NCBI GenBank assembly: GCA_019359315.1
Contig: JAHHHO010000040.1
Span: forward strand, 1 to 51,301
From: Myxacorys californica WJT36-NPBG1
GTDB lineage: Bacteria > Cyanobacteriota > Cyanobacteriia > Leptolyngbyales > Leptolyngbyaceae
Direction: 5' to 3'
Length of the DNA stretch: 51,301 bases
The notes under the pieces are model-generated. The model searched no databases. It had not been told where the DNA came from and saw only the letters and a program-made list of their open reading frames with translations. Position numbers and translations under genes: made by a program. This document shows, one piece after another, positions 1 through 51,301 of the stretch. Numbering within the stretch: the first letter of the stretch is position 1; every line of letters begins with the position of its first letter.

Positions 1-149
1 AGTTTCCCCCGTGCGTCAACTCAGATTGCAACTGCTCCGATTTTGACAGTCGCGCCCAGGTGGATGCCGTCTTCGCCGCCTTTCCCGGTGACCCCTTCAA
101 ACTGGATGGCGATGGGGATCGGATTCCATGTGAAAGCATCCGCAACTAG
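1..149 (+). CDS. 3' end of an excalibur-domain protein (partial)
   Basis: The frame open from base 3 ends at the TAG at 147-149. Its last ~48 residues hold Cys pairs (PPCVNSDCNCSDF), then a short helix (AQVDAVFAAFP) and the acidic loop LDGDGDRIPCE. This is the excalibur arrangement, a small extracellular calcium-binding domain with a DxDxDG loop between conserved cysteines. The domain usually sits at the C-terminus of secreted nucleases or lipoproteins. The body of the protein lies outside the window, so its main activity cannot be read. Confidence 0.75.
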   Translation, partial: FPPCVNSDCNCSDFDSRAQVDAVFAAFPGDPFKLDGDGDRIPCESIRN

Positions 150-213
150 GAAACCGCAGCGGCTTGTCGCCTTCGGTTCTCACGAAACAATCAACGTTTG
201 AGGAGTGTACCCG

Positions 214-984
214 TTGAGTAATCTAGTCCAGATTCAGTTCGAGGGACGTTTCAGCTCAGAGATGCTTGACGACCATTTGCTGCAAAACTATATCGACACA
301 TTTCGTGGGTATGGCAACTACCGTGGGGACTTTTGGTTTATTGGGAAAGAGGAAGGAGGAGGAGGCAGCATTGATGATGTTCGTCAACGGTTAACCGCTT
401 GGTCTGGGCGTGGGCGTAGAGAACTGGAAGATGTTTACGACTATCACGAGGCGATTGGCGTGACCCACCTCTTCGGTCAACACCCTAAAATACAGCCCAC
501 GTGGGGAAAATTGATCCGAAGTTTACTGAAAGCAAAAGGGCAGGAAGCGACGCTCGATCAGATTCGAGGATACCAGGGACAGAACTTAGCGAGAGCGGGC
601 GGAGAAACTTGCCTCCTGGAACTGCTGCCCTTGCCTTCACCAAACGCTGGTAGATGGCTCTATTCTGATTATTCGCAGCTTCTACAACTCCGAGAAAGAC
701 AGGTTTACAAAGAGTTCTATGCCGCCCAACGCGCTAACGACATCCGGCAGCGAATTTTGGAGTACAAACCGCGGGTCGTCGTTTTCTACAGTTCCGATGC
801 TTGGTATCAGCAGTGGTGGAACATCATTGCAGCGGGAGTGAGGTTTAGCAGTCACGTGCGTGAAGGATTTCAATACGGTGATGACGGTTCTACGCTCTTT
901 GTGATCACAAAGCATCCCACAGCACGTGGTGTAACCAATCAGTATTTTGAGGCGATTGGGGATTTAATCGCCGCACACTCATAG
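214..984 (+). CDS. Hypothetical protein, possible uracil-DNA-glycosylase-like fold
   Basis: A TTG at 214 is the preferred start because AGGAG (201-205) lies 8 nt before it; the frame is also open from a GTG at 205. The 257-residue product is soluble. It has an N-terminal strand ending DFWFIGKEEGGG, a middle segment LLELLPLPSPNAGRW, a VVVFYSS strand and a C-terminal LFVITKHPTA. A glycine/acidic loop after the first strand plus a late His-Pro motif recalls the UDG superfamily, but no single diagnostic motif is complete. The family link is inference. It stands alone, with no operon partner. Confidence 0.55.
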   Translation: MSNLVQIQFEGRFSSEMLDDHLLQNYIDTFRGYGNYRGDFWFIGKEEGGGGSIDDVRQRLTAWSGRGRRELEDVYDYHEAIGVTHLFGQHPKIQPTWGKLIRSLLKAKGQEATLDQIRGYQGQNLARAGGETCLLELLPLPSPNAGRWLYSDYSQLLQLRERQVYKEFYAAQRANDIRQRILEYKPRVVVFYSSDAWYQQWWNIIAAGVRFSSHVREGFQYGDDGSTLFVITKHPTARGVTNQYFEAIGDLIAAHS

Positions 985-1139
985 CATCCGGCTATGCTAC
1001 CAAAGCACGTTTGCTCTATCTTGTGAGCGCCACTACCGCCATCGTTCAAAAGCTCCCGAGCCTTTGCCTCGTCTTGCAAGACGAAAGCTAGGGGACCGCC
1101 AATAGAAGTATGTCGAGATGATTAGACTCTCAAATCTTA

Positions 1140-1733
1140 TTAGTTTTGGTAGCGAAGAGACTGGGTGACTCGAATGGCCTCTTGGGCACTGATATTGCTG
1201 CAAGTTGATAAACCTGGAAGTACTCCTGCTCCCACAAACCGATAGAAAGGTCCTTTTTCCTCACCTAACCAGCTAGATAGGTAAGTAGGGCTTTTTGCTC
1301 CACCATACTTGCCATATTCTAGGCTGCTCTTCCCAAACGTCGGCGAGTTGATCGGAAAACTGCGGCTCCCCTCTGGAAGATCTCCGATCCCACCATTAGT
1401 CGCTTCGATCGCAAAGCAGAAGTCTTTGTTAGAGTCGCTGTCGTATCGACGATAGAAGACCGTGTAGCCCATACCACCAATCCTAGATTGTCGATCCACT
1501 TGGGCGACTACCTTATCTAAAGTAAATCCACGAGGAACATAAGTAGGAACTGCAATTTTAAGTCCTACCGCTTTCAGCAGTTGTTTTTGGTGCGAAGTTA
1601 GTTGTGCCTCTACTGGGATCTGCTGGCCTCCTGATGCAGGCTGAGCTGCTAGAGGTGTAGTGGCAAAAAGACCTACTGGTAAAGTGACGGTACAACCAAT
1701 GGCAAACCCTAACATGACTGCTTGACACTGCAT
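1140..1733 (-). CDS. Exported hypothetical protein
   Basis: The ATG at 1733 is chosen because GAGGAGAG lies just upstream; the frame is open a further 22 codons to 1799, but with no ribosome binding site. The ~197-aa product begins with a hydrophobic stretch (MLGFAIGCTVTLPVGLF) followed by a small-residue region ending PLAAQ, a convincing Sec signal peptide. The mature part has LKIAVPTYVPRGFTLDKV, a pattern of cyanobacterial periplasmic proteins of unknown role, and two Cys that could pair (DFCFAIE, LSTCSN). No catalytic motif was recognised. Confidence 0.6.
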   Translation of the reverse strand: MQCQAVMLGFAIGCTVTLPVGLFATTPLAAQPASGGQQIPVEAQLTSHQKQLLKAVGLKIAVPTYVPRGFTLDKVVAQVDRQSRIGGMGYTVFYRRYDSDSNKDFCFAIEATNGGIGDLPEGSRSFPINSPTFGKSSLEYGKYGGAKSPTYLSSWLGEEKGPFYRFVGAGVLPGLSTCSNISAQEAIRVTQSLRYQN

Positions 1734-1957
1734 TCTTCTCTCCTCAACTGGTGCAAGACTTGTGTTCTGACCTGATTCCATTTTCTCAAAGTTGGACAAA
1801 TTCAGTGAGTTCTGAGGCTGTTATCAACTTAAGGGAGCAAAGGCAAAATTAAGCGCTCTTTTTCTGAGAAGTCCTGACACCCAGCCTATAGGGCAAGATT
1901 TAGCCCAACAATTTCTCGCCAGCGTTTCTATAGCAACCGATGCTGTTGGCGAACGTG

Positions 1958-3634
1958 CTACAGCAAGTTTGGGACTGAACACAAAGATGAATCATCTGCT
2001 AACGTAGCAAAGCGAGAAATACGAGTGTGAACATGAGGAATTCCCGTCAACCAAGATGTAATTCTTGTGATATTCATAGCAATACCCGTGAGAACATGTT
2101 GAAGATGTGTTTTCGCCAGCCCAATGTATCGAGTTCGACGCAATCCAAAGCATTCGATTCCTTGAGATAATGTCCCTTCTACCCCTGCCCGCTGGTGATA
2201 TTGCTGCTGCCATTCGAGAGTTTTCTGCTGGTGTCGCATCGAGTGCAGCAGTTGATGTGCCGCTTTCGGTCGCAAGGTCAAACTACGAGGCTCTGTTGCA
2301 CAACGGGTACAATGGGTTCGATACTGGCACAAGCGGCAATGCGTTCGGGAAAACTTGACATAAATTACTGCATTGCCCCATGCATCCTTCGTTGGAGTCC
2401 AACTCTTACTTTTTTTGCCTTGAGGACAAGTCACTTTTTTGGTATTCCAGTTAATGTGAAATTGGCTCAAATCATAGGCATCGGCTTCCTTTGCTTGCCA
2501 ACTGCCGTTCGGTCGCATCGGACCCATTAATTCGATGCCATCGGTTTTGCGGCTTGTCATGAATAATCCAGTATCAACATAACCTGCATCAACTAGATGT
2601 TCTCTAGGCAACAATCGTTTTGCTTTGAGAGCTTGGTGAATTGGTTCAGTCTGCTCAATGTCCGGTACATTCGCAGTGGACGTGATCACATGAGTGACTA
2701 GATGCATCGCGTCTGCATCGCAGGTTTCTGTGAGATGCACTTTATACCCCGTCCACGTGGTAGAGCGCTTGTTGCCATAGCGCGCCTCTGGGTCATACGG
2801 AGAGTTAGACCGTTTTCCTACAGGCGGTAAATCTTTAGCATCGCGCAGGCGCAAGTGACCGTTATCGACCCAAAACTGACCAATCCAGGTCTGACGCAAA
2901 TGGTCTACGGCTGGAATTTCTCGTAAGTACGGTGGGGCTGCTTCTGACCAAACCTGCTCTAACAAATCCATCCCATCAGCCCCGATCGTCTCGGCATAGG
3001 TCTGACGAGCTTCCTTGCCTTTGGGCAAGCGGTACTCTTCGACGGGTCGTCCATAGCGCTCGAACCAAGCGGAGGACACCCAGCCCTTCAGCCACTCGGG
3101 TTCGACTGTTGCAACCGCATTGAGGGCAGCTCTGAGCGTTTCCCCGATGCTCTCGAGTCGGTTCAACGTCCGAATGGCAGCCAGAACATGAGTTGAATCG
3201 GTACGCTGCTTGCCTCGCTCCTTAATCCATCCTTTTTGCTTGCATTGTTCCAACAACTGATCGAGCAGTCGTTGTTCGAGGTGACCTGCAATGATGCGAT
3301 TGCGAAACTCCGATAGCACCGAAAAATCAAAACCCGGGTCGCCTAAATCCAAACTCAACAGATACTTCCAATCAATGCGACTGCGAACCGCATCGGCAGC
3401 TTGGCGGTCAGTCAAATCCTCTAAAAACTGCATCACACAGATGAGAGCTAGCCGCCAGGGACTGAGCGCGGATTGTCCGTGAACTGAAAACAGGGGAGCA
3501 AATTCAACATCAGTGTAAATGGTGCCTAACTCATCACGCAGCAGAATGTAGCGGTTACCCTTCGGGAAAGCTTGACGAGCGACGCGAGCAGTGGCTTCAG
3601 GAATCGGGTCAATTGGACGAGGATGCAACGACAT
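1958..3634 (-). CDS. IS1182-family transposase
   Basis: This intact 558-residue DDE transposase catalyses cut-and-paste movement of its own element. The N-terminus (FPKGNRYILLRDELGTIY, QSALSPWRLALICVMQF) and the DUF772-like segment (DRQAADAVRSRIDWKYLL) are characteristic of IS1182. TDSTHVLAA, HLVDAGYVD and the C-terminal QRAGVEGTLSQGIECFG block supply the expected acidic residues. A CxxC...C cluster (CRLCQYRTHCTRC) lies near residue 430. The frame has no stop or shift, so it may be functional. I compared the flanks for terminal inverted repeats but could not fix the ends. Confidence 0.9.
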   Translation of the reverse strand: MSLHPRPIDPIPEATARVARQAFPKGNRYILLRDELGTIYTDVEFAPLFSVHGQSALSPWRLALICVMQFLEDLTDRQAADAVRSRIDWKYLLSLDLGDPGFDFSVLSEFRNRIIAGHLEQRLLDQLLEQCKQKGWIKERGKQRTDSTHVLAAIRTLNRLESIGETLRAALNAVATVEPEWLKGWVSSAWFERYGRPVEEYRLPKGKEARQTYAETIGADGMDLLEQVWSEAAPPYLREIPAVDHLRQTWIGQFWVDNGHLRLRDAKDLPPVGKRSNSPYDPEARYGNKRSTTWTGYKVHLTETCDADAMHLVTHVITSTANVPDIEQTEPIHQALKAKRLLPREHLVDAGYVDTGLFMTSRKTDGIELMGPMRPNGSWQAKEADAYDLSQFHINWNTKKVTCPQGKKSKSWTPTKDAWGNAVIYVKFSRTHCRLCQYRTHCTRCATEPRSLTLRPKAAHQLLHSMRHQQKTLEWQQQYHQRAGVEGTLSQGIECFGLRRTRYIGLAKTHLQHVLTGIAMNITRITSWLTGIPHVHTRISRFATLADDSSLCSVPNLL

Positions 3635-3786
3635 AGTTGTTTCCCCCTAAAACTCATCAGGACTACTTGATCGTAGGAGGAAATTTCGCGGCGCAACACT
3701 GGGTTCACCCTTTGTCACGTCCATACTACATAAGTAACGGTAGAATCAGCCTTTCAGCCTTCTCAACGCTATTCGCCAACAACATC

Positions 3787-4003
3787 AGCAACCGGACTAA
3801 AACCAACGTTAAGGCTGAAAACTCTACTATCACTGAGTTTTATGATTCGGTCTACTGAGGTTTGGTTCAGAAGTACATCTGATTTTCAAGGCTTTCAGCA
3901 ATTGGCTAGAACGGGAAATCAGGTATTTCGGGTTAGAACGAGACGGTTATACAGCTTAAAATTAGTCCTGCAAGTTCTTAGCGTTGGTTTTAGTCCGGTT
4001 GCT
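3787..4003. repeat. 22-bp inverted repeat pair enclosing ~170 bp (MITE-like)
   Basis: Positions 3787-3808 and 3982-4003 are exact reverse complements (22 bp; core GGACTAAAACCAACG). A further five of six bases pair inward. The enclosed DNA has no credible gene. The stretch between the IS1182 transposase and the next gene (3635-4100) otherwise shows nothing recognisable, except 17 bp at 3740-3756 that recur at 13315-13331. It may be a non-autonomous element or a decayed IS; no target duplication was found. Confidence 0.6.
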
Positions 4004-4100
4004 ACGGGAACGCCAAATACAGCACTTGAGTCACCAACTTCACCAAAATTGGACAAGAGCCTTTAATTGTCGCTCAACAACCCCTTGAGCGGGGTGCGCC

Positions 4101-5171
4101 CTATTTCAGATATAGAACAACTGGTTCTTCCTCGTTTGTGTTGGGACCGAATGGAGAAAGGTCGGGAAGAAGAGCTTCTGGTAATCGTTGAAGTTTTTCT
4201 CGCTTTCCTTCCATTCGGCTAAGATTTACCAGGGACAGGGAATAGGTAGAACCCACCGCTTTTACTTTGCCTCCCCCCTTCAAAATCTCAGTTGACTTAA
4301 ATTGGATTTGTGTGTCCTCGATAATTGAGCCTTCTATCTTAACGACAGCTTTTGCATCTGGATATTGCATCTCCCCTGTAAAGGTCTTAGATAAACTGTC
4401 GAAAGAAGTAAAGGTAAGTACGAATGAATGTAATTCCCCTTCAGTTTTTGAGCGTTCGCCTGACAGTGAAGCTTTATTGAGAATAGGATTTAGTACTGCC
4501 TCTTTTTCGGCTTTTACCTCTGCCTCAACCTCAGCTCGAAATTTGGTTTCTTCATCAGAGCCAAGAAGCACAGTTCGCCCGTTATATTGATCACGTGATC
4601 TTCCAAATGTTGGAGTGTGCTCAAATTCAAACTGAGTTTCCCAAGAATCTGCAACTCGCTTTGTTTTCAGAACTCCGTAAATATCAATGCTCGATCCTTT
4701 ACTATTAGCTAATTTTAAGAAATTAACGTTCTCCTGCCTTTTAGAAGGAATATCGTCAACACCATTAACCCTGAGAAATGCATCTTCCTTGAATTTGGCA
4801 GTGGCTTTAAACCTTGCTGCAATAACAGGTTCTACCTGCGTACCAAGATTTTCGTGTCTCTCAAAGTCTAACTGAGTGATTTCTAGAAATGACGGCAACT
4901 GGTTCTGGAGTTGTTGTTGCAATACCCCTCGTCCAGGACCTATTTGAGCCGACTGAATCTCATTTACTACATATCCAGCTGTTTTAACCGTAAGATAAGA
5001 GCCTAAGATTGGAAGGGCTACTAGAATAGCAACCATAATCCAGTTTTCTGCTGCAATGTTGATCTGGATATTACGAATATAGTCACGACCAACTTGTATC
5101 AAATCTCGTTTGACACTGCTAAGTTGGGGAATCCAAGCGGGATTTCCATCTTTTGAATTATCGGATTTCAT
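4101..5171 (-). CDS. Membrane-anchored hypothetical protein with VGRDYIR motif
   Basis: The 356-aa product has an N-terminal soluble tail with two tandem motifs (VKRDLIQ, VGRDYIRNI at about residues 20-35), one transmembrane helix (WIMVAILVALPILGSYL, about 44-62), a Gln-rich linker and a ~280-residue C-terminal domain rich in beta strands and charged residues (FEITQLDFERHENLG-like start, EVEAEVKAEKEAV). No enzyme motif was seen. The VGRD motif recurs in the next upstream gene (5519-5785), which suggests that the two are functionally linked. The role is unknown; an adhesion or self-assembly function for the motif is inference. Confidence 0.6.
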   Translation of the reverse strand: MKSDNSKDGNPAWIPQLSSVKRDLIQVGRDYIRNIQINIAAENWIMVAILVALPILGSYLTVKTAGYVVNEIQSAQIGPGRGVLQQQLQNQLPSFLEITQLDFERHENLGTQVEPVIAARFKATAKFKEDAFLRVNGVDDIPSKRQENVNFLKLANSKGSSIDIYGVLKTKRVADSWETQFEFEHTPTFGRSRDQYNGRTVLLGSDEETKFRAEVEAEVKAEKEAVLNPILNKASLSGERSKTEGELHSFVLTFTSFDSLSKTFTGEMQYPDAKAVVKIEGSIIEDTQIQFKSTEILKGGGKVKAVGSTYSLSLVNLSRMEGKREKLQRLPEALLPDLSPFGPNTNEEEPVVLYLK

Positions 5172-5518
5172 TGCAATAAACTCGCAAAACTACCTGTGAT
5201 TAGAGTGCAGTTTCAATTGAGTAGTCGCTGATGCTTTGATATCTATTAGACGACAGCTGCAATTTACGATCGCAACAGCTAAACGTAGAAGAGATCGGAA
5301 CACTCTGCATAGGTTTGAGCAAGGGTTCTAGTTGTCGCGAGGCCCGAAAATAGCTGCCGTTCAACAGATATCAATACTTCAAGCTATTACCACTATTTTC
5401 ATACTTCTAGTTAAAAAACCGTAAATTGAGTACAGAATTAAGCTAAAAAGCTTAGAACTCTCATGACAATACCCGAATTTATGCATGCTCTAAGCATTTT
5501 GGCAGAGCTCTAGTTCTA
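5172..5518. other. Intergenic region, no gene seen
   Basis: About 350 bp between the two VGRD-motif genes. It is AT-rich near 5400-5460. No ORF with a ribosome binding site, RNA gene or strong hairpin was recognised. It probably holds the promoter of the gene at 4101-5171. Confidence 0.5.
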
Positions 5519-5785
5519 CTATTGCTGTGACGGTAACTGCTGTGTTGGCTTTGGACTCATTTGTGGCGATTGCGAATTTCCTAAGTTTGTAATCAATCCA
5601 GCATTAAATGCCCAAGCTAATCCTCCTAGAGCCAAAACACCGATTATGAAGAAAGAAAACCAAAAAGTGACGGTTGTGGAGCGAATATAGTCTCTTCCAA
5701 CAGGTGTAAAGTCTCTTCCAACACTAAGATCTCTTCCAACGCTAGTTTTTTCTGGCTGATTGTTTTCGGGGGAGGAGTTTGTCAC
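5519..5785 (-). CDS. Small membrane protein with three VGRD repeats
   Basis: The frame is open from an ATG at 5890, but the GTG at 5785 has AAGGAAAG directly before it and is the better start, giving 88 residues. The order is: polar N-terminus, three repeats SVGRDL, SVGRDF and PVGRDYIR (about residues 15-36), one transmembrane helix (FWFSFFIIGVLALGGLAWAF) and a Pro/Gln/Ser-rich tail. The last repeat plus helix matches the N-terminus of the 356-aa neighbour. It may be a shared interaction module on the membrane. The function is not known. Confidence 0.55.
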   Translation of the reverse strand: MTNSSPENNQPEKTSVGRDLSVGRDFTPVGRDYIRSTTVTFWFSFFIIGVLALGGLAWAFNAGLITNLGNSQSPQMSPKPTQQLPSQQ

Positions 5786-5984
5786 TTTGCTTTCCTTAGC
5801 TATACGTTGATGGCTGCAATGCTTGAGATAAATAGTATCAAACACATTTAAAGCAACAGTGACTATTTGGGAATTTCCGGAAAAATTCATTGAAAAATCA
5901 AAATTTGAAAGTTAAAGTAAGCAATTCATCGGATGCAATCCCGCTTAACTCTCTAAGTTTGAAAATCTGCTACCAACTGCTAAG

Positions 5985-6500
5985 TTATCGCCCGCGATTT
6001 GGAGTACGATTTCGCCTATTGAACGGGTTACGTTGGTAAGAATTGCTTTGCCATGGCGGCATTGAGTGCTCTGCTCCGTAGCATCGATCATCACTTCGTT
6101 CAGGTCTGGATACGCTTGCTGAAATTCTATCTATTTGCGAATCCGCCGTTTCAGTAGAGCCGGTGCTTGCGGATTCAAATGCTCTGCTAACAACGGTTAT
6201 AGCCGATGCATCAACAGAGCGAGATTCGACATATGTACTCCAAACATGCAACTTAAGAGTTCATACGTTAGGTATAGTCGGTAGTACATCAATGGTACCA
6301 GCAACTTGTCTTTGAAGCTCTCTAGCTTATGCTGTCCACCACCCACGACTCGTTGCGGAGCACGGCTAGTCAAACGTAATTGCTCTGATGCTTTCCAGAT
6401 TGGTTCCACTTCAGCAGCAAGTTGGTTCAACTCTTAAACGCTTAGTCCGGTGAACCGTTGGAACTTGATTGGCGTCTTCGCCAGTTTGAAGTTAAGTTCA
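5985..6500 (-). pseudogene. IS5-like transposase remnant
   Basis: Reading leftwards, the translation gives TPIKFQRFTGLS, a stop, then ELNQLAAEVEPIW and a helix-turn-helix region (KDKLLVPLMYYRLYLTYELL), another stop after LALLMHRL, then LLKRRIRK, another stop, then QQAYPDLNEVMIDATEQ. That last block carries the first catalytic Asp of IS5/DDE_Tnp_4 transposases. At least three in-frame stops and loss of the C-terminal half show that it is dead. It lies against the transposase end of the Tn3-family gene and may have removed that transposon's missing end. Confidence 0.75.
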
Positions 6501-6619
6501 GTATGGCAAGACAAGATGACGATTCTTCTATTCAATTCTAAATCCCTTTATCACGCAGAAGGTTTAGTATTCTACAAGAGATAAATTGACGGATTTCTTC
6601 AGGAGTCAGAGATTGTGAG

Positions 6620-9600
6620 CTATCCCAATTGGAAATTATTTACCTTATCTTGCATTGTAGGATTAATGGCGTATTTAGGTTCAGGGGGTGACAAGAGGCT
6701 TGGAAGCCAGAAGGAATGCCGGATAGCAGCGATTGCCTCTGGCTCCAGTGGGTAGCCTGCCTGCGCGAGCTCCTGGAGAATACGGCTCAGCTCAAAGACA
6801 TTGTAGAAAATCAGACAGTTGGCGATTAGATGGTTGTACTTGATGATCTTGCGTTGCTCCTCTCGATTATTGGTGGCGATTACCCCCTCGCCGCCAAACG
6901 ACAACCACTGAGCAAACCCATTAAACGCCTCACTCTTATTGGTGGCCGCATGGATGGTAGCGCGTAAAGCGGCATCCTGAATGTACTGCAACAGAAACCC
7001 GGTGCGAACGGCACAACCTAACGCATGAAATGCCTGATACAGCTTGTTATGGCTGCTGTTTGTGCCCAGCTTTCGTAAAATCGTTGAAGCGGCAATTTTA
7101 CCAGCCTTAATCGACAACGCCACCCGCAATAGATCGGGTAAGTGCGTCTCAATCAACTCCCAATGCACTGTTTCAGAGAGCAACCCGTCAATATGCAAGT
7201 AACGAGTAGCATGGGTGGGGCGGTAGAGCGTTAAGTCTTGCCAATTGCGCATGCGTGGCATCAGCCGAATGCTCAGCAAATACGTCAGCGCAAACACCGC
7301 GGCACTTTGGGCTTGAGTGTCTCCATGAATCGTATCCGGTTGAATCTCAGATGTATTTTTGAGCAAACCATCAAGTAGATAGACGGCTTCCCAGACCCCA
7401 CAGGGAATGAAATGGCTAAAGAGGGCGATGTACGTATCAGAGACATGATAGTACCCAATACCGCCATACCCGCCATAGCGAATGTGATACTCCGCCAGCA
7501 AGTTGTCCTCATAGATGTCCCACTTTGTGCCATCGACGGAGGCACGCTTGCCATCACCCCATAGTTTCGGCAGGCTAAAGCGGTTGTAGGCATTGATGAT
7601 GATGGCATTCGCGGACTGGAGCTTCTCTGGGTCAATGTGACGCTGGTGGGCATAGGCGACCTGTCTCCGGTCAAAGCCTTTCAGCGACCGAGCCGCTTGC
7701 GAGGGACCTAAATTACAGCCATAGCAGAATGTACTTGCCAGGTAACGTGCAGCGGGATTGTCCAGCTTCGTATCATGCCCAGACTTAGGTTTGAAGAACC
7801 GTGTCCAATGGAGCCAAAGTTCCGTGTCTGCCAGAACATCCAGCAAATTGATGGGCGTGATCCGTTGAGCAATCAGGGCTTTGAGTGTAGCTGCCCCTGG
7901 CACCACCTTTGCCTTCGGTTTACGAATCACTAGGCGATCCTGCTGGTAGTTCACCTCAGCATTCTGGGGAAAGCCCTGATCCGTTGCTTGAGCAGTGGTC
8001 TTCAACCATTGCTGGACATGTGTCACGAAAGCAGCAGGCTCAGTGGGCAAACCGATTTGCTTGCCATACTCTGTCACTGTTTCCTGGTATTCCTCCCAGG
8101 AGATGAGTTGCTGTCCGTAGTCGCCAAACTCGCCACTGCCCTCAATGTAAAGGTCTCCAGATTTCAGCCCCAGCAGCAGGTGCGAAAACACGCACACTTC
8201 CAATTGGCGGCGGTGAATGGTAGCTGGATGGGGTGTACGTTTGCGTTGTCCACACACCAAGTACCACCACTTCTGAGGCACCCAACCCAGCTCAAGTTGG
8301 GGCATGTGACGTTCCGCCTCGGTACCAGGATGTTCAAGCTGGACAACCGAAACTGTCGGATGACGACTACGCCGATGCTGCACCATAAACTGGATCGCTT
8401 CGAGCAGCGAGCGATCCTGAGTACTCGAACGCAGTGGCAGGATCTCCAGTAGCCGAAATAAAACGGTGCGTTGACTTTTATAAAAAGTTTGGAGGAGTGG
8501 AAAGTAGTTGTTACCAACATAAGCAAGATGGGCATCACAGGCTGCCAGTAGGGGTTGCCCCTGATTGCCAACGACCGTCTCAATCGCTGCAAACCGTTGA
8601 GCGATCTCACCGTCACTTTGAAACGCTAACACCACCTCTCGGAGCGTCGCGATCAATTCATCCGTGCGGGCTTGAGTCTCTTGACGCAGCACAGCTAACG
8701 CCTGTTTGCCCCGAGCATGCATCTGTTGGATTTGGCGGATGAACATCGCTGCTAAGTCATCCAGCGTTTGAGCATATTGAGCCTCAAGGAGCGCTACTGC
8801 CAGGGTGTACCGCTTCAGTGGACTCATTTGCTTCATGTGGGGTGCATCTAAGACCTTGGCTTCCGCTGCAAAATGCTTACGTTTGACTTCTGGCAACTGT
8901 TTGAGTGCAGTGGTGCCCAGTTGCAACTTTGCCAACCAACGTAAGCGTTCCACCAGCTTTTTGAGCTGGGTGATGGTTGGTTTGCTAGAGTCTCGCTTGA
9001 CCTCATGCCAGGGCGTTGTGCCCGTTTCTGCCTCGGCTTGAAACAGGCTATCGATCTGCTGGCGTTCGATGTCACTGAGGGACTGTGTAATTTTCTGATG
9101 GAATTGGCTTGTGATGGTGCTTCGGGCTTTGTGCGCGAGCCGCAGTAGCCGACTGAACGCTGGCAACTCAAACCGTTGCTGCACCAAGACTTCAAGCGCA
9201 ATGTTAATCAAATCAACCAGATCATGTTTGGTCATGGCAGCCGTTTCCATCGCTGCCACGGTAACTTGCTGAGCGATACCACTAAATGGTTGCAGTTGCA
9301 GATAGTCGCGAATGACAGCTAGATGCCGAATCTTGCTACCAGAACGGTCATACCTTGCCAGGTCGATAGACGCGGTCGCTACTTGAGCAGTGGCAGCAAT
9401 ATGTCGAGTAATTGTCGTTGGTACGCTGGCAAGGGGAAGACCATAACCCAGGCGTTGAAAAGTTTTCAGCAGAATCAGGAAGCCCAGTTTGGCACTACTG
9501 CCTTTTGTGGCTTGTTCTGCCAGACTCAATTCCTCAAGGGTTGGGGTGTAGATGGTTGCTAACTCTTTGTCTGTCACATTGTGCTTCAAACGGGGATACG

Positions 9601-9622
9601 CCATATCTTGAAGGCTAGGCAT
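6620..9622 (-). CDS. tnpA: Tn3-family transposase
   Basis: The 1000-residue product has the length and motifs of TnpA, which drives replicative transposition. It carries an N-terminal DNA-binding region (LPSLQDMAYPRLK-like start) and the C-terminal DDE core: SVDGTKWD (Asp near 697), IHGDTQAQS (Asp near 768) and ATNKSEAFN (Glu near 898), followed by LIANCLIFYNV, the family's typical end. The frame is intact. No resolvase gene adjoins it. One plausible terminal repeat is present at 9917-9954; the other end was not found. Confidence 0.93.
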   Translation of the reverse strand: MPSLQDMAYPRLKHNVTDKELATIYTPTLEELSLAEQATKGSSAKLGFLILLKTFQRLGYGLPLASVPTTITRHIAATAQVATASIDLARYDRSGSKIRHLAVIRDYLQLQPFSGIAQQVTVAAMETAAMTKHDLVDLINIALEVLVQQRFELPAFSRLLRLAHKARSTITSQFHQKITQSLSDIERQQIDSLFQAEAETGTTPWHEVKRDSSKPTITQLKKLVERLRWLAKLQLGTTALKQLPEVKRKHFAAEAKVLDAPHMKQMSPLKRYTLAVALLEAQYAQTLDDLAAMFIRQIQQMHARGKQALAVLRQETQARTDELIATLREVVLAFQSDGEIAQRFAAIETVVGNQGQPLLAACDAHLAYVGNNYFPLLQTFYKSQRTVLFRLLEILPLRSSTQDRSLLEAIQFMVQHRRSRHPTVSVVQLEHPGTEAERHMPQLELGWVPQKWWYLVCGQRKRTPHPATIHRRQLEVCVFSHLLLGLKSGDLYIEGSGEFGDYGQQLISWEEYQETVTEYGKQIGLPTEPAAFVTHVQQWLKTTAQATDQGFPQNAEVNYQQDRLVIRKPKAKVVPGAATLKALIAQRITPINLLDVLADTELWLHWTRFFKPKSGHDTKLDNPAARYLASTFCYGCNLGPSQAARSLKGFDRRQVAYAHQRHIDPEKLQSANAIIINAYNRFSLPKLWGDGKRASVDGTKWDIYEDNLLAEYHIRYGGYGGIGYYHVSDTYIALFSHFIPCGVWEAVYLLDGLLKNTSEIQPDTIHGDTQAQSAAVFALTYLLSIRLMPRMRNWQDLTLYRPTHATRYLHIDGLLSETVHWELIETHLPDLLRVALSIKAGKIAASTILRKLGTNSSHNKLYQAFHALGCAVRTGFLLQYIQDAALRATIHAATNKSEAFNGFAQWLSFGGEGVIATNNREEQRKIIKYNHLIANCLIFYNVFELSRILQELAQAGYPLEPEAIAAIRHSFWLPSLLSPPEPKYAINPTMQDKVNNFQLG

Positions 9623-9830
9623 CTTGTTCGCTCCTCACATGCAGCAAAGAGGAGAGTAGCAGGTTCGCTTTGATAAGTTCTACTGAACTAGCCCCAGAGC
9701 ATACTACACATGGGTTGGACTCGTTTTGGACTAGTGACGAGCAAAAGTACTGTAATACATGCGTAATCTTCAAACCTTGAGCAGGTTAAAAGACCGATTC
9801 TACCGTGGCACTTCTGCGCCCCACGCAACT

Positions 9831-9893
9831 AATCAAGCCTTACAAGGCGATTAGCAAAGCCGATGAATCAAGCCTTTCATTAGCAAGGCTGAT
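9831..9893. repeat. Imperfect direct repeats inside the Tn3-family element
   Basis: Two copies of a unit starting AATCAAGCCTT and ending TTAGCAA(A/G)GC(C/T)GAT lie at 9831-9864 and 9866-9893. They sit between tnpA and the terminal repeat, where Tn3-family elements keep their res site. A res role is only a positional inference, as no resolvase gene is nearby. Confidence 0.35.
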
Positions 9894-9916
9894 AGTGATT
9901 TATACCCCTCTGGGGC

Positions 9917-9954
9917 AAATGGCTCATTTTTACACGAATCGTTGCCATACCCCC
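9917..9954. repeat. Probable Tn3-family terminal inverted repeat
   Basis: Read on the minus strand, this 38-bp stretch begins GGGGGTATGGCAACG and continues into an A-rich segment. This matches the usual Tn3-family end, which is ~38 bp and starts with GGGG. It lies ~295 bp upstream of tnpA. No partner copy was found near 6430-6620, so the transposon looks one-ended. Confidence 0.55.
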
Positions 9955-10129
9955 ATTACGGTTAAAACTCACTAAAAATTCGAATATAAAGCAATTCTAT
10001 AGATTTCAGTTTGAGCAGGTTTAGAAAGACTAGACTGTTAGTCATCCATCTTTGGAGCGATTTGTTCAAGATGGTGTTTGATTACTAGGGGCATCAACCA
10101 AGAGAACAACATACTAAAAACAAGGCATT

Positions 10130-10744
10130 ATGAGTGTTTTCGACGATATTGGAAAAGCCGCTAGAAAAGTAGGACGAGCAGTTGACCCGACTAACCGCAA
10201 CAGTGAAGTACGACAAACAGGGCGGGCGATTGATCCATTCAATCCGAATAGCGTAGTCAGAGAAGCAGGACGGCGTATTGACCCAACAAACTCTGAAAAT
10301 TGGGGACACGACACTGATAGACCTGAGGTAGAGCGTGCTTTGAGGCAAGGTGACTGGATGGTCACTTTTGGAAAAGAGTTCAGTCATTCTGAGTATTTAG
10401 AACTTGCAGCTGCTGCTGCGACATCTGTAGCAACTGAAAATCCGTCGCCTTTATTGGCATACCTTGAAGGATTTGCTTATGAGTCCTATAACGAGCTAAC
10501 CCAGAAGGCTGCTCAATACGCGCCGCAAATTACCCAGTACATCTCTGTTGATCGCATCCTATCCATTCTTGCTCACATCATCACTACAGGTGAGCGACAT
10601 TCTCTTTGGAATACAGATGGAATAGAAGCCCAGATGGGAGTTGCGGTTTATCACAGAGGAGAACTAGTTGCAGGAGAGAGAGTTTCTACTCCCAACACTT
10701 TTCAGCCTTACATCCGAATTAAGAATCATAGAGCTGTAGGCTGA
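10130..10744 (+). CDS. Hypothetical protein with three GR-x-DP-x-N repeats
   Basis: The 204-aa product opens with an amphipathic segment and three repeats of about 16-18 residues: GRAVDPTNRNSEVRQT, GRAIDPFNPNSVVREA and GRRIDPTNSEN (about 16-60). The rest is a helical domain with an Ala-rich segment (EYLELAAAAATSVA). There is no signal peptide or transmembrane helix. It is first of three co-oriented small genes (10130-12874) separated by 100-150 bp. It was not recognised as a known family; the repeats may bind a partner or form a regular helical surface. Confidence 0.55.
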   Translation: MSVFDDIGKAARKVGRAVDPTNRNSEVRQTGRAIDPFNPNSVVREAGRRIDPTNSENWGHDTDRPEVERALRQGDWMVTFGKEFSHSEYLELAAAAATSVATENPSPLLAYLEGFAYESYNELTQKAAQYAPQITQYISVDRILSILAHIITTGERHSLWNTDGIEAQMGVAVYHRGELVAGERVSTPNTFQPYIRIKNHRAVG

Positions 10745-10861
10745 TATCTCCTTTAAACATTCTCAAACTCATTTTGAAGAGCAATTGTATAAATTCAATT
10801 TGAAGCAATTGCTCTTCAAACTTCAAAAAGTTTTATTGAATACAAACAACTGAATCATGTA

Positions 10862-11335
10862 ATGTTTCGGTTCAAAGATCGAACTATGGTGAAAGAAAAT
10901 TTTGAAGCTCCTAACTCCGACAGAAAAGTAGATTACAAATCATTAGAAGATTTATTGAAGGATAAAAGATGGGAGGAAGCTAACAAACGAACAAGAGAGC
11001 TTATGAATCAAGTTGTTCATTACGGGACTAATGCCGGATATCTTGGTTCAGAGAGCATCAAGACCTTCTCCTGTCAAGATTTAGGTATTGTTGATCACCT
11101 TTGGGCAAAATATAGCAATAGTCTTTTTAGCTTCAGTACTCAGCAACGAATTTGGCAGAGCCTAGAAAGCAATGTTGAAGCAGAAAAAGAATGCTTACTT
11201 GGAGATCGTGTTGGTTGGCGAATCAATGGGGAATTTGTTAATAGTAACCGTCTCTACTTTACATTACAGGCACTACCAGGACATCTTCCTTATCTAGGTG
11301 AGCTTCTAGGTACCCCAGGAATGGGCTTCCCATAG
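10862..11335 (+). CDS. GUN4-domain protein (C-terminus probably frameshifted)
   Basis: Residues ~25-145 match the GUN4 domain: YKSLEDLLKDKRWEEANKRT, FSCQDLGIVDHLWAKYSN, FSFSTQQRIWQSL, DRVGWRINGE and ALPGHLPYL. Classical GUN4 binds tetrapyrroles and stimulates Mg-chelatase, but many cyanobacterial GUN4 domains are fused to unrelated signalling or effector parts. The stop at 11333-11335 follows a short C run. One extra base there would extend the product through IVGVIGGAVGWSNLFSR to a TAA at 11428-11430, a natural-looking hydrophobic tail. The ATG at 10862 or 10889 may be used. It is the middle gene of a three-gene cluster. Confidence 0.75.
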   Translation: MFRFKDRTMVKENFEAPNSDRKVDYKSLEDLLKDKRWEEANKRTRELMNQVVHYGTNAGYLGSESIKTFSCQDLGIVDHLWAKYSNSLFSFSTQQRIWQSLESNVEAEKECLLGDRVGWRINGEFVNSNRLYFTLQALPGHLPYLGELLGTPGMGFP

Positions 11336-11485
11336 TAGGGGTAATAGGTGGAGCTGTAGGATGGAGTAATTTGTTCTCTCGCCTTAAAGATTGTAAGCTC
11401 AGTGCTTGGAGAGCTTATAACACTATTTAAGGCAAGCCTTATGTATGACTAAATTCTGTAAATAATTTTGGAGACAGCATAGCTA

Positions 11486-12874
11486 ATGAACGCATTAAAT
11501 AATTCTCCACAAAACCCTTTCTTCGTCTCACAGGAGTTGAGTTTCTCAGCAGCTATGGAGCAAATTTCTAAGTCCATAGAGGAACTAAAGGAACAAGAAA
11601 AAGTAGAGCGGAGAAAAGAGGCAGAAGCATCAGCTAAATTATCCAAATTAAAGGAAGAATTAAGTTCTCTAGAACCAGAGCTTAAAGAATTAGGAATAAA
11701 AATTGAGAGTGACGGTAACTGGAAGGACTCAACTAGCAGCGTAATTAAAGAGGCTTTAGAGAAAGCTTCAAATACTCAACTAAATCTGTCCAAAGCTAGA
11801 GCCAAACAGGCAGCGCGTGAAGAACAATCAAAAAAGAATTTCTGGGGGAAAATAAAAAGTGCTGTCGGAGGAGCTTTTGATTCTGATCAAACACAAGATT
11901 ATGAAGCTCAACTAAACAGTGATTACATTGAACTTGCAAAAACTGTACTCAATACTGGGAATGACAAAAGCAAATTATTACCACTAGCATCAGAGTCTTT
12001 AATAGAAAGAGTTCCCGAAATCACTTCGTCAAGTCTACTCGAACAAAACAATTATTATAAAGCCTCGAATAAAGAGAAGAAAATTTCTGCTGAGATAGAA
12101 TCTCTTATTTCTACTGCAACAAGAAACATTGATACCTGTAGTAATCTTAATGAAATAAAGCAATCTTTAGAGGGTTTTAGCGAAAATGTCCGTTTGAAGC
12201 TTTTGGAATATGCTGAATATTCTTTAAGCGGGTTGGAAATGGACACATTAACTGCTTGTGCTTATTTAAAGGCTGAAAAAGTAAACGATGCATCTAATAT
12301 CATTCATTACAACATCATTTCCAAACCTGGTAATGGAAACGTTAAAGTTACTGCATTAGCTAAAATCGCTTGTCAGTTTATAGAGACACAGAGTGTCTTA
12401 GAAGCTAAAGAGTCAGAAGCTAAAGAATCAGAACCAAATACTGACCCTACTAGTTTTTCCAGTCTTTATAGAGAGGCATCTGAAAATCTTCTAGAACACT
12501 CAATGCTTTTTAGTATTGATCAAATTAAGGAGCCTGCTGATGCTGATATTAAAGTACAGGGCTGGTCTCTTATTGCTCAACAGATGGTGAAATATGGGAA
12601 AGTCAACAAAATACCAGCTACCTTAGACTATTTATTCAGTAGCAAAGCACATCCAAATATTGAGGTTAAAGCACTGAAAGAAATTGCTTTAAAGCAAATA
12701 GAGCAGAAGCAGACTGACGGATCAAAAAGAACGGTTGAAATACTAACTTCCCGTTCAGCAGATAAATCTGAAAAAGTTGCTGCTTTAACTGAGATAGCAA
12801 AAAGATACCTTCTTGCTGGAGAGATTGATGCTGCCCAAAATCTCAACCAATTTGTTATCCCCCGCATTGAATAG
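11486..12874 (+). CDS. Coiled-coil / helical-repeat protein
   Basis: The 462-residue product starts after a GGAGA box. Residues ~20-75 form a strongly charged coiled coil (ISKSIEELKEQEKVERRKEA, LKEELSSLEPELKELGIK). A second helical pair with a Gly break (KNFWGKIKSAVGGAFDS) follows at ~110-130. The C-terminal 230 residues are helical repeats spaced ~35-40 residues apart (VTALAKIACQFIE, VKALKEIALKQIE, VAALTEIAKRYLLAGE), resembling HEAT or TPR scaffolds. No catalytic motif. It closes the cluster with the GUN4 gene, which suggests an adaptor role, but its function is unknown. Confidence 0.55.
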   Translation: MNALNNSPQNPFFVSQELSFSAAMEQISKSIEELKEQEKVERRKEAEASAKLSKLKEELSSLEPELKELGIKIESDGNWKDSTSSVIKEALEKASNTQLNLSKARAKQAAREEQSKKNFWGKIKSAVGGAFDSDQTQDYEAQLNSDYIELAKTVLNTGNDKSKLLPLASESLIERVPEITSSSLLEQNNYYKASNKEKKISAEIESLISTATRNIDTCSNLNEIKQSLEGFSENVRLKLLEYAEYSLSGLEMDTLTACAYLKAEKVNDASNIIHYNIISKPGNGNVKVTALAKIACQFIETQSVLEAKESEAKESEPNTDPTSFSSLYREASENLLEHSMLFSIDQIKEPADADIKVQGWSLIAQQMVKYGKVNKIPATLDYLFSSKAHPNIEVKALKEIALKQIEQKQTDGSKRTVEILTSRSADKSEKVAALTEIAKRYLLAGEIDAAQNLNQFVIPRIE

Positions 12875-12934
12875 AGGTCAAACAACCATGTCGGGGAATG
12901 CAGAATCTATAGTTGCGTTTCTTCAAGCTTTGAC

Positions 12935-13282
12935 CTATTGGCACCAATCGACTAACCCTTTACGTAAGAAAAAGTGGCTGCGACACCCCTTAGTTCTCCA
13001 AACTGAAGGAGTTAGCGTGATGGTGCAGTTATTGTGCTCTTTTAGTTGCCATACCGAATAATCACTTGGAAGTAAACTCATGTGGACTTTTGATCTACAA
13101 CCACAAGGGCAAGTCATGACGACAAACCAGGAATTTTCTTCTTCTCCAACTATGTAAACCAAACGGTTGTGTCGCAAAAACCTGGTAAAGGTAGCGAAGC
13201 TGCATTCAAATGCCACGAGATCGCTGTAATGCTTCAGTGCAATGAATCCAGCAAAAAAACTCGAAATTTGAAACTTGCCCAT
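12935..13282 (-). CDS. DUF6527-family protein
   Basis: The 115-residue ORF carries the family signature: a CPCGC metal-binding motif near residue 58, then HMSLLPSD, ITLTPSVWRT, and the C-terminal GCRSHFFLRKGLVDWC. Family members occur in bacterial ubiquitin-like conflict operons with E1 (ThiF) and E2 proteins; no such partner lies here. About 30 N-terminal codons overlap one arm of an inverted repeat (13185-13216), so the natural start may have been lost or replaced. It faces the coiled-coil gene convergently. Confidence 0.65.
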   Translation of the reverse strand: MGKFQISSFFAGFIALKHYSDLVAFECSFATFTRFLRHNRLVYIVGEEENSWFVVMTCPCGCRSKVHMSLLPSDYSVWQLKEHNNCTITLTPSVWRTKGCRSHFFLRKGLVDWCQ

Positions 13283-13473
13283 AAATGATAGCTGAGTTGC
13301 TTAGAAGTTTAACAGTAGAATCAGCCTTTCACGCCTTTTTCGTGTAAAAACTTGCCTGTAAATGGGTATTTCTTAATATGTTGAGGCAAAATCACGAAAA
13401 TCTTTCTAAAACTCTTGCAGGGTATAGCTTCTAACTGTCGAGTGGCACTTGAATGCAGCTTCGTTACCTTTAC
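13185..13473. repeat. 32-bp inverted repeat pair upstream of the ABC-3C operon
   Basis: 13185-13216 and 13442-13473 are reverse complements over 32 bp with two mismatches (shared core GCGAAGCTGCATTCAA apart from one of these mismatches). The first arm lies inside the DUF6527 ORF. A related pair lies beyond the operon at 17501-17531 and 17658-17688. The 280 bp before the operon hold no gene of their own. Confidence 0.7.
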
Positions 13474-13599
13474 GCCTTGTTTGGCAATACAACCAACGCT
13501 AAAATGACTTGTGTAGGAGAGGTAAGCAATGGGATGTCTAGAGAACTATAGGAGTGTTTGCTATACCCATACGTACCTCTAGACAAGAGGGGGGTACTA

Positions 13600-14793
13600 G
13601 TGACTGCACATTCGGACTTCTCCGCCACAGACGCTGCACTTGGGTATCTATATCAGGTGCGTTTAGCTCTTTTGTCATCTCTTAAACGGCTTGCAAAAGA
13701 TGAAGTTTTTGCGGTTTACCTTGAGACACTTGACGACGTTGTCTTTGAGCAAGACGGTTCTGCTCTTGAGCTATTGCAACTGAAACACCATCGCGAGCGA
13801 TCAGCGAATTTGACTGATGCGAGCACTGATCTCTGGAAAAGTTTTCGTATTTGGATGGAAGGACGTGCAAATGGCACTATTCCCAAAGATGCTCGGCTAT
13901 ACCTAGTTACCACAAGCAGTGTTGGTGGAAATTCCTCGGCTAGCTACCTGATGTTTGAGAATCGCAACGAAGATGAAGCTCTTAGGCAGTTGCAGATAAC
14001 AGCGAGTACATCCACAAACCAAACGAATGCGCCAGCTTATAGTCTATTCCGAAATCTCTTACCTGGCGATCAAGCAAAGTTAGTCAGTTCTATTACGATA
14101 CTTCCCAACGCCCCAAGCATTAGTGATGTCAGCGAAGCCTTACGTATTGAGGCTCGTTTAGTAGTGCGACGTAATCACCTTGACTCCTTTCTTACGAGAC
14201 TTGAGGGTTGGTGGTACAGAAGAGCAATTGGACAAATGATTGCTCCAGCTATGCCCCCAATTCTCAGCAACGAGATTGAAAGTGCAATTAATGACTTGCG
14301 GGAGCAATTCAAATCTGATGCTCTTCCTGTGGATCAGGATATTCTGGAAACTGAAGTTGATTCTGCTGCTTATGAAGATAGGATGTTTGTCCGACAGGTG
14401 AAGCTTGCAGGTATTGGAAATCGACGTATTCTTGCCGCGATTCGAGACTATTATCGTGCCTTCGAGCAACGCTCACGATGGGTACGAGAAGATCTTCTCC
14501 TAATTGGTGAACTTGATAGTTACGAGAAACTTCTACGAGAGGAGTGGGAACTTCAGTTTGACCGAGTTGCCGATGAAGTAGGGGATGATGTAGCTGAGGA
14601 TGCAAAGCGAGCAGCAGCTCACGAGATCTACGCTTGGGTGGAAAAAAGCTGCTATCCAATTCGCCCTCAGGTTCAGCACCCAAGCATGACAAGGGGGTCA
14701 TTTCACATCTTGTCTGACAGGCTTAAGGTTGGATGGCACCCCGAGTTTATGAACCGTCTACAGCAAGTTCTTGAACCGCAGGGGATCTCATGA
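13600..14793 (+). CDS. ABC-3C component with Cap4-like nuclease domain
   Basis: GTG at 13600 is preferred, with a GAGGGGGG stretch just upstream; the frame is open from 13558. The ~397-aa product begins ATDAALGYLYQVRLALL, then VYLETLDDVVFE and ELLQLKHH. That D...QxK arrangement is the PD-(D/E)xK-like nuclease module found in Cap4 and in ABC-three-component systems. The C-terminal half (WVREDLLLIGELDSYE, RGSFHILSDRLKVGWHPEF) resembles the C-terminal domain of these proteins. It overlaps the next gene by 4 bp (ATGA). It is probably the effector that cuts DNA when the ATPase partner senses invasion; that role is inferred from family knowledge. Confidence 0.75.
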   Translation: MTAHSDFSATDAALGYLYQVRLALLSSLKRLAKDEVFAVYLETLDDVVFEQDGSALELLQLKHHRERSANLTDASTDLWKSFRIWMEGRANGTIPKDARLYLVTTSSVGGNSSASYLMFENRNEDEALRQLQITASTSTNQTNAPAYSLFRNLLPGDQAKLVSSITILPNAPSISDVSEALRIEARLVVRRNHLDSFLTRLEGWWYRRAIGQMIAPAMPPILSNEIESAINDLREQFKSDALPVDQDILETEVDSAAYEDRMFVRQVKLAGIGNRRILAAIRDYYRAFEQRSRWVREDLLLIGELDSYEKLLREEWELQFDRVADEVGDDVAEDAKRAAAHEIYAWVEKSCYPIRPQVQHPSMTRGSFHILSDRLKVGWHPEFMNRLQQVLEPQGIS

Positions 14794-15290
14794 CCATTGC
14801 ATCGTGGGCGGATAGACCCATCGAGCAAGCTCGACTTCTTAACCCAGCATTCCTTGCAGCACTTATTTGGTCTTGCGCTGAAGGGTACGGCAGTATCGAT
14901 GCACAGGGAATTCCTTATCCACTATCGTTCGTTACTATGCCCATAGTCTTACATAAGTCCACACGGGAGAGTTTGCCAAGAGCTATCAGCACATCATTGC
15001 CCGCATGGCTTGGAGAGAAGCCACAAGTTCATGTTCGCTTCGCGGAACGAGCAACAGCATTAGTCCCCCTTATCAAGGAAGGCGTGCTGTTTGGTGCCAA
15101 TGGTCAGATGTTTAATATATCCTCATCTCGAATTGTGGCTGCACCAAGACCACGCTCAATGGCGCGTTTTTTGAGAGAGTCTTCTGACGAGGTTCAAGAT
15201 TGCATGACGAAAGCAAAGTTTGTAGGTAGGTGGTTTGCATCCTCCGGTGATTACACAACTGTTATGACTCTCTTGGGGGTCATGCCTTGA
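14790..15290 (+). CDS. ABC-3C middle component
   Basis: This 166-residue protein is translationally coupled on both sides: it starts within the stop of the upstream gene (ATGA at 14790) and its TGA overlaps the TTG start of the ATPase gene. EQARLLNPAFLAALIWSCAEGY and FVTMPIVLHKSTRESLP are typical of the small middle-component families of ABC-three-component systems. It has no enzymatic motif and is thought to bridge the ATPase and the nuclease. The call rests on its place between two recognisable partners and on its size. Confidence 0.75.
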   Translation: MTIASWADRPIEQARLLNPAFLAALIWSCAEGYGSIDAQGIPYPLSFVTMPIVLHKSTRESLPRAISTSLPAWLGEKPQVHVRFAERATALVPLIKEGVLFGANGQMFNISSSRIVAAPRPRSMARFLRESSDEVQDCMTKAKFVGRWFASSGDYTTVMTLLGVMP

Positions 15291-17233
15291 GTATTCAGAT
15301 TCTTGATATTGTCCTGTATTCGTTACGGGGTGAGCGTCGCCTGCTATCATTTCGTCCTGGAGAAATGAACATAATCACCGGGGACTCTAAGACCGGGAAA
15401 TCCGCTTTGGTTAGCATAGTTGACTATTGTCTTGGCAGCTCATCTTGTGGAGTTCCAGCAGGCGTTATTCGGAATAGTGTCAGTTGGTATGCATTACGGA
15501 TTACTGACGGCTCGGCGGAACATTTTATCGCCCGACGTGCGCCAGACCGTGGTCGAACAAGCAATTCAGGCGCTTACTACACTGTGGGTTCAACATTAAT
15601 CATCCCCAACGCGGATGAACTTTCTGCAACAACTAATATCGATGCTGTTATTGAACGACTAAAAAGTATTGTCGGTATTAATCTCAGTGTACATGAACCC
15701 CCTGAAGGACAAACCCGAAATCCTCTAACTACAACGTTACGACATGCACTCGCATTTGTGTTCCAACCCCAAAATGAAATTAGTCAACCAGATTTTTTGT
15801 TCCATAGTCAAAGTGACAACTGGGTTGCACAGGCTATTAAAGACACTTTGCCCTATTTTCTAGGTGCAGTAGACGATAACTTTGTTGCAGGTAAAGCAAG
15901 ACTTAGAGAGTTGCAGCGTTCTCTAAGGGATCGAGAACGTACATTAGCTCGGCTTGAAACTTTAGCAAGTGGTGGCCTTAACGAAGCAGCAGCTCTGCTT
16001 GCGGAGGGGCGCAATGCCGGGCTCTTAGCTCAAGATGAAACTCCAGAGTCCTGGGATGCGGCTGTTGAAATACTACGTGTAGCGGTAAATGCCTCGCCAG
16101 AGGAGCAACTTATTCGTTATGAAGAAAGTCCTGACCAGACAGAACTTCTAAGGCTAAGTGATGAGCGTGCATCTTTACGACATCAACTTGCTCGCCATCA
16201 AGATGAATTGGAAGCTATGCAGACACTGTTATCTGATGAAAATGGCTTCGTCCGAGAAACACATGAGCAAGTCTCTCGCCTAACTAGCTTGAGGCTCTTC
16301 GCTAATTCAGAGGAACCATGTTGTCCCTTGTGTAACCAACCTACAACTGATCTTCCATCGTCTGGAACTTTGGAAGTAGAGATGCAGCGTGCATCGGAAC
16401 AGCTTGAAAGAGTCACTAGGCACACACCAGGATTAGAGGCATTAATACTTGAGCAAGAGCAAAGGATCAACGAAACGAAAAGACTTTTGCAAGAAAATCG
16501 GACAGCACTTGATGCTTTGCGGCGCGCAGACGACCGCCTCACTCAACTACGAGACAGTGCTACTCGCCGAGCTTATGTTCTTGGGCGTATCAGCCTATTT
16601 CTCGAAACCCTGCCGCAAGTTGCTGATAACTCCGATTTGCGAGCTGAAATTTCAGAACTCCAACGCGAGATCGAGCAATTAGAGACAGAACTTAGTGACG
16701 AAAACATTCAGGAGCGTTTGGATTCAATCCTTTCTGTTATCTCTAGGAACCTGACTGCATGGGCGGAACGACTTGAGTTGGAGCATGGGGGAAACCCATT
16801 TCGCCTAGACCTTAGGTATCTGCAAGTAGTGGCAGACACGAATAATGGCCCAATCCGGATGGATAACATGGGGAGTGGAGCCAATTGGGTAGGCTGTCAC
16901 CTGATAGCTCATCTTGCTTTGCATTCATGGTTTGTACAGAAATTGAGGCCAGTTCCGCGTTTTCTGTTTTTAGATCAACCATCACAGGTGTACTATCCAG
17001 CAGAACAAAATATTGAAAGCTCGTTGATAGAGCTTGAAGACGAAGACCGAGTAGCAGTTATCCGAATGTTTGAACTGGTACGTGATGTCGTAAATGGACT
17101 CCATTCTGGCTTTCAAGTCATCATTACTGAGCACGCTGACATTGCAGAAGATTGGTACCAAGGAGCCGTAGTGGAACGTTGGCGAAATGGAAATGCCCTG
17201 ATTCCTGCTGAATGGATACCTAATGAGCCTTAA
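15287..17233 (+). CDS. DUF3732 SMC-like ATPase of the ABC-3C system
   Basis: The 648-aa product has a Walker A (GDSKTGKS, 32-39), a long central coiled coil with a zinc-hook-like CPLC (346-349) flanked by Glu/Arg-rich helices, an ABC-signature region (NMGSGANWVG) and a Walker B FLFLDQPSQ in which Gln follows the Asp (about 563-564) where ABC ATPases usually have Glu. That DQPSQ form is, to my knowledge, common in DUF3732. The architecture recalls Rad50 and RecN, suggesting recognition of DNA ends or structures. It is the last gene of the operon. No terminator hairpin was seen after 17233. Confidence 0.88.
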   Translation: MSIQILDIVLYSLRGERRLLSFRPGEMNIITGDSKTGKSALVSIVDYCLGSSSCGVPAGVIRNSVSWYALRITDGSAEHFIARRAPDRGRTSNSGAYYTVGSTLIIPNADELSATTNIDAVIERLKSIVGINLSVHEPPEGQTRNPLTTTLRHALAFVFQPQNEISQPDFLFHSQSDNWVAQAIKDTLPYFLGAVDDNFVAGKARLRELQRSLRDRERTLARLETLASGGLNEAAALLAEGRNAGLLAQDETPESWDAAVEILRVAVNASPEEQLIRYEESPDQTELLRLSDERASLRHQLARHQDELEAMQTLLSDENGFVRETHEQVSRLTSLRLFANSEEPCCPLCNQPTTDLPSSGTLEVEMQRASEQLERVTRHTPGLEALILEQEQRINETKRLLQENRTALDALRRADDRLTQLRDSATRRAYVLGRISLFLETLPQVADNSDLRAEISELQREIEQLETELSDENIQERLDSILSVISRNLTAWAERLELEHGGNPFRLDLRYLQVVADTNNGPIRMDNMGSGANWVGCHLIAHLALHSWFVQKLRPVPRFLFLDQPSQVYYPAEQNIESSLIELEDEDRVAVIRMFELVRDVVNGLHSGFQVIITEHADIAEDWYQGAVVERWRNGNALIPAEWIPNEP

Positions 17234-17254
17234 GATCATAGAGTTTGGATTAAG

Positions 17255-17400
17255 TGGCGTTGCACAATAGAAGTATGATGCAATGTTTCCACTGTCAATC
17301 CAACCAAACTGTCAAGAACGAACGACGCAATGGGGTTCAGAACTACCTCTGCCGCAGTTGGGGTTGTCAATTTCGTGAAACTTACTCCCTTCAAGGAGCA
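17255..17400 (+). pseudogene. 5' fragment of an IS1-family element
   Basis: GGCGTTGCACAATAG at 17255 resembles the terminal repeat of the complete IS1-family copy at 20048-20792. The reading frame from 17275 gives MQCFHCQSNQTVKNERRN and QNYLCRS, the N-terminal zinc finger of IS1 InsA-like proteins. Similarity ends about 17400, so the rest of the element is deleted. Confidence 0.65.
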
Positions 17401-17500
17401 TCAATACCGTCTCTTGTCACAACTTCTTTTTTGTTAGACTACTTCTGATCGGTTGGAAACAGGTTGGGGTCTGGAGATTCTTGCCAGCTCATTAGAAGGC

Positions 17501-17688
17501 GTAAATGTAGCGAAGCTGCGGCGAACCGCCACGAGATTGCCGCAATTATTTCTATGTCTAACTTTGGGACATTGGAAAAATCATGGAAACAAGTTGTTCT
17601 AGTACATCAAAACTAAATCACAACAACCTTTGAAGCATAAGCGTTACAGGGATCGCATGGCGGCTGAACGCAGCTTCGCTACATCTAC
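17501..17688. repeat. 31-bp imperfect inverted repeat pair downstream of the ABC-3C operon
   Basis: 17501-17531 and 17658-17688 are reverse complements with about five mismatches, and share the core GTAGCGAAGCTGC with the pair at 13185/13442. Pairing continues more weakly into the enclosed DNA. No gene was seen between them. Confidence 0.6.
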
Positions 17689-17786
17689 CCCTTTTTATAA
17701 ACAGAAAAGTAAATACTGACCGTCACATGGCGTGAACAGCAGCACGAAGACAACCGGAAAGGCTGTCCTCGTGTGCAGGGTTTAAT

Positions 17787-18116
17787 TCATCTCGCCACTG
17801 GGGTGAACAAAGAGTGGATTTGCTGTTGCAAGGGCGACGGGTCTCCGGCTGCCGCTTGCTCCCGTTCCAGTTCTGCGACAACGCCCGCTGGAATGGTGGC
17901 ATAGGTGGCAAGGCCTTCCTGCAACGCCTGCACAGTTGGCACTTCACTGAAACTCCCTCCAAGCTATAGCACCACAGGGTCCGCCTCTTCATCCGCCGTC
18001 TCTGCCTCTGCGATGCTCAGATCAAAAACCTGGGCGAAAAAGGTGCAGAGCGGCGTGTCCCAACCGACAAAAACTTCATACCTGTCATCCAATGCAACCA
18101 CCTGTAAGCGACTCAT
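17787..18116 (-). pseudogene. Small hypothetical gene broken by an amber codon
   Basis: From the ATG at 18116 the frame reads MSRLQVVALDDRYEVFVGWD and continues to a TAG at 17964-17966. It then remains open in the same frame (LGGSFSEVPTVQALQEG, ATIPAGVVAELEREQAAAG) to a TGA at 17787. The whole would be a ~109-residue acidic protein. The amber lies at a position where CAG or TGG would fit. I do not recognise the family. It lies downstream of the Mrr-like gene on the same strand, about 225 bp away. Confidence 0.45.
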
Positions 18117-18341
18117 GGCAATCCTCCTGAAACATCAAAACAGCAACCGATTGACGGTAAGTGCAAAAAGGGAATTCCCTAGATTGACGACAGGAGAAAG
18201 TCACACCCGCAGCAGGATTGCAAGGGGCGTTTGCGGGAGGGCACACAACACCATCAGCCGCGACACTGGTGTGCAAGCTGGGTCACATGCAGGATGCTAC
18301 AGGCTGGACCGAAAAGGGGAGGGGCAGGATTGCCAGGACAA

Positions 18342-19367
18342 TCACTCGCCTGTGGCCAAGACCCAGAGACGCTTCAAGGGCAAGTCCGCTTTCAATTCAT
18401 CACTGAAACGGTCGTAATAAAGCTGGACCTGCTCAAGCAAATCATCCCGGTCCCATAGCCGGATTTGGAAGAACCTGCTCTGCCGTTCATCTTTGGTCAC
18501 AGTACTTTTGAAGCCGTCCCAAGAAACGAGCAGTCCATAATCGGCCCCAACCGAGGTCATCGTCCCCTGCAATTGGCTGATCACGCTGCGTTCAACAAGA
18601 CCACCAGACTTGACCTGGATACAGATTTTTGGTGACTCAAACCCGATTGCCCCCTTTGCTGCCAGCACATCCACACCCCGGTCAGCCCCACGCGGGCTGC
18701 GGTAGGTAAAGTAGCCCTGGGCTTTGAAAAGTTCCTCCACCAGCACTTCCAACCTGTCCCCCTTGAAGTGCTTCTCGATGTATCCAATCAACTGATCTGA
18801 AGCGGTCTGGGTAAGGTTGCTGAACGCCTCTTCTGCGTCTGGGACAGCAATTTCAGAGGTACCGTCCAATGACGGGGCATCGGGTTTGTTCTTGAGGATG
18901 TCGCGGACACGCGCTTCGGCATTGTTGCGGCGGATTTCGCAGAACGTCATGAACGCCCCGAAGGAGTAAAGCAGGTCCTGCCCAAAACGGCTGCGAGGAA
19001 CAGCAGGGTTCAACCATTTCACAAGGCGCTTGTGGCGATAGGGGGCAGGGGCACCAGCATCATAAAGATAACCGCTTGTCACTTCACCTACAGCAACAGC
19101 GGATTGATGCTTGTAAGGCATGACCACAAGGTCCCCAGGCTGCATGACCACGGCCGGAATGGCAATCTGTCCCAGCCAATTTTTAAGGGTGCCTCGTTTT
19201 TCGTTGGGATAACAATGCTCCAGGGTATCGCGCAACTGTTCCCGCGTCGTTTCCGACAGATCAATCTCTTGGAAGGAGCCTTCCCAAGCAATGCTTGTAA
19301 ACCCTTCTTTCAAAAAGATCTGTTCATGCTCACCGTACTTTCCAGCACGTGCCAACCATAGCGCCAT
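18342..19367 (-). CDS. Mrr-like restriction endonuclease
   Basis: ATG at 19367 is chosen because GGAGA precedes it and because MALWLARAGKYGEHEQIFL is the usual N-terminus of this family; the frame is open to 19559. The ~341-aa product has an N-terminal sensor-like domain (AVVMQPGDLVVMPYK) and a C-terminal Mrr-type PD-(D/E)xK nuclease: EVLVEELFKAQGYFT, RGADRGVDVLA (catalytic Asp), and ICIQVKSGG (QxK). Such enzymes cut modified or foreign DNA. It has no methylase neighbour, consistent with a type IV-like restriction role. The region is GC-richer than the ABC-3C operon, suggesting separate acquisition. Confidence 0.82.
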   Translation of the reverse strand: MALWLARAGKYGEHEQIFLKEGFTSIAWEGSFQEIDLSETTREQLRDTLEHCYPNEKRGTLKNWLGQIAIPAVVMQPGDLVVMPYKHQSAVAVGEVTSGYLYDAGAPAPYRHKRLVKWLNPAVPRSRFGQDLLYSFGAFMTFCEIRRNNAEARVRDILKNKPDAPSLDGTSEIAVPDAEEAFSNLTQTASDQLIGYIEKHFKGDRLEVLVEELFKAQGYFTYRSPRGADRGVDVLAAKGAIGFESPKICIQVKSGGLVERSVISQLQGTMTSVGADYGLLVSWDGFKSTVTKDERQSRFFQIRLWDRDDLLEQVQLYYDRFSDELKADLPLKRLWVLATGE

Positions 19368-19597
19368 TTTTGCGATTCTCCAGCAAGTGTGCGTATCATA
19401 GCTGCGATTGGCTTTTTTGATACCTCGGAGACTACGGAGAACAGCGATAGGGAATATTGACAGTTCGCCATAAGGGTTCTGTCCAGGCAAGACAGCCTGT
19501 GGATTTGCCGCAACTGATGGAAAACGGGGATAATGCCGCATTGTGCAAGCCGTACCCAAAGCGCTGTCAGGCGTTACCCCCGTTTACCACAGCTCCT

Positions 19598-19716
19598 TGG
19601 ATAACGCTCGCAAACCTGCGCCGTTCACATCCCCAGGCACATACAAGCGAGCGTTATCCACAACTCCACAGGGATACAAACAACAGCAAAAAATTTTATA
19701 AAAATATTTTTTAAAG
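19598..19716. other. Possible old replication origin (DnaA box, inverted repeat, AT-rich tract)
   Basis: A 14-bp perfect inverted repeat (19598-19611 and 19647-19660; TGGATAACGCTCGC) has in its right arm a perfect DnaA box TTATCCACA (19654-19662). It is followed by an almost pure A/T tract (19685-19716). The broken replication/primase gene starts ~60 bp further on. The combination is what a plasmid origin shows; activity is not implied. Confidence 0.5.
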
Positions 19717-20047
19717 GAAGATGAAAAGAAACACTTTGAGCAGTAGTTATGACAACACGCAGAGAATCGGGGAAGGCTACGCCACCATACAACGCGACAG
19801 ACTCGTTCGGTTCTGTCTTTTGATCAGCATACGTGCCGCATCAGCAGTCATACCCAGCACTTCTGCCACCTGTTGCCAAGTCATCCCTTGCTGGCGTAAT
19901 GCCAAGGCTTTCTTACGTCTTTCAATGGCTTCCTGCCGGTAGTTCTCCCGTGTCCGCATTCCGGTACTGCGACGCTTCCGGGTGACAGACTCCCGGTCTT
20001 TCGCCTGTTTGCGCTTCCGTGCGATCGCATCTGTGACCAGATGCTTG

Positions 20048-20792
20048 GGTGTTGCATACTAGGGAATGATGATGTGGGACTGAGCCATGAACTGCCCTCG
20101 CTGCGCCAGTGACAAAATCGTGAAGAATGGACATCGCCACGGTAAACAAAGCTATCTCTGCCGAGACTGCCATCGCCAATTTCGGCAGAACCCAACGCCG
20201 CAGGGCTATAGCGCTGATGTCAAAGACCTCTGTGTGAAGATGTCGCTCAATGGCATGGGCTTTCGAGGGATTGAGCGGGTCACTGGCATCAACCACAACA
20301 GCGTCATCAACTGGGTGCGCCAAGCAGAAGCGGCTATCTCAGACGAAAACTATGAGATTCCAGAAACCGCTCAACTCGACGAACTCCAAACCTTTGTCGG
20401 GGCTAAAAAAACAAAGTTTGGCTCTGGACTGTCGTGAATACAAAGCGACCCGGTATTCTCAAGTTTGTCCTGGGTGACCGCTCTCAAGAGACGTTTCGAC
20501 AGCTCTGGCAGACGATTCAAGGCTGGGCCTGTTTCTTGTACATCACCGATGGCTACAAGGTGTATCCCTGCTTCATTGATAACGCCGACCATCTCGTGAG
20601 CAAAACGGCGATGACCCGAGTGGAAGGAGAAAATTGCCGATTGCGCCACTACTTAGCACGCTTGCATCGCAAGACCCTGTGCTATTCCAAATCAGCGGAG
20701 ATGTTGAGAGTGTCCGTGCGATTGTTGATCTACTATCTCCAGCATCACCAGCTTCCTTGCTTTGCTTAAATCATTCTCTCTTATGCAACGCC
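20048..20792 (+). mobile_element. IS1-family insertion sequence, complete
   Basis: 745 bp with terminal repeats GGTGTTGCATACTAG... and, on the other strand, GGCGTTGCATAAGAG..., which agree at about 18 of the first 24 positions. Flanking 8-bp target duplications GATGCTTG lie at 20040-20047 and 20793-20800. It interrupts the replication/primase pseudogene. Confidence 0.88.
20087..20769 (+). CDS. IS1-family transposase made by -1 frameshift
   Basis: The upstream frame (20087-20437) encodes a zinc finger (CPRCASDKIVKNGHRHGK, YLCRDCHRQF) and a helix-turn-helix (RGIERVTGINHNSVINWV), the InsA part. The downstream frame (20434-20769) encodes the catalytic part (YITDGYKVYPCFI, MTRVEGENCRLRHYLARL, KTLCYSKS). 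Slipping back one base on the A7C run at 20405-20412 joins them as KK-NKVWLWTVVNTKRPG, which matches the continuous form seen in relatives. This is the standard IS1 control device, so both frames are probably functional. Confidence 0.8.
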
Positions 20793-21967
20793 GATGCTTG
20801 AACCCCAGCACCTGCATTTCTTCTTCGGTAATGCCCAGCCAGTTGACGATCGTCTCGTCACGGGAATGGTAGCGGGCATCGACCATCGTGCCGTTCCATT
20901 CCACCTTCTCGCCCTTCACGGCCCGCATTGCCTAGTCAATCACGCTTTTCATCCGGCTCCTGGTCTCGCTGTCCCGCCATCCGGCAAAGACTTCGGCCAT
21001 GCCGTGAATCTCGCGGCGCAGGGTAGAAGGGGGCGCAATCCAGATGATGGCAACTGCTGCCAGGAACAGCCAGTTGTCCCGTTGTCCGGGCGGCAATTGC
21101 CCCGACAGATGGCGGTGTTTGCGGAGGGCTTGCAGTTCGGTCAGTCGCCCTTCCCACAGGGTTGCAGCGGTGAACTGTTGCGGCGGGTAGTGCGGGGCAG
21201 GATCTCATGTGCGAGCACATCAAACTTCCAATAGGCCTGCGTTCGCGTTTCAAGGCACGCCACAGGGGCATTGGCGGCGCGTGTGTTGCGGGTTCCGACC
21301 ATCCGCAACACACGCGCCGCGTCCAGGGCCTTGCACTCGGCTCCGAGAGGCTTCAGGGTTTCATAGAGATGTTTCTGGCACGCATTCCAGCGGGGCAGGG
21401 CAGCACGGGGGACGGGACTGTGCAGCCAGACCAACGCCAGCCCTCGCCCGGCGGATCTTGTCATCACCACCGGGCGAGGGCTGGCATCGCTGAGGTGCTG
21501 ACAGGCAAGAAGATACATCGAGAGCGGATCGTGGTCGGCAAGGGCAGCGACGCGGTAATAATCGAGATCGGCAAACAGGGCGTTGGCTTGTGCCAGATTG
21601 GCAATCAGCCGTCGCCCGTAGAAGCGGTTCTAGGTGATGTAAACATCCGGAAGTCCCTTGAGCGAGGCTGCCACCCGGGGCAGATTCGCAATCGCAAGAT
21701 GACTTTCCGGCCAGCGGTTTCCTGCACGTCGGGCAATGGTCACTGTAAGCGATACCCATTGTTCCTCATTAAAAGTTCTTGCGACAGAACCTAGGTTAGC
21801 TGGCAAGGGCAGGTTGACATGATGTTGACCTAATATCTCTGCTTAACATTGCTTAATTTGCGTATACTTGTTTTTGAGTGGGGACTGCAAGCGAACAGAA
21901 TATTCTTCCCGCATAGCCCTCCGTTCCAGCTTGGCGCTCGACAAACTCGGGACACCCTAGCTCAACG

Positions 21968-22263
21968 CTAAGAGGGCTCCATTTGCAATTCGAGTTGACT
22001 GGCAATCTCGACCACAATGCCCTTGTTTTTTAGATCTCCGAGGGCTTTGTAGAAGTTGCCAATGCTCAACCCCCAGCGACGCAGAATCAGTTCACTTCGA
22101 TCCCCAGACTCCATTTGCCCGGAAAGTCGAGTTGCAGGGTAAAGAACAGGTAATCTCGTTAGCTTCGCTTCACGGAGTGTTCGTTTATCAGCAGCTTTAA
22201 GTCCCGAATCTTCAACAGTTCTTCACGATCTAAGCCATAGCGGGGCGAGTCAGCAAGTTCCAT
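21968..22263 (-). pseudogene. Broken small helix-turn-helix gene
   Basis: From the ATG at 22263 the translation is MELADSPRYGLDREELLKIR and LLINEHSVKRS, then a TAA, then RDYLFFTLQLDFPGK. A frameshift follows, then SGDRSELILRRWGLSIGNFY, KALGDLKNKGIVVEIA and a TAG at 21968-21970. The last part looks like a winged helix-turn-helix. It resembles small DNA-binding proteins of cyanobacterial plasmids but is inactive here. The 21834-21967 interval shows nothing else. Confidence 0.5.
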
Positions 22264-22389
22264 ATACCTGCATTAGAGATGTAGTACGCAGGTTCTAGTT
22301 TAGGTCATTGCCGCCTCGCTGTTGCTTATTTCAACCCATCTTGACCCTGTTATCACTAGAGCTGATAAAAGCTGCAACAACGGCAGATT

Positions 22390-22424
22390 AGTTCGTGGGC
22401 AAATTCGCAATTTGCCCACGAACT
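22390..22424. repeat. 16-bp perfect stem-loop, TTCGTGGG hairpin family copy 1
   Basis: Arms 22390-22405 (AGTTCGTGGGCAAATT) and 22409-22424 pair perfectly around a 3-base loop. No U-run follows, so it is not a standard rho-independent terminator. Shorter relatives are at 22515-22545 and 26312-26346. Confidence 0.7.
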
Positions 22425-22514
22425 AGTTTAGAGCATCCTCGCACTTCATGAATCTAGGGGACTAAAGGACATGAAATTGTTCACTTGGAGCACCGCTGAT
22501 GGAGAGGTCATATG

Positions 22515-22545
22515 TTCGTGGGATAGTGATGAATAGTCCCACGAA
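22515..22545. repeat. TTCGTGGG hairpin family copy 2
   Basis: 9-bp arms TTCGTGGGA (22515-22523) and TCCCACGAA (22537-22545) with a 13-base loop. It stands just upstream of the small gene that ISAs1 interrupts. Confidence 0.5.
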
Positions 22546-22706
22546 TTGAGTTCAAACGGTGATGAGCATGCATCTCGAAGCCGAGGTATCCCGGCTTGCA
22601 AACTTAGCACAGCGCATCCGGGACTCGGGGCCGGTCGCACCAGTCAACTGTTGGATCGAGGACTATACGGTCACGCGCCAAACTGGGCCGTACCACTACA
22701 AGCGGG

Positions 22707-23868
22707 CAGGGCTGTTTCAAGGTCAGTGTAGAAAAACTAAACTGAGCAGTGTTGTGATTAGCTTCACTCGCATGAGCTTGATAGAACACCTGCAACAAAT
22801 CCCAGAGTTTCGCGCCGCTCGAGGTCAACGCCATGAGCTATGGCTCGTTTTGCTACTGATTATTCTCGGTGCGATGATAGGGTACTGGGGCTATCGTCCG
22901 TTAGCCGAGTTTGCTGAAGTTTATGGTCAAGAAATCTGCTGCAAGCTGGAGCTAGCACCCGAGACAAAGCTACCTTCGTACTCGACCTTTCGTCGCGTCA
23001 TGCAAGGGTTGGATTATCAGGTCTTATCGAGTGTGTTTACCGAGTGGGCGCAGGTACAGCAGCCGATAGACGCAGGCGAGTGGTTTGCCTGCGACGGAAA
23101 AAGTATCAAGGGCAGCGTCACCCACTGCGACCAAGCTGGGCAGAACTTTGTCAGTATGGTGTCGTTGTTCTCGCATCAACGCGGTGTGGTGCAAGCCGTG
23201 ATGCCGATGGAACACAAACTTGTGAGTGAGCAAGAAGTCGTGCGAGTGTTGCTGGGTGCAGTTGGGTTGAGCGGAATTGGGGTAACGCTCGATGCACTGC
23301 ACTGCCAAAAAAACACTGTACGAGATCGTCACGCAAGGCAACGACTATCTCGTGTGTGTCAAAGCGAATCAGCAACGACTGCATCGCGGGATTAAGCAGC
23401 AATTCAAAACGAATCAACCGCTCAGTCAGTATCAACAACACGAAAGAGGACATGGACGGAGTACGCACTGGCACGTGAGCGTGTTTGATGCAGTTGCAGC
23501 ATTTGGGCATGAGTGGGTCGGCATCCAATGCTGCATTGTGGTGCAACGACACGGGTATCGAGATGGAAAACTGTTCGACGAGCGGCAGTACTACATCAGT
23601 AGTGTCGTCGCGAGTGCAGAACAGTTTCATCGCATCATTCGCGGACATTGGCACATCGAGAATCGATTGCATTGGGTCAAAGACGTAACGTTCAACGAAG
23701 ACCAGGCACCGCAAACGGGCAGGAATGCAGCCGCGAACTGGTCAGTGGTCCTCAACGTCTTCATTACCCTAGCTCGCACGTTGGGGTTCACTTCGATGGC
23801 TGTTGCCAAACGGCAGTTCGCCAATCAGTTGGACAAGGTTTTTCCCCTACTACAATGAAACAGACCTG
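22707..23868 (+). mobile_element. ISAs1-family insertion sequence
   Basis: 1162 bp with 13-bp ends CAGGGCTGTTTCA and, on the other strand, CAGGTCTGTTTCA. An 11-bp direct duplication CTACAAGCGGG lies at 22696-22706 and 23869-23879. Both ends and the duplication are unambiguous. Confidence 0.85.
22772..23858 (+). pseudogene. ISAs1-family transposase with a frameshift
   Basis: From ATG 22772 the product starts MSLIEHLQQIPEFRAARGQ and contains WFACDGKSIKGS (first catalytic Asp) and VTLDALHCQK (second). At the A7 run near 23307 the frame breaks; the rest continues in another frame as TLYEIVTQGNDYLVCVKANQ, GHWHIENRLHWVKDVTF (catalytic Glu) and QLDKVFPLLQ. ISAs1 elements are not known for programmed frameshifting, so a two-base loss (or one-base gain) in the homopolymer is the simple reading. 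If it is a sequencing error the gene would be intact. Confidence 0.8.
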
Positions 23869-24110
23869 CTACAAGCGGGTGAATAGCGATCGCCCTCAAT
23901 TTGGGGCGCGAGGACAGGCCCGCACGCTTCATCTGGGAAAAGCCGGCAGCTCAGACCATCAGGACTGGCAACAACGGCTGAAGCGGCGGGACGCGCTGAC
24001 GGAGATCGAATATCGGATGGGTTTGATTCGGCAGTTAATGGCGCGGGAGCAGTCGCATCCACTTTGGACGCCTGATCCGCTGTCGTAGTTGACTGCGAGG
24101 ATGAACAGCT

Positions 24111-25093
24111 TTATGGGGTCGAGATTGCCAGTGACGGAAGCGGCAGGGGTTCACTCTCTCCACCCATATCGCGGTGTGGAGGTCGCTTGAAGGTAAACGT
24201 GAAGCGGTCCCCGCTCTCAATCACGTACTGCATCTCCTGGTACAGGGGCGAGTGTCCGATCACCCTACTCAGATAGACCCAACCTCGAGCTCGGGTTAAG
24301 GCCCCACAAACAGTTGGTTGCGCAACGTGATATTGCTTTCGTCCTGGGCAATCTGGTCAAACCCGACGGACATAGACGAGATCCGCCTCATTGCCCTTCA
24401 CCCGATGGATGCGACACACGGTCACGGCTCCCTCGTGCCAAAACTGGTTCGGCACCGTTTTACCAGAGCTAGGTGAGACATTGGAGCTCGTTGCGCTGGG
24501 GATATAGTAGGGAATTTGATGGCTTTTGAGGTAGATGGCCACCTGCCGCTCTAACTCAATCGCGGTCTCTCCGCCCAAGACCACCACCAGAATTTGCCGG
24601 CTCGGTTGCAGCCCTTCTTCGGTCAGGTTGTGTTGAATCTGTTGAGCTAAGGCTTGCAATTCCTGGGTGCGATTGACGTAGGTCTTGAACTGCAAGACCT
24701 CACCGGACCAGAGTTGAGGCACGGGGTTTGGAGAAGACTCATCCGGTCGGTGCAGCGTCACCTGCTGTCCTGGAATAAAGCGCCCTTGAACCTCATACCC
24801 GATCGCTTTCCCGTCTTCGGCCCGTGTCAGACCCGAGAGCATCCCCTCCCCGAGCAACAGCCTCATGCCAATGGCATGCGCGGCCGTGAGGATGGAAGCC
24901 GGAGTGCGGTAACAGCGATGCATAAGACGCCTTTCTTGATTCCGCCAAGGTATTGTCCAGCGACCAAGTGCGTCAGGTCTTCACCAAGCAAAGCTTGACC
25001 CAGAGTTAGCTCAATGACTTGAGAGCAGCCTGAACGTAGCTTGATTTGTGTATCCTCACTCCCCTGCATGGGTTTGAGGTTCGAGATTTGCAT
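24111..25093 (-). pseudogene. C-terminal part of a UvrD-like SF1 helicase, frameshifted
   Basis: Reading leftwards, the frames give LGQALLGEDLTHLVAGQYLG, a shift, MHRCYRTPASILTAAHAIGM, GMLSGLTRAEDGKAIGYEVQ, VTVCRIHRVKGNEADLVYV, a shift (one extra C), VGFDQIAQDESNITLRNQLF, a shift, ALTRARGWVYLS (SF1 motif VI), and YVIESGDRFTFTFKRPP to a TAA at 24111. At least three frameshifts and no Walker A region mean that it is not functional. The first ~30 codons from ATG 25093 do not resemble a helicase and may come from another gene. Confidence 0.7.
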
Positions 25094-25110
25094 AGATTAT
25101 TATTTTGAGA

Positions 25111-25116
25111 TATAAT
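25111..25116 (+). promoter_or_regulatory. Possible -10 box
   Basis: TATAAT lies in a very AT-rich stretch 36 bp before the ATG at 25152. No convincing -35 box is seen at the right spacing. Confidence 0.35.
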
Positions 25117-25151
25117 ATAAGCATCACTAATCAACAACTGAATATTTTCGC

Positions 25152-25859
25152 ATGTCTAGTCCACAGACCCAGCGGGGACGATTAGGTCGGTATGCACCCA
25201 TGCTAGAAGCGCTGGAAGCCGACCTTGATTGCCAGCTGAAAAAAGCGCTTCAAGACCACAAGCACTGGCAACGCACCGCCCAAACTGACCTTCGCTACAC
25301 CTCGCCAGCCGATCCCATATTGAGCGATTACTTCACTACCCTCATCGACTCTAGTCGGGACGAAGCGGACTTAAAAGAGGGATTGCAGGGCTTCTACGCC
25401 CGCTCCCTCAACCAAATCGCAACTGAAATCTCAAAACATTTACCCCAGCTTGACTCAGAGCTTCCACCCGAGTTGCGATCGCAACTCCTTGACATTGGCG
25501 CACAGCAACTCCTAAATGAGACCCTCGCCGCTGATCCTCAGTTTCTATGTCGGCTTCACGCGACTCAGACGAGTCAAAATCTTGATCGACTGCGGCGATG
25601 GCGTGATTTTCTGGCTCGTTGTATCGGACAAAACCTCTCGCTCGAAGAGCGGTTCAATCTGGGCTTATCGCTCGGATTGCTGCCGATCAAAGATTTACTC
25701 CAGTTTATGAACGAACGCCACAAGCTTGGGCTGACACCGTCGGATCAAGCAACGATCGAGCAGGGGCTCGAACTGAGCCGCACGATTGCTCGAGGCCCAC
25801 TGACCTACAAAGACGCGATCGCGGCGATTCGACTCTTTCGATCGCTCGAGGACTGTTGA
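25152..25859 (+). CDS. Hypothetical all-helical protein with a duplicated C-terminal coda
   Basis: The 235-residue product is soluble and helical (MLEALEADLDCQLKKAL, ELPPELRSQLLDIGAQQLL, FNLGLSLGLLPIKDLLQF). It ends LTYKDAIAAIRLFRSLEDC. Immediately after the stop, another frame reads LIDKDTLAAIHLFRW and runs to a TGA near 25968, so the last ~17 codons appear twice. The ORF contains HIP1-like GCGATCGC sites, unlike the broken genes to its left. No family recognised. Confidence 0.55.
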   Translation: MSSPQTQRGRLGRYAPMLEALEADLDCQLKKALQDHKHWQRTAQTDLRYTSPADPILSDYFTTLIDSSRDEADLKEGLQGFYARSLNQIATEISKHLPQLDSELPPELRSQLLDIGAQQLLNETLAADPQFLCRLHATQTSQNLDRLRRWRDFLARCIGQNLSLEERFNLGLSLGLLPIKDLLQFMNERHKLGLTPSDQATIEQGLELSRTIARGPLTYKDAIAAIRLFRSLEDC

Positions 25860-26156
25860 TCGACAAAGATACGCTCGCGGCAATTCATCTCTTTCGATGG
25901 AATCTGCGCCGATCCGTCGCAGCTTGGCTTTGCCAATCGCTAATCCTGTCAATGAATGGAGGGATATGATGCAAAGTGATGCCAACAACGGCCCAGACGT
26001 CGTTGCGGCGGCAGCTTACTAGATTGATCAAGCTACCTAGGTGAAGTCGGGCCGCAATTGGATAAATTGCCGCTATGCCTAGAGCACCGAGTCGTTCATG
26101 ATGGAAGGACATTCAAAACCGCTAGCCACTCAATCAGGCTGGTCTTTATTAAAACG

Positions 26157-26180
26157 AGCCCTGGGCAATTGCTCAGGGCT
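26157..26180. terminator. 24-bp near-perfect palindrome, possible terminator
   Basis: AGCCCTG-G-GCAATTGC-T-CAGGGCT has one mismatched pair. It lies in the 535-bp gap between the helical protein gene and the convergent HTH-repeat gene, where a two-way terminator would be expected, but no T-run follows. The rest of 25860-26393 holds only the third TTCGTGGG hairpin. Confidence 0.4.
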
Positions 26181-26311
26181 TATGAGTTGGGGCAGCGTGA
26201 GGCTAGCAGCTGATTCTGAGCGCGACGCAACAACCCCAGCAAATCCCTGTGCGATTCGTCCTAGACCTTCTTGCACCTACCACGAGACAACAGTCGCGAT
26301 GAAGGCTAGCG

Positions 26312-26346
26312 AGTTCGTGGGAAATCCTACAGTTAAACCACGAACT
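26312..26346. repeat. TTCGTGGG hairpin family copy 3
   Basis: Arms AGTTCGTGG (26312-26320) and CCACGAACT (26338-26346) pair perfectly around a 17-base loop. Related to the copies at 22390-22424 and 22515-22545. Confidence 0.5.
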
Positions 26347-26393
26347 AAACTCGGGCATCCACGTAGTTAATGCGTCTGGGAGACGGATGGTCG

Positions 26394-28010
26394 TCACCCC
26401 CCGCCCTGCTCATGCAAGCCTCTAGCGGCAGCATGTTCGGGAAATAAGAGTGAGTCAGCCCCTTCGCTCGTTTTGCCTCCCCCGGCTCTAGACTGTCTGC
26501 TTCCCTGCTGCTCTTTAGCATCCTTCGGGAAGTAGTCGTTTGGGTTATTGTACTGCCTGGAATAGATGAAGCCCAACTTTCGGGCTACCGATGCCCAACC
26601 ACCATTGTCCGAAATAGCGCTGTTTAAATCAGTGCGTCCAATCTGCTTTAGTTCTTCATGAGTTGGTAGTACACCAGGATTACCTAGTTGTTCAGCTACA
26701 CGATCAATTTCTGCTCTTAGATTGTCCAGATTCTTCCAATATCCGCGTGGTTTTCTCCCGTAGGACAAACGCAGCTTCAATTTTTGAGCGACTGCCGGGA
26801 AACCGCCATGCATATTCATCGCTGCAGCAAGAGAACTCTCTCCTGCTTGAGTTAAGTCTTCTTTGGTTGGTATAACTCCACGTGTACCTTGGTGTTCAAT
26901 GAAAGTAAGTAGCTCATGCTCAACGTTTGAAAAATCATGCCAGTATCCTGAGCTTCTTTTGCTGAAACTCAGCTTGAGCTTCTCAGCGACAGTCTGAAAT
27001 CCTCCGTGATATTTGCAAATGGCTCTTAAAATATCTTGTCGATCGCTCTCTTTAAGCTCGGTAGCAGTAGGCATTAAACCGATTTTTTTACGTCTCTCAT
27101 TGAGTAAAATAATTTCACGTTTGAGGTTGTCAAAATCTTTCCAGTAACCTGAAGGTTTTCTTTCATGGGTTTCTCTTAAGCTATGTTGTTGAGCCAGTTG
27201 CACTAAACGCTCATCATTTAAACCTGCTTTCCTGATCCAGGAGCGAATTGTAACTGCTAGAACTCCTGTAAGATGACTGATTTCATTTGATGACATTCCT
27301 TCTCTATAGAGTCTTAAACACTTATCAATTTTCTCCTTAGAGTATCTTTTTTGCCGTCCTCCAATAGTTGCTTTTGTAATCCAGGATCGAAGTGTACCAA
27401 GATTTACTTGCATTGCCTGAGCAATTTGTGTACTAGTTTTCCCTGCTTTATAGAGTTCTAAGCATTGCTGCTTAAACTCATCAGAATATTTCCGGAGTCT
27501 AGAAACCCCAGCCTTGTAGACCCAGTCTGTGATCGTGTCTGCAGGTACTCCTGTTTCATTTTCAATATCTCTTGGTTCCCAACCATCAATGTACATCTGA
27601 ATGCAAGCTTGTTTTTCATCTTTTGAGTGTTTGGCTGAACGGTTTGATAAACCACCTTCACGTAGCCATTTTCTTAAAGCTCGTCTTAAGGGAATACCAT
27701 TAAGCTTTTGAATTTCTTGAATAGAGTAACCAACAGAGTACATTTCAATGCACTGATCCTTAACAGAGTCAGTATAGGGATCTGTATGGTGAATAGGAAG
27801 AATCTCTGCCAAATTCTTTTCTGATGATGGATCAAGCTGTTGCTGAACAAGCAATCCTAATTCTTTATAGTAGGGACATGTTTGGCACTTTGTATCTACG
27901 CCCGGTGTAGAACAATCACAGGCAGAACGCCATTGCGGCTTGACAGCTGATTCAATTTGAGAAAATTGCTCTGCTGCCTCACGGAAAATATCTATAGTAG
28001 ATTTATACAT
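26394..28010 (-). CDS. Four-HTH plus three-GYW-repeat DNA-binding protein
   Basis: The 538-aa product has a Cys cluster (C31, C33, C42, C45) that may bind zinc, then four transposase-like helix-turn-helix units at ~80-117, 127-165, 173-212 and 221-260 (for example EFKQQCLELYKAGKTSTQIA). Three ~60-residue repeats follow at ~288-346, 355-413 and 423-480, each starting GYW, with LPT/MPT in the middle and ending GGF..VA.KL. These resemble the repeats associated with homing endonucleases. There is no catalytic domain, and the tail is low-complexity. It starts 33 bp after the recombinase stop, on the same strand, suggesting a joint job in site recognition. Confidence 0.7.
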   Translation of the reverse strand: MYKSTIDIFREAAEQFSQIESAVKPQWRSACDCSTPGVDTKCQTCPYYKELGLLVQQQLDPSSEKNLAEILPIHHTDPYTDSVKDQCIEMYSVGYSIQEIQKLNGIPLRRALRKWLREGGLSNRSAKHSKDEKQACIQMYIDGWEPRDIENETGVPADTITDWVYKAGVSRLRKYSDEFKQQCLELYKAGKTSTQIAQAMQVNLGTLRSWITKATIGGRQKRYSKEKIDKCLRLYREGMSSNEISHLTGVLAVTIRSWIRKAGLNDERLVQLAQQHSLRETHERKPSGYWKDFDNLKREIILLNERRKKIGLMPTATELKESDRQDILRAICKYHGGFQTVAEKLKLSFSKRSSGYWHDFSNVEHELLTFIEHQGTRGVIPTKEDLTQAGESSLAAAMNMHGGFPAVAQKLKLRLSYGRKPRGYWKNLDNLRAEIDRVAEQLGNPGVLPTHEELKQIGRTDLNSAISDNGGWASVARKLGFIYSRQYNNPNDYFPKDAKEQQGSRQSRAGGGKTSEGADSLLFPEHAAARGLHEQGGG

Positions 28011-28043
28011 TTCCCAATTTTCTTACTTAACTATAAATTTGAC

Positions 28044-29516
28044 TCAAACCTTTAATTCAACAGAAATCATAGAATCTGAAATGAAAACACGCTCAACTAA
28101 TCTCATGTAAAATACTTCTCGATACTCTTGTGATAAGGAGTACCAAAAATTAATTTTTTGAGCTTCAGGATGCAGTAAAAATTGCCACGCAGTATTATTA
28201 GTTTTGTCACCTTCAGCGTCAATTTCTGCCAGAATCTTCTGTCGCTGAGCCAGTAGCTCTTTGTCAAATTCAAGGTCAGGAGCATTATCAATCCACTCAA
28301 GCTTCTTTCGGAGTTTGTTAAGCCTTTCCGAGGTCAGCTCTTTTTTCTGTATTTGGTGCTGCGTAATTTCTCGTGCTTTCTCAACCAAGCCGCTAATGAT
28401 AGCTTCGTCTATTTTTGAAAGAGATGTACAACGATGATTGTTACAGCTGATACCTGAATGCATACATGCATAATATTTACGTCCTTCTGAGCCTCCCTTA
28501 AGTTGACACAGAGATTTACATTCATTGCAGAAGACACGTTTAGTAAGATAAAATGTTGCACCTGGTTGCCCAAAACATTTAGAGTTGAATTCTAAAATTG
28601 GCTTTATTTCAGTTTCATAAAGTTCATCGGTAATAATTTTGTGGTCGGGATGGGTATCTCGATGAAGTTCCCATACTTCAGGATTATTATTTCTGCGTCT
28701 ATTTGTGTACTTTAAATAAGCCGTATGTCCACGAAGAATCGGATTCATAAGCCATGATTTTAAGCCTTCAGAAGAGCTGAAAATTGCTAATCCAGGTACA
28801 ATTGCAGGGTTTTTATGCTGCTCCATCGTATAGCGATGATGAAGATGGCTTAAAACAGTTCTATATTTTCTAATGCGCAGGAAGCAATCGACTAACTCTT
28901 GGGCAATATCAGCTTTACTTTGTCCTCGCAGCAAAAACTCCATTGGAGTTTTTGCATTAAAGTGACTGTAATTATCTGGACAGTCTTGAAGAGAGCAAAT
29001 GAATGGTCGGCGGTCAATAGTATATTGGTTGTTAACTATTTCATAGAATAAGGGAGGACGAGACCATGCTCCCTTCTTACTTCTACGGTAAGCGAACCCA
29101 TGCTTTATCCGCTCACGCAACATATTTCGCTCAAAAGCGGCTAATAAGACCATCATGTCAGCACTCATTTCACCCGAAGCTGTTTTTAAGTCTTGCTTAC
29201 CTTGATCAAGGAGATCAATTTCTACGTCACACTTACGAAGCAGTATTTTGAAGTACTCGTAGTCCAATTTGTTTCGGTAGAGTCGATCCCACCGAGTTGC
29301 TCTAACTAAACCTATTTTCCCAGCACAAATATCATCTATCAAACGGTTCAAATCCGGTCGAGCTGAATTGTCTCCAGAGTCGATATCAGAGTAAATCTCA
29401 TCTACACCTGCAGTTATCAGTCGGGCTTCTTGCTGCTCTAGAGCAGCACCTTTAGCCTGCTCCAACGTAGAAAGACGCAAGTAAGCAACCGCTTTTCGAC
29501 CATTTGGAGTTGGCAT
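28044..29516 (-). CDS. Large serine recombinase, XisF-like
   Basis: ATG at 29516 is preferred because MPTPNGRKAVAYLRLST is the family's normal start; the frame is open to 29573 without a ribosome binding site. The ~490-aa product has the catalytic Ser (S16 in YLRLS), the RWDRLYRN and ERNMLRERIKHG motifs of the resolvase core, a recombinase domain (NPILRGHTAYLKYTNRR), a zinc ribbon (FCNECKSLCQ...YYACMHSGISCNNHRC) and a coiled coil (KKELTSERLNKLRKKLEW). XisF-type enzymes excise developmental DNA elements in heterocystous cyanobacteria. No att sites were identified. Confidence 0.85.
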   Translation of the reverse strand: MPTPNGRKAVAYLRLSTLEQAKGAALEQQEARLITAGVDEIYSDIDSGDNSARPDLNRLIDDICAGKIGLVRATRWDRLYRNKLDYEYFKILLRKCDVEIDLLDQGKQDLKTASGEMSADMMVLLAAFERNMLRERIKHGFAYRRSKKGAWSRPPLFYEIVNNQYTIDRRPFICSLQDCPDNYSHFNAKTPMEFLLRGQSKADIAQELVDCFLRIRKYRTVLSHLHHRYTMEQHKNPAIVPGLAIFSSSEGLKSWLMNPILRGHTAYLKYTNRRRNNNPEVWELHRDTHPDHKIITDELYETEIKPILEFNSKCFGQPGATFYLTKRVFCNECKSLCQLKGGSEGRKYYACMHSGISCNNHRCTSLSKIDEAIISGLVEKAREITQHQIQKKELTSERLNKLRKKLEWIDNAPDLEFDKELLAQRQKILAEIDAEGDKTNNTAWQFLLHPEAQKINFWYSLSQEYREVFYMRLVERVFISDSMISVELKV

Positions 29517-29780
29517 AAATATTAATTCTGATACTGATGATACAAAGATACCATATACATGTAGCAATGTCATTAAAGTAACGTTGATACAAATGGGAAA
29601 TCAGAGCTGTTTGTTTTCTCATCAAAACGCTACATTTGGCTTATGGAATTATTTTCTAAGAATACGAATTTCGCCTTGCGTTGCATCGTAGAGCACGAGC
29701 AAAATGTGTAGGTGATATAAGTTTGAAAGTTTTTATGAGTAAAGAAAACGGTGCCTTTCGCCTCGATAGCCAGAAGCGGG

Positions 29781-30480
29781 GGTTGTGTCGCAAAAATGAT
29801 ACACAATTTTCTCTCATCCCGTCCTAAATGGCTGCCCCATCCCTGTTCAAATGGTGCCACGTTCTGCCCGACATCATCTTCCTGAAGGTGCGATGGTACT
29901 GTCGCTATCCCTCGAGCTACCGGGACTTGGAAGCAATGATGGCGGAGCGAGGACACGACTTCGACTCCTCGCTTCACGGATACGTGTCCGAAGTCGTTTG
30001 TCGAGTTCTGGCGAGAACTTCAACACCCAGCGATTGTTTGCCAATAGCATGGTGAAGCCATCGTAGAGTGGTTCGCTTCGCGAAGCTCTGCAGGACACAC
30101 GGTGGATAAGAATGCTGCCTATCCGGTCGCAATGAACAAGTTGAAAGCCGATGAAACGACCCTTGCAGTACCTGCGAAGCAGCGTGCCGAAGAGACGAAA
30201 CTCCGGCAGATTAAATACTTGAATAACGTGATTGAGCAGGATCACCAGAACATCAAACGGATTATAAAACCAATGATGAGGTTTAAGTCGTTCAATAGCG
30301 CAAGACGAACCTTGAGCGGAATTGAAGCCATGAATATGATTAGGAAAGGGCAAGTGAAAGAAGTCAATAAAGGGGAGAGTGTATCTCAAGCAAAGTTTGA
30401 AGAAATCTTCGGAATGAGTGCTTAAGACAATACGATTGACATAGTTCGTTTGTCACTCTAAAGGGTTTGCACACAACTGC
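29781..30480 (+). pseudogene. IS6-family element, central part lost
   Basis: GGTTGTGTCGCAAAAATG at 29781 and, on the other strand near 30480, CAGTTGTGTGCAAACCC are the decayed ends. The 5' coding part reads FKWCHVLPDIIFLKVRWYC, YPSSYRDLEAMMAERG. The 3' part reads MDKNAAYPVAMNKLKADET, LRQIKYLNNVIEQDHQNIKR, SFNSARRTLSGIEAMNMIRK. The middle, with the first catalytic Asp block, is missing or scrambled. Confidence 0.75.
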
Positions 30481-30733
30481 ATCACCTACACAGTGAAGAC
30501 TAAATCTTTATAATCCTTTATTCTGACTCTTCGCCAGTTCGAGAAACCTTCTCACATCCGAATCCGAACCGCTCGATCACATTTCCTTGAACTCGCTTTA
30601 GTTTGAACAGTGACTGCATTTGGGGTTGAGCTGACATATGGGCAAAAAAGCGCAAGAGTTAATCGGTATTTGCTGGTCTCGCCTCCGTCGTGTGTGGAAC
30701 GCTTAGGGCTGCGCTGTGGCTCACCCCCTATGC

Positions 30734-30985
30734 CTACCAGTGTTTCTCGGCGGCTCTCGCCCATAGTGTAGATCGCCCGGTAATCTCGTGCGTATGGCGG
30801 CAGTAGGTTTCGTAGACGGGAGCGTTGATCGCGGTGGTTTGGACAAATTCGGCTAATCCCTCGTCCTGCAATCCCTCGAAGACGACGCCGTAGCAGGCGA
30901 TCGCCTGCTACGGATTGGTTTGTCCAGACCCGGTTCAGCCTTCATTGATTTCGGTTTGCAGGTCGGCTCGCCATGCTTCTACAAC
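30734..30985 (-). pseudogene. Degraded fragment of a cyanobacterial hypothetical gene
   Basis: The minus frame reads VVEAWRADLQTEINEG, two in-frame stops, then ACYGVVFEGLQDEGLAEFVQ, TTAINAPVYETYCRHTHEIT, GRSTLWARAAEKHW and a TAG at 30734-30736. It looks like coding sequence under former selection. The family is not identified. The 30481-30733 interval shows nothing. Confidence 0.4.
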
Positions 30986-31036
30986 AGCGATGCGGTGCCG
31001 TTTGCGTTTGCTGCTGTGGTGATGACTCGCGGAGTT

Positions 31037-31185
31037 TAGGTGCGTTCGGCTTTGAGCACTCTGCGAAAAAATCGCTCCGCTGCCTTGCGATCGCGCTTCG
31101 CGCTCAGCATAAAATCCAGCGTATTGCCTTCCGAATCAACGGCTCGATACAAATATTTCCACTCGGTGCGATTCGTTCCTACACG
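31037..31185 (-). pseudogene. Internal fragment of an IS6-family transposase
   Basis: The minus strand encodes WKYLYRAVDSEGNTLDFML and AKRDRKAAERFFRRVLKA, the central DDE segment (AVDSEGNTLDF) of IS6-family transposases, without start, end or flanking repeats. Interestingly, this is the segment missing from the IS6 remnant at 29781-30480, though on the opposite strand. Confidence 0.7.
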
Positions 31186-31396
31186 AAAAGCTGCAAAGCT
31201 TGTAAGGTGGAGCTTCTGAGAGATAACCTTTTAAGGTGGAGTTCGCAATTTTGTCTCGTGTCAATTATGTAGACCGATTTATTGCATCAATTTTCTCCTC
31301 CGTTTCGTTCCAAAATTGAACGCAGTATGTGGTGCGGAGAGCTAATTTTAGGTAGAGTCTGATCTAGGATCAATTCGTTTCCTAGAAGCAAACTTT

Positions 31397-33061
31397 GTGA
31401 AATCACGATCTTCCACTGAGTCGACGCAATCTCCCAACGAGCAACCAGACTGGGAGCAATTCACTGACCTATGGAATAGTGATGTGACCCGAGTGCTTGA
31501 GTGGATAGACCAAGCGGAAACTTGCCTTGCAGCACTCGATCGTCAGAACTTACCCAAATTTGCCAATCAGATTAAGTTAAGCAGAACTCGTTTACAGGCA
31601 GCACAACAGATTCATCATCAGATCTCGACGATGTTCTCCCTGTTGCGGCAATCCTCAGAAGATCAAGACCGTTGCGATCGCATTCAGGACGAGTTTGATG
31701 CTATTGAAACTCGAATTCAATCCTTGTATCAGCGATTTGATGAACTGATGCATACCGGCACTGTCAAAGCAGCCAAAGAATCTGAACTATTCTTAAATGA
31801 AACGATCGAGCCAATTCCCACCGGCGCGCCGTTTATCAGTTCCCTCGAATCACAGTTGCGAACAGATTTGTGGTTTGATCGAGACGGAACTGCCGTTTTT
31901 TCTAAGGTTGCTAAGAGCAATCCACAGAATTACATTGAGCACTACATTTCTAGCCCTGGTGATGTGACGATGTTGCCATGGGACGCGGCTGAAAAAATTA
32001 TTAATAACTTTGGTTTTAATACGGTTAAGCTTCAGCTAATTTTCGCGGCACATGCAATGAACCAACCAGAGCCGTGGAGTAGCAGCTTTACATTATCCGG
32101 CGAGGATGTGATTAGAAATTTGGGCTGGAACAACCGCAAAGATATTCCTATGAGCCAAAAGTTGGCGGAGTTAGCAGGGTGTGCTTTTGCACTAGATTGC
32201 TTGCTGGTCAAAGTGGAATGGAAAGAAGGCGGAAAAGTCAGCCGTCGCAAAACGCAAGTTACCATTCAAACCTCACGGATGTGGAACATTGCGATTACTG
32301 CAACTGGGCAGAAGAATTTACTGTCTGAGAATCTAGAGAATCTTGAGAAAGTGGAGCTTCAAGTTCAGCCAGGTCTCTGGACAAAAGGGTTTTTGAACCG
32401 AGGCGGTGCAAAAGCTAGAGAAGCGCTGTACCAGTTTGGCTATCTTGCTCAAAGCGTACTCAGAATTGATCCTTACCACAACGAGCTTGCTCTGCGCCTT
32501 GCCTTGCATCTTACCCTTGAAAGTCGGATTCACACTTCTGGGGAATACCGGGTCAGAACGCTGCTAGGCTCTGTTCTAGTAGGATGCTCTGAAAAAATCG
32601 TTCAGGCACAGTCAAATCGGTACAAAGCCCGCGATTTAGTGGAGCAGTGGAATGAAGCGCTCAAGACGCTGGTCAGATTAGGGTGGAGTGTTGAATTTAG
32701 CGATCGCTATCCAGACTCTCTAAAACCTGATAGCCCAATTCGTAAGCCAAAGGGATACGTCAATCTTCTGCTAGAGAGCAAAATTACAATTCATCCGCCT
32801 GAGCCGATTCCAGAACTTCTAACCCGGAAGAAACTAGCCAAATCAAAATCATCGCAGGCCGATAAACAAATTGCTCAGGTTACTTTAGCTCCGCTCACTG
32901 GCGAACAGGTTCGAGAAGCACGAAAACAGCGAGGCTGGAGTCAAGTGAAGTTAGCAGGATTTCTTGGCATTTCTCAGCAGCTCATCTCTCATATTGAATC
33001 GGGGCGCAGAGAGCCGACTCCAGAGGTTGAAGCGAGCTTAAGGAAGCTTCTCAAACTCTAA
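31397..33061 (+). CDS. Replication-module protein with C-terminal XRE domain
   Basis: GTG start at 31397. The 554-aa product has an N-terminal helical region (WNSDVTRVLEWIDQAETCLA), a middle region with winged-helix-like blocks (FTLSGEDVIRNLGWNNRKDI, LALRLALHLTLESRIH) and a C-terminal XRE helix-turn-helix (GEQVREARKQRGWSQVKLAG, LGISQQLISHIESGRREPT, ~500-550). It lies immediately upstream of the iteron region and the CyRepA1-like gene on the same strand. The middle blocks resemble plasmid initiator-type winged helices. It is probably a replication or copy-number protein; the exact family is not identified. Confidence 0.6.
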   Translation: MKSRSSTESTQSPNEQPDWEQFTDLWNSDVTRVLEWIDQAETCLAALDRQNLPKFANQIKLSRTRLQAAQQIHHQISTMFSLLRQSSEDQDRCDRIQDEFDAIETRIQSLYQRFDELMHTGTVKAAKESELFLNETIEPIPTGAPFISSLESQLRTDLWFDRDGTAVFSKVAKSNPQNYIEHYISSPGDVTMLPWDAAEKIINNFGFNTVKLQLIFAAHAMNQPEPWSSSFTLSGEDVIRNLGWNNRKDIPMSQKLAELAGCAFALDCLLVKVEWKEGGKVSRRKTQVTIQTSRMWNIAITATGQKNLLSENLENLEKVELQVQPGLWTKGFLNRGGAKAREALYQFGYLAQSVLRIDPYHNELALRLALHLTLESRIHTSGEYRVRTLLGSVLVGCSEKIVQAQSNRYKARDLVEQWNEALKTLVRLGWSVEFSDRYPDSLKPDSPIRKPKGYVNLLLESKITIHPPEPIPELLTRKKLAKSKSSQADKQIAQVTLAPLTGEQVREARKQRGWSQVKLAGFLGISQQLISHIESGRREPTPEVEASLRKLLKL

Positions 33062-33416
33062 GCTCTAAAGCAGATGGTAGTTTTTGGTATACGTGCCTGT
33101 TCATTCAAAATTGGCATTTACTACACGCTAAGCTTGTAGTAGAAAAATTTTTTACTAAAACTCGCCTCTAAGTCATATGGAGTAGGGATTCCAGCCTACT
33201 ACATATAGACCCGAATCCACTCACGGAATGCCCGGATCGACTCACAAAATACCCGGATCGACTCACAGTGGGACCGCCCTATGTCCTACGGGCTGAGGCT
33301 TTTAGCATTTTTACTACACTCTGATTAGTTTGATAAAACTGATCCCTAGCAAAACACAAATTTGAGAGTTTGACAAAATCTAGCATCCCTATTTCGCCAT
33401 AAAAGGTAAACCTTGG
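33062..33416. other. Probable plasmid origin with iterons
   Basis: Three 21-bp tandem repeats lie at 33210-33230, 33231-33251 and 33252-33272. The second and third share CCCGGATCGACTCACA, and the first is CCCGAATCCACTCAC. Upstream is an A/T-rich stretch (33110-33165) with a small inverted repeat TACTACA...TGTAGTA (33120-33142 region); similar TACTACA words recur at about 33198 and 33312. The position between two likely replication genes supports an origin. Confidence 0.6.
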
Positions 33417-36400
33417 ATGCAGCTTTCAAACTCAAGCCCCATAGGGTATGAACAGCTTTACTCTGCTGACCAGTATCGCACTCTGCCTCAAATTTTCAAG
33501 TTCGCCACCAATGTACACGGCTGTAATAAAGATTGGAACTTTAGGGTACTTAGTGGCAAATTTCAAGATATCGAAGGAACGATCGAGGACGCGATCGCCC
33601 ATATCAAGCAAGGGCACGCTATTTGTGCAGGACTACTCAACAGTCAGTGGCGCTCCAAATCTAACTTCGCAGGTTCTAATTGGGTTTTAGCCGAAATCGA
33701 CAACGCAGGGCTATTGAAGGATGATCAAGGCAACCTCATCAAGGATGCAGCCGGCAAAGGGATCAAGACTTACGAACATCAACTGACGCTGGATGAGGCC
33801 ATCGTTCATCCATTCATCCAACAATTTTGCACCCTGATCTACACAACTCCCAGCCACAGCCAAAACTGGCACCGCTTCCGCGTAATTTTTCGTCTGCCAG
33901 AGTTCATCTCTGATATTGATACCTACGAATCGATCGTTCAGTTTCTCCTGGATCATCTTCCCCACGATCCCGCCTGTAAAGATGGAGTTCGAGTGTTCTA
34001 CGGTAATACCGAAGCCGAATTTCCACTCATTAATCCTGACGTTTGCCTACCAAAGGAGTGGGTGAACCAGGCGATCGCTAAAGCCCAACAAATTAAGCAA
34101 GAACGAGCAAAACAAGCAGAAGTCTTATCACTCAAACGTGAACAGTTCTATCGGCTTGCCCAAGCTCAAGGGTGGGATACCGAGAAATTAATTCAGCAGG
34201 CACTGAGCCACATCCCCCCGCGCACGCCTGGAAGCAGCAATTATCAGGAATCTTGCAAAGTTCTCATGGCGTTGGTCGATCATTATGGCGCGGTTGAAGC
34301 GGAAGTGATCGCTGAACGGTGGAGTCCTTCAATTGAAAGGAATACCTGGAATATTCGCCAGAAGATTCGATCGTTTCGCCGCAAGGGAATCACGATCGGC
34401 ACGTTGTTCCACGTCGCTCGAAACTACGGGTTTAAGTTTCCATACCGCGAGTGGAATGATCCTCAAGAACCAGACCGCAACGTCTATGATGCGATTGTCG
34501 CTGCGCAAGAAGAACGAGCGCGCCTCGAACACATTGAGGTCGAACACCACCAGTACAGCCGGCTTAAATCCTGGTTGAAGGGAATTCAGCAGCGGTTTGA
34601 AGTGAGAGGGTTTGGCAAACCCCACAAAGTAGAGGCCAAAGTGCAGGTGGAAACGCTCAAATACCTTCCAGGGAAACTGTTTAGGCTTGGAAGCTATGAG
34701 AAACCACCCAAGCTCCTCTACACAAAAGAGCAACTACCCCAACTCCTCTGGGAAGCAACAGCTAAGGGCTGGCGGGATATCCTTGATAGTACTCAAACTG
34801 GGGGAGGCAAATCGTACAACTATGCTTTACTTTCTCCGCTTCAACTGGGAGTTCATCAAGTCGAAGACGAACAAAGAAAGCAACTGCACCGCGTCTGGTT
34901 GTTGAGCCAGAGCCATCGAAATCCCTCAACTGAGCCAGCAGAAAGGAGTTATACGGATTTACCCGTCAGAAATGCTGGATTCGTTAAAGATGCAACCAGA
35001 CGAACCCCTCTCGGTAGAGACCTCCTACGCTGGGCAAAACCGGGAGAGCAACCAGACACTGAAGGAAACTGCCACCTTACAGCAGTGATTCACAAAGCGG
35101 CAAACAAAAGCGTATCGATCGCCAACGATACAGCAGAACTAAACCCTTTTTGTGCAATGTGCCACCACAAAGACTATTGCAAGGAGTCGCTCGGCAACGG
35201 GTTCGGATTTCGATTCGAGCGAGCAGAAGTCTTTAGTTCTTCGGTTCAAGTGCGCGCCTCGATCGACTCCCTCCCTAGCTCGGAAAACTATGCTGCCTAC
35301 AGCGGAGACGTAGCAATCCTAGATGAGGCGCTCATTCAACTCAAGCCAGTTCGGACGATCTCCGCGAACTTAGGGGACTTTGACACTCAATGGGCAGAGA
35401 TGGAAGCCAACTTGCCAGAAGTTTACAGACAGTTGAATCCATTACGTCAGGCGCTGAGACCGCTTGTAGCTGGTGAATCAAAACAGCACTACGGCTTTGA
35501 CAATGAAGCGTTGCGCTCTCAGCTGCCAGAAGTACCAGAAAAATTTGTCCAAACGCTAGAGTCTATCCGACAAATCATGGGCCTCAAAGCGTCTGATTTG
35601 ACTCAAGACCCCGACCAGATTCAAACTAAAGAAGAAACTGAAGCGATCGCTCATCTCAAAGGCAAGATTCATCGCCGAAGTCAGAAGCTAGACACCCTTC
35701 AAGCAGAGTGGAGCAACCTCCAGGCCCTCGAAGAAGAATTGAACAAAGGGCAGGGGAGCTTATTCAGTGGGTATCGTTGGTCAGCAAAAGAGCGGCAGGC
35801 AAGACTAGATCGTCTGGCTAAACTACCTGAAGACATTGCCATGCTTCAAAGCGAACTGGACAATCTTCAAACGAAACTAGAAAAATTGTTGCAGGAGCGC
35901 AGCCTATACAAGAGCTTCAACCGCTCACAGTTTCGAGATGCGAAAGTACGAGTAGGTTCAGTACTGGATAACCTACCAACTCAATGGCTCATCCCATTTT
36001 TGGAAGTTTGGAGCGAAGAGATGGCAGGAGCGCTGCGAATCGGTGCATTTGGAGGCTTAGTGGTTACCATTCAGGACGATCGACACAATGAGATTCTCAA
36101 CAGTCTCAAAACTCGAATCTATCTAGATGCCACTGCTATACCGGAAGTTTTAAGTCTCTATCGTCAGATATCTATCAGCAAAATTCTTTGGATTGCACAA
36201 GATCTACCATCACCAGACAATCTCACCTTAATTTGGATAGAGGGTCTTGGACTTGCAGGTAAAAATCGATCGCAGCACTGCGACGATCGAATCAATGCAA
36301 TCCTCACAGAACTCAAAGGGCAATTTTCAGATCTCGTAGTGTTCGACTGGCAACGCAAAAAGAATGACACCAATGCGGATGGGCACTGGTTTAGCGACTT

Positions 36401-37187
36401 TACGAGAGGCACAAACGAGTTTTCTGACCGAAAGGCAATCATAGCAATCGGATTACCCTTACCAAACGCAGGAGTTTTTCACGATCTCTGGTTCACTCTC
36501 ACAAAATACTCTGAATTAGAGAGCCTTTCTTTTGAGGAGTTTTACCATTACCAAATTGATACTGAAATTATTCAAGCGATCGGGCGGTTGAGAGCAATTC
36601 GGCGACCCAGCGAAAAGTTAACCTTTTTCCTGATCGGCGACACGGAGCATTCAAGAAGTGCAAACTATCAGCTTCCTATATCTCTCAGACCGATCATCAC
36701 ACAAGCAAGGGAAATCACTCCCCATGCAGCAACACCGACTGAACTCGCCTGGATTGCAGTCTCTGAGATTCTTAAGCAGTGGTGGTCAAAAAACGGTACT
36801 TTGCCAACGCAGCAAGAAATTGCGGCTGAAAGTGGAATTTCACAATCATCTGTCTCCAAGTTAGCCCAGCAGTTTGTGGGCGGGTGGAGGCGACTTAAAG
36901 AAATATTCTTATCTCTAATTGATCCTCCTAGAGAGTGGAATATTTTTACTCCACTTTCAGATGAATTGGCAGCGATCGCTCAAACCGCCTTGCCCATACT
37001 TTCAAAACCGTCTTCGGAATTATCAGTGGCGGAAGCTCTAAGTCTCTTGATCAAATCGATCGGCTGGGCAGGCTGGCAACAGATGATGTCTCAAACTGCC
37101 TATTCAACTCGTTTAGCGATCGCAGCTGCCTTGTCCCGAGAGATTTTAGGGGTGACAGCAAACTCTAAGCAGTTCGAGACAGGTTGA
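33417..37187 (+). CDS. Plasmid replication protein, CyRepA1-like primase-helicase
   Basis: The 1256-aa product has an N-terminal primase-like region (NWVLAEIDNAGLL; WHRFRVIFRLPEFI; DGVRVFYGNTEAEFP), a helicase/ATPase core with a Walker A-like DSTQTGGGKS (T461-S466) and Walker B VAILDEAL, a Cys cluster (CAMCHHKDYC) between them, a coiled coil (~740-830), and a late helicase-like segment (QIDTEIIQAIGRLRAIRRPS) with the Gln/Arg pattern of motif VI. A helix-turn-helix near the end reads TQQEIAAESGISQSSVSKLA. This order matches the CyRepA1 family of large cyanobacterial plasmids, to which the pSYSA initiator Slr7037 belongs. It probably initiates replication at the upstream iterons. Confidence 0.8.
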   Translation: MQLSNSSPIGYEQLYSADQYRTLPQIFKFATNVHGCNKDWNFRVLSGKFQDIEGTIEDAIAHIKQGHAICAGLLNSQWRSKSNFAGSNWVLAEIDNAGLLKDDQGNLIKDAAGKGIKTYEHQLTLDEAIVHPFIQQFCTLIYTTPSHSQNWHRFRVIFRLPEFISDIDTYESIVQFLLDHLPHDPACKDGVRVFYGNTEAEFPLINPDVCLPKEWVNQAIAKAQQIKQERAKQAEVLSLKREQFYRLAQAQGWDTEKLIQQALSHIPPRTPGSSNYQESCKVLMALVDHYGAVEAEVIAERWSPSIERNTWNIRQKIRSFRRKGITIGTLFHVARNYGFKFPYREWNDPQEPDRNVYDAIVAAQEERARLEHIEVEHHQYSRLKSWLKGIQQRFEVRGFGKPHKVEAKVQVETLKYLPGKLFRLGSYEKPPKLLYTKEQLPQLLWEATAKGWRDILDSTQTGGGKSYNYALLSPLQLGVHQVEDEQRKQLHRVWLLSQSHRNPSTEPAERSYTDLPVRNAGFVKDATRRTPLGRDLLRWAKPGEQPDTEGNCHLTAVIHKAANKSVSIANDTAELNPFCAMCHHKDYCKESLGNGFGFRFERAEVFSSSVQVRASIDSLPSSENYAAYSGDVAILDEALIQLKPVRTISANLGDFDTQWAEMEANLPEVYRQLNPLRQALRPLVAGESKQHYGFDNEALRSQLPEVPEKFVQTLESIRQIMGLKASDLTQDPDQIQTKEETEAIAHLKGKIHRRSQKLDTLQAEWSNLQALEEELNKGQGSLFSGYRWSAKERQARLDRLAKLPEDIAMLQSELDNLQTKLEKLLQERSLYKSFNRSQFRDAKVRVGSVLDNLPTQWLIPFLEVWSEEMAGALRIGAFGGLVVTIQDDRHNEILNSLKTRIYLDATAIPEVLSLYRQISISKILWIAQDLPSPDNLTLIWIEGLGLAGKNRSQHCDDRINAILTELKGQFSDLVVFDWQRKKNDTNADGHWFSDFTRGTNEFSDRKAIIAIGLPLPNAGVFHDLWFTLTKYSELESLSFEEFYHYQIDTEIIQAIGRLRAIRRPSEKLTFFLIGDTEHSRSANYQLPISLRPIITQAREITPHAATPTELAWIAVSEILKQWWSKNGTLPTQQEIAAESGISQSSVSKLAQQFVGGWRRLKEIFLSLIDPPREWNIFTPLSDELAAIAQTALPILSKPSSELSVAEALSLLIKSIGWAGWQQMMSQTAYSTRLAIAAALSREILGVTANSKQFETG

Positions 37188-37389
37188 TCGGAAGTTGCTC
37201 AAACGGAACGCCAACCACCTCGCAGAAAACAGTCCACTGCTTCCAGGTCATGGATGGCTCAATGGCACCGTGTTCCCACTTTCGCAGGGTTGCTGAAGAG
37301 ATTTTCAGACGAACTGATAATTCTTCTTGCGTCAGGTTTGCTCTGATTCGCAATTTCCTCACCCAGTTTTGATCCGCTCCCTGTGTCAT
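37165..37389 (-). CDS. Small XRE-family regulator
   Basis: This 74-residue single-domain protein has a full helix-turn-helix: VRKLRIRANLTQEELSVRLK, ISSATLRKWEHGAIEPS. Its last 7 codons overlap the 3' end of the replication gene in the opposite direction, so it is convergent and antisense to it. A perfect 10-bp palindrome TTATCGATAA (37396-37405) sits just before its start and may be its own operator. It could regulate copy number; that is inference. Confidence 0.75.
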   Translation of the reverse strand: MTQGADQNWVRKLRIRANLTQEELSVRLKISSATLRKWEHGAIEPSMTWKQWTVFCEVVGVPFEQLPINLSRTA

Positions 37390-37395
37390 AATAAT

Positions 37396-37405
37396 TTATC
37401 GATAA
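37396..37405. promoter_or_regulatory. Palindromic candidate operator
   Basis: TTATCGATAA is perfectly symmetrical and begins 7 bp before the start codon of the small XRE regulator, where an autoregulatory site would be expected. The rest of 37406-37651 holds no gene; a single half-site TACACAAGA is at about 37568. Confidence 0.35.
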
Positions 37406-37651
37406 GATCTAGCGGTGGATCGTAAGAAGCTACAAAAAACAAAGTAGCGCGTCAAAGGTGTCGCGGTAAAGGATCGCGCGATGTCAATTTTAACCTTCCC
37501 AAAAAAATTCTACAGAAAATTATTGGTCTTACCTCTAAGACTTTCATCCACTATCACAAGTACTGAGATCACCGCTTCCTGTTCTCGTACACAAGAAAGT
37601 TAAGGTAATGGCTTTGGGGCTGAACTCTGTCCCTCGTTCACATAGGCTTTT

Positions 37652-37692
37652 TCTTGTGTAACCGAGTTTCAATTTCCTAAAGTTACACAAGA
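37652..37692. repeat. Stem-loop TCTTGTGTAAC, upstream copy
   Basis: 11-bp arms TCTTGTGTAAC (37652-37662) and GTTACACAAGA (37682-37692) enclose 19 bases. It ends exactly at the start codon of the small Cys-rich gene. The same stem recurs after that gene. Confidence 0.7.
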
Positions 37693-38063
37693 TGTTAGAA
37701 ATGTCTTCTAAGCCTTTCCCTGCTCGTCTCCGTCCCACTCTAGCGAAACTCAGTCTGCAAGAAAAACAAGCTGTTTATGAGTGGTTGGGCACACAAATTG
37801 ATGTTGAGCGATCGCAGCTAGAGGATTGCTCAACCGCTGCTTCTGAAGGGTCTGCCTCGGCGATTGTTGAAAGCCGCACACAAGATGGAAAGACATACCA
37901 ATTAGAGAAACGGCGATGTGGCAAAGGCTCCTGTAAATGTGCCATTGGAGATTTACAGGAAACAGGACATGGACCTTATTGGTATGCCTATTGGAAGGAG
38001 TCAGGCAAACTCAAGAGTCAATATGTAGGGAGGCAATCGCCTTGGGCAAACCCTCCAAAATAA
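37692..38063 (+). CDS. Small Cys-rich protein, DUF6788-like
   Basis: The 123-aa product has a helical N-terminus (LRPTLAKLSLQEKQAVYEWL) and a C-terminal domain with KRRCGKGSCKCAIGD (a CxxxxCxC cluster), then HGPYWYAYWKESGKLKSQYV. The Cys cluster plus GPYWYAYW...YVG pattern matches small DUF6788-type proteins frequent in cyanobacterial genomes; the role is unknown and DNA or RNA binding is a guess. The start may be ATG 37692 or 37701; neither has a clear ribosome binding site. Near-identical stem-loops flank it. Confidence 0.65.
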   Translation: MLEMSSKPFPARLRPTLAKLSLQEKQAVYEWLGTQIDVERSQLEDCSTAASEGSASAIVESRTQDGKTYQLEKRRCGKGSCKCAIGDLQETGHGPYWYAYWKESGKLKSQYVGRQSPWANPPK

Positions 38064-38077
38064 GTTAATCAATTTTG

Positions 38078-38110
38078 TCTTGTGTAACTTATTTCTAAAG
38101 TTACACAAGA
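38078..38110. repeat. Stem-loop TCTTGTGTAACTT, downstream copy
   Basis: 13-bp perfect arms (38078-38090 and 38098-38110) around a 7-base loop, sharing the 11-bp arm sequence of the copy at 37652-37692. It may act as a terminator or as the end of a small mobile unit. Confidence 0.7.
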
Positions 38111-38248
38111 TAGCGGTATTCTGACGAAGGCAAAATGGAAGACTCGCGCTATGCCTAGGTTTTAAAATTCGTATTTAGCAACGGTGACAAAAGCTGCTCA
38201 CAGATGACCATTGACCAAGCGCACCGCAACCATCAACGCAAGCAGCAA

Positions 38249-38975
38249 GTTTCCATTCAACTGATTTCCTCAGCGAGTGGGGACTAGAAGGGTGTGTCGA
38301 ATTTATAAAATCACAGAGCTTTACTGTTTTCATTCAACTGATTTCCCCAGCGAGTGGGGACCGTGAGAAAGAGGGAGCGACCCAGAAACAGATTGACGAG
38401 TTTCCATTCAACTGATTTCCCCAGCGAGTGGGGACATGGCTCAACTCAGACTACCAGAATCTAATTGGGTTTCAGTGTTTCCATTCAACTGATTTCCCCA
38501 GCGAGTGGGGACTTTAACCCACACGATCTAAACTGGGTTGCTGTTCGTTTAGGTTTCCATTCAACTGATTTCCCCAGCGAGTGGGGACCCAATACGAGCG
38601 ATCGCGCGATCATCCAAAAATCTTTGGATTCATATTTCGAGTTTCCATTCAACTGATTTCCCCAGCGAGTGGGGACTGCAAGCGTTGGGATTATCCGCGC
38701 CGTTTGATTTTCCCGTTTCCATTCAACTGATTTCCCCAGCGAGTGGGGACGCGATGGCTACTGCGCTGCCGCCAGAACAGCAGCAGAGGGTTTCCATTCA
38801 ACTGATTTCCCCAGCGAGTGGGGACGTTAGGGTTACTCTAACAGATACCAAGAAATCAAAAGTGTTTCCATTCAACTGATTTCCCCAGCGAGTGGGGACA
38901 GCAGCTAAGACAAATCGAAGAAAACATCTTCTTCCTTCAGTTTCCATTCAACTGATTTCCCCAGCGAGTGGGGAC
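38249..38975 (-). CRISPR. CRISPR array, 10 repeats and 9 spacers
   Basis: 36-nt repeats start at 38249, 38326, 38400, 38477, 38553, 38641, 38715, 38790, 38864 and 38940. On the plus strand they begin GTTTCCATTCAACTG and end CAGCGAGTGGGGAC; on the minus strand they end GAATGGAAAC, the typical crRNA 5' handle, with a CCCC...GGGG hairpin. Spacers are 41, 38, 41, 40, 52, 38, 39, 38 and 40 nt from left to right. The two leftmost repeats each have one mismatch, which marks the trailer. The array is therefore read leftwards, like the cas operon, with the leader to the right. Confidence 0.97.
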
Positions 38976-39730
38976 TCCCCATACTTTAAAGCTAAATCCC
39001 ATAAGGCGTCCAGCCTGCATCTGCGAACCTCAGCCACAATCAAAGCCATAACCGTCAAATTCTTCCTTCTCAAAACAGCGAAAGCACCACCGCACAACGC
39101 ACCGAGGCTCAGAACCAAGGAATCGCACATCCGCAAGATTGTCCTCAGCCTCGCACCCCTAAACCACGATCGACCCCTGCCGCTTTGTCAACGGCACCCC
39201 GCCCCAAATCTCAACCTGTCCGACTGTATGCCCTGACATTGGATACATCCGCACACTATCTTGGGGTATCCTCACAACCTGTTTCAACCTCACCCTCAAG
39301 TCACGAAACTCAGCCGCAGTCAGAACACACTCAAAGACACTATATTACAGCACCTATGCGATGCGATCGCATAGGTGCTCAACTGTCACCAGAAGCGTAT
39401 TAATGATGCCGAAACCAGAATCCAGTGGGACAATCAGCCGCAGAACTAAAGCGATCTCTCCATTGCCAATACCAACACTGAAGCGATCGTTCTATTGCTA
39501 ATACTAATACCAACTAGAAAGTTACGTACGTAAGCAGCACATGAGGAAAAATACAAATGAGAATACGGTTAGAGTCCGGCGATCGCGCTTTTCAATTTTT
39601 GATGACTAGGAACAATGTATGCAACAACACGATGAAGAGGATGGTTGTTAACAGTTTCATGGGGAGAGCGATCGCCTAATCATTTGTCTATTTTTGAGGA
39701 AGCGAGGTCGGATGCTCTTCAGTAATGTTG
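38976..39730. other. CRISPR leader side, no gene seen
   Basis: About 755 bp between the array and the CARF-HEPN gene. Leftward transcription would start here. Notable are a perfect 12-bp-arm stem-loop (39351-39377) and a 12-bp palindrome TTACGTACGTAA (39522-39533). Short ORFs in this stretch have no ribosome binding site or recognisable product. Confidence 0.6.
39351..39377. terminator. Perfect 12-bp stem-loop containing a HIP1 core
   Basis: CACCTATGCGAT (39351-39362) pairs with 39366-39377 around a GCG loop. It lies 354 bp beyond the stop of the CARF-HEPN gene in the direction of transcription, so it may terminate the cas operon before the array leader. It lacks a U-run. Confidence 0.4.
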
Positions 39731-41206
39731 CTAATGAGGAGAGGGCGGTTGATATTGAGCGATCGCTGCTTTCACTTGCTCATGCATTGCGGAAAATAAA
39801 CTTGCCTGGGTCAAGCCTTTAAATGATTGCCCAGTAATTAGGTTTAAGCAATTTAGGATGCGGTTTTCCCATTGTCGTTGCTGTTTGATATCGTCTCCCC
39901 AAGCGTTGAAAACTTCACGCTCCGTCAGCCCGCCTAACCGATGAGAATAAGTATTTCGTTTCGTTTTAGCCTTGTCCCAGAACTCCTTAAAGTCTGGGCT
40001 GGTAGCTGTTTGAGGAATAGCGGCTTCGAGGAGCGATCGCAAAACCTTTGCCTGAAGTTGTGCTGTATCAGGATACCTAGCATTAAAATTAAAATCGACT
40101 TGTGAACTGAGCTGGGGATACTTCCGGCAGATCGATTGCTTCAAAACCGGATATTGATCCGTTCTTGCCGTAACATCAGTTGGAAATGTTTTGACCGCCC
40201 ATAGCCATAGCAATCCCTCGACAGCTCGAAAGCTTGACAGCATTGCTTCTGTGGTGTTTTGCTGCTGAAGCCGCACTACAGAAAGTTGCGCTTGTTCATA
40301 GGCAACCTGCCAATATTTGGTGCTTTGCTGCTGTGCTTGGGGAGTAAGCGATCCCTTGACACGTTGAAAGAATGTTTCAAACTGTCCCTGATTCCAAGCG
40401 ATGCCTGCTTTAATTTGACTCGGCAAGGCTTTGAAGCCTTGAGGGTCTTGCTGAAAGTAGGGCTGAAGTAAGGCTTCAGTTCCAGCATAATCGTAGCGAT
40501 CTAGTAACTTTAGCGCTTGTTGCTGCGTCCGATCCCATAGATAATTGGTACCAAGAATGGGTCCTGTGTAGTCAGAGGGCATTCCCCTACGGTTAACTTC
40601 GGTGTTTTGAATAAAGTCGAAGAACTGGATGCGATCGCCATAAGCACTCAGCCCCGAAATTCTTCCTGCTTCAGCCGTCTGCGCCACACACCCCTTCAAA
40701 CACAGCAAAATTGGCTGGTCGGGCGGCGGCTGAATTGTCTCTCGCCACATATGTCGCCACCAGCGAAACATTTGCTCAAAGTTAGATGGGTTCTCTCCCT
40801 TAGCACCCAGCGTTATGATCTCCACTGGAACAGAATAATTGTGCACAAGCCAGTCTTTGATGATGGCACAAGCATGCACAGTATCCTTTTTGCGCTGAGG
40901 TATGCCAACAGCTTGGTCAGTGCCAATTAGATAGACCTGTTCTAGGGCTTGGGCTTGGTCGGCTAATAGTTTGCCAATGATAATCGGTTTGAGGCGAGAT
41001 CGATAGTCCTCAATGCCATCCAGTAAGTACTGGGTCAAATCTCGAAAGGTTGTCTGACCTAAGCCCAGATCTGAAATCACTTCTGCCTGTTCACCGATAA
41101 TTTCACCATCTTGCATTTGATCATCGCCGACGTTATACCACTGCCCTGATGAAAGTTGAAGCATTAAATCACGGGTACCAATCGTGGCGACTAAGATATT
41201 TTTCAT
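39731..41206 (-). CDS. CARF-HEPN ribonuclease, Csm6/Csx1-like
   Basis: The 491-aa product starts MKNILVATIGTRDLMLQL, typical of a CARF-like nucleotide-binding fold, and continues through a second sensor segment (VYLIGTDQAVGIPQRKKDTV, VEIITLGAKGENPSNFEQMF). The C-terminal half is helical and ends in a HEPN domain with RNTYSH (R417...H422), the RxxxxH RNase active site. In type III systems such proteins are switched on by cyclic oligoadenylate from Cas10 and degrade RNA non-specifically. It is last in the operon, 128 bp after the RAMP fusion gene, and nearest the array. Confidence 0.85.
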   Translation of the reverse strand: MKNILVATIGTRDLMLQLSSGQWYNVGDDQMQDGEIIGEQAEVISDLGLGQTTFRDLTQYLLDGIEDYRSRLKPIIIGKLLADQAQALEQVYLIGTDQAVGIPQRKKDTVHACAIIKDWLVHNYSVPVEIITLGAKGENPSNFEQMFRWWRHMWRETIQPPPDQPILLCLKGCVAQTAEAGRISGLSAYGDRIQFFDFIQNTEVNRRGMPSDYTGPILGTNYLWDRTQQQALKLLDRYDYAGTEALLQPYFQQDPQGFKALPSQIKAGIAWNQGQFETFFQRVKGSLTPQAQQQSTKYWQVAYEQAQLSVVRLQQQNTTEAMLSSFRAVEGLLWLWAVKTFPTDVTARTDQYPVLKQSICRKYPQLSSQVDFNFNARYPDTAQLQAKVLRSLLEAAIPQTATSPDFKEFWDKAKTKRNTYSHRLGGLTEREVFNAWGDDIKQQRQWENRILNCLNLITGQSFKGLTQASLFSAMHEQVKAAIAQYQPPSPH

Positions 41207-41334
41207 GGTTGCAATGGAGTTAGATCAAAGAAAGGATGGGAGCGATCGTGCTCAAGGCGGAGGCGGGTGCACTCCAAATAAATGAACGGCACCGGGAATA
41301 TTGGCGAGATTGCGAAGGAATCGTGATCGTGAGC

Positions 41335-43323
41335 CTACGTCAATGGGAAGATCTGTTGATACTCGGAAGCATGCTGTTTCAAAGCTTCAAAATATTTCTT
41401 ACGTGGATCTTGTGTTGCACCAAAGATAGTCACAACTTGGTAGTTGCCTAAATTCACGATCCACACGGGCGAAGGACGCACAGGTTTCGTCAGCGTTGAG
41501 CCGCATAAAGTGGGATCATAGTCTTTGATGACTTGTCCGCTGTCATCTTTTGTCTCCTTTCCTGCCTTCATTCTCGGCTGCTTAAAATCTTCATCATGCA
41601 AAACACTTAAAGCATAGGGTTTTCCATAATTCTCTTCACCATCGCATACGATGATACGTGCATAGGAGTCCAGTGCTTCTGTCCAACGCTCGCGACTGGG
41701 TTGAACAGGCGATAGCGGATTGCGTAGATTAATAGGCTGTTGTGTTAGTTCCGATAAGAGATCGCAAAACTTCTGCAACCGTTGGCGAAATAGTATTTGA
41801 AAGCCAACAACATTTTCTGGTAAATCCCAAAACTCATCTTCAGTCTTGGCAATTAGGGTCGATCCACGCCACCATGGTGCATTTGGACGGGTCTTACGGG
41901 AATAACAAGGTCGCCTTGCGCCCTGACCAATTCCACCCAGGTGAAACATGAGCCAAGTCAGCAACTCAAATAGCTGTTGAGTCACCTCCTGTTTTTCCTT
42001 AGAGATTTCTGGCGCAAAACTCAAGACCAATCGTCCAGATTGTTCTCCACAGGGATCTTGTTTTCCATCCCTTGTAGATCGGGATTCCGTCTGAACGATT
42101 TGCCCCTCTGCAATCTGTACCCTTACCCAACCACGCTGCTTAGGATTAATCGAACCAAACAATTTACTCTCCCAGTCCTTCACAGCTTGAACGGGTAACA
42201 ATCCCCTCGCAAACGTTCTGAACCAATAGCGCAACATGGACTTAAACGCCACTGATCTGACCTCAGCGCGACTTTGATTCCTTGCTTGCCATTCACCTCT
42301 TTGGTTCTGTTTCCAACTGGCAATCTTCTGACTCCCGTGGATCAGTTGGCCTTGAACTGTAAATTCAACCTCAAAAAATGATAATTGATTTAGCAATGAA
42401 TCCTTGTTCTCTAATGTGCCATACCCTGTATTCACCTGCGAGCCAATTCCATCAACTAATCCTTGGATTAGCCATTGCCGAACTTGTTGAAGAATTTTGT
42501 CACTACACTGAGCCGATGGACGCAGACCTATGGTAAATGTAGGATGCTCTAGCGAGAAAAAAGCATTGGGATTAGGCTTATACTCGTCTAAGTCAACCTC
42601 GCCCCACCGCCAAATACTCGTTGCACTATCCAGGGATAGTCCACCACTACGGCTCTGTTCCGCCAACGGATATGCATCTAAGAAAATCACTTTCCCAGTG
42701 TGATCGCTCCCTTCTGCCTTGAGAGAACCAAAGTACGGAGTAACTTTCTCCTCTGCTTGTTTCCACTCCAAGTTTTCGGAGCGCATAAAGTGATGAATCG
42801 CCTGAGTTCGCGCTACACCCCGCAATGTACTAGATGGAATATACGGCATTCCTAACGCATCAAAAGCAGGCAGTAAGATGCTTTCTGGTCCCTTAGTACC
42901 GCCAACTCGAATTCGCCAAGGACAACTTACCGTAAACCAGTTACCTTCTCCGGCAATCAATTTTGTGCGATCAACTAAGGTTTGTAAGCGATGACGATAA
43001 TCGGCCTTATCCTGTGCGAGATGCAACAGCTCAATTTTCGTGGGGTCTTTGTAGTTTGCAGTCGGAGATCGCAGCCATCGTAAGTACTCGACAAAGCTCG
43101 CCGATGAAGCAGGCTCTGGAATATTTGCAGGATCTAACCAAGGGCAAGCATCAGGTGGGCGTTCTGGTGGTCGATTGCTGCCGCCGCCCTTGCCGCGGTT
43201 GCCACCACCAACCTGAATCACCTTTTTCTGTTTTCCAGAATCGGCTCGTTGAGTTGTAGGGTTGGGTTGATTACTTGCAGAGGACTTGGGTTTTCCAGGA
43301 CGATTCGGTCGTTCAAACACCAT
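41335..43323 (-). CDS. Cmr6-Cmr1 fusion RAMP protein
   Basis: ATG at 43323 is chosen because GGGAGG lies just upstream; the frame is open to 43368. The ~662-aa protein starts with a Gly/Pro-rich tail. An N-terminal RAMP unit (LPAFDALGMPYIPSSTLRGV; glycine loop GIGSQVNTGYG) looks like Cmr6. A second unit (EVRSVAFKSMLRYWFRTFAR, KLFGSINPKQRGWVRVQI, GQGARRPCYSRK) looks like Cmr1. Cmr1 and Cmr6 are separate ~300-350-residue proteins in most III-B systems, and no other cmr1 or cmr6 is present here. As a fusion it would cap the 3' end of the crRNA and target complex. Confidence 0.82.
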   Translation of the reverse strand: MVFERPNRPGKPKSSASNQPNPTTQRADSGKQKKVIQVGGGNRGKGGGSNRPPERPPDACPWLDPANIPEPASSASFVEYLRWLRSPTANYKDPTKIELLHLAQDKADYRHRLQTLVDRTKLIAGEGNWFTVSCPWRIRVGGTKGPESILLPAFDALGMPYIPSSTLRGVARTQAIHHFMRSENLEWKQAEEKVTPYFGSLKAEGSDHTGKVIFLDAYPLAEQSRSGGLSLDSATSIWRWGEVDLDEYKPNPNAFFSLEHPTFTIGLRPSAQCSDKILQQVRQWLIQGLVDGIGSQVNTGYGTLENKDSLLNQLSFFEVEFTVQGQLIHGSQKIASWKQNQRGEWQARNQSRAEVRSVAFKSMLRYWFRTFARGLLPVQAVKDWESKLFGSINPKQRGWVRVQIAEGQIVQTESRSTRDGKQDPCGEQSGRLVLSFAPEISKEKQEVTQQLFELLTWLMFHLGGIGQGARRPCYSRKTRPNAPWWRGSTLIAKTEDEFWDLPENVVGFQILFRQRLQKFCDLLSELTQQPINLRNPLSPVQPSRERWTEALDSYARIIVCDGEENYGKPYALSVLHDEDFKQPRMKAGKETKDDSGQVIKDYDPTLCGSTLTKPVRPSPVWIVNLGNYQVVTIFGATQDPRKKYFEALKQHASEYQQIFPLT

Positions 43324-43325
43324 AA

Positions 43326-43745
43326 TTAATCGCCTCCCTTTATATCCCAATACACAGCACCTGCCCAAAAACTAAATTCTTGAGCCAGCGCTAAAGCCAA
43401 GCCAGTTAGCCCTAAGTAATCGTCAGTATCCAAATCGCTAAGGGCTTGCAGTCCGAGATCGCCTGCTAGGTCATTCCGTTCGGCTATCGTCTGGAGGCAA
43501 CGAAAAAAAGCTTCTACAACTTGCTTTTTGCCTTTTTGGTCTTTGCTTATGGCTTTTTCCTCCGCTTTCAGGCGCAACAAACCCCAAGTAGATAAGTAGG
43601 TGTACAGTTCAACCGCCTGATTCTTCTGCTCTTTCAACCGTTCCTTTCGTTTGGCTTCATCACGCTGATTTTGCTCTTGCTCATGCCGGAATTCAGCGAG
43701 GGCTGCATAGACGGGTTTCCCGATCGTACGTGGATCAAAGCTCAT
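43326..43745 (-). CDS. cmr5: Cmr5 small subunit
   Basis: ATG at 43745 overlaps the cmr4 stop by 4 bp (ATGA); the frame is open a further 13 codons. The 139-aa, all-helical, highly charged product (FRHEQEQNQRDEAKRKERLK; AVELYTYLSTWGLLRLKAEE; FWAGAVYWDIK) matches Cmr5 in size, helicity and position. Cmr5 subunits stack along the inner filament of the complex and contact target RNA. The next gene begins just after its stop. Confidence 0.85.
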   Translation of the reverse strand: MSFDPRTIGKPVYAALAEFRHEQEQNQRDEAKRKERLKEQKNQAVELYTYLSTWGLLRLKAEEKAISKDQKGKKQVVEAFFRCLQTIAERNDLAGDLGLQALSDLDTDDYLGLTGLALALAQEFSFWAGAVYWDIKGGD

Positions 43746-44551
43746 ACGTTCACCGCCTGTTGCACTGGTTGAGCTGTCATCCACTGCTGAACGAAGCCTC
43801 GTCCTAAACTCTCCTGCCCACCGATTTGCACAATCGAGTGCTTGCCCAGCAGTGCCTGGAAGTTCTGCGTAGCATCAGACGCTTGAGCACTAGCCTGTGA
43901 TGTAATGCCCCAAGGAAAATGCATCACCGTATCTGGTGGAATTGCTTCCTCATATCGAAATCCACCATCCACAGTTTTGTGCTTATCGAGTTTGATTTTG
44001 ACCTGTCGCCATAAACTCATTTGGATCAATATTGCACAGTGTTTATCAGGCAGTACTAACGTCCGCTCAAGCCCTTTCGTCGAGGCGTGGGTTGGAATAA
44101 AGGTTTCCCAATCCTTCCAAGGTTGCAATGTCATATCTTTGAGGATGGCATCTTTGAGATAGACGGGCTTTCCTGTCTTCAGGTTTGTGCTGTATTCATT
44201 GGGTATTGTTGCATTTGGCGCATTAAAGCGTGCCCAACGACGTAGCAACATTGGACAGCTTACCCACACAACACCATGGCTGAGTGAAGGAACTGGTAGC
44301 CACAAAATTGAAGCATCCCCAATCCAAATAGCCCCTTGCTCGAGGGTCGATGAAGTGGCTAAATCAGTGCCAAAGAGTTGAGATTGTGTACTCTGGTCAG
44401 CACTTGCTCGCAATCGTCCACGAATTGTGCTGGAAGGAATATAGGGTAATTCTGTGTGAGATTCCCGTGCAATTCCCAATAAATTACCTTCTTGAGTTGC
44501 TCCACCTGTGTGCAGTGGAGATAGTAGGTAGAGATAGACAGTGTTGTTCAT
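43742..44551 (-). CDS. cmr4: Cmr4 backbone subunit (Cas7-like)
   Basis: The 269-aa product begins VYLYLLSPLHTGGATQEG, then ARESHTELPYIPSSTIRGRL, the RAMP start typical of Cmr4. The C-terminal glycine-rich loop VQIGGQESLGRG is present. Cmr4 forms the helical backbone and normally carries the target-cleaving Asp in a GVVDLPIQRE-type loop; here that loop reads GNLLGIARE, with no Asp at the aligned place (near residue 24). An AGGAGGA box overlaps the cmr3 end just before the start. Confidence 0.9.
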   Translation of the reverse strand: MNNTVYLYLLSPLHTGGATQEGNLLGIARESHTELPYIPSSTIRGRLRASADQSTQSQLFGTDLATSSTLEQGAIWIGDASILWLPVPSLSHGVVWVSCPMLLRRWARFNAPNATIPNEYSTNLKTGKPVYLKDAILKDMTLQPWKDWETFIPTHASTKGLERTLVLPDKHCAILIQMSLWRQVKIKLDKHKTVDGGFRYEEAIPPDTVMHFPWGITSQASAQASDATQNFQALLGKHSIVQIGGQESLGRGFVQQWMTAQPVQQAVNV

Positions 44552-44552
44552 T

Positions 44553-48823
<4,271 letters not shown>

Positions 48824-48972
48824 TACAACTGTAGCCAGAGTGCCCAAGTAAATCCTAAAGAAAACAAATATTCATTGCCTCTTTACTAAAAAAGCTGGGC
48901 ACTTTACTGGAAGGACATCTGAAGCGTTAGATAAATATAAAAACAATATTTTATTTTGCTTGACAATTTCTT

Positions 48973-50163
48973 ATGGCAAAAAAGCCTGTTACTCATCCTT
49001 ATTCTGACCAAGCTGCCTTCGATCGCCTGATGGTATTGCTCACTACCCTGATCAAGCACCCAGGAGTGAGCAGTCGGGATGCCAAACAAACTCCCCATCA
49101 GGATGCCCTGGAAGACTTGCATCAACACATGCAGAACACTGCCCAAGCTGTGGGAATTCCCCTCGCTGCCTGCGCCTTGTCGACGCTACGCAAAGACCTG
49201 GCAACTCTACGGCACTACGGTGCTCTTGATCGCAACCGCTATGACTGGGGCTATTACCTGGGCACCGGGGCGATGGCGCAGGAAGACTTACCGTTGGTGC
49301 TCAATGCACTGGCATCTCAAGCCACCTACCAGGGTGACGCCCGGGTAAGGCGGCTATATCAGACCCTCAGCCAACGGTTTAAGCGGCTCAATCTGGAAAG
49401 TCAAGGACAGTTGTTTTATCCTGTGCGGGCGCATTTCAACCGAGCGATCGTCCATACAGACCCGGATGAAATGCTGCGTAAGCAGGAGAACCGGAACACA
49501 CTCTTTCACGATCTGGAGACGCTGGAACGGGCGATCGTCCAGGGCTTACCAATTGAGATTTACCTGTCCCGCAACCTTTACGCTGGAAAAGTTAGCTACC
49601 GCCAAGTCTATCCACTGCAATTGCTTTACTATGACGTTGCCTGGTATCTCGTCATGGAAGATGTTTCCAACGGACATCTAGCTATTTCTCGGCTGGATCG
49701 GTTCACACAATATCTAAGAATTCTGGATGCTACTGGACGTGGATTGGAAGCACAGCACCGAAGCTTACAAGTTACTCATCAGCTTCTGAGAAACGGCTGG
49801 GGATTAAATTTGGGAAATCCTGATGAACAACAAATGGAACGACAAGGGACGCTGCCTCTGCTCCCAGTGAAGGTCCGCTTCTTTGCTCCTACTTCTCGAT
49901 TCATTCAAGAGGGAGAGCGCCGACATATCAAACAAAAGATTCTGCCTGGACCCAATGATGAGACAACCGGTGAGCCTGCTTATGTGGACTATGTGGTGAA
50001 GTTACCAGAGCGATCGCTTAACGAGTTCAGCTTTTGGGTGTTTCGGCACATGGAGAATGCACAGGTGCTGTCACCGCCAACCTTAGTTGAGAAGCATCAG
50101 CAAGCGATTGCTAAGCTAGCCACTCGATACACCTTACAGGAGAATCTGAATGGGCATTGCTGA
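48973..50163 (+). CDS. WYL-domain transcriptional regulator
   Basis: The 396-aa product has an N-terminal helix-turn-helix region (AFDRLMVLLTTLIKHPGVSS; LSTLRKDLATLRHYGALDRN), then a WYL domain with the eponymous motif in LLYYDVAWYLVMEDV and the usual ISRLDRF. The C-terminus (RHMENAQVLSPPTLVEKHQQ) is the typical WCX extension. It is divergent from cas10 across ~150 bp, the usual position of WYL regulators of CRISPR loci; a WYL protein (Sll7009) controls a CRISPR locus on pSYSA. It probably represses or activates the cas operon from the shared promoter region. Confidence 0.88.
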   Translation: MAKKPVTHPYSDQAAFDRLMVLLTTLIKHPGVSSRDAKQTPHQDALEDLHQHMQNTAQAVGIPLAACALSTLRKDLATLRHYGALDRNRYDWGYYLGTGAMAQEDLPLVLNALASQATYQGDARVRRLYQTLSQRFKRLNLESQGQLFYPVRAHFNRAIVHTDPDEMLRKQENRNTLFHDLETLERAIVQGLPIEIYLSRNLYAGKVSYRQVYPLQLLYYDVAWYLVMEDVSNGHLAISRLDRFTQYLRILDATGRGLEAQHRSLQVTHQLLRNGWGLNLGNPDEQQMERQGTLPLLPVKVRFFAPTSRFIQEGERRHIKQKILPGPNDETTGEPAYVDYVVKLPERSLNEFSFWVFRHMENAQVLSPPTLVEKHQQAIAKLATRYTLQENLNGHC

Positions 50164-50316
50164 AAGAGCCATAACTTGAGCAGGAAGAGTCACTTAACAA
50201 ATACTTCAAACAGTGAGGACACAAGCGTAGCGAATACTTCCCGGGACTAGGAGGATTAATAATTGGTCGGTGTATAGCAAATCGAGTGCAAAGATTCAGA
50301 TGCCTAATATCAACAA

Positions 50317-50529
50317 TTGGGTGAAATTCGTAAGCTTCATAATGATGCTGTTCACGAAGGGCAGGCAGTTACACGAACTGATTTCCAATCCCGTTTGAAA
50401 TGGAAGCAAGATGAAATTATGAGGGCAATGCAGACGGTTTTGCAACGGGTGAGCGCAAAGCAAGCCATTGTTCCTGAGCCGTTGTTATTAAAGTCTCTGC
50501 ATCAGTGGGGCTTAACTCAATTGAGCTAA
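50317..50529 (+). CDS. 5'-truncated ORF fragment of unknown family
   Basis: The frame opens after a TAA at 50305 and reads IRKLHNDAVHEGQAVTRTDF, QSRLKWKQDEIMRAMQTVLQ, ending at a TAA at 50527-50529. The only possible start is a TTG at 50317 without a ribosome binding site. The sequence is coding-like but has no clear beginning, so it is likely the tail of a lost gene. The rest of 50164-50738 holds nothing recognisable. Confidence 0.35.
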   Translation: MGEIRKLHNDAVHEGQAVTRTDFQSRLKWKQDEIMRAMQTVLQRVSAKQAIVPEPLLLKSLHQWGLTQLS

Positions 50530-50738
50530 CTCAATTGAGAAATTGCAAATGGAATCGCAGCAATGGCAACTTGTGAATTGCAGAACCAATTGCGACATCG
50601 ACGAAAGCTAGAACGAATTAACTAACGGATTAGAGAATTTACAGAATAATTTTGTACTAAGCCCAAAAAGTTCCGCAAATGCCGCTCCTGAAATGATTCA
50701 GCCTCTCTTGAGAATTGAAGTAGCACAAGAGGATTTTT

Positions 50739-51179
50739 ATGGAATCGCTGTACATTTCTCAGCAAGGCTGCTATGTGTCGCTGCGACAGGATTGTGTAGT
50801 AGTAAAGCAGGGCAAGACTGTTCTGCAAGAGGCGCAGTTATCCATGCTGGAACAGATTCTTGTTTTTGGTCAGTCGCAGTTAACGACCCAGTTGATCCGG
50901 GCGTGCTTGCTTCGCAGTATTCCGATCGGCTACCTGTCACGCATGGGACGCTGCTATGGACGGGTGCTACCCGTGACGAGCGGTTATCGATCGCTGACAC
51001 GACAGCAATATGCCTTATCGGAAGAGATTCGATTGGCGATCGCGCGACAAATTGTAGTGGCAAAACTGAAGAATAGTCGAGTGATTTTGCAACGGCAGCA
51101 GCGGCGGCAGGGAAATGCAGAATTATTGGGAGCAATCACACAGTTGGCACAATTGGTGCAACAGATAGCACAGGCCTAA
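50739..51179 (+). pseudogene. cas1: Cas1, truncated after the N-terminal domain
   Basis: The product begins MESLYISQQGCYVSLRQDCV, VVKQGKTVLQEAQLSMLEQI and YLSRMGRCYGRVLPVTSGYR, the beta-domain start of Cas1. It stops after 146 residues (LAQLVQQIAQA), whereas Cas1 needs ~320 residues and its Glu/His/Asp active site lies in the missing helical half. The reading frame ends inside the terminal bases of an IS4-family element that begins at about 51176. Cas1 integrates spacers, so this copy is inactive unless the IS is absent in other plasmid copies. Confidence 0.85.
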
Positions 51180-51301
51180 GTACAGGACAAAAATTGTAGG
51201 ACATCGAGATACTCAGCCTTGTAGCTATCGAGGTTGAGCAGGATCTGGCGGAGATGGTCAAACCCAACCCGAAAAATGCTCTTCGCTTTGCGCCCATGTT
51301 T
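51176..51301 (-). CDS. IS4-family transposase, C-terminal end (partial)
   Basis: The minus strand encodes KHGRKAKSIFRVGFDHLRQI, LLNLDSYKAEYLDVLQFL and ends LSCT at a TAG (51176-51178). This is the usual C-terminus of IS4-family transposases in cyanobacteria. The 5' part lies beyond the window. It disrupts cas1. Confidence 0.8.
   Translation of the reverse strand, partial: KHGRKAKSIFRVGFDHLRQILLNLDSYKAEYLDVLQFLSCT

Follow-up and report, generated by a model that had tools for sequence, protein, structure and literature searches.

A cysteine-core protein with exchangeable, putatively DNA-binding modules is encoded beside one group of XisF-like serine recombinases in cyanobacteria

The window analyzed here, a 51,301-nucleotide stretch of DNA from Myxacorys californica WJT36-NPBG1, carries two adjacent genes on its minus strand. 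A large serine recombinase resembling XisF (P0001, 490 aa, 28044..29516) comes first, and an open reading frame of 538 aa (P0002, 26394-28010), here called the partner, follows downstream after an intergenic gap of 33 bp (28011-28043). An initial sequence-only reading had described this arrangement, and it is confirmed by the coordinates and by Pfam matches. The recombinase frame is open and matches Resolvase (PF00239, 81 bits against a cut-off of 23.3) and the Recombinase domain (PF07508, 25.7 bits, cut-off 21.1) in a Pfam scan, and inspection of its sequence shows the context YLRLS...WDRLYR, whose Ser and Arg we take to be the catalytic residues. The zinc ribbon PF13408 scores 15.7 bits (cut-off 25.3), and residues C330, C333, C351, and C358 are invariant in an alignment of four recombinase sequences. 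The NCBIfam model NF041201 (recomb_XisF) matches residues 10-481 of 490 with 314.5 bits, which is below the curated cut-off of 375, and the protein is thus XisF-like rather than XisF by the NCBIfam standard. In a tree of 73 recombinases it falls into a subclade of seven rows, termed B, with support of 100/100.

The homologous part of the partner spans residues 1-494 (26529..28010, minus strand) and is 49.6% identical to its closest relative, WP_015211581.1, whose gene follows that of the recombinase on plasmid pMIC7113.04 in Allocoleopsis franciscana PCC 7113. The last ~44 residues (26394..26528, minus strand) are read-through of the frame into unrelated GC-rich flank (GC ~0.55), as homology stops at residue 494 and residues 486-538 have a pLDDT under 50. 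A Cys core, CxC-x3-G-x4-CxxCPYY, at approximately residues 29-47 (27870..27926, minus strand) has four Cys and a Gly that are invariant in an alignment of seven partners, and probably represents a zinc-binding adaptor. It is followed by four HTH repeats (residues 79-265; 27216..27776, minus strand) at residues 79-121, 128-170, 175-217, and 222-265, and by three GYW repeats resembling PF18780 (residues 286-484; 26559..27155, minus strand) at residues 286-350, 352-416, and 419-484. The seven repeats proposed from sequence alone are therefore present, since every within-type pair scored beyond 500 shuffles (0/500 as high in 6/6 HTH pairs and in 3/3 GYW pairs). HTH and GYW repeats show no significant similarity to one another (12 pairs, the score being reached by 20 to 156 of the 200 shuffles). 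Several HTH Pfam families exceed their cut-offs in P0002, and a profile search whose query included these same repeats placed the GYW repeats at 26559-26750, 26763-26954, and 26961-27155; at E 1e-5, neither the same genome nor 18 relatives yielded further GYW repeats. In an AlphaFold2 model, units of three helices coincide with the HTH repeats and groups of four or five helices with the GYW repeats, while the overall arrangement is unreliable (mean pLDDT 70.6, pTM 0.24). Fold searches with both predicted models gave nothing with an E-value of 0.001 or lower, a nuclease domain is absent from the Pfam matches of P0002, and no partner match was present in a phage collection at E 1e-5. The HTH and InsA-like matches might suggest a transposase, but this reading was rejected, as no transposase catalytic domain appears among the Pfam matches.

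Transposase remains adjoin the pair in the window. A degraded IS6-type transposase, below cut-off, lies at 29850-30425, and the flank with this IS6 piece has 25 matches in the same genome; Tn3 and IS1182 transposases above cut-offs are found at 6620-9622 and 1958-3634, respectively. The window also contains the Cmr2 gene of a III-B CRISPR system (45755-48847) and near-identical 36-38-nt repeats at 38241-38976 that are probably a CRISPR array, although the tandem repeat finder did not report them. No Rfam match was obtained in the window at gathering scores. The contig lacks a terminal overlap, so that circularity was rejected and the window is not claimed as a plasmid. The same genome contains another pair (L028, contig C89, 1797-4024), in which a 178-aa partner of the short type, termed A, is encoded by a gene that overlaps that of its recombinase by 4 bp; this pair adjoins a gene named ParA-like from its sequence.

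Short direct repeats flanking the pair, for which the sequence-only reading had called for a search, did not emerge: a repeat search over 26300-30200 gave no family of at least 12 bp, the shortest length that the search would detect. Around the pair, neither an attachment site nor an excision product nor a DNA target was found, and searches for an empty site with each flank (38 genomes each) listed dispersed pieces, with both flanks together only in the window's own contig. On pMIC7113.04, GGTTATACA occurs in 8 exact copies and in 18 copies with up to one mismatch, against 7.97 expected, and 18 was reached by 1/100 shuffles. These copies are partly palindromic and lie around the third gene, at the 3' end of the partner, and inside a replication gene (L143 27689-28164, 43217-44199). 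Genome G129 has other repeats, likewise at its third gene. Neither set was assigned to the partner.

Relatives of the recombinase were drawn from a plasmid collection (five records from cyanobacteria, taken from among the top entries of 1466 listed), from one genome-contig scan (28 loci), and from genome searches, in which 13/291, 18/386, and 94/192 genomes had a recombinase match at the search thresholds. The partner motif was first noticed in the gene after the recombinase at the first plasmid loci, and it is present in 17 of the 28 contig-scan loci and absent in 11, two of which end with the contig and one of which is a fragment. The 73 distinct XisF-like recombinase frames of at least 380 aa from the chosen loci were placed on a tree, and partners were called by script as a C-x-C-x2-3-G-x3-6-C-x2-C motif on the same strand within 1 kb downstream; for four of the 50 negatives, less than 1 kb of sequence was available. 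A motif partner follows 23/23 recombinases in one group and 0/50 outside it, and partner presence amounts to one change on the tree, a value as low as which was reached in 0/500 label shuffles. As the motif was drawn from members of the group, this test shows restriction and completeness rather than discovery. The group has a branch support of 94/93, just below the program's 95/80 mark, on an unrooted tree in which the long rows L033 and L028/L032 were flagged as unsure. The tree omits several frame-broken or partial copies, namely L042, L059, L060, and those of G129; the motif is present in the first three and in 2/3 G129 copies, the third of which (C5) reaches the contig end. Also omitted are L046 and L055 (contig ends), L061 (a fragment), duplicate views of the same places, the viral-contig loci, where the motif is absent in the 5 scanned of 22 (L062-L066), and the recombinases of G014 (L006, L092) and G328 (L100), whose fetched stretches contain no motif. 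A partner is absent from much of the wider XisF family, and 2/30 loci fetched by NF041201 in one family had one.

The pairing was also approached from the partner side. A profile of 12 short partners searched against 192 genomes of one family gave, among the matches listed, 30 places with an E-value no higher than 8.5e-13. Of these, 23 were fetched, and a recombinase sequence lies upstream on the same strand in 22, some of them contig-cut or degraded; in one (L159) it is reduced to a 40-residue fragment, and the exception, L153, has no upstream recombinase. Of the seven places left unfetched, four immediately follow listed recombinases and a fifth forms the second half of a locus that was fetched. 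Most of the weaker matches listed span the zinc-ribbon part alone, with neither motif nor recombinase in 7/7 such loci fetched, and one (G455:C69, E 2.1e-11) spans the core part. When 386 genomes were searched with a B-type core profile, nine places were listed. Three of them are the window and two G129 copies, a fourth is an A-type partner (G350, E 2.1e-6), and the remaining five are small proteins that match weakly, which makes the B-type a rare one. These small proteins (L177-L179, L181, L182), one of which is encoded in the window's own genome (G000:C6), have a similar CxC-PG-CxxC core, and a crude pattern check saw no recombinase nearby. The linkage of the two genes, on which the sequence-only reading depends, thus recurs elsewhere when viewed from either gene, and the partner, judged by gene linkage only, accompanies one recombinase group and is specific to it. 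The two genes are separated by 47 bp or less, or overlap by 4 bp, in 18/20 pairs, the remaining two having wide gaps of 422 and 575 bp.

Some loci hold additional recombinase sequences. On plasmid B of T. variabilis (L031), the 5' end of the recombinase gene is present a second time as a truncated copy just upstream of the intact gene (5792-5949 and 5992-6149; 88.6% identity, seen against the twin locus L113). In some Nostocaceae, an A-type pair stands tail to tail with a second recombinase of another XisF clade (L047 8346-9890, L103, L044 12955-13455), and in L044 the pair is separated from the facing recombinase by an intervening stretch of approximately 4.6 kb that L047 and L084 lack. Nodosilinea sp. 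FACHB-131 (L052 2635-5520) has two tandem XisF-like recombinases 3 bp apart.

A comparison of the partners shows one core joined to different modules, whose types were assigned by visual inspection of the translated sequences and, for some partners, with the help of family models. By recombinase row, the core carries a zinc ribbon in 15, an HTH array in seven (three with GYW repeats), and another module in one. A-type partners are 108-178 aa long, with the zinc ribbon preceding the core; the Pfam InsA ribbon was found below cut-off in the three scanned (best 25.7 versus 26.1), and an NCBIfam IS1/IS1595 zinc domain above cut-off in the one scanned. B-type partners have the core followed by HTH repeats, two in L030 and four in the window and most others, and GYW repeats occur within this type in the window, L029, and L034 only. 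In the L033 partner, the core is followed by two mutually similar halves (2/1000 shuffles as high) that are perhaps winged helices. The A- and B-type cores match each other with an hhalign probability of 97% (E 8.3e-11, 31 columns), and partner type matches recombinase subclade without exception (A, 15 rows; B, 7 rows; each supported at 100/100). The sequence-only reading is supported in part: the partner is tied to this recombinase group, but what the family conserves is the small Cys core, CxC-x3-G-x4-CxxC, rather than the HTH or GYW arrays, and the GYW array is an elaboration. Recombinase and partner distances are correlated in the A-type (11 rows, r 0.92, 0/2000 permutations as high) and in the B-type (7 rows, r 0.55, 23/2000 permutations as high). 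Partners are under purifying selection, with a dN/dS of 0.03-0.27 in 9/9 pairs of relatives, not all of which are independent, and so are the recombinases in the seven pairs with both open.

The partner-linked recombinases also share a feature of their own. In 23/23 partner-linked recombinases, the stretch corresponding to residues 174-203 measures 28-31 residues (56 in L033), compared with 5-13 residues in 50/50 others, and the longer form contains an RPxNY-like pattern. This length comparison places an insertion at approximately residues 180-203 of P0001 (approximately 28908..28979, minus strand), which may be a docking loop for the partner. Insertion and partner apparently have one origin, and their association therefore counts as one evolutionary event, from which a predicted contact does not gain independent proof.

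We consider it most probable, at roughly 60%, that the partner serves the recombinase as a dedicated accessory protein and influences either the direction of recombination or the choice of site, as judged from comparisons of sequence. The pair would then constitute a two-gene site-specific recombination module of cyanobacteria, present on plasmids and on chromosome-sized contigs. The Cys core, probably with bound zinc, would most likely dock on the recombinase, perhaps at the insertion near residues 180-203, and the exchangeable DNA-binding modules fused to it, in the window copy four HTH and three GYW repeats, may hold DNA beside the crossover site. By binding there, the accessory protein would decide which sites are paired or which way the reaction runs. 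This explanation comes in two versions. In one, which takes up the directionality-factor idea of the sequence-only reading, the partner is strictly a recombination directionality factor that binds the zinc or coiled-coil domain and switches integration to excision, with the DNA modules secondary. Serine integrases pair their sites through these domains, and a published model (PMC3783163) puts such factors on the zinc domain and/or coiled coil, where they may act; the two named there, Bxb1 gp47 and phiC31 gp3, are dissimilar to one another in sequence. Pairing with one recombinase group and a core common to all partner types would suit this version, but up to seven DNA-binding-like repeats seem to exceed the needs of such a switch, and the sites were not found; we regard it as possible, though tentatively so. 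In the other version, which we view as somewhat doubtful, the partner is a site-targeting or synapsis subunit whose array reads long DNA beside the crossover and brings the recombinase to it, such that module exchange retargets the element. The variation of module type between subclades on one core is consistent with this, and the weak Foldseek neighbors include the CRISPR repeat-binding protein 2lvs, Pax-6, and Mos1 (E 0.4-0.7, not significant); against it, no recurrent target sequence was found near the pairs, and the repeats near two relatives lie mainly at the third gene.

Two further explanations assign the partner no part in the recombination reaction. HTH domains and zinc ribbons are DNA binders in many regulators, and their presence here, together with the same-strand adjacency of the two genes, could point to an operon regulator that represses or activates the recombinase promoter. 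We find this unlikely, as freer replacement or loss would be expected of a regulator, whereas the partner tracks one recombinase group with its own insertion. Alternatively, the two may be functionally unlinked backbone genes of one ancestral element that have traveled together. Five pairs are located on named plasmids and others in chromosome-sized contigs (e.g., L044, G350:C1), and DNA similarity extends well past the pair in some A-type loci (L039-L042, L044-L130, L048-L058), as hitch-hiking would predict. In other A-type loci (L031-L039, L038-L040, L045-L048), similarity starts near the recombinase and ends at the end of the partner, with little shared beyond the pair, and this, together with purifying selection on the partner and its retention by 23/23 recombinases in the tree set, makes mere hitch-hiking highly improbable.

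If the partner is indeed an accessory protein, the XisF-related group described here possesses a different dedicated partner, one with a recognizable core matched by a group-specific insertion in the recombinase, and insertion and core provide a concrete pair for the study of how a serine recombinase is steered. The exchanged modules form a natural series suited to asking whether a separate protein can take over site choice from the recombinase. A bolder proposal, that one docking core with swapped arrays (zinc ribbon, possible winged-helix pair, HTH, or HTH plus GYW) re-addresses the same recombinase, with target or direction set by the separate protein, is speculative and in our judgment would probably not hold.

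Comparison with known systems shows both likenesses and differences. The tandem HTH repeats resemble Cbp1, a CRISPR repeat-binding protein (NF040595, 75.1 bits against a cut-off of 140, best stretch residues 133-245), and this match, with the Cmr2 gene in the window, led us to consider CRISPR-repeat binding by the partner. It was rejected as the main reading because, unlike Cbp1, the relatives of the partner lie at recombinases, and the presence of Cmr2 near a Cbp1-like protein is probably a coincidence. The GYW repeats match HNH_repeat (PF18780), which is associated with homing endonucleases, at residues 431-481 (E 0.0069, 17.1 bits, cut-off 26). XisF, the excision recombinase of the fdxN element, resembles P0001 in that NF041201 aligns with nearly all of it, but the group of P0001 has an extra insertion and a downstream partner. 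The names XisH and XisI do not appear among the Pfam matches of P0002 (E up to 10) or of seven other partners (E up to 0.1), and as both families are presumably contained in Pfam, the identity of the partner with either was rejected. Excision of the fdxN element requires XisH and XisI in addition to XisF, in roles that are described as unclear and that may affect direction (PMC4874684). Among the open-licence papers listed on XisF, the fdxN element, XisH/XisI, and serine-recombinase accessory factors, no title or opening of an abstract describes a Cys-core partner. Like Bxb1 gp47 and phiC31 gp3, the partner is proposed to be an element-encoded accessory tied to one recombinase, and it differs from them in its conserved Cys core with exchangeable DNA-binding modules, a combination that, to our knowledge, occurs in no described directionality factor.
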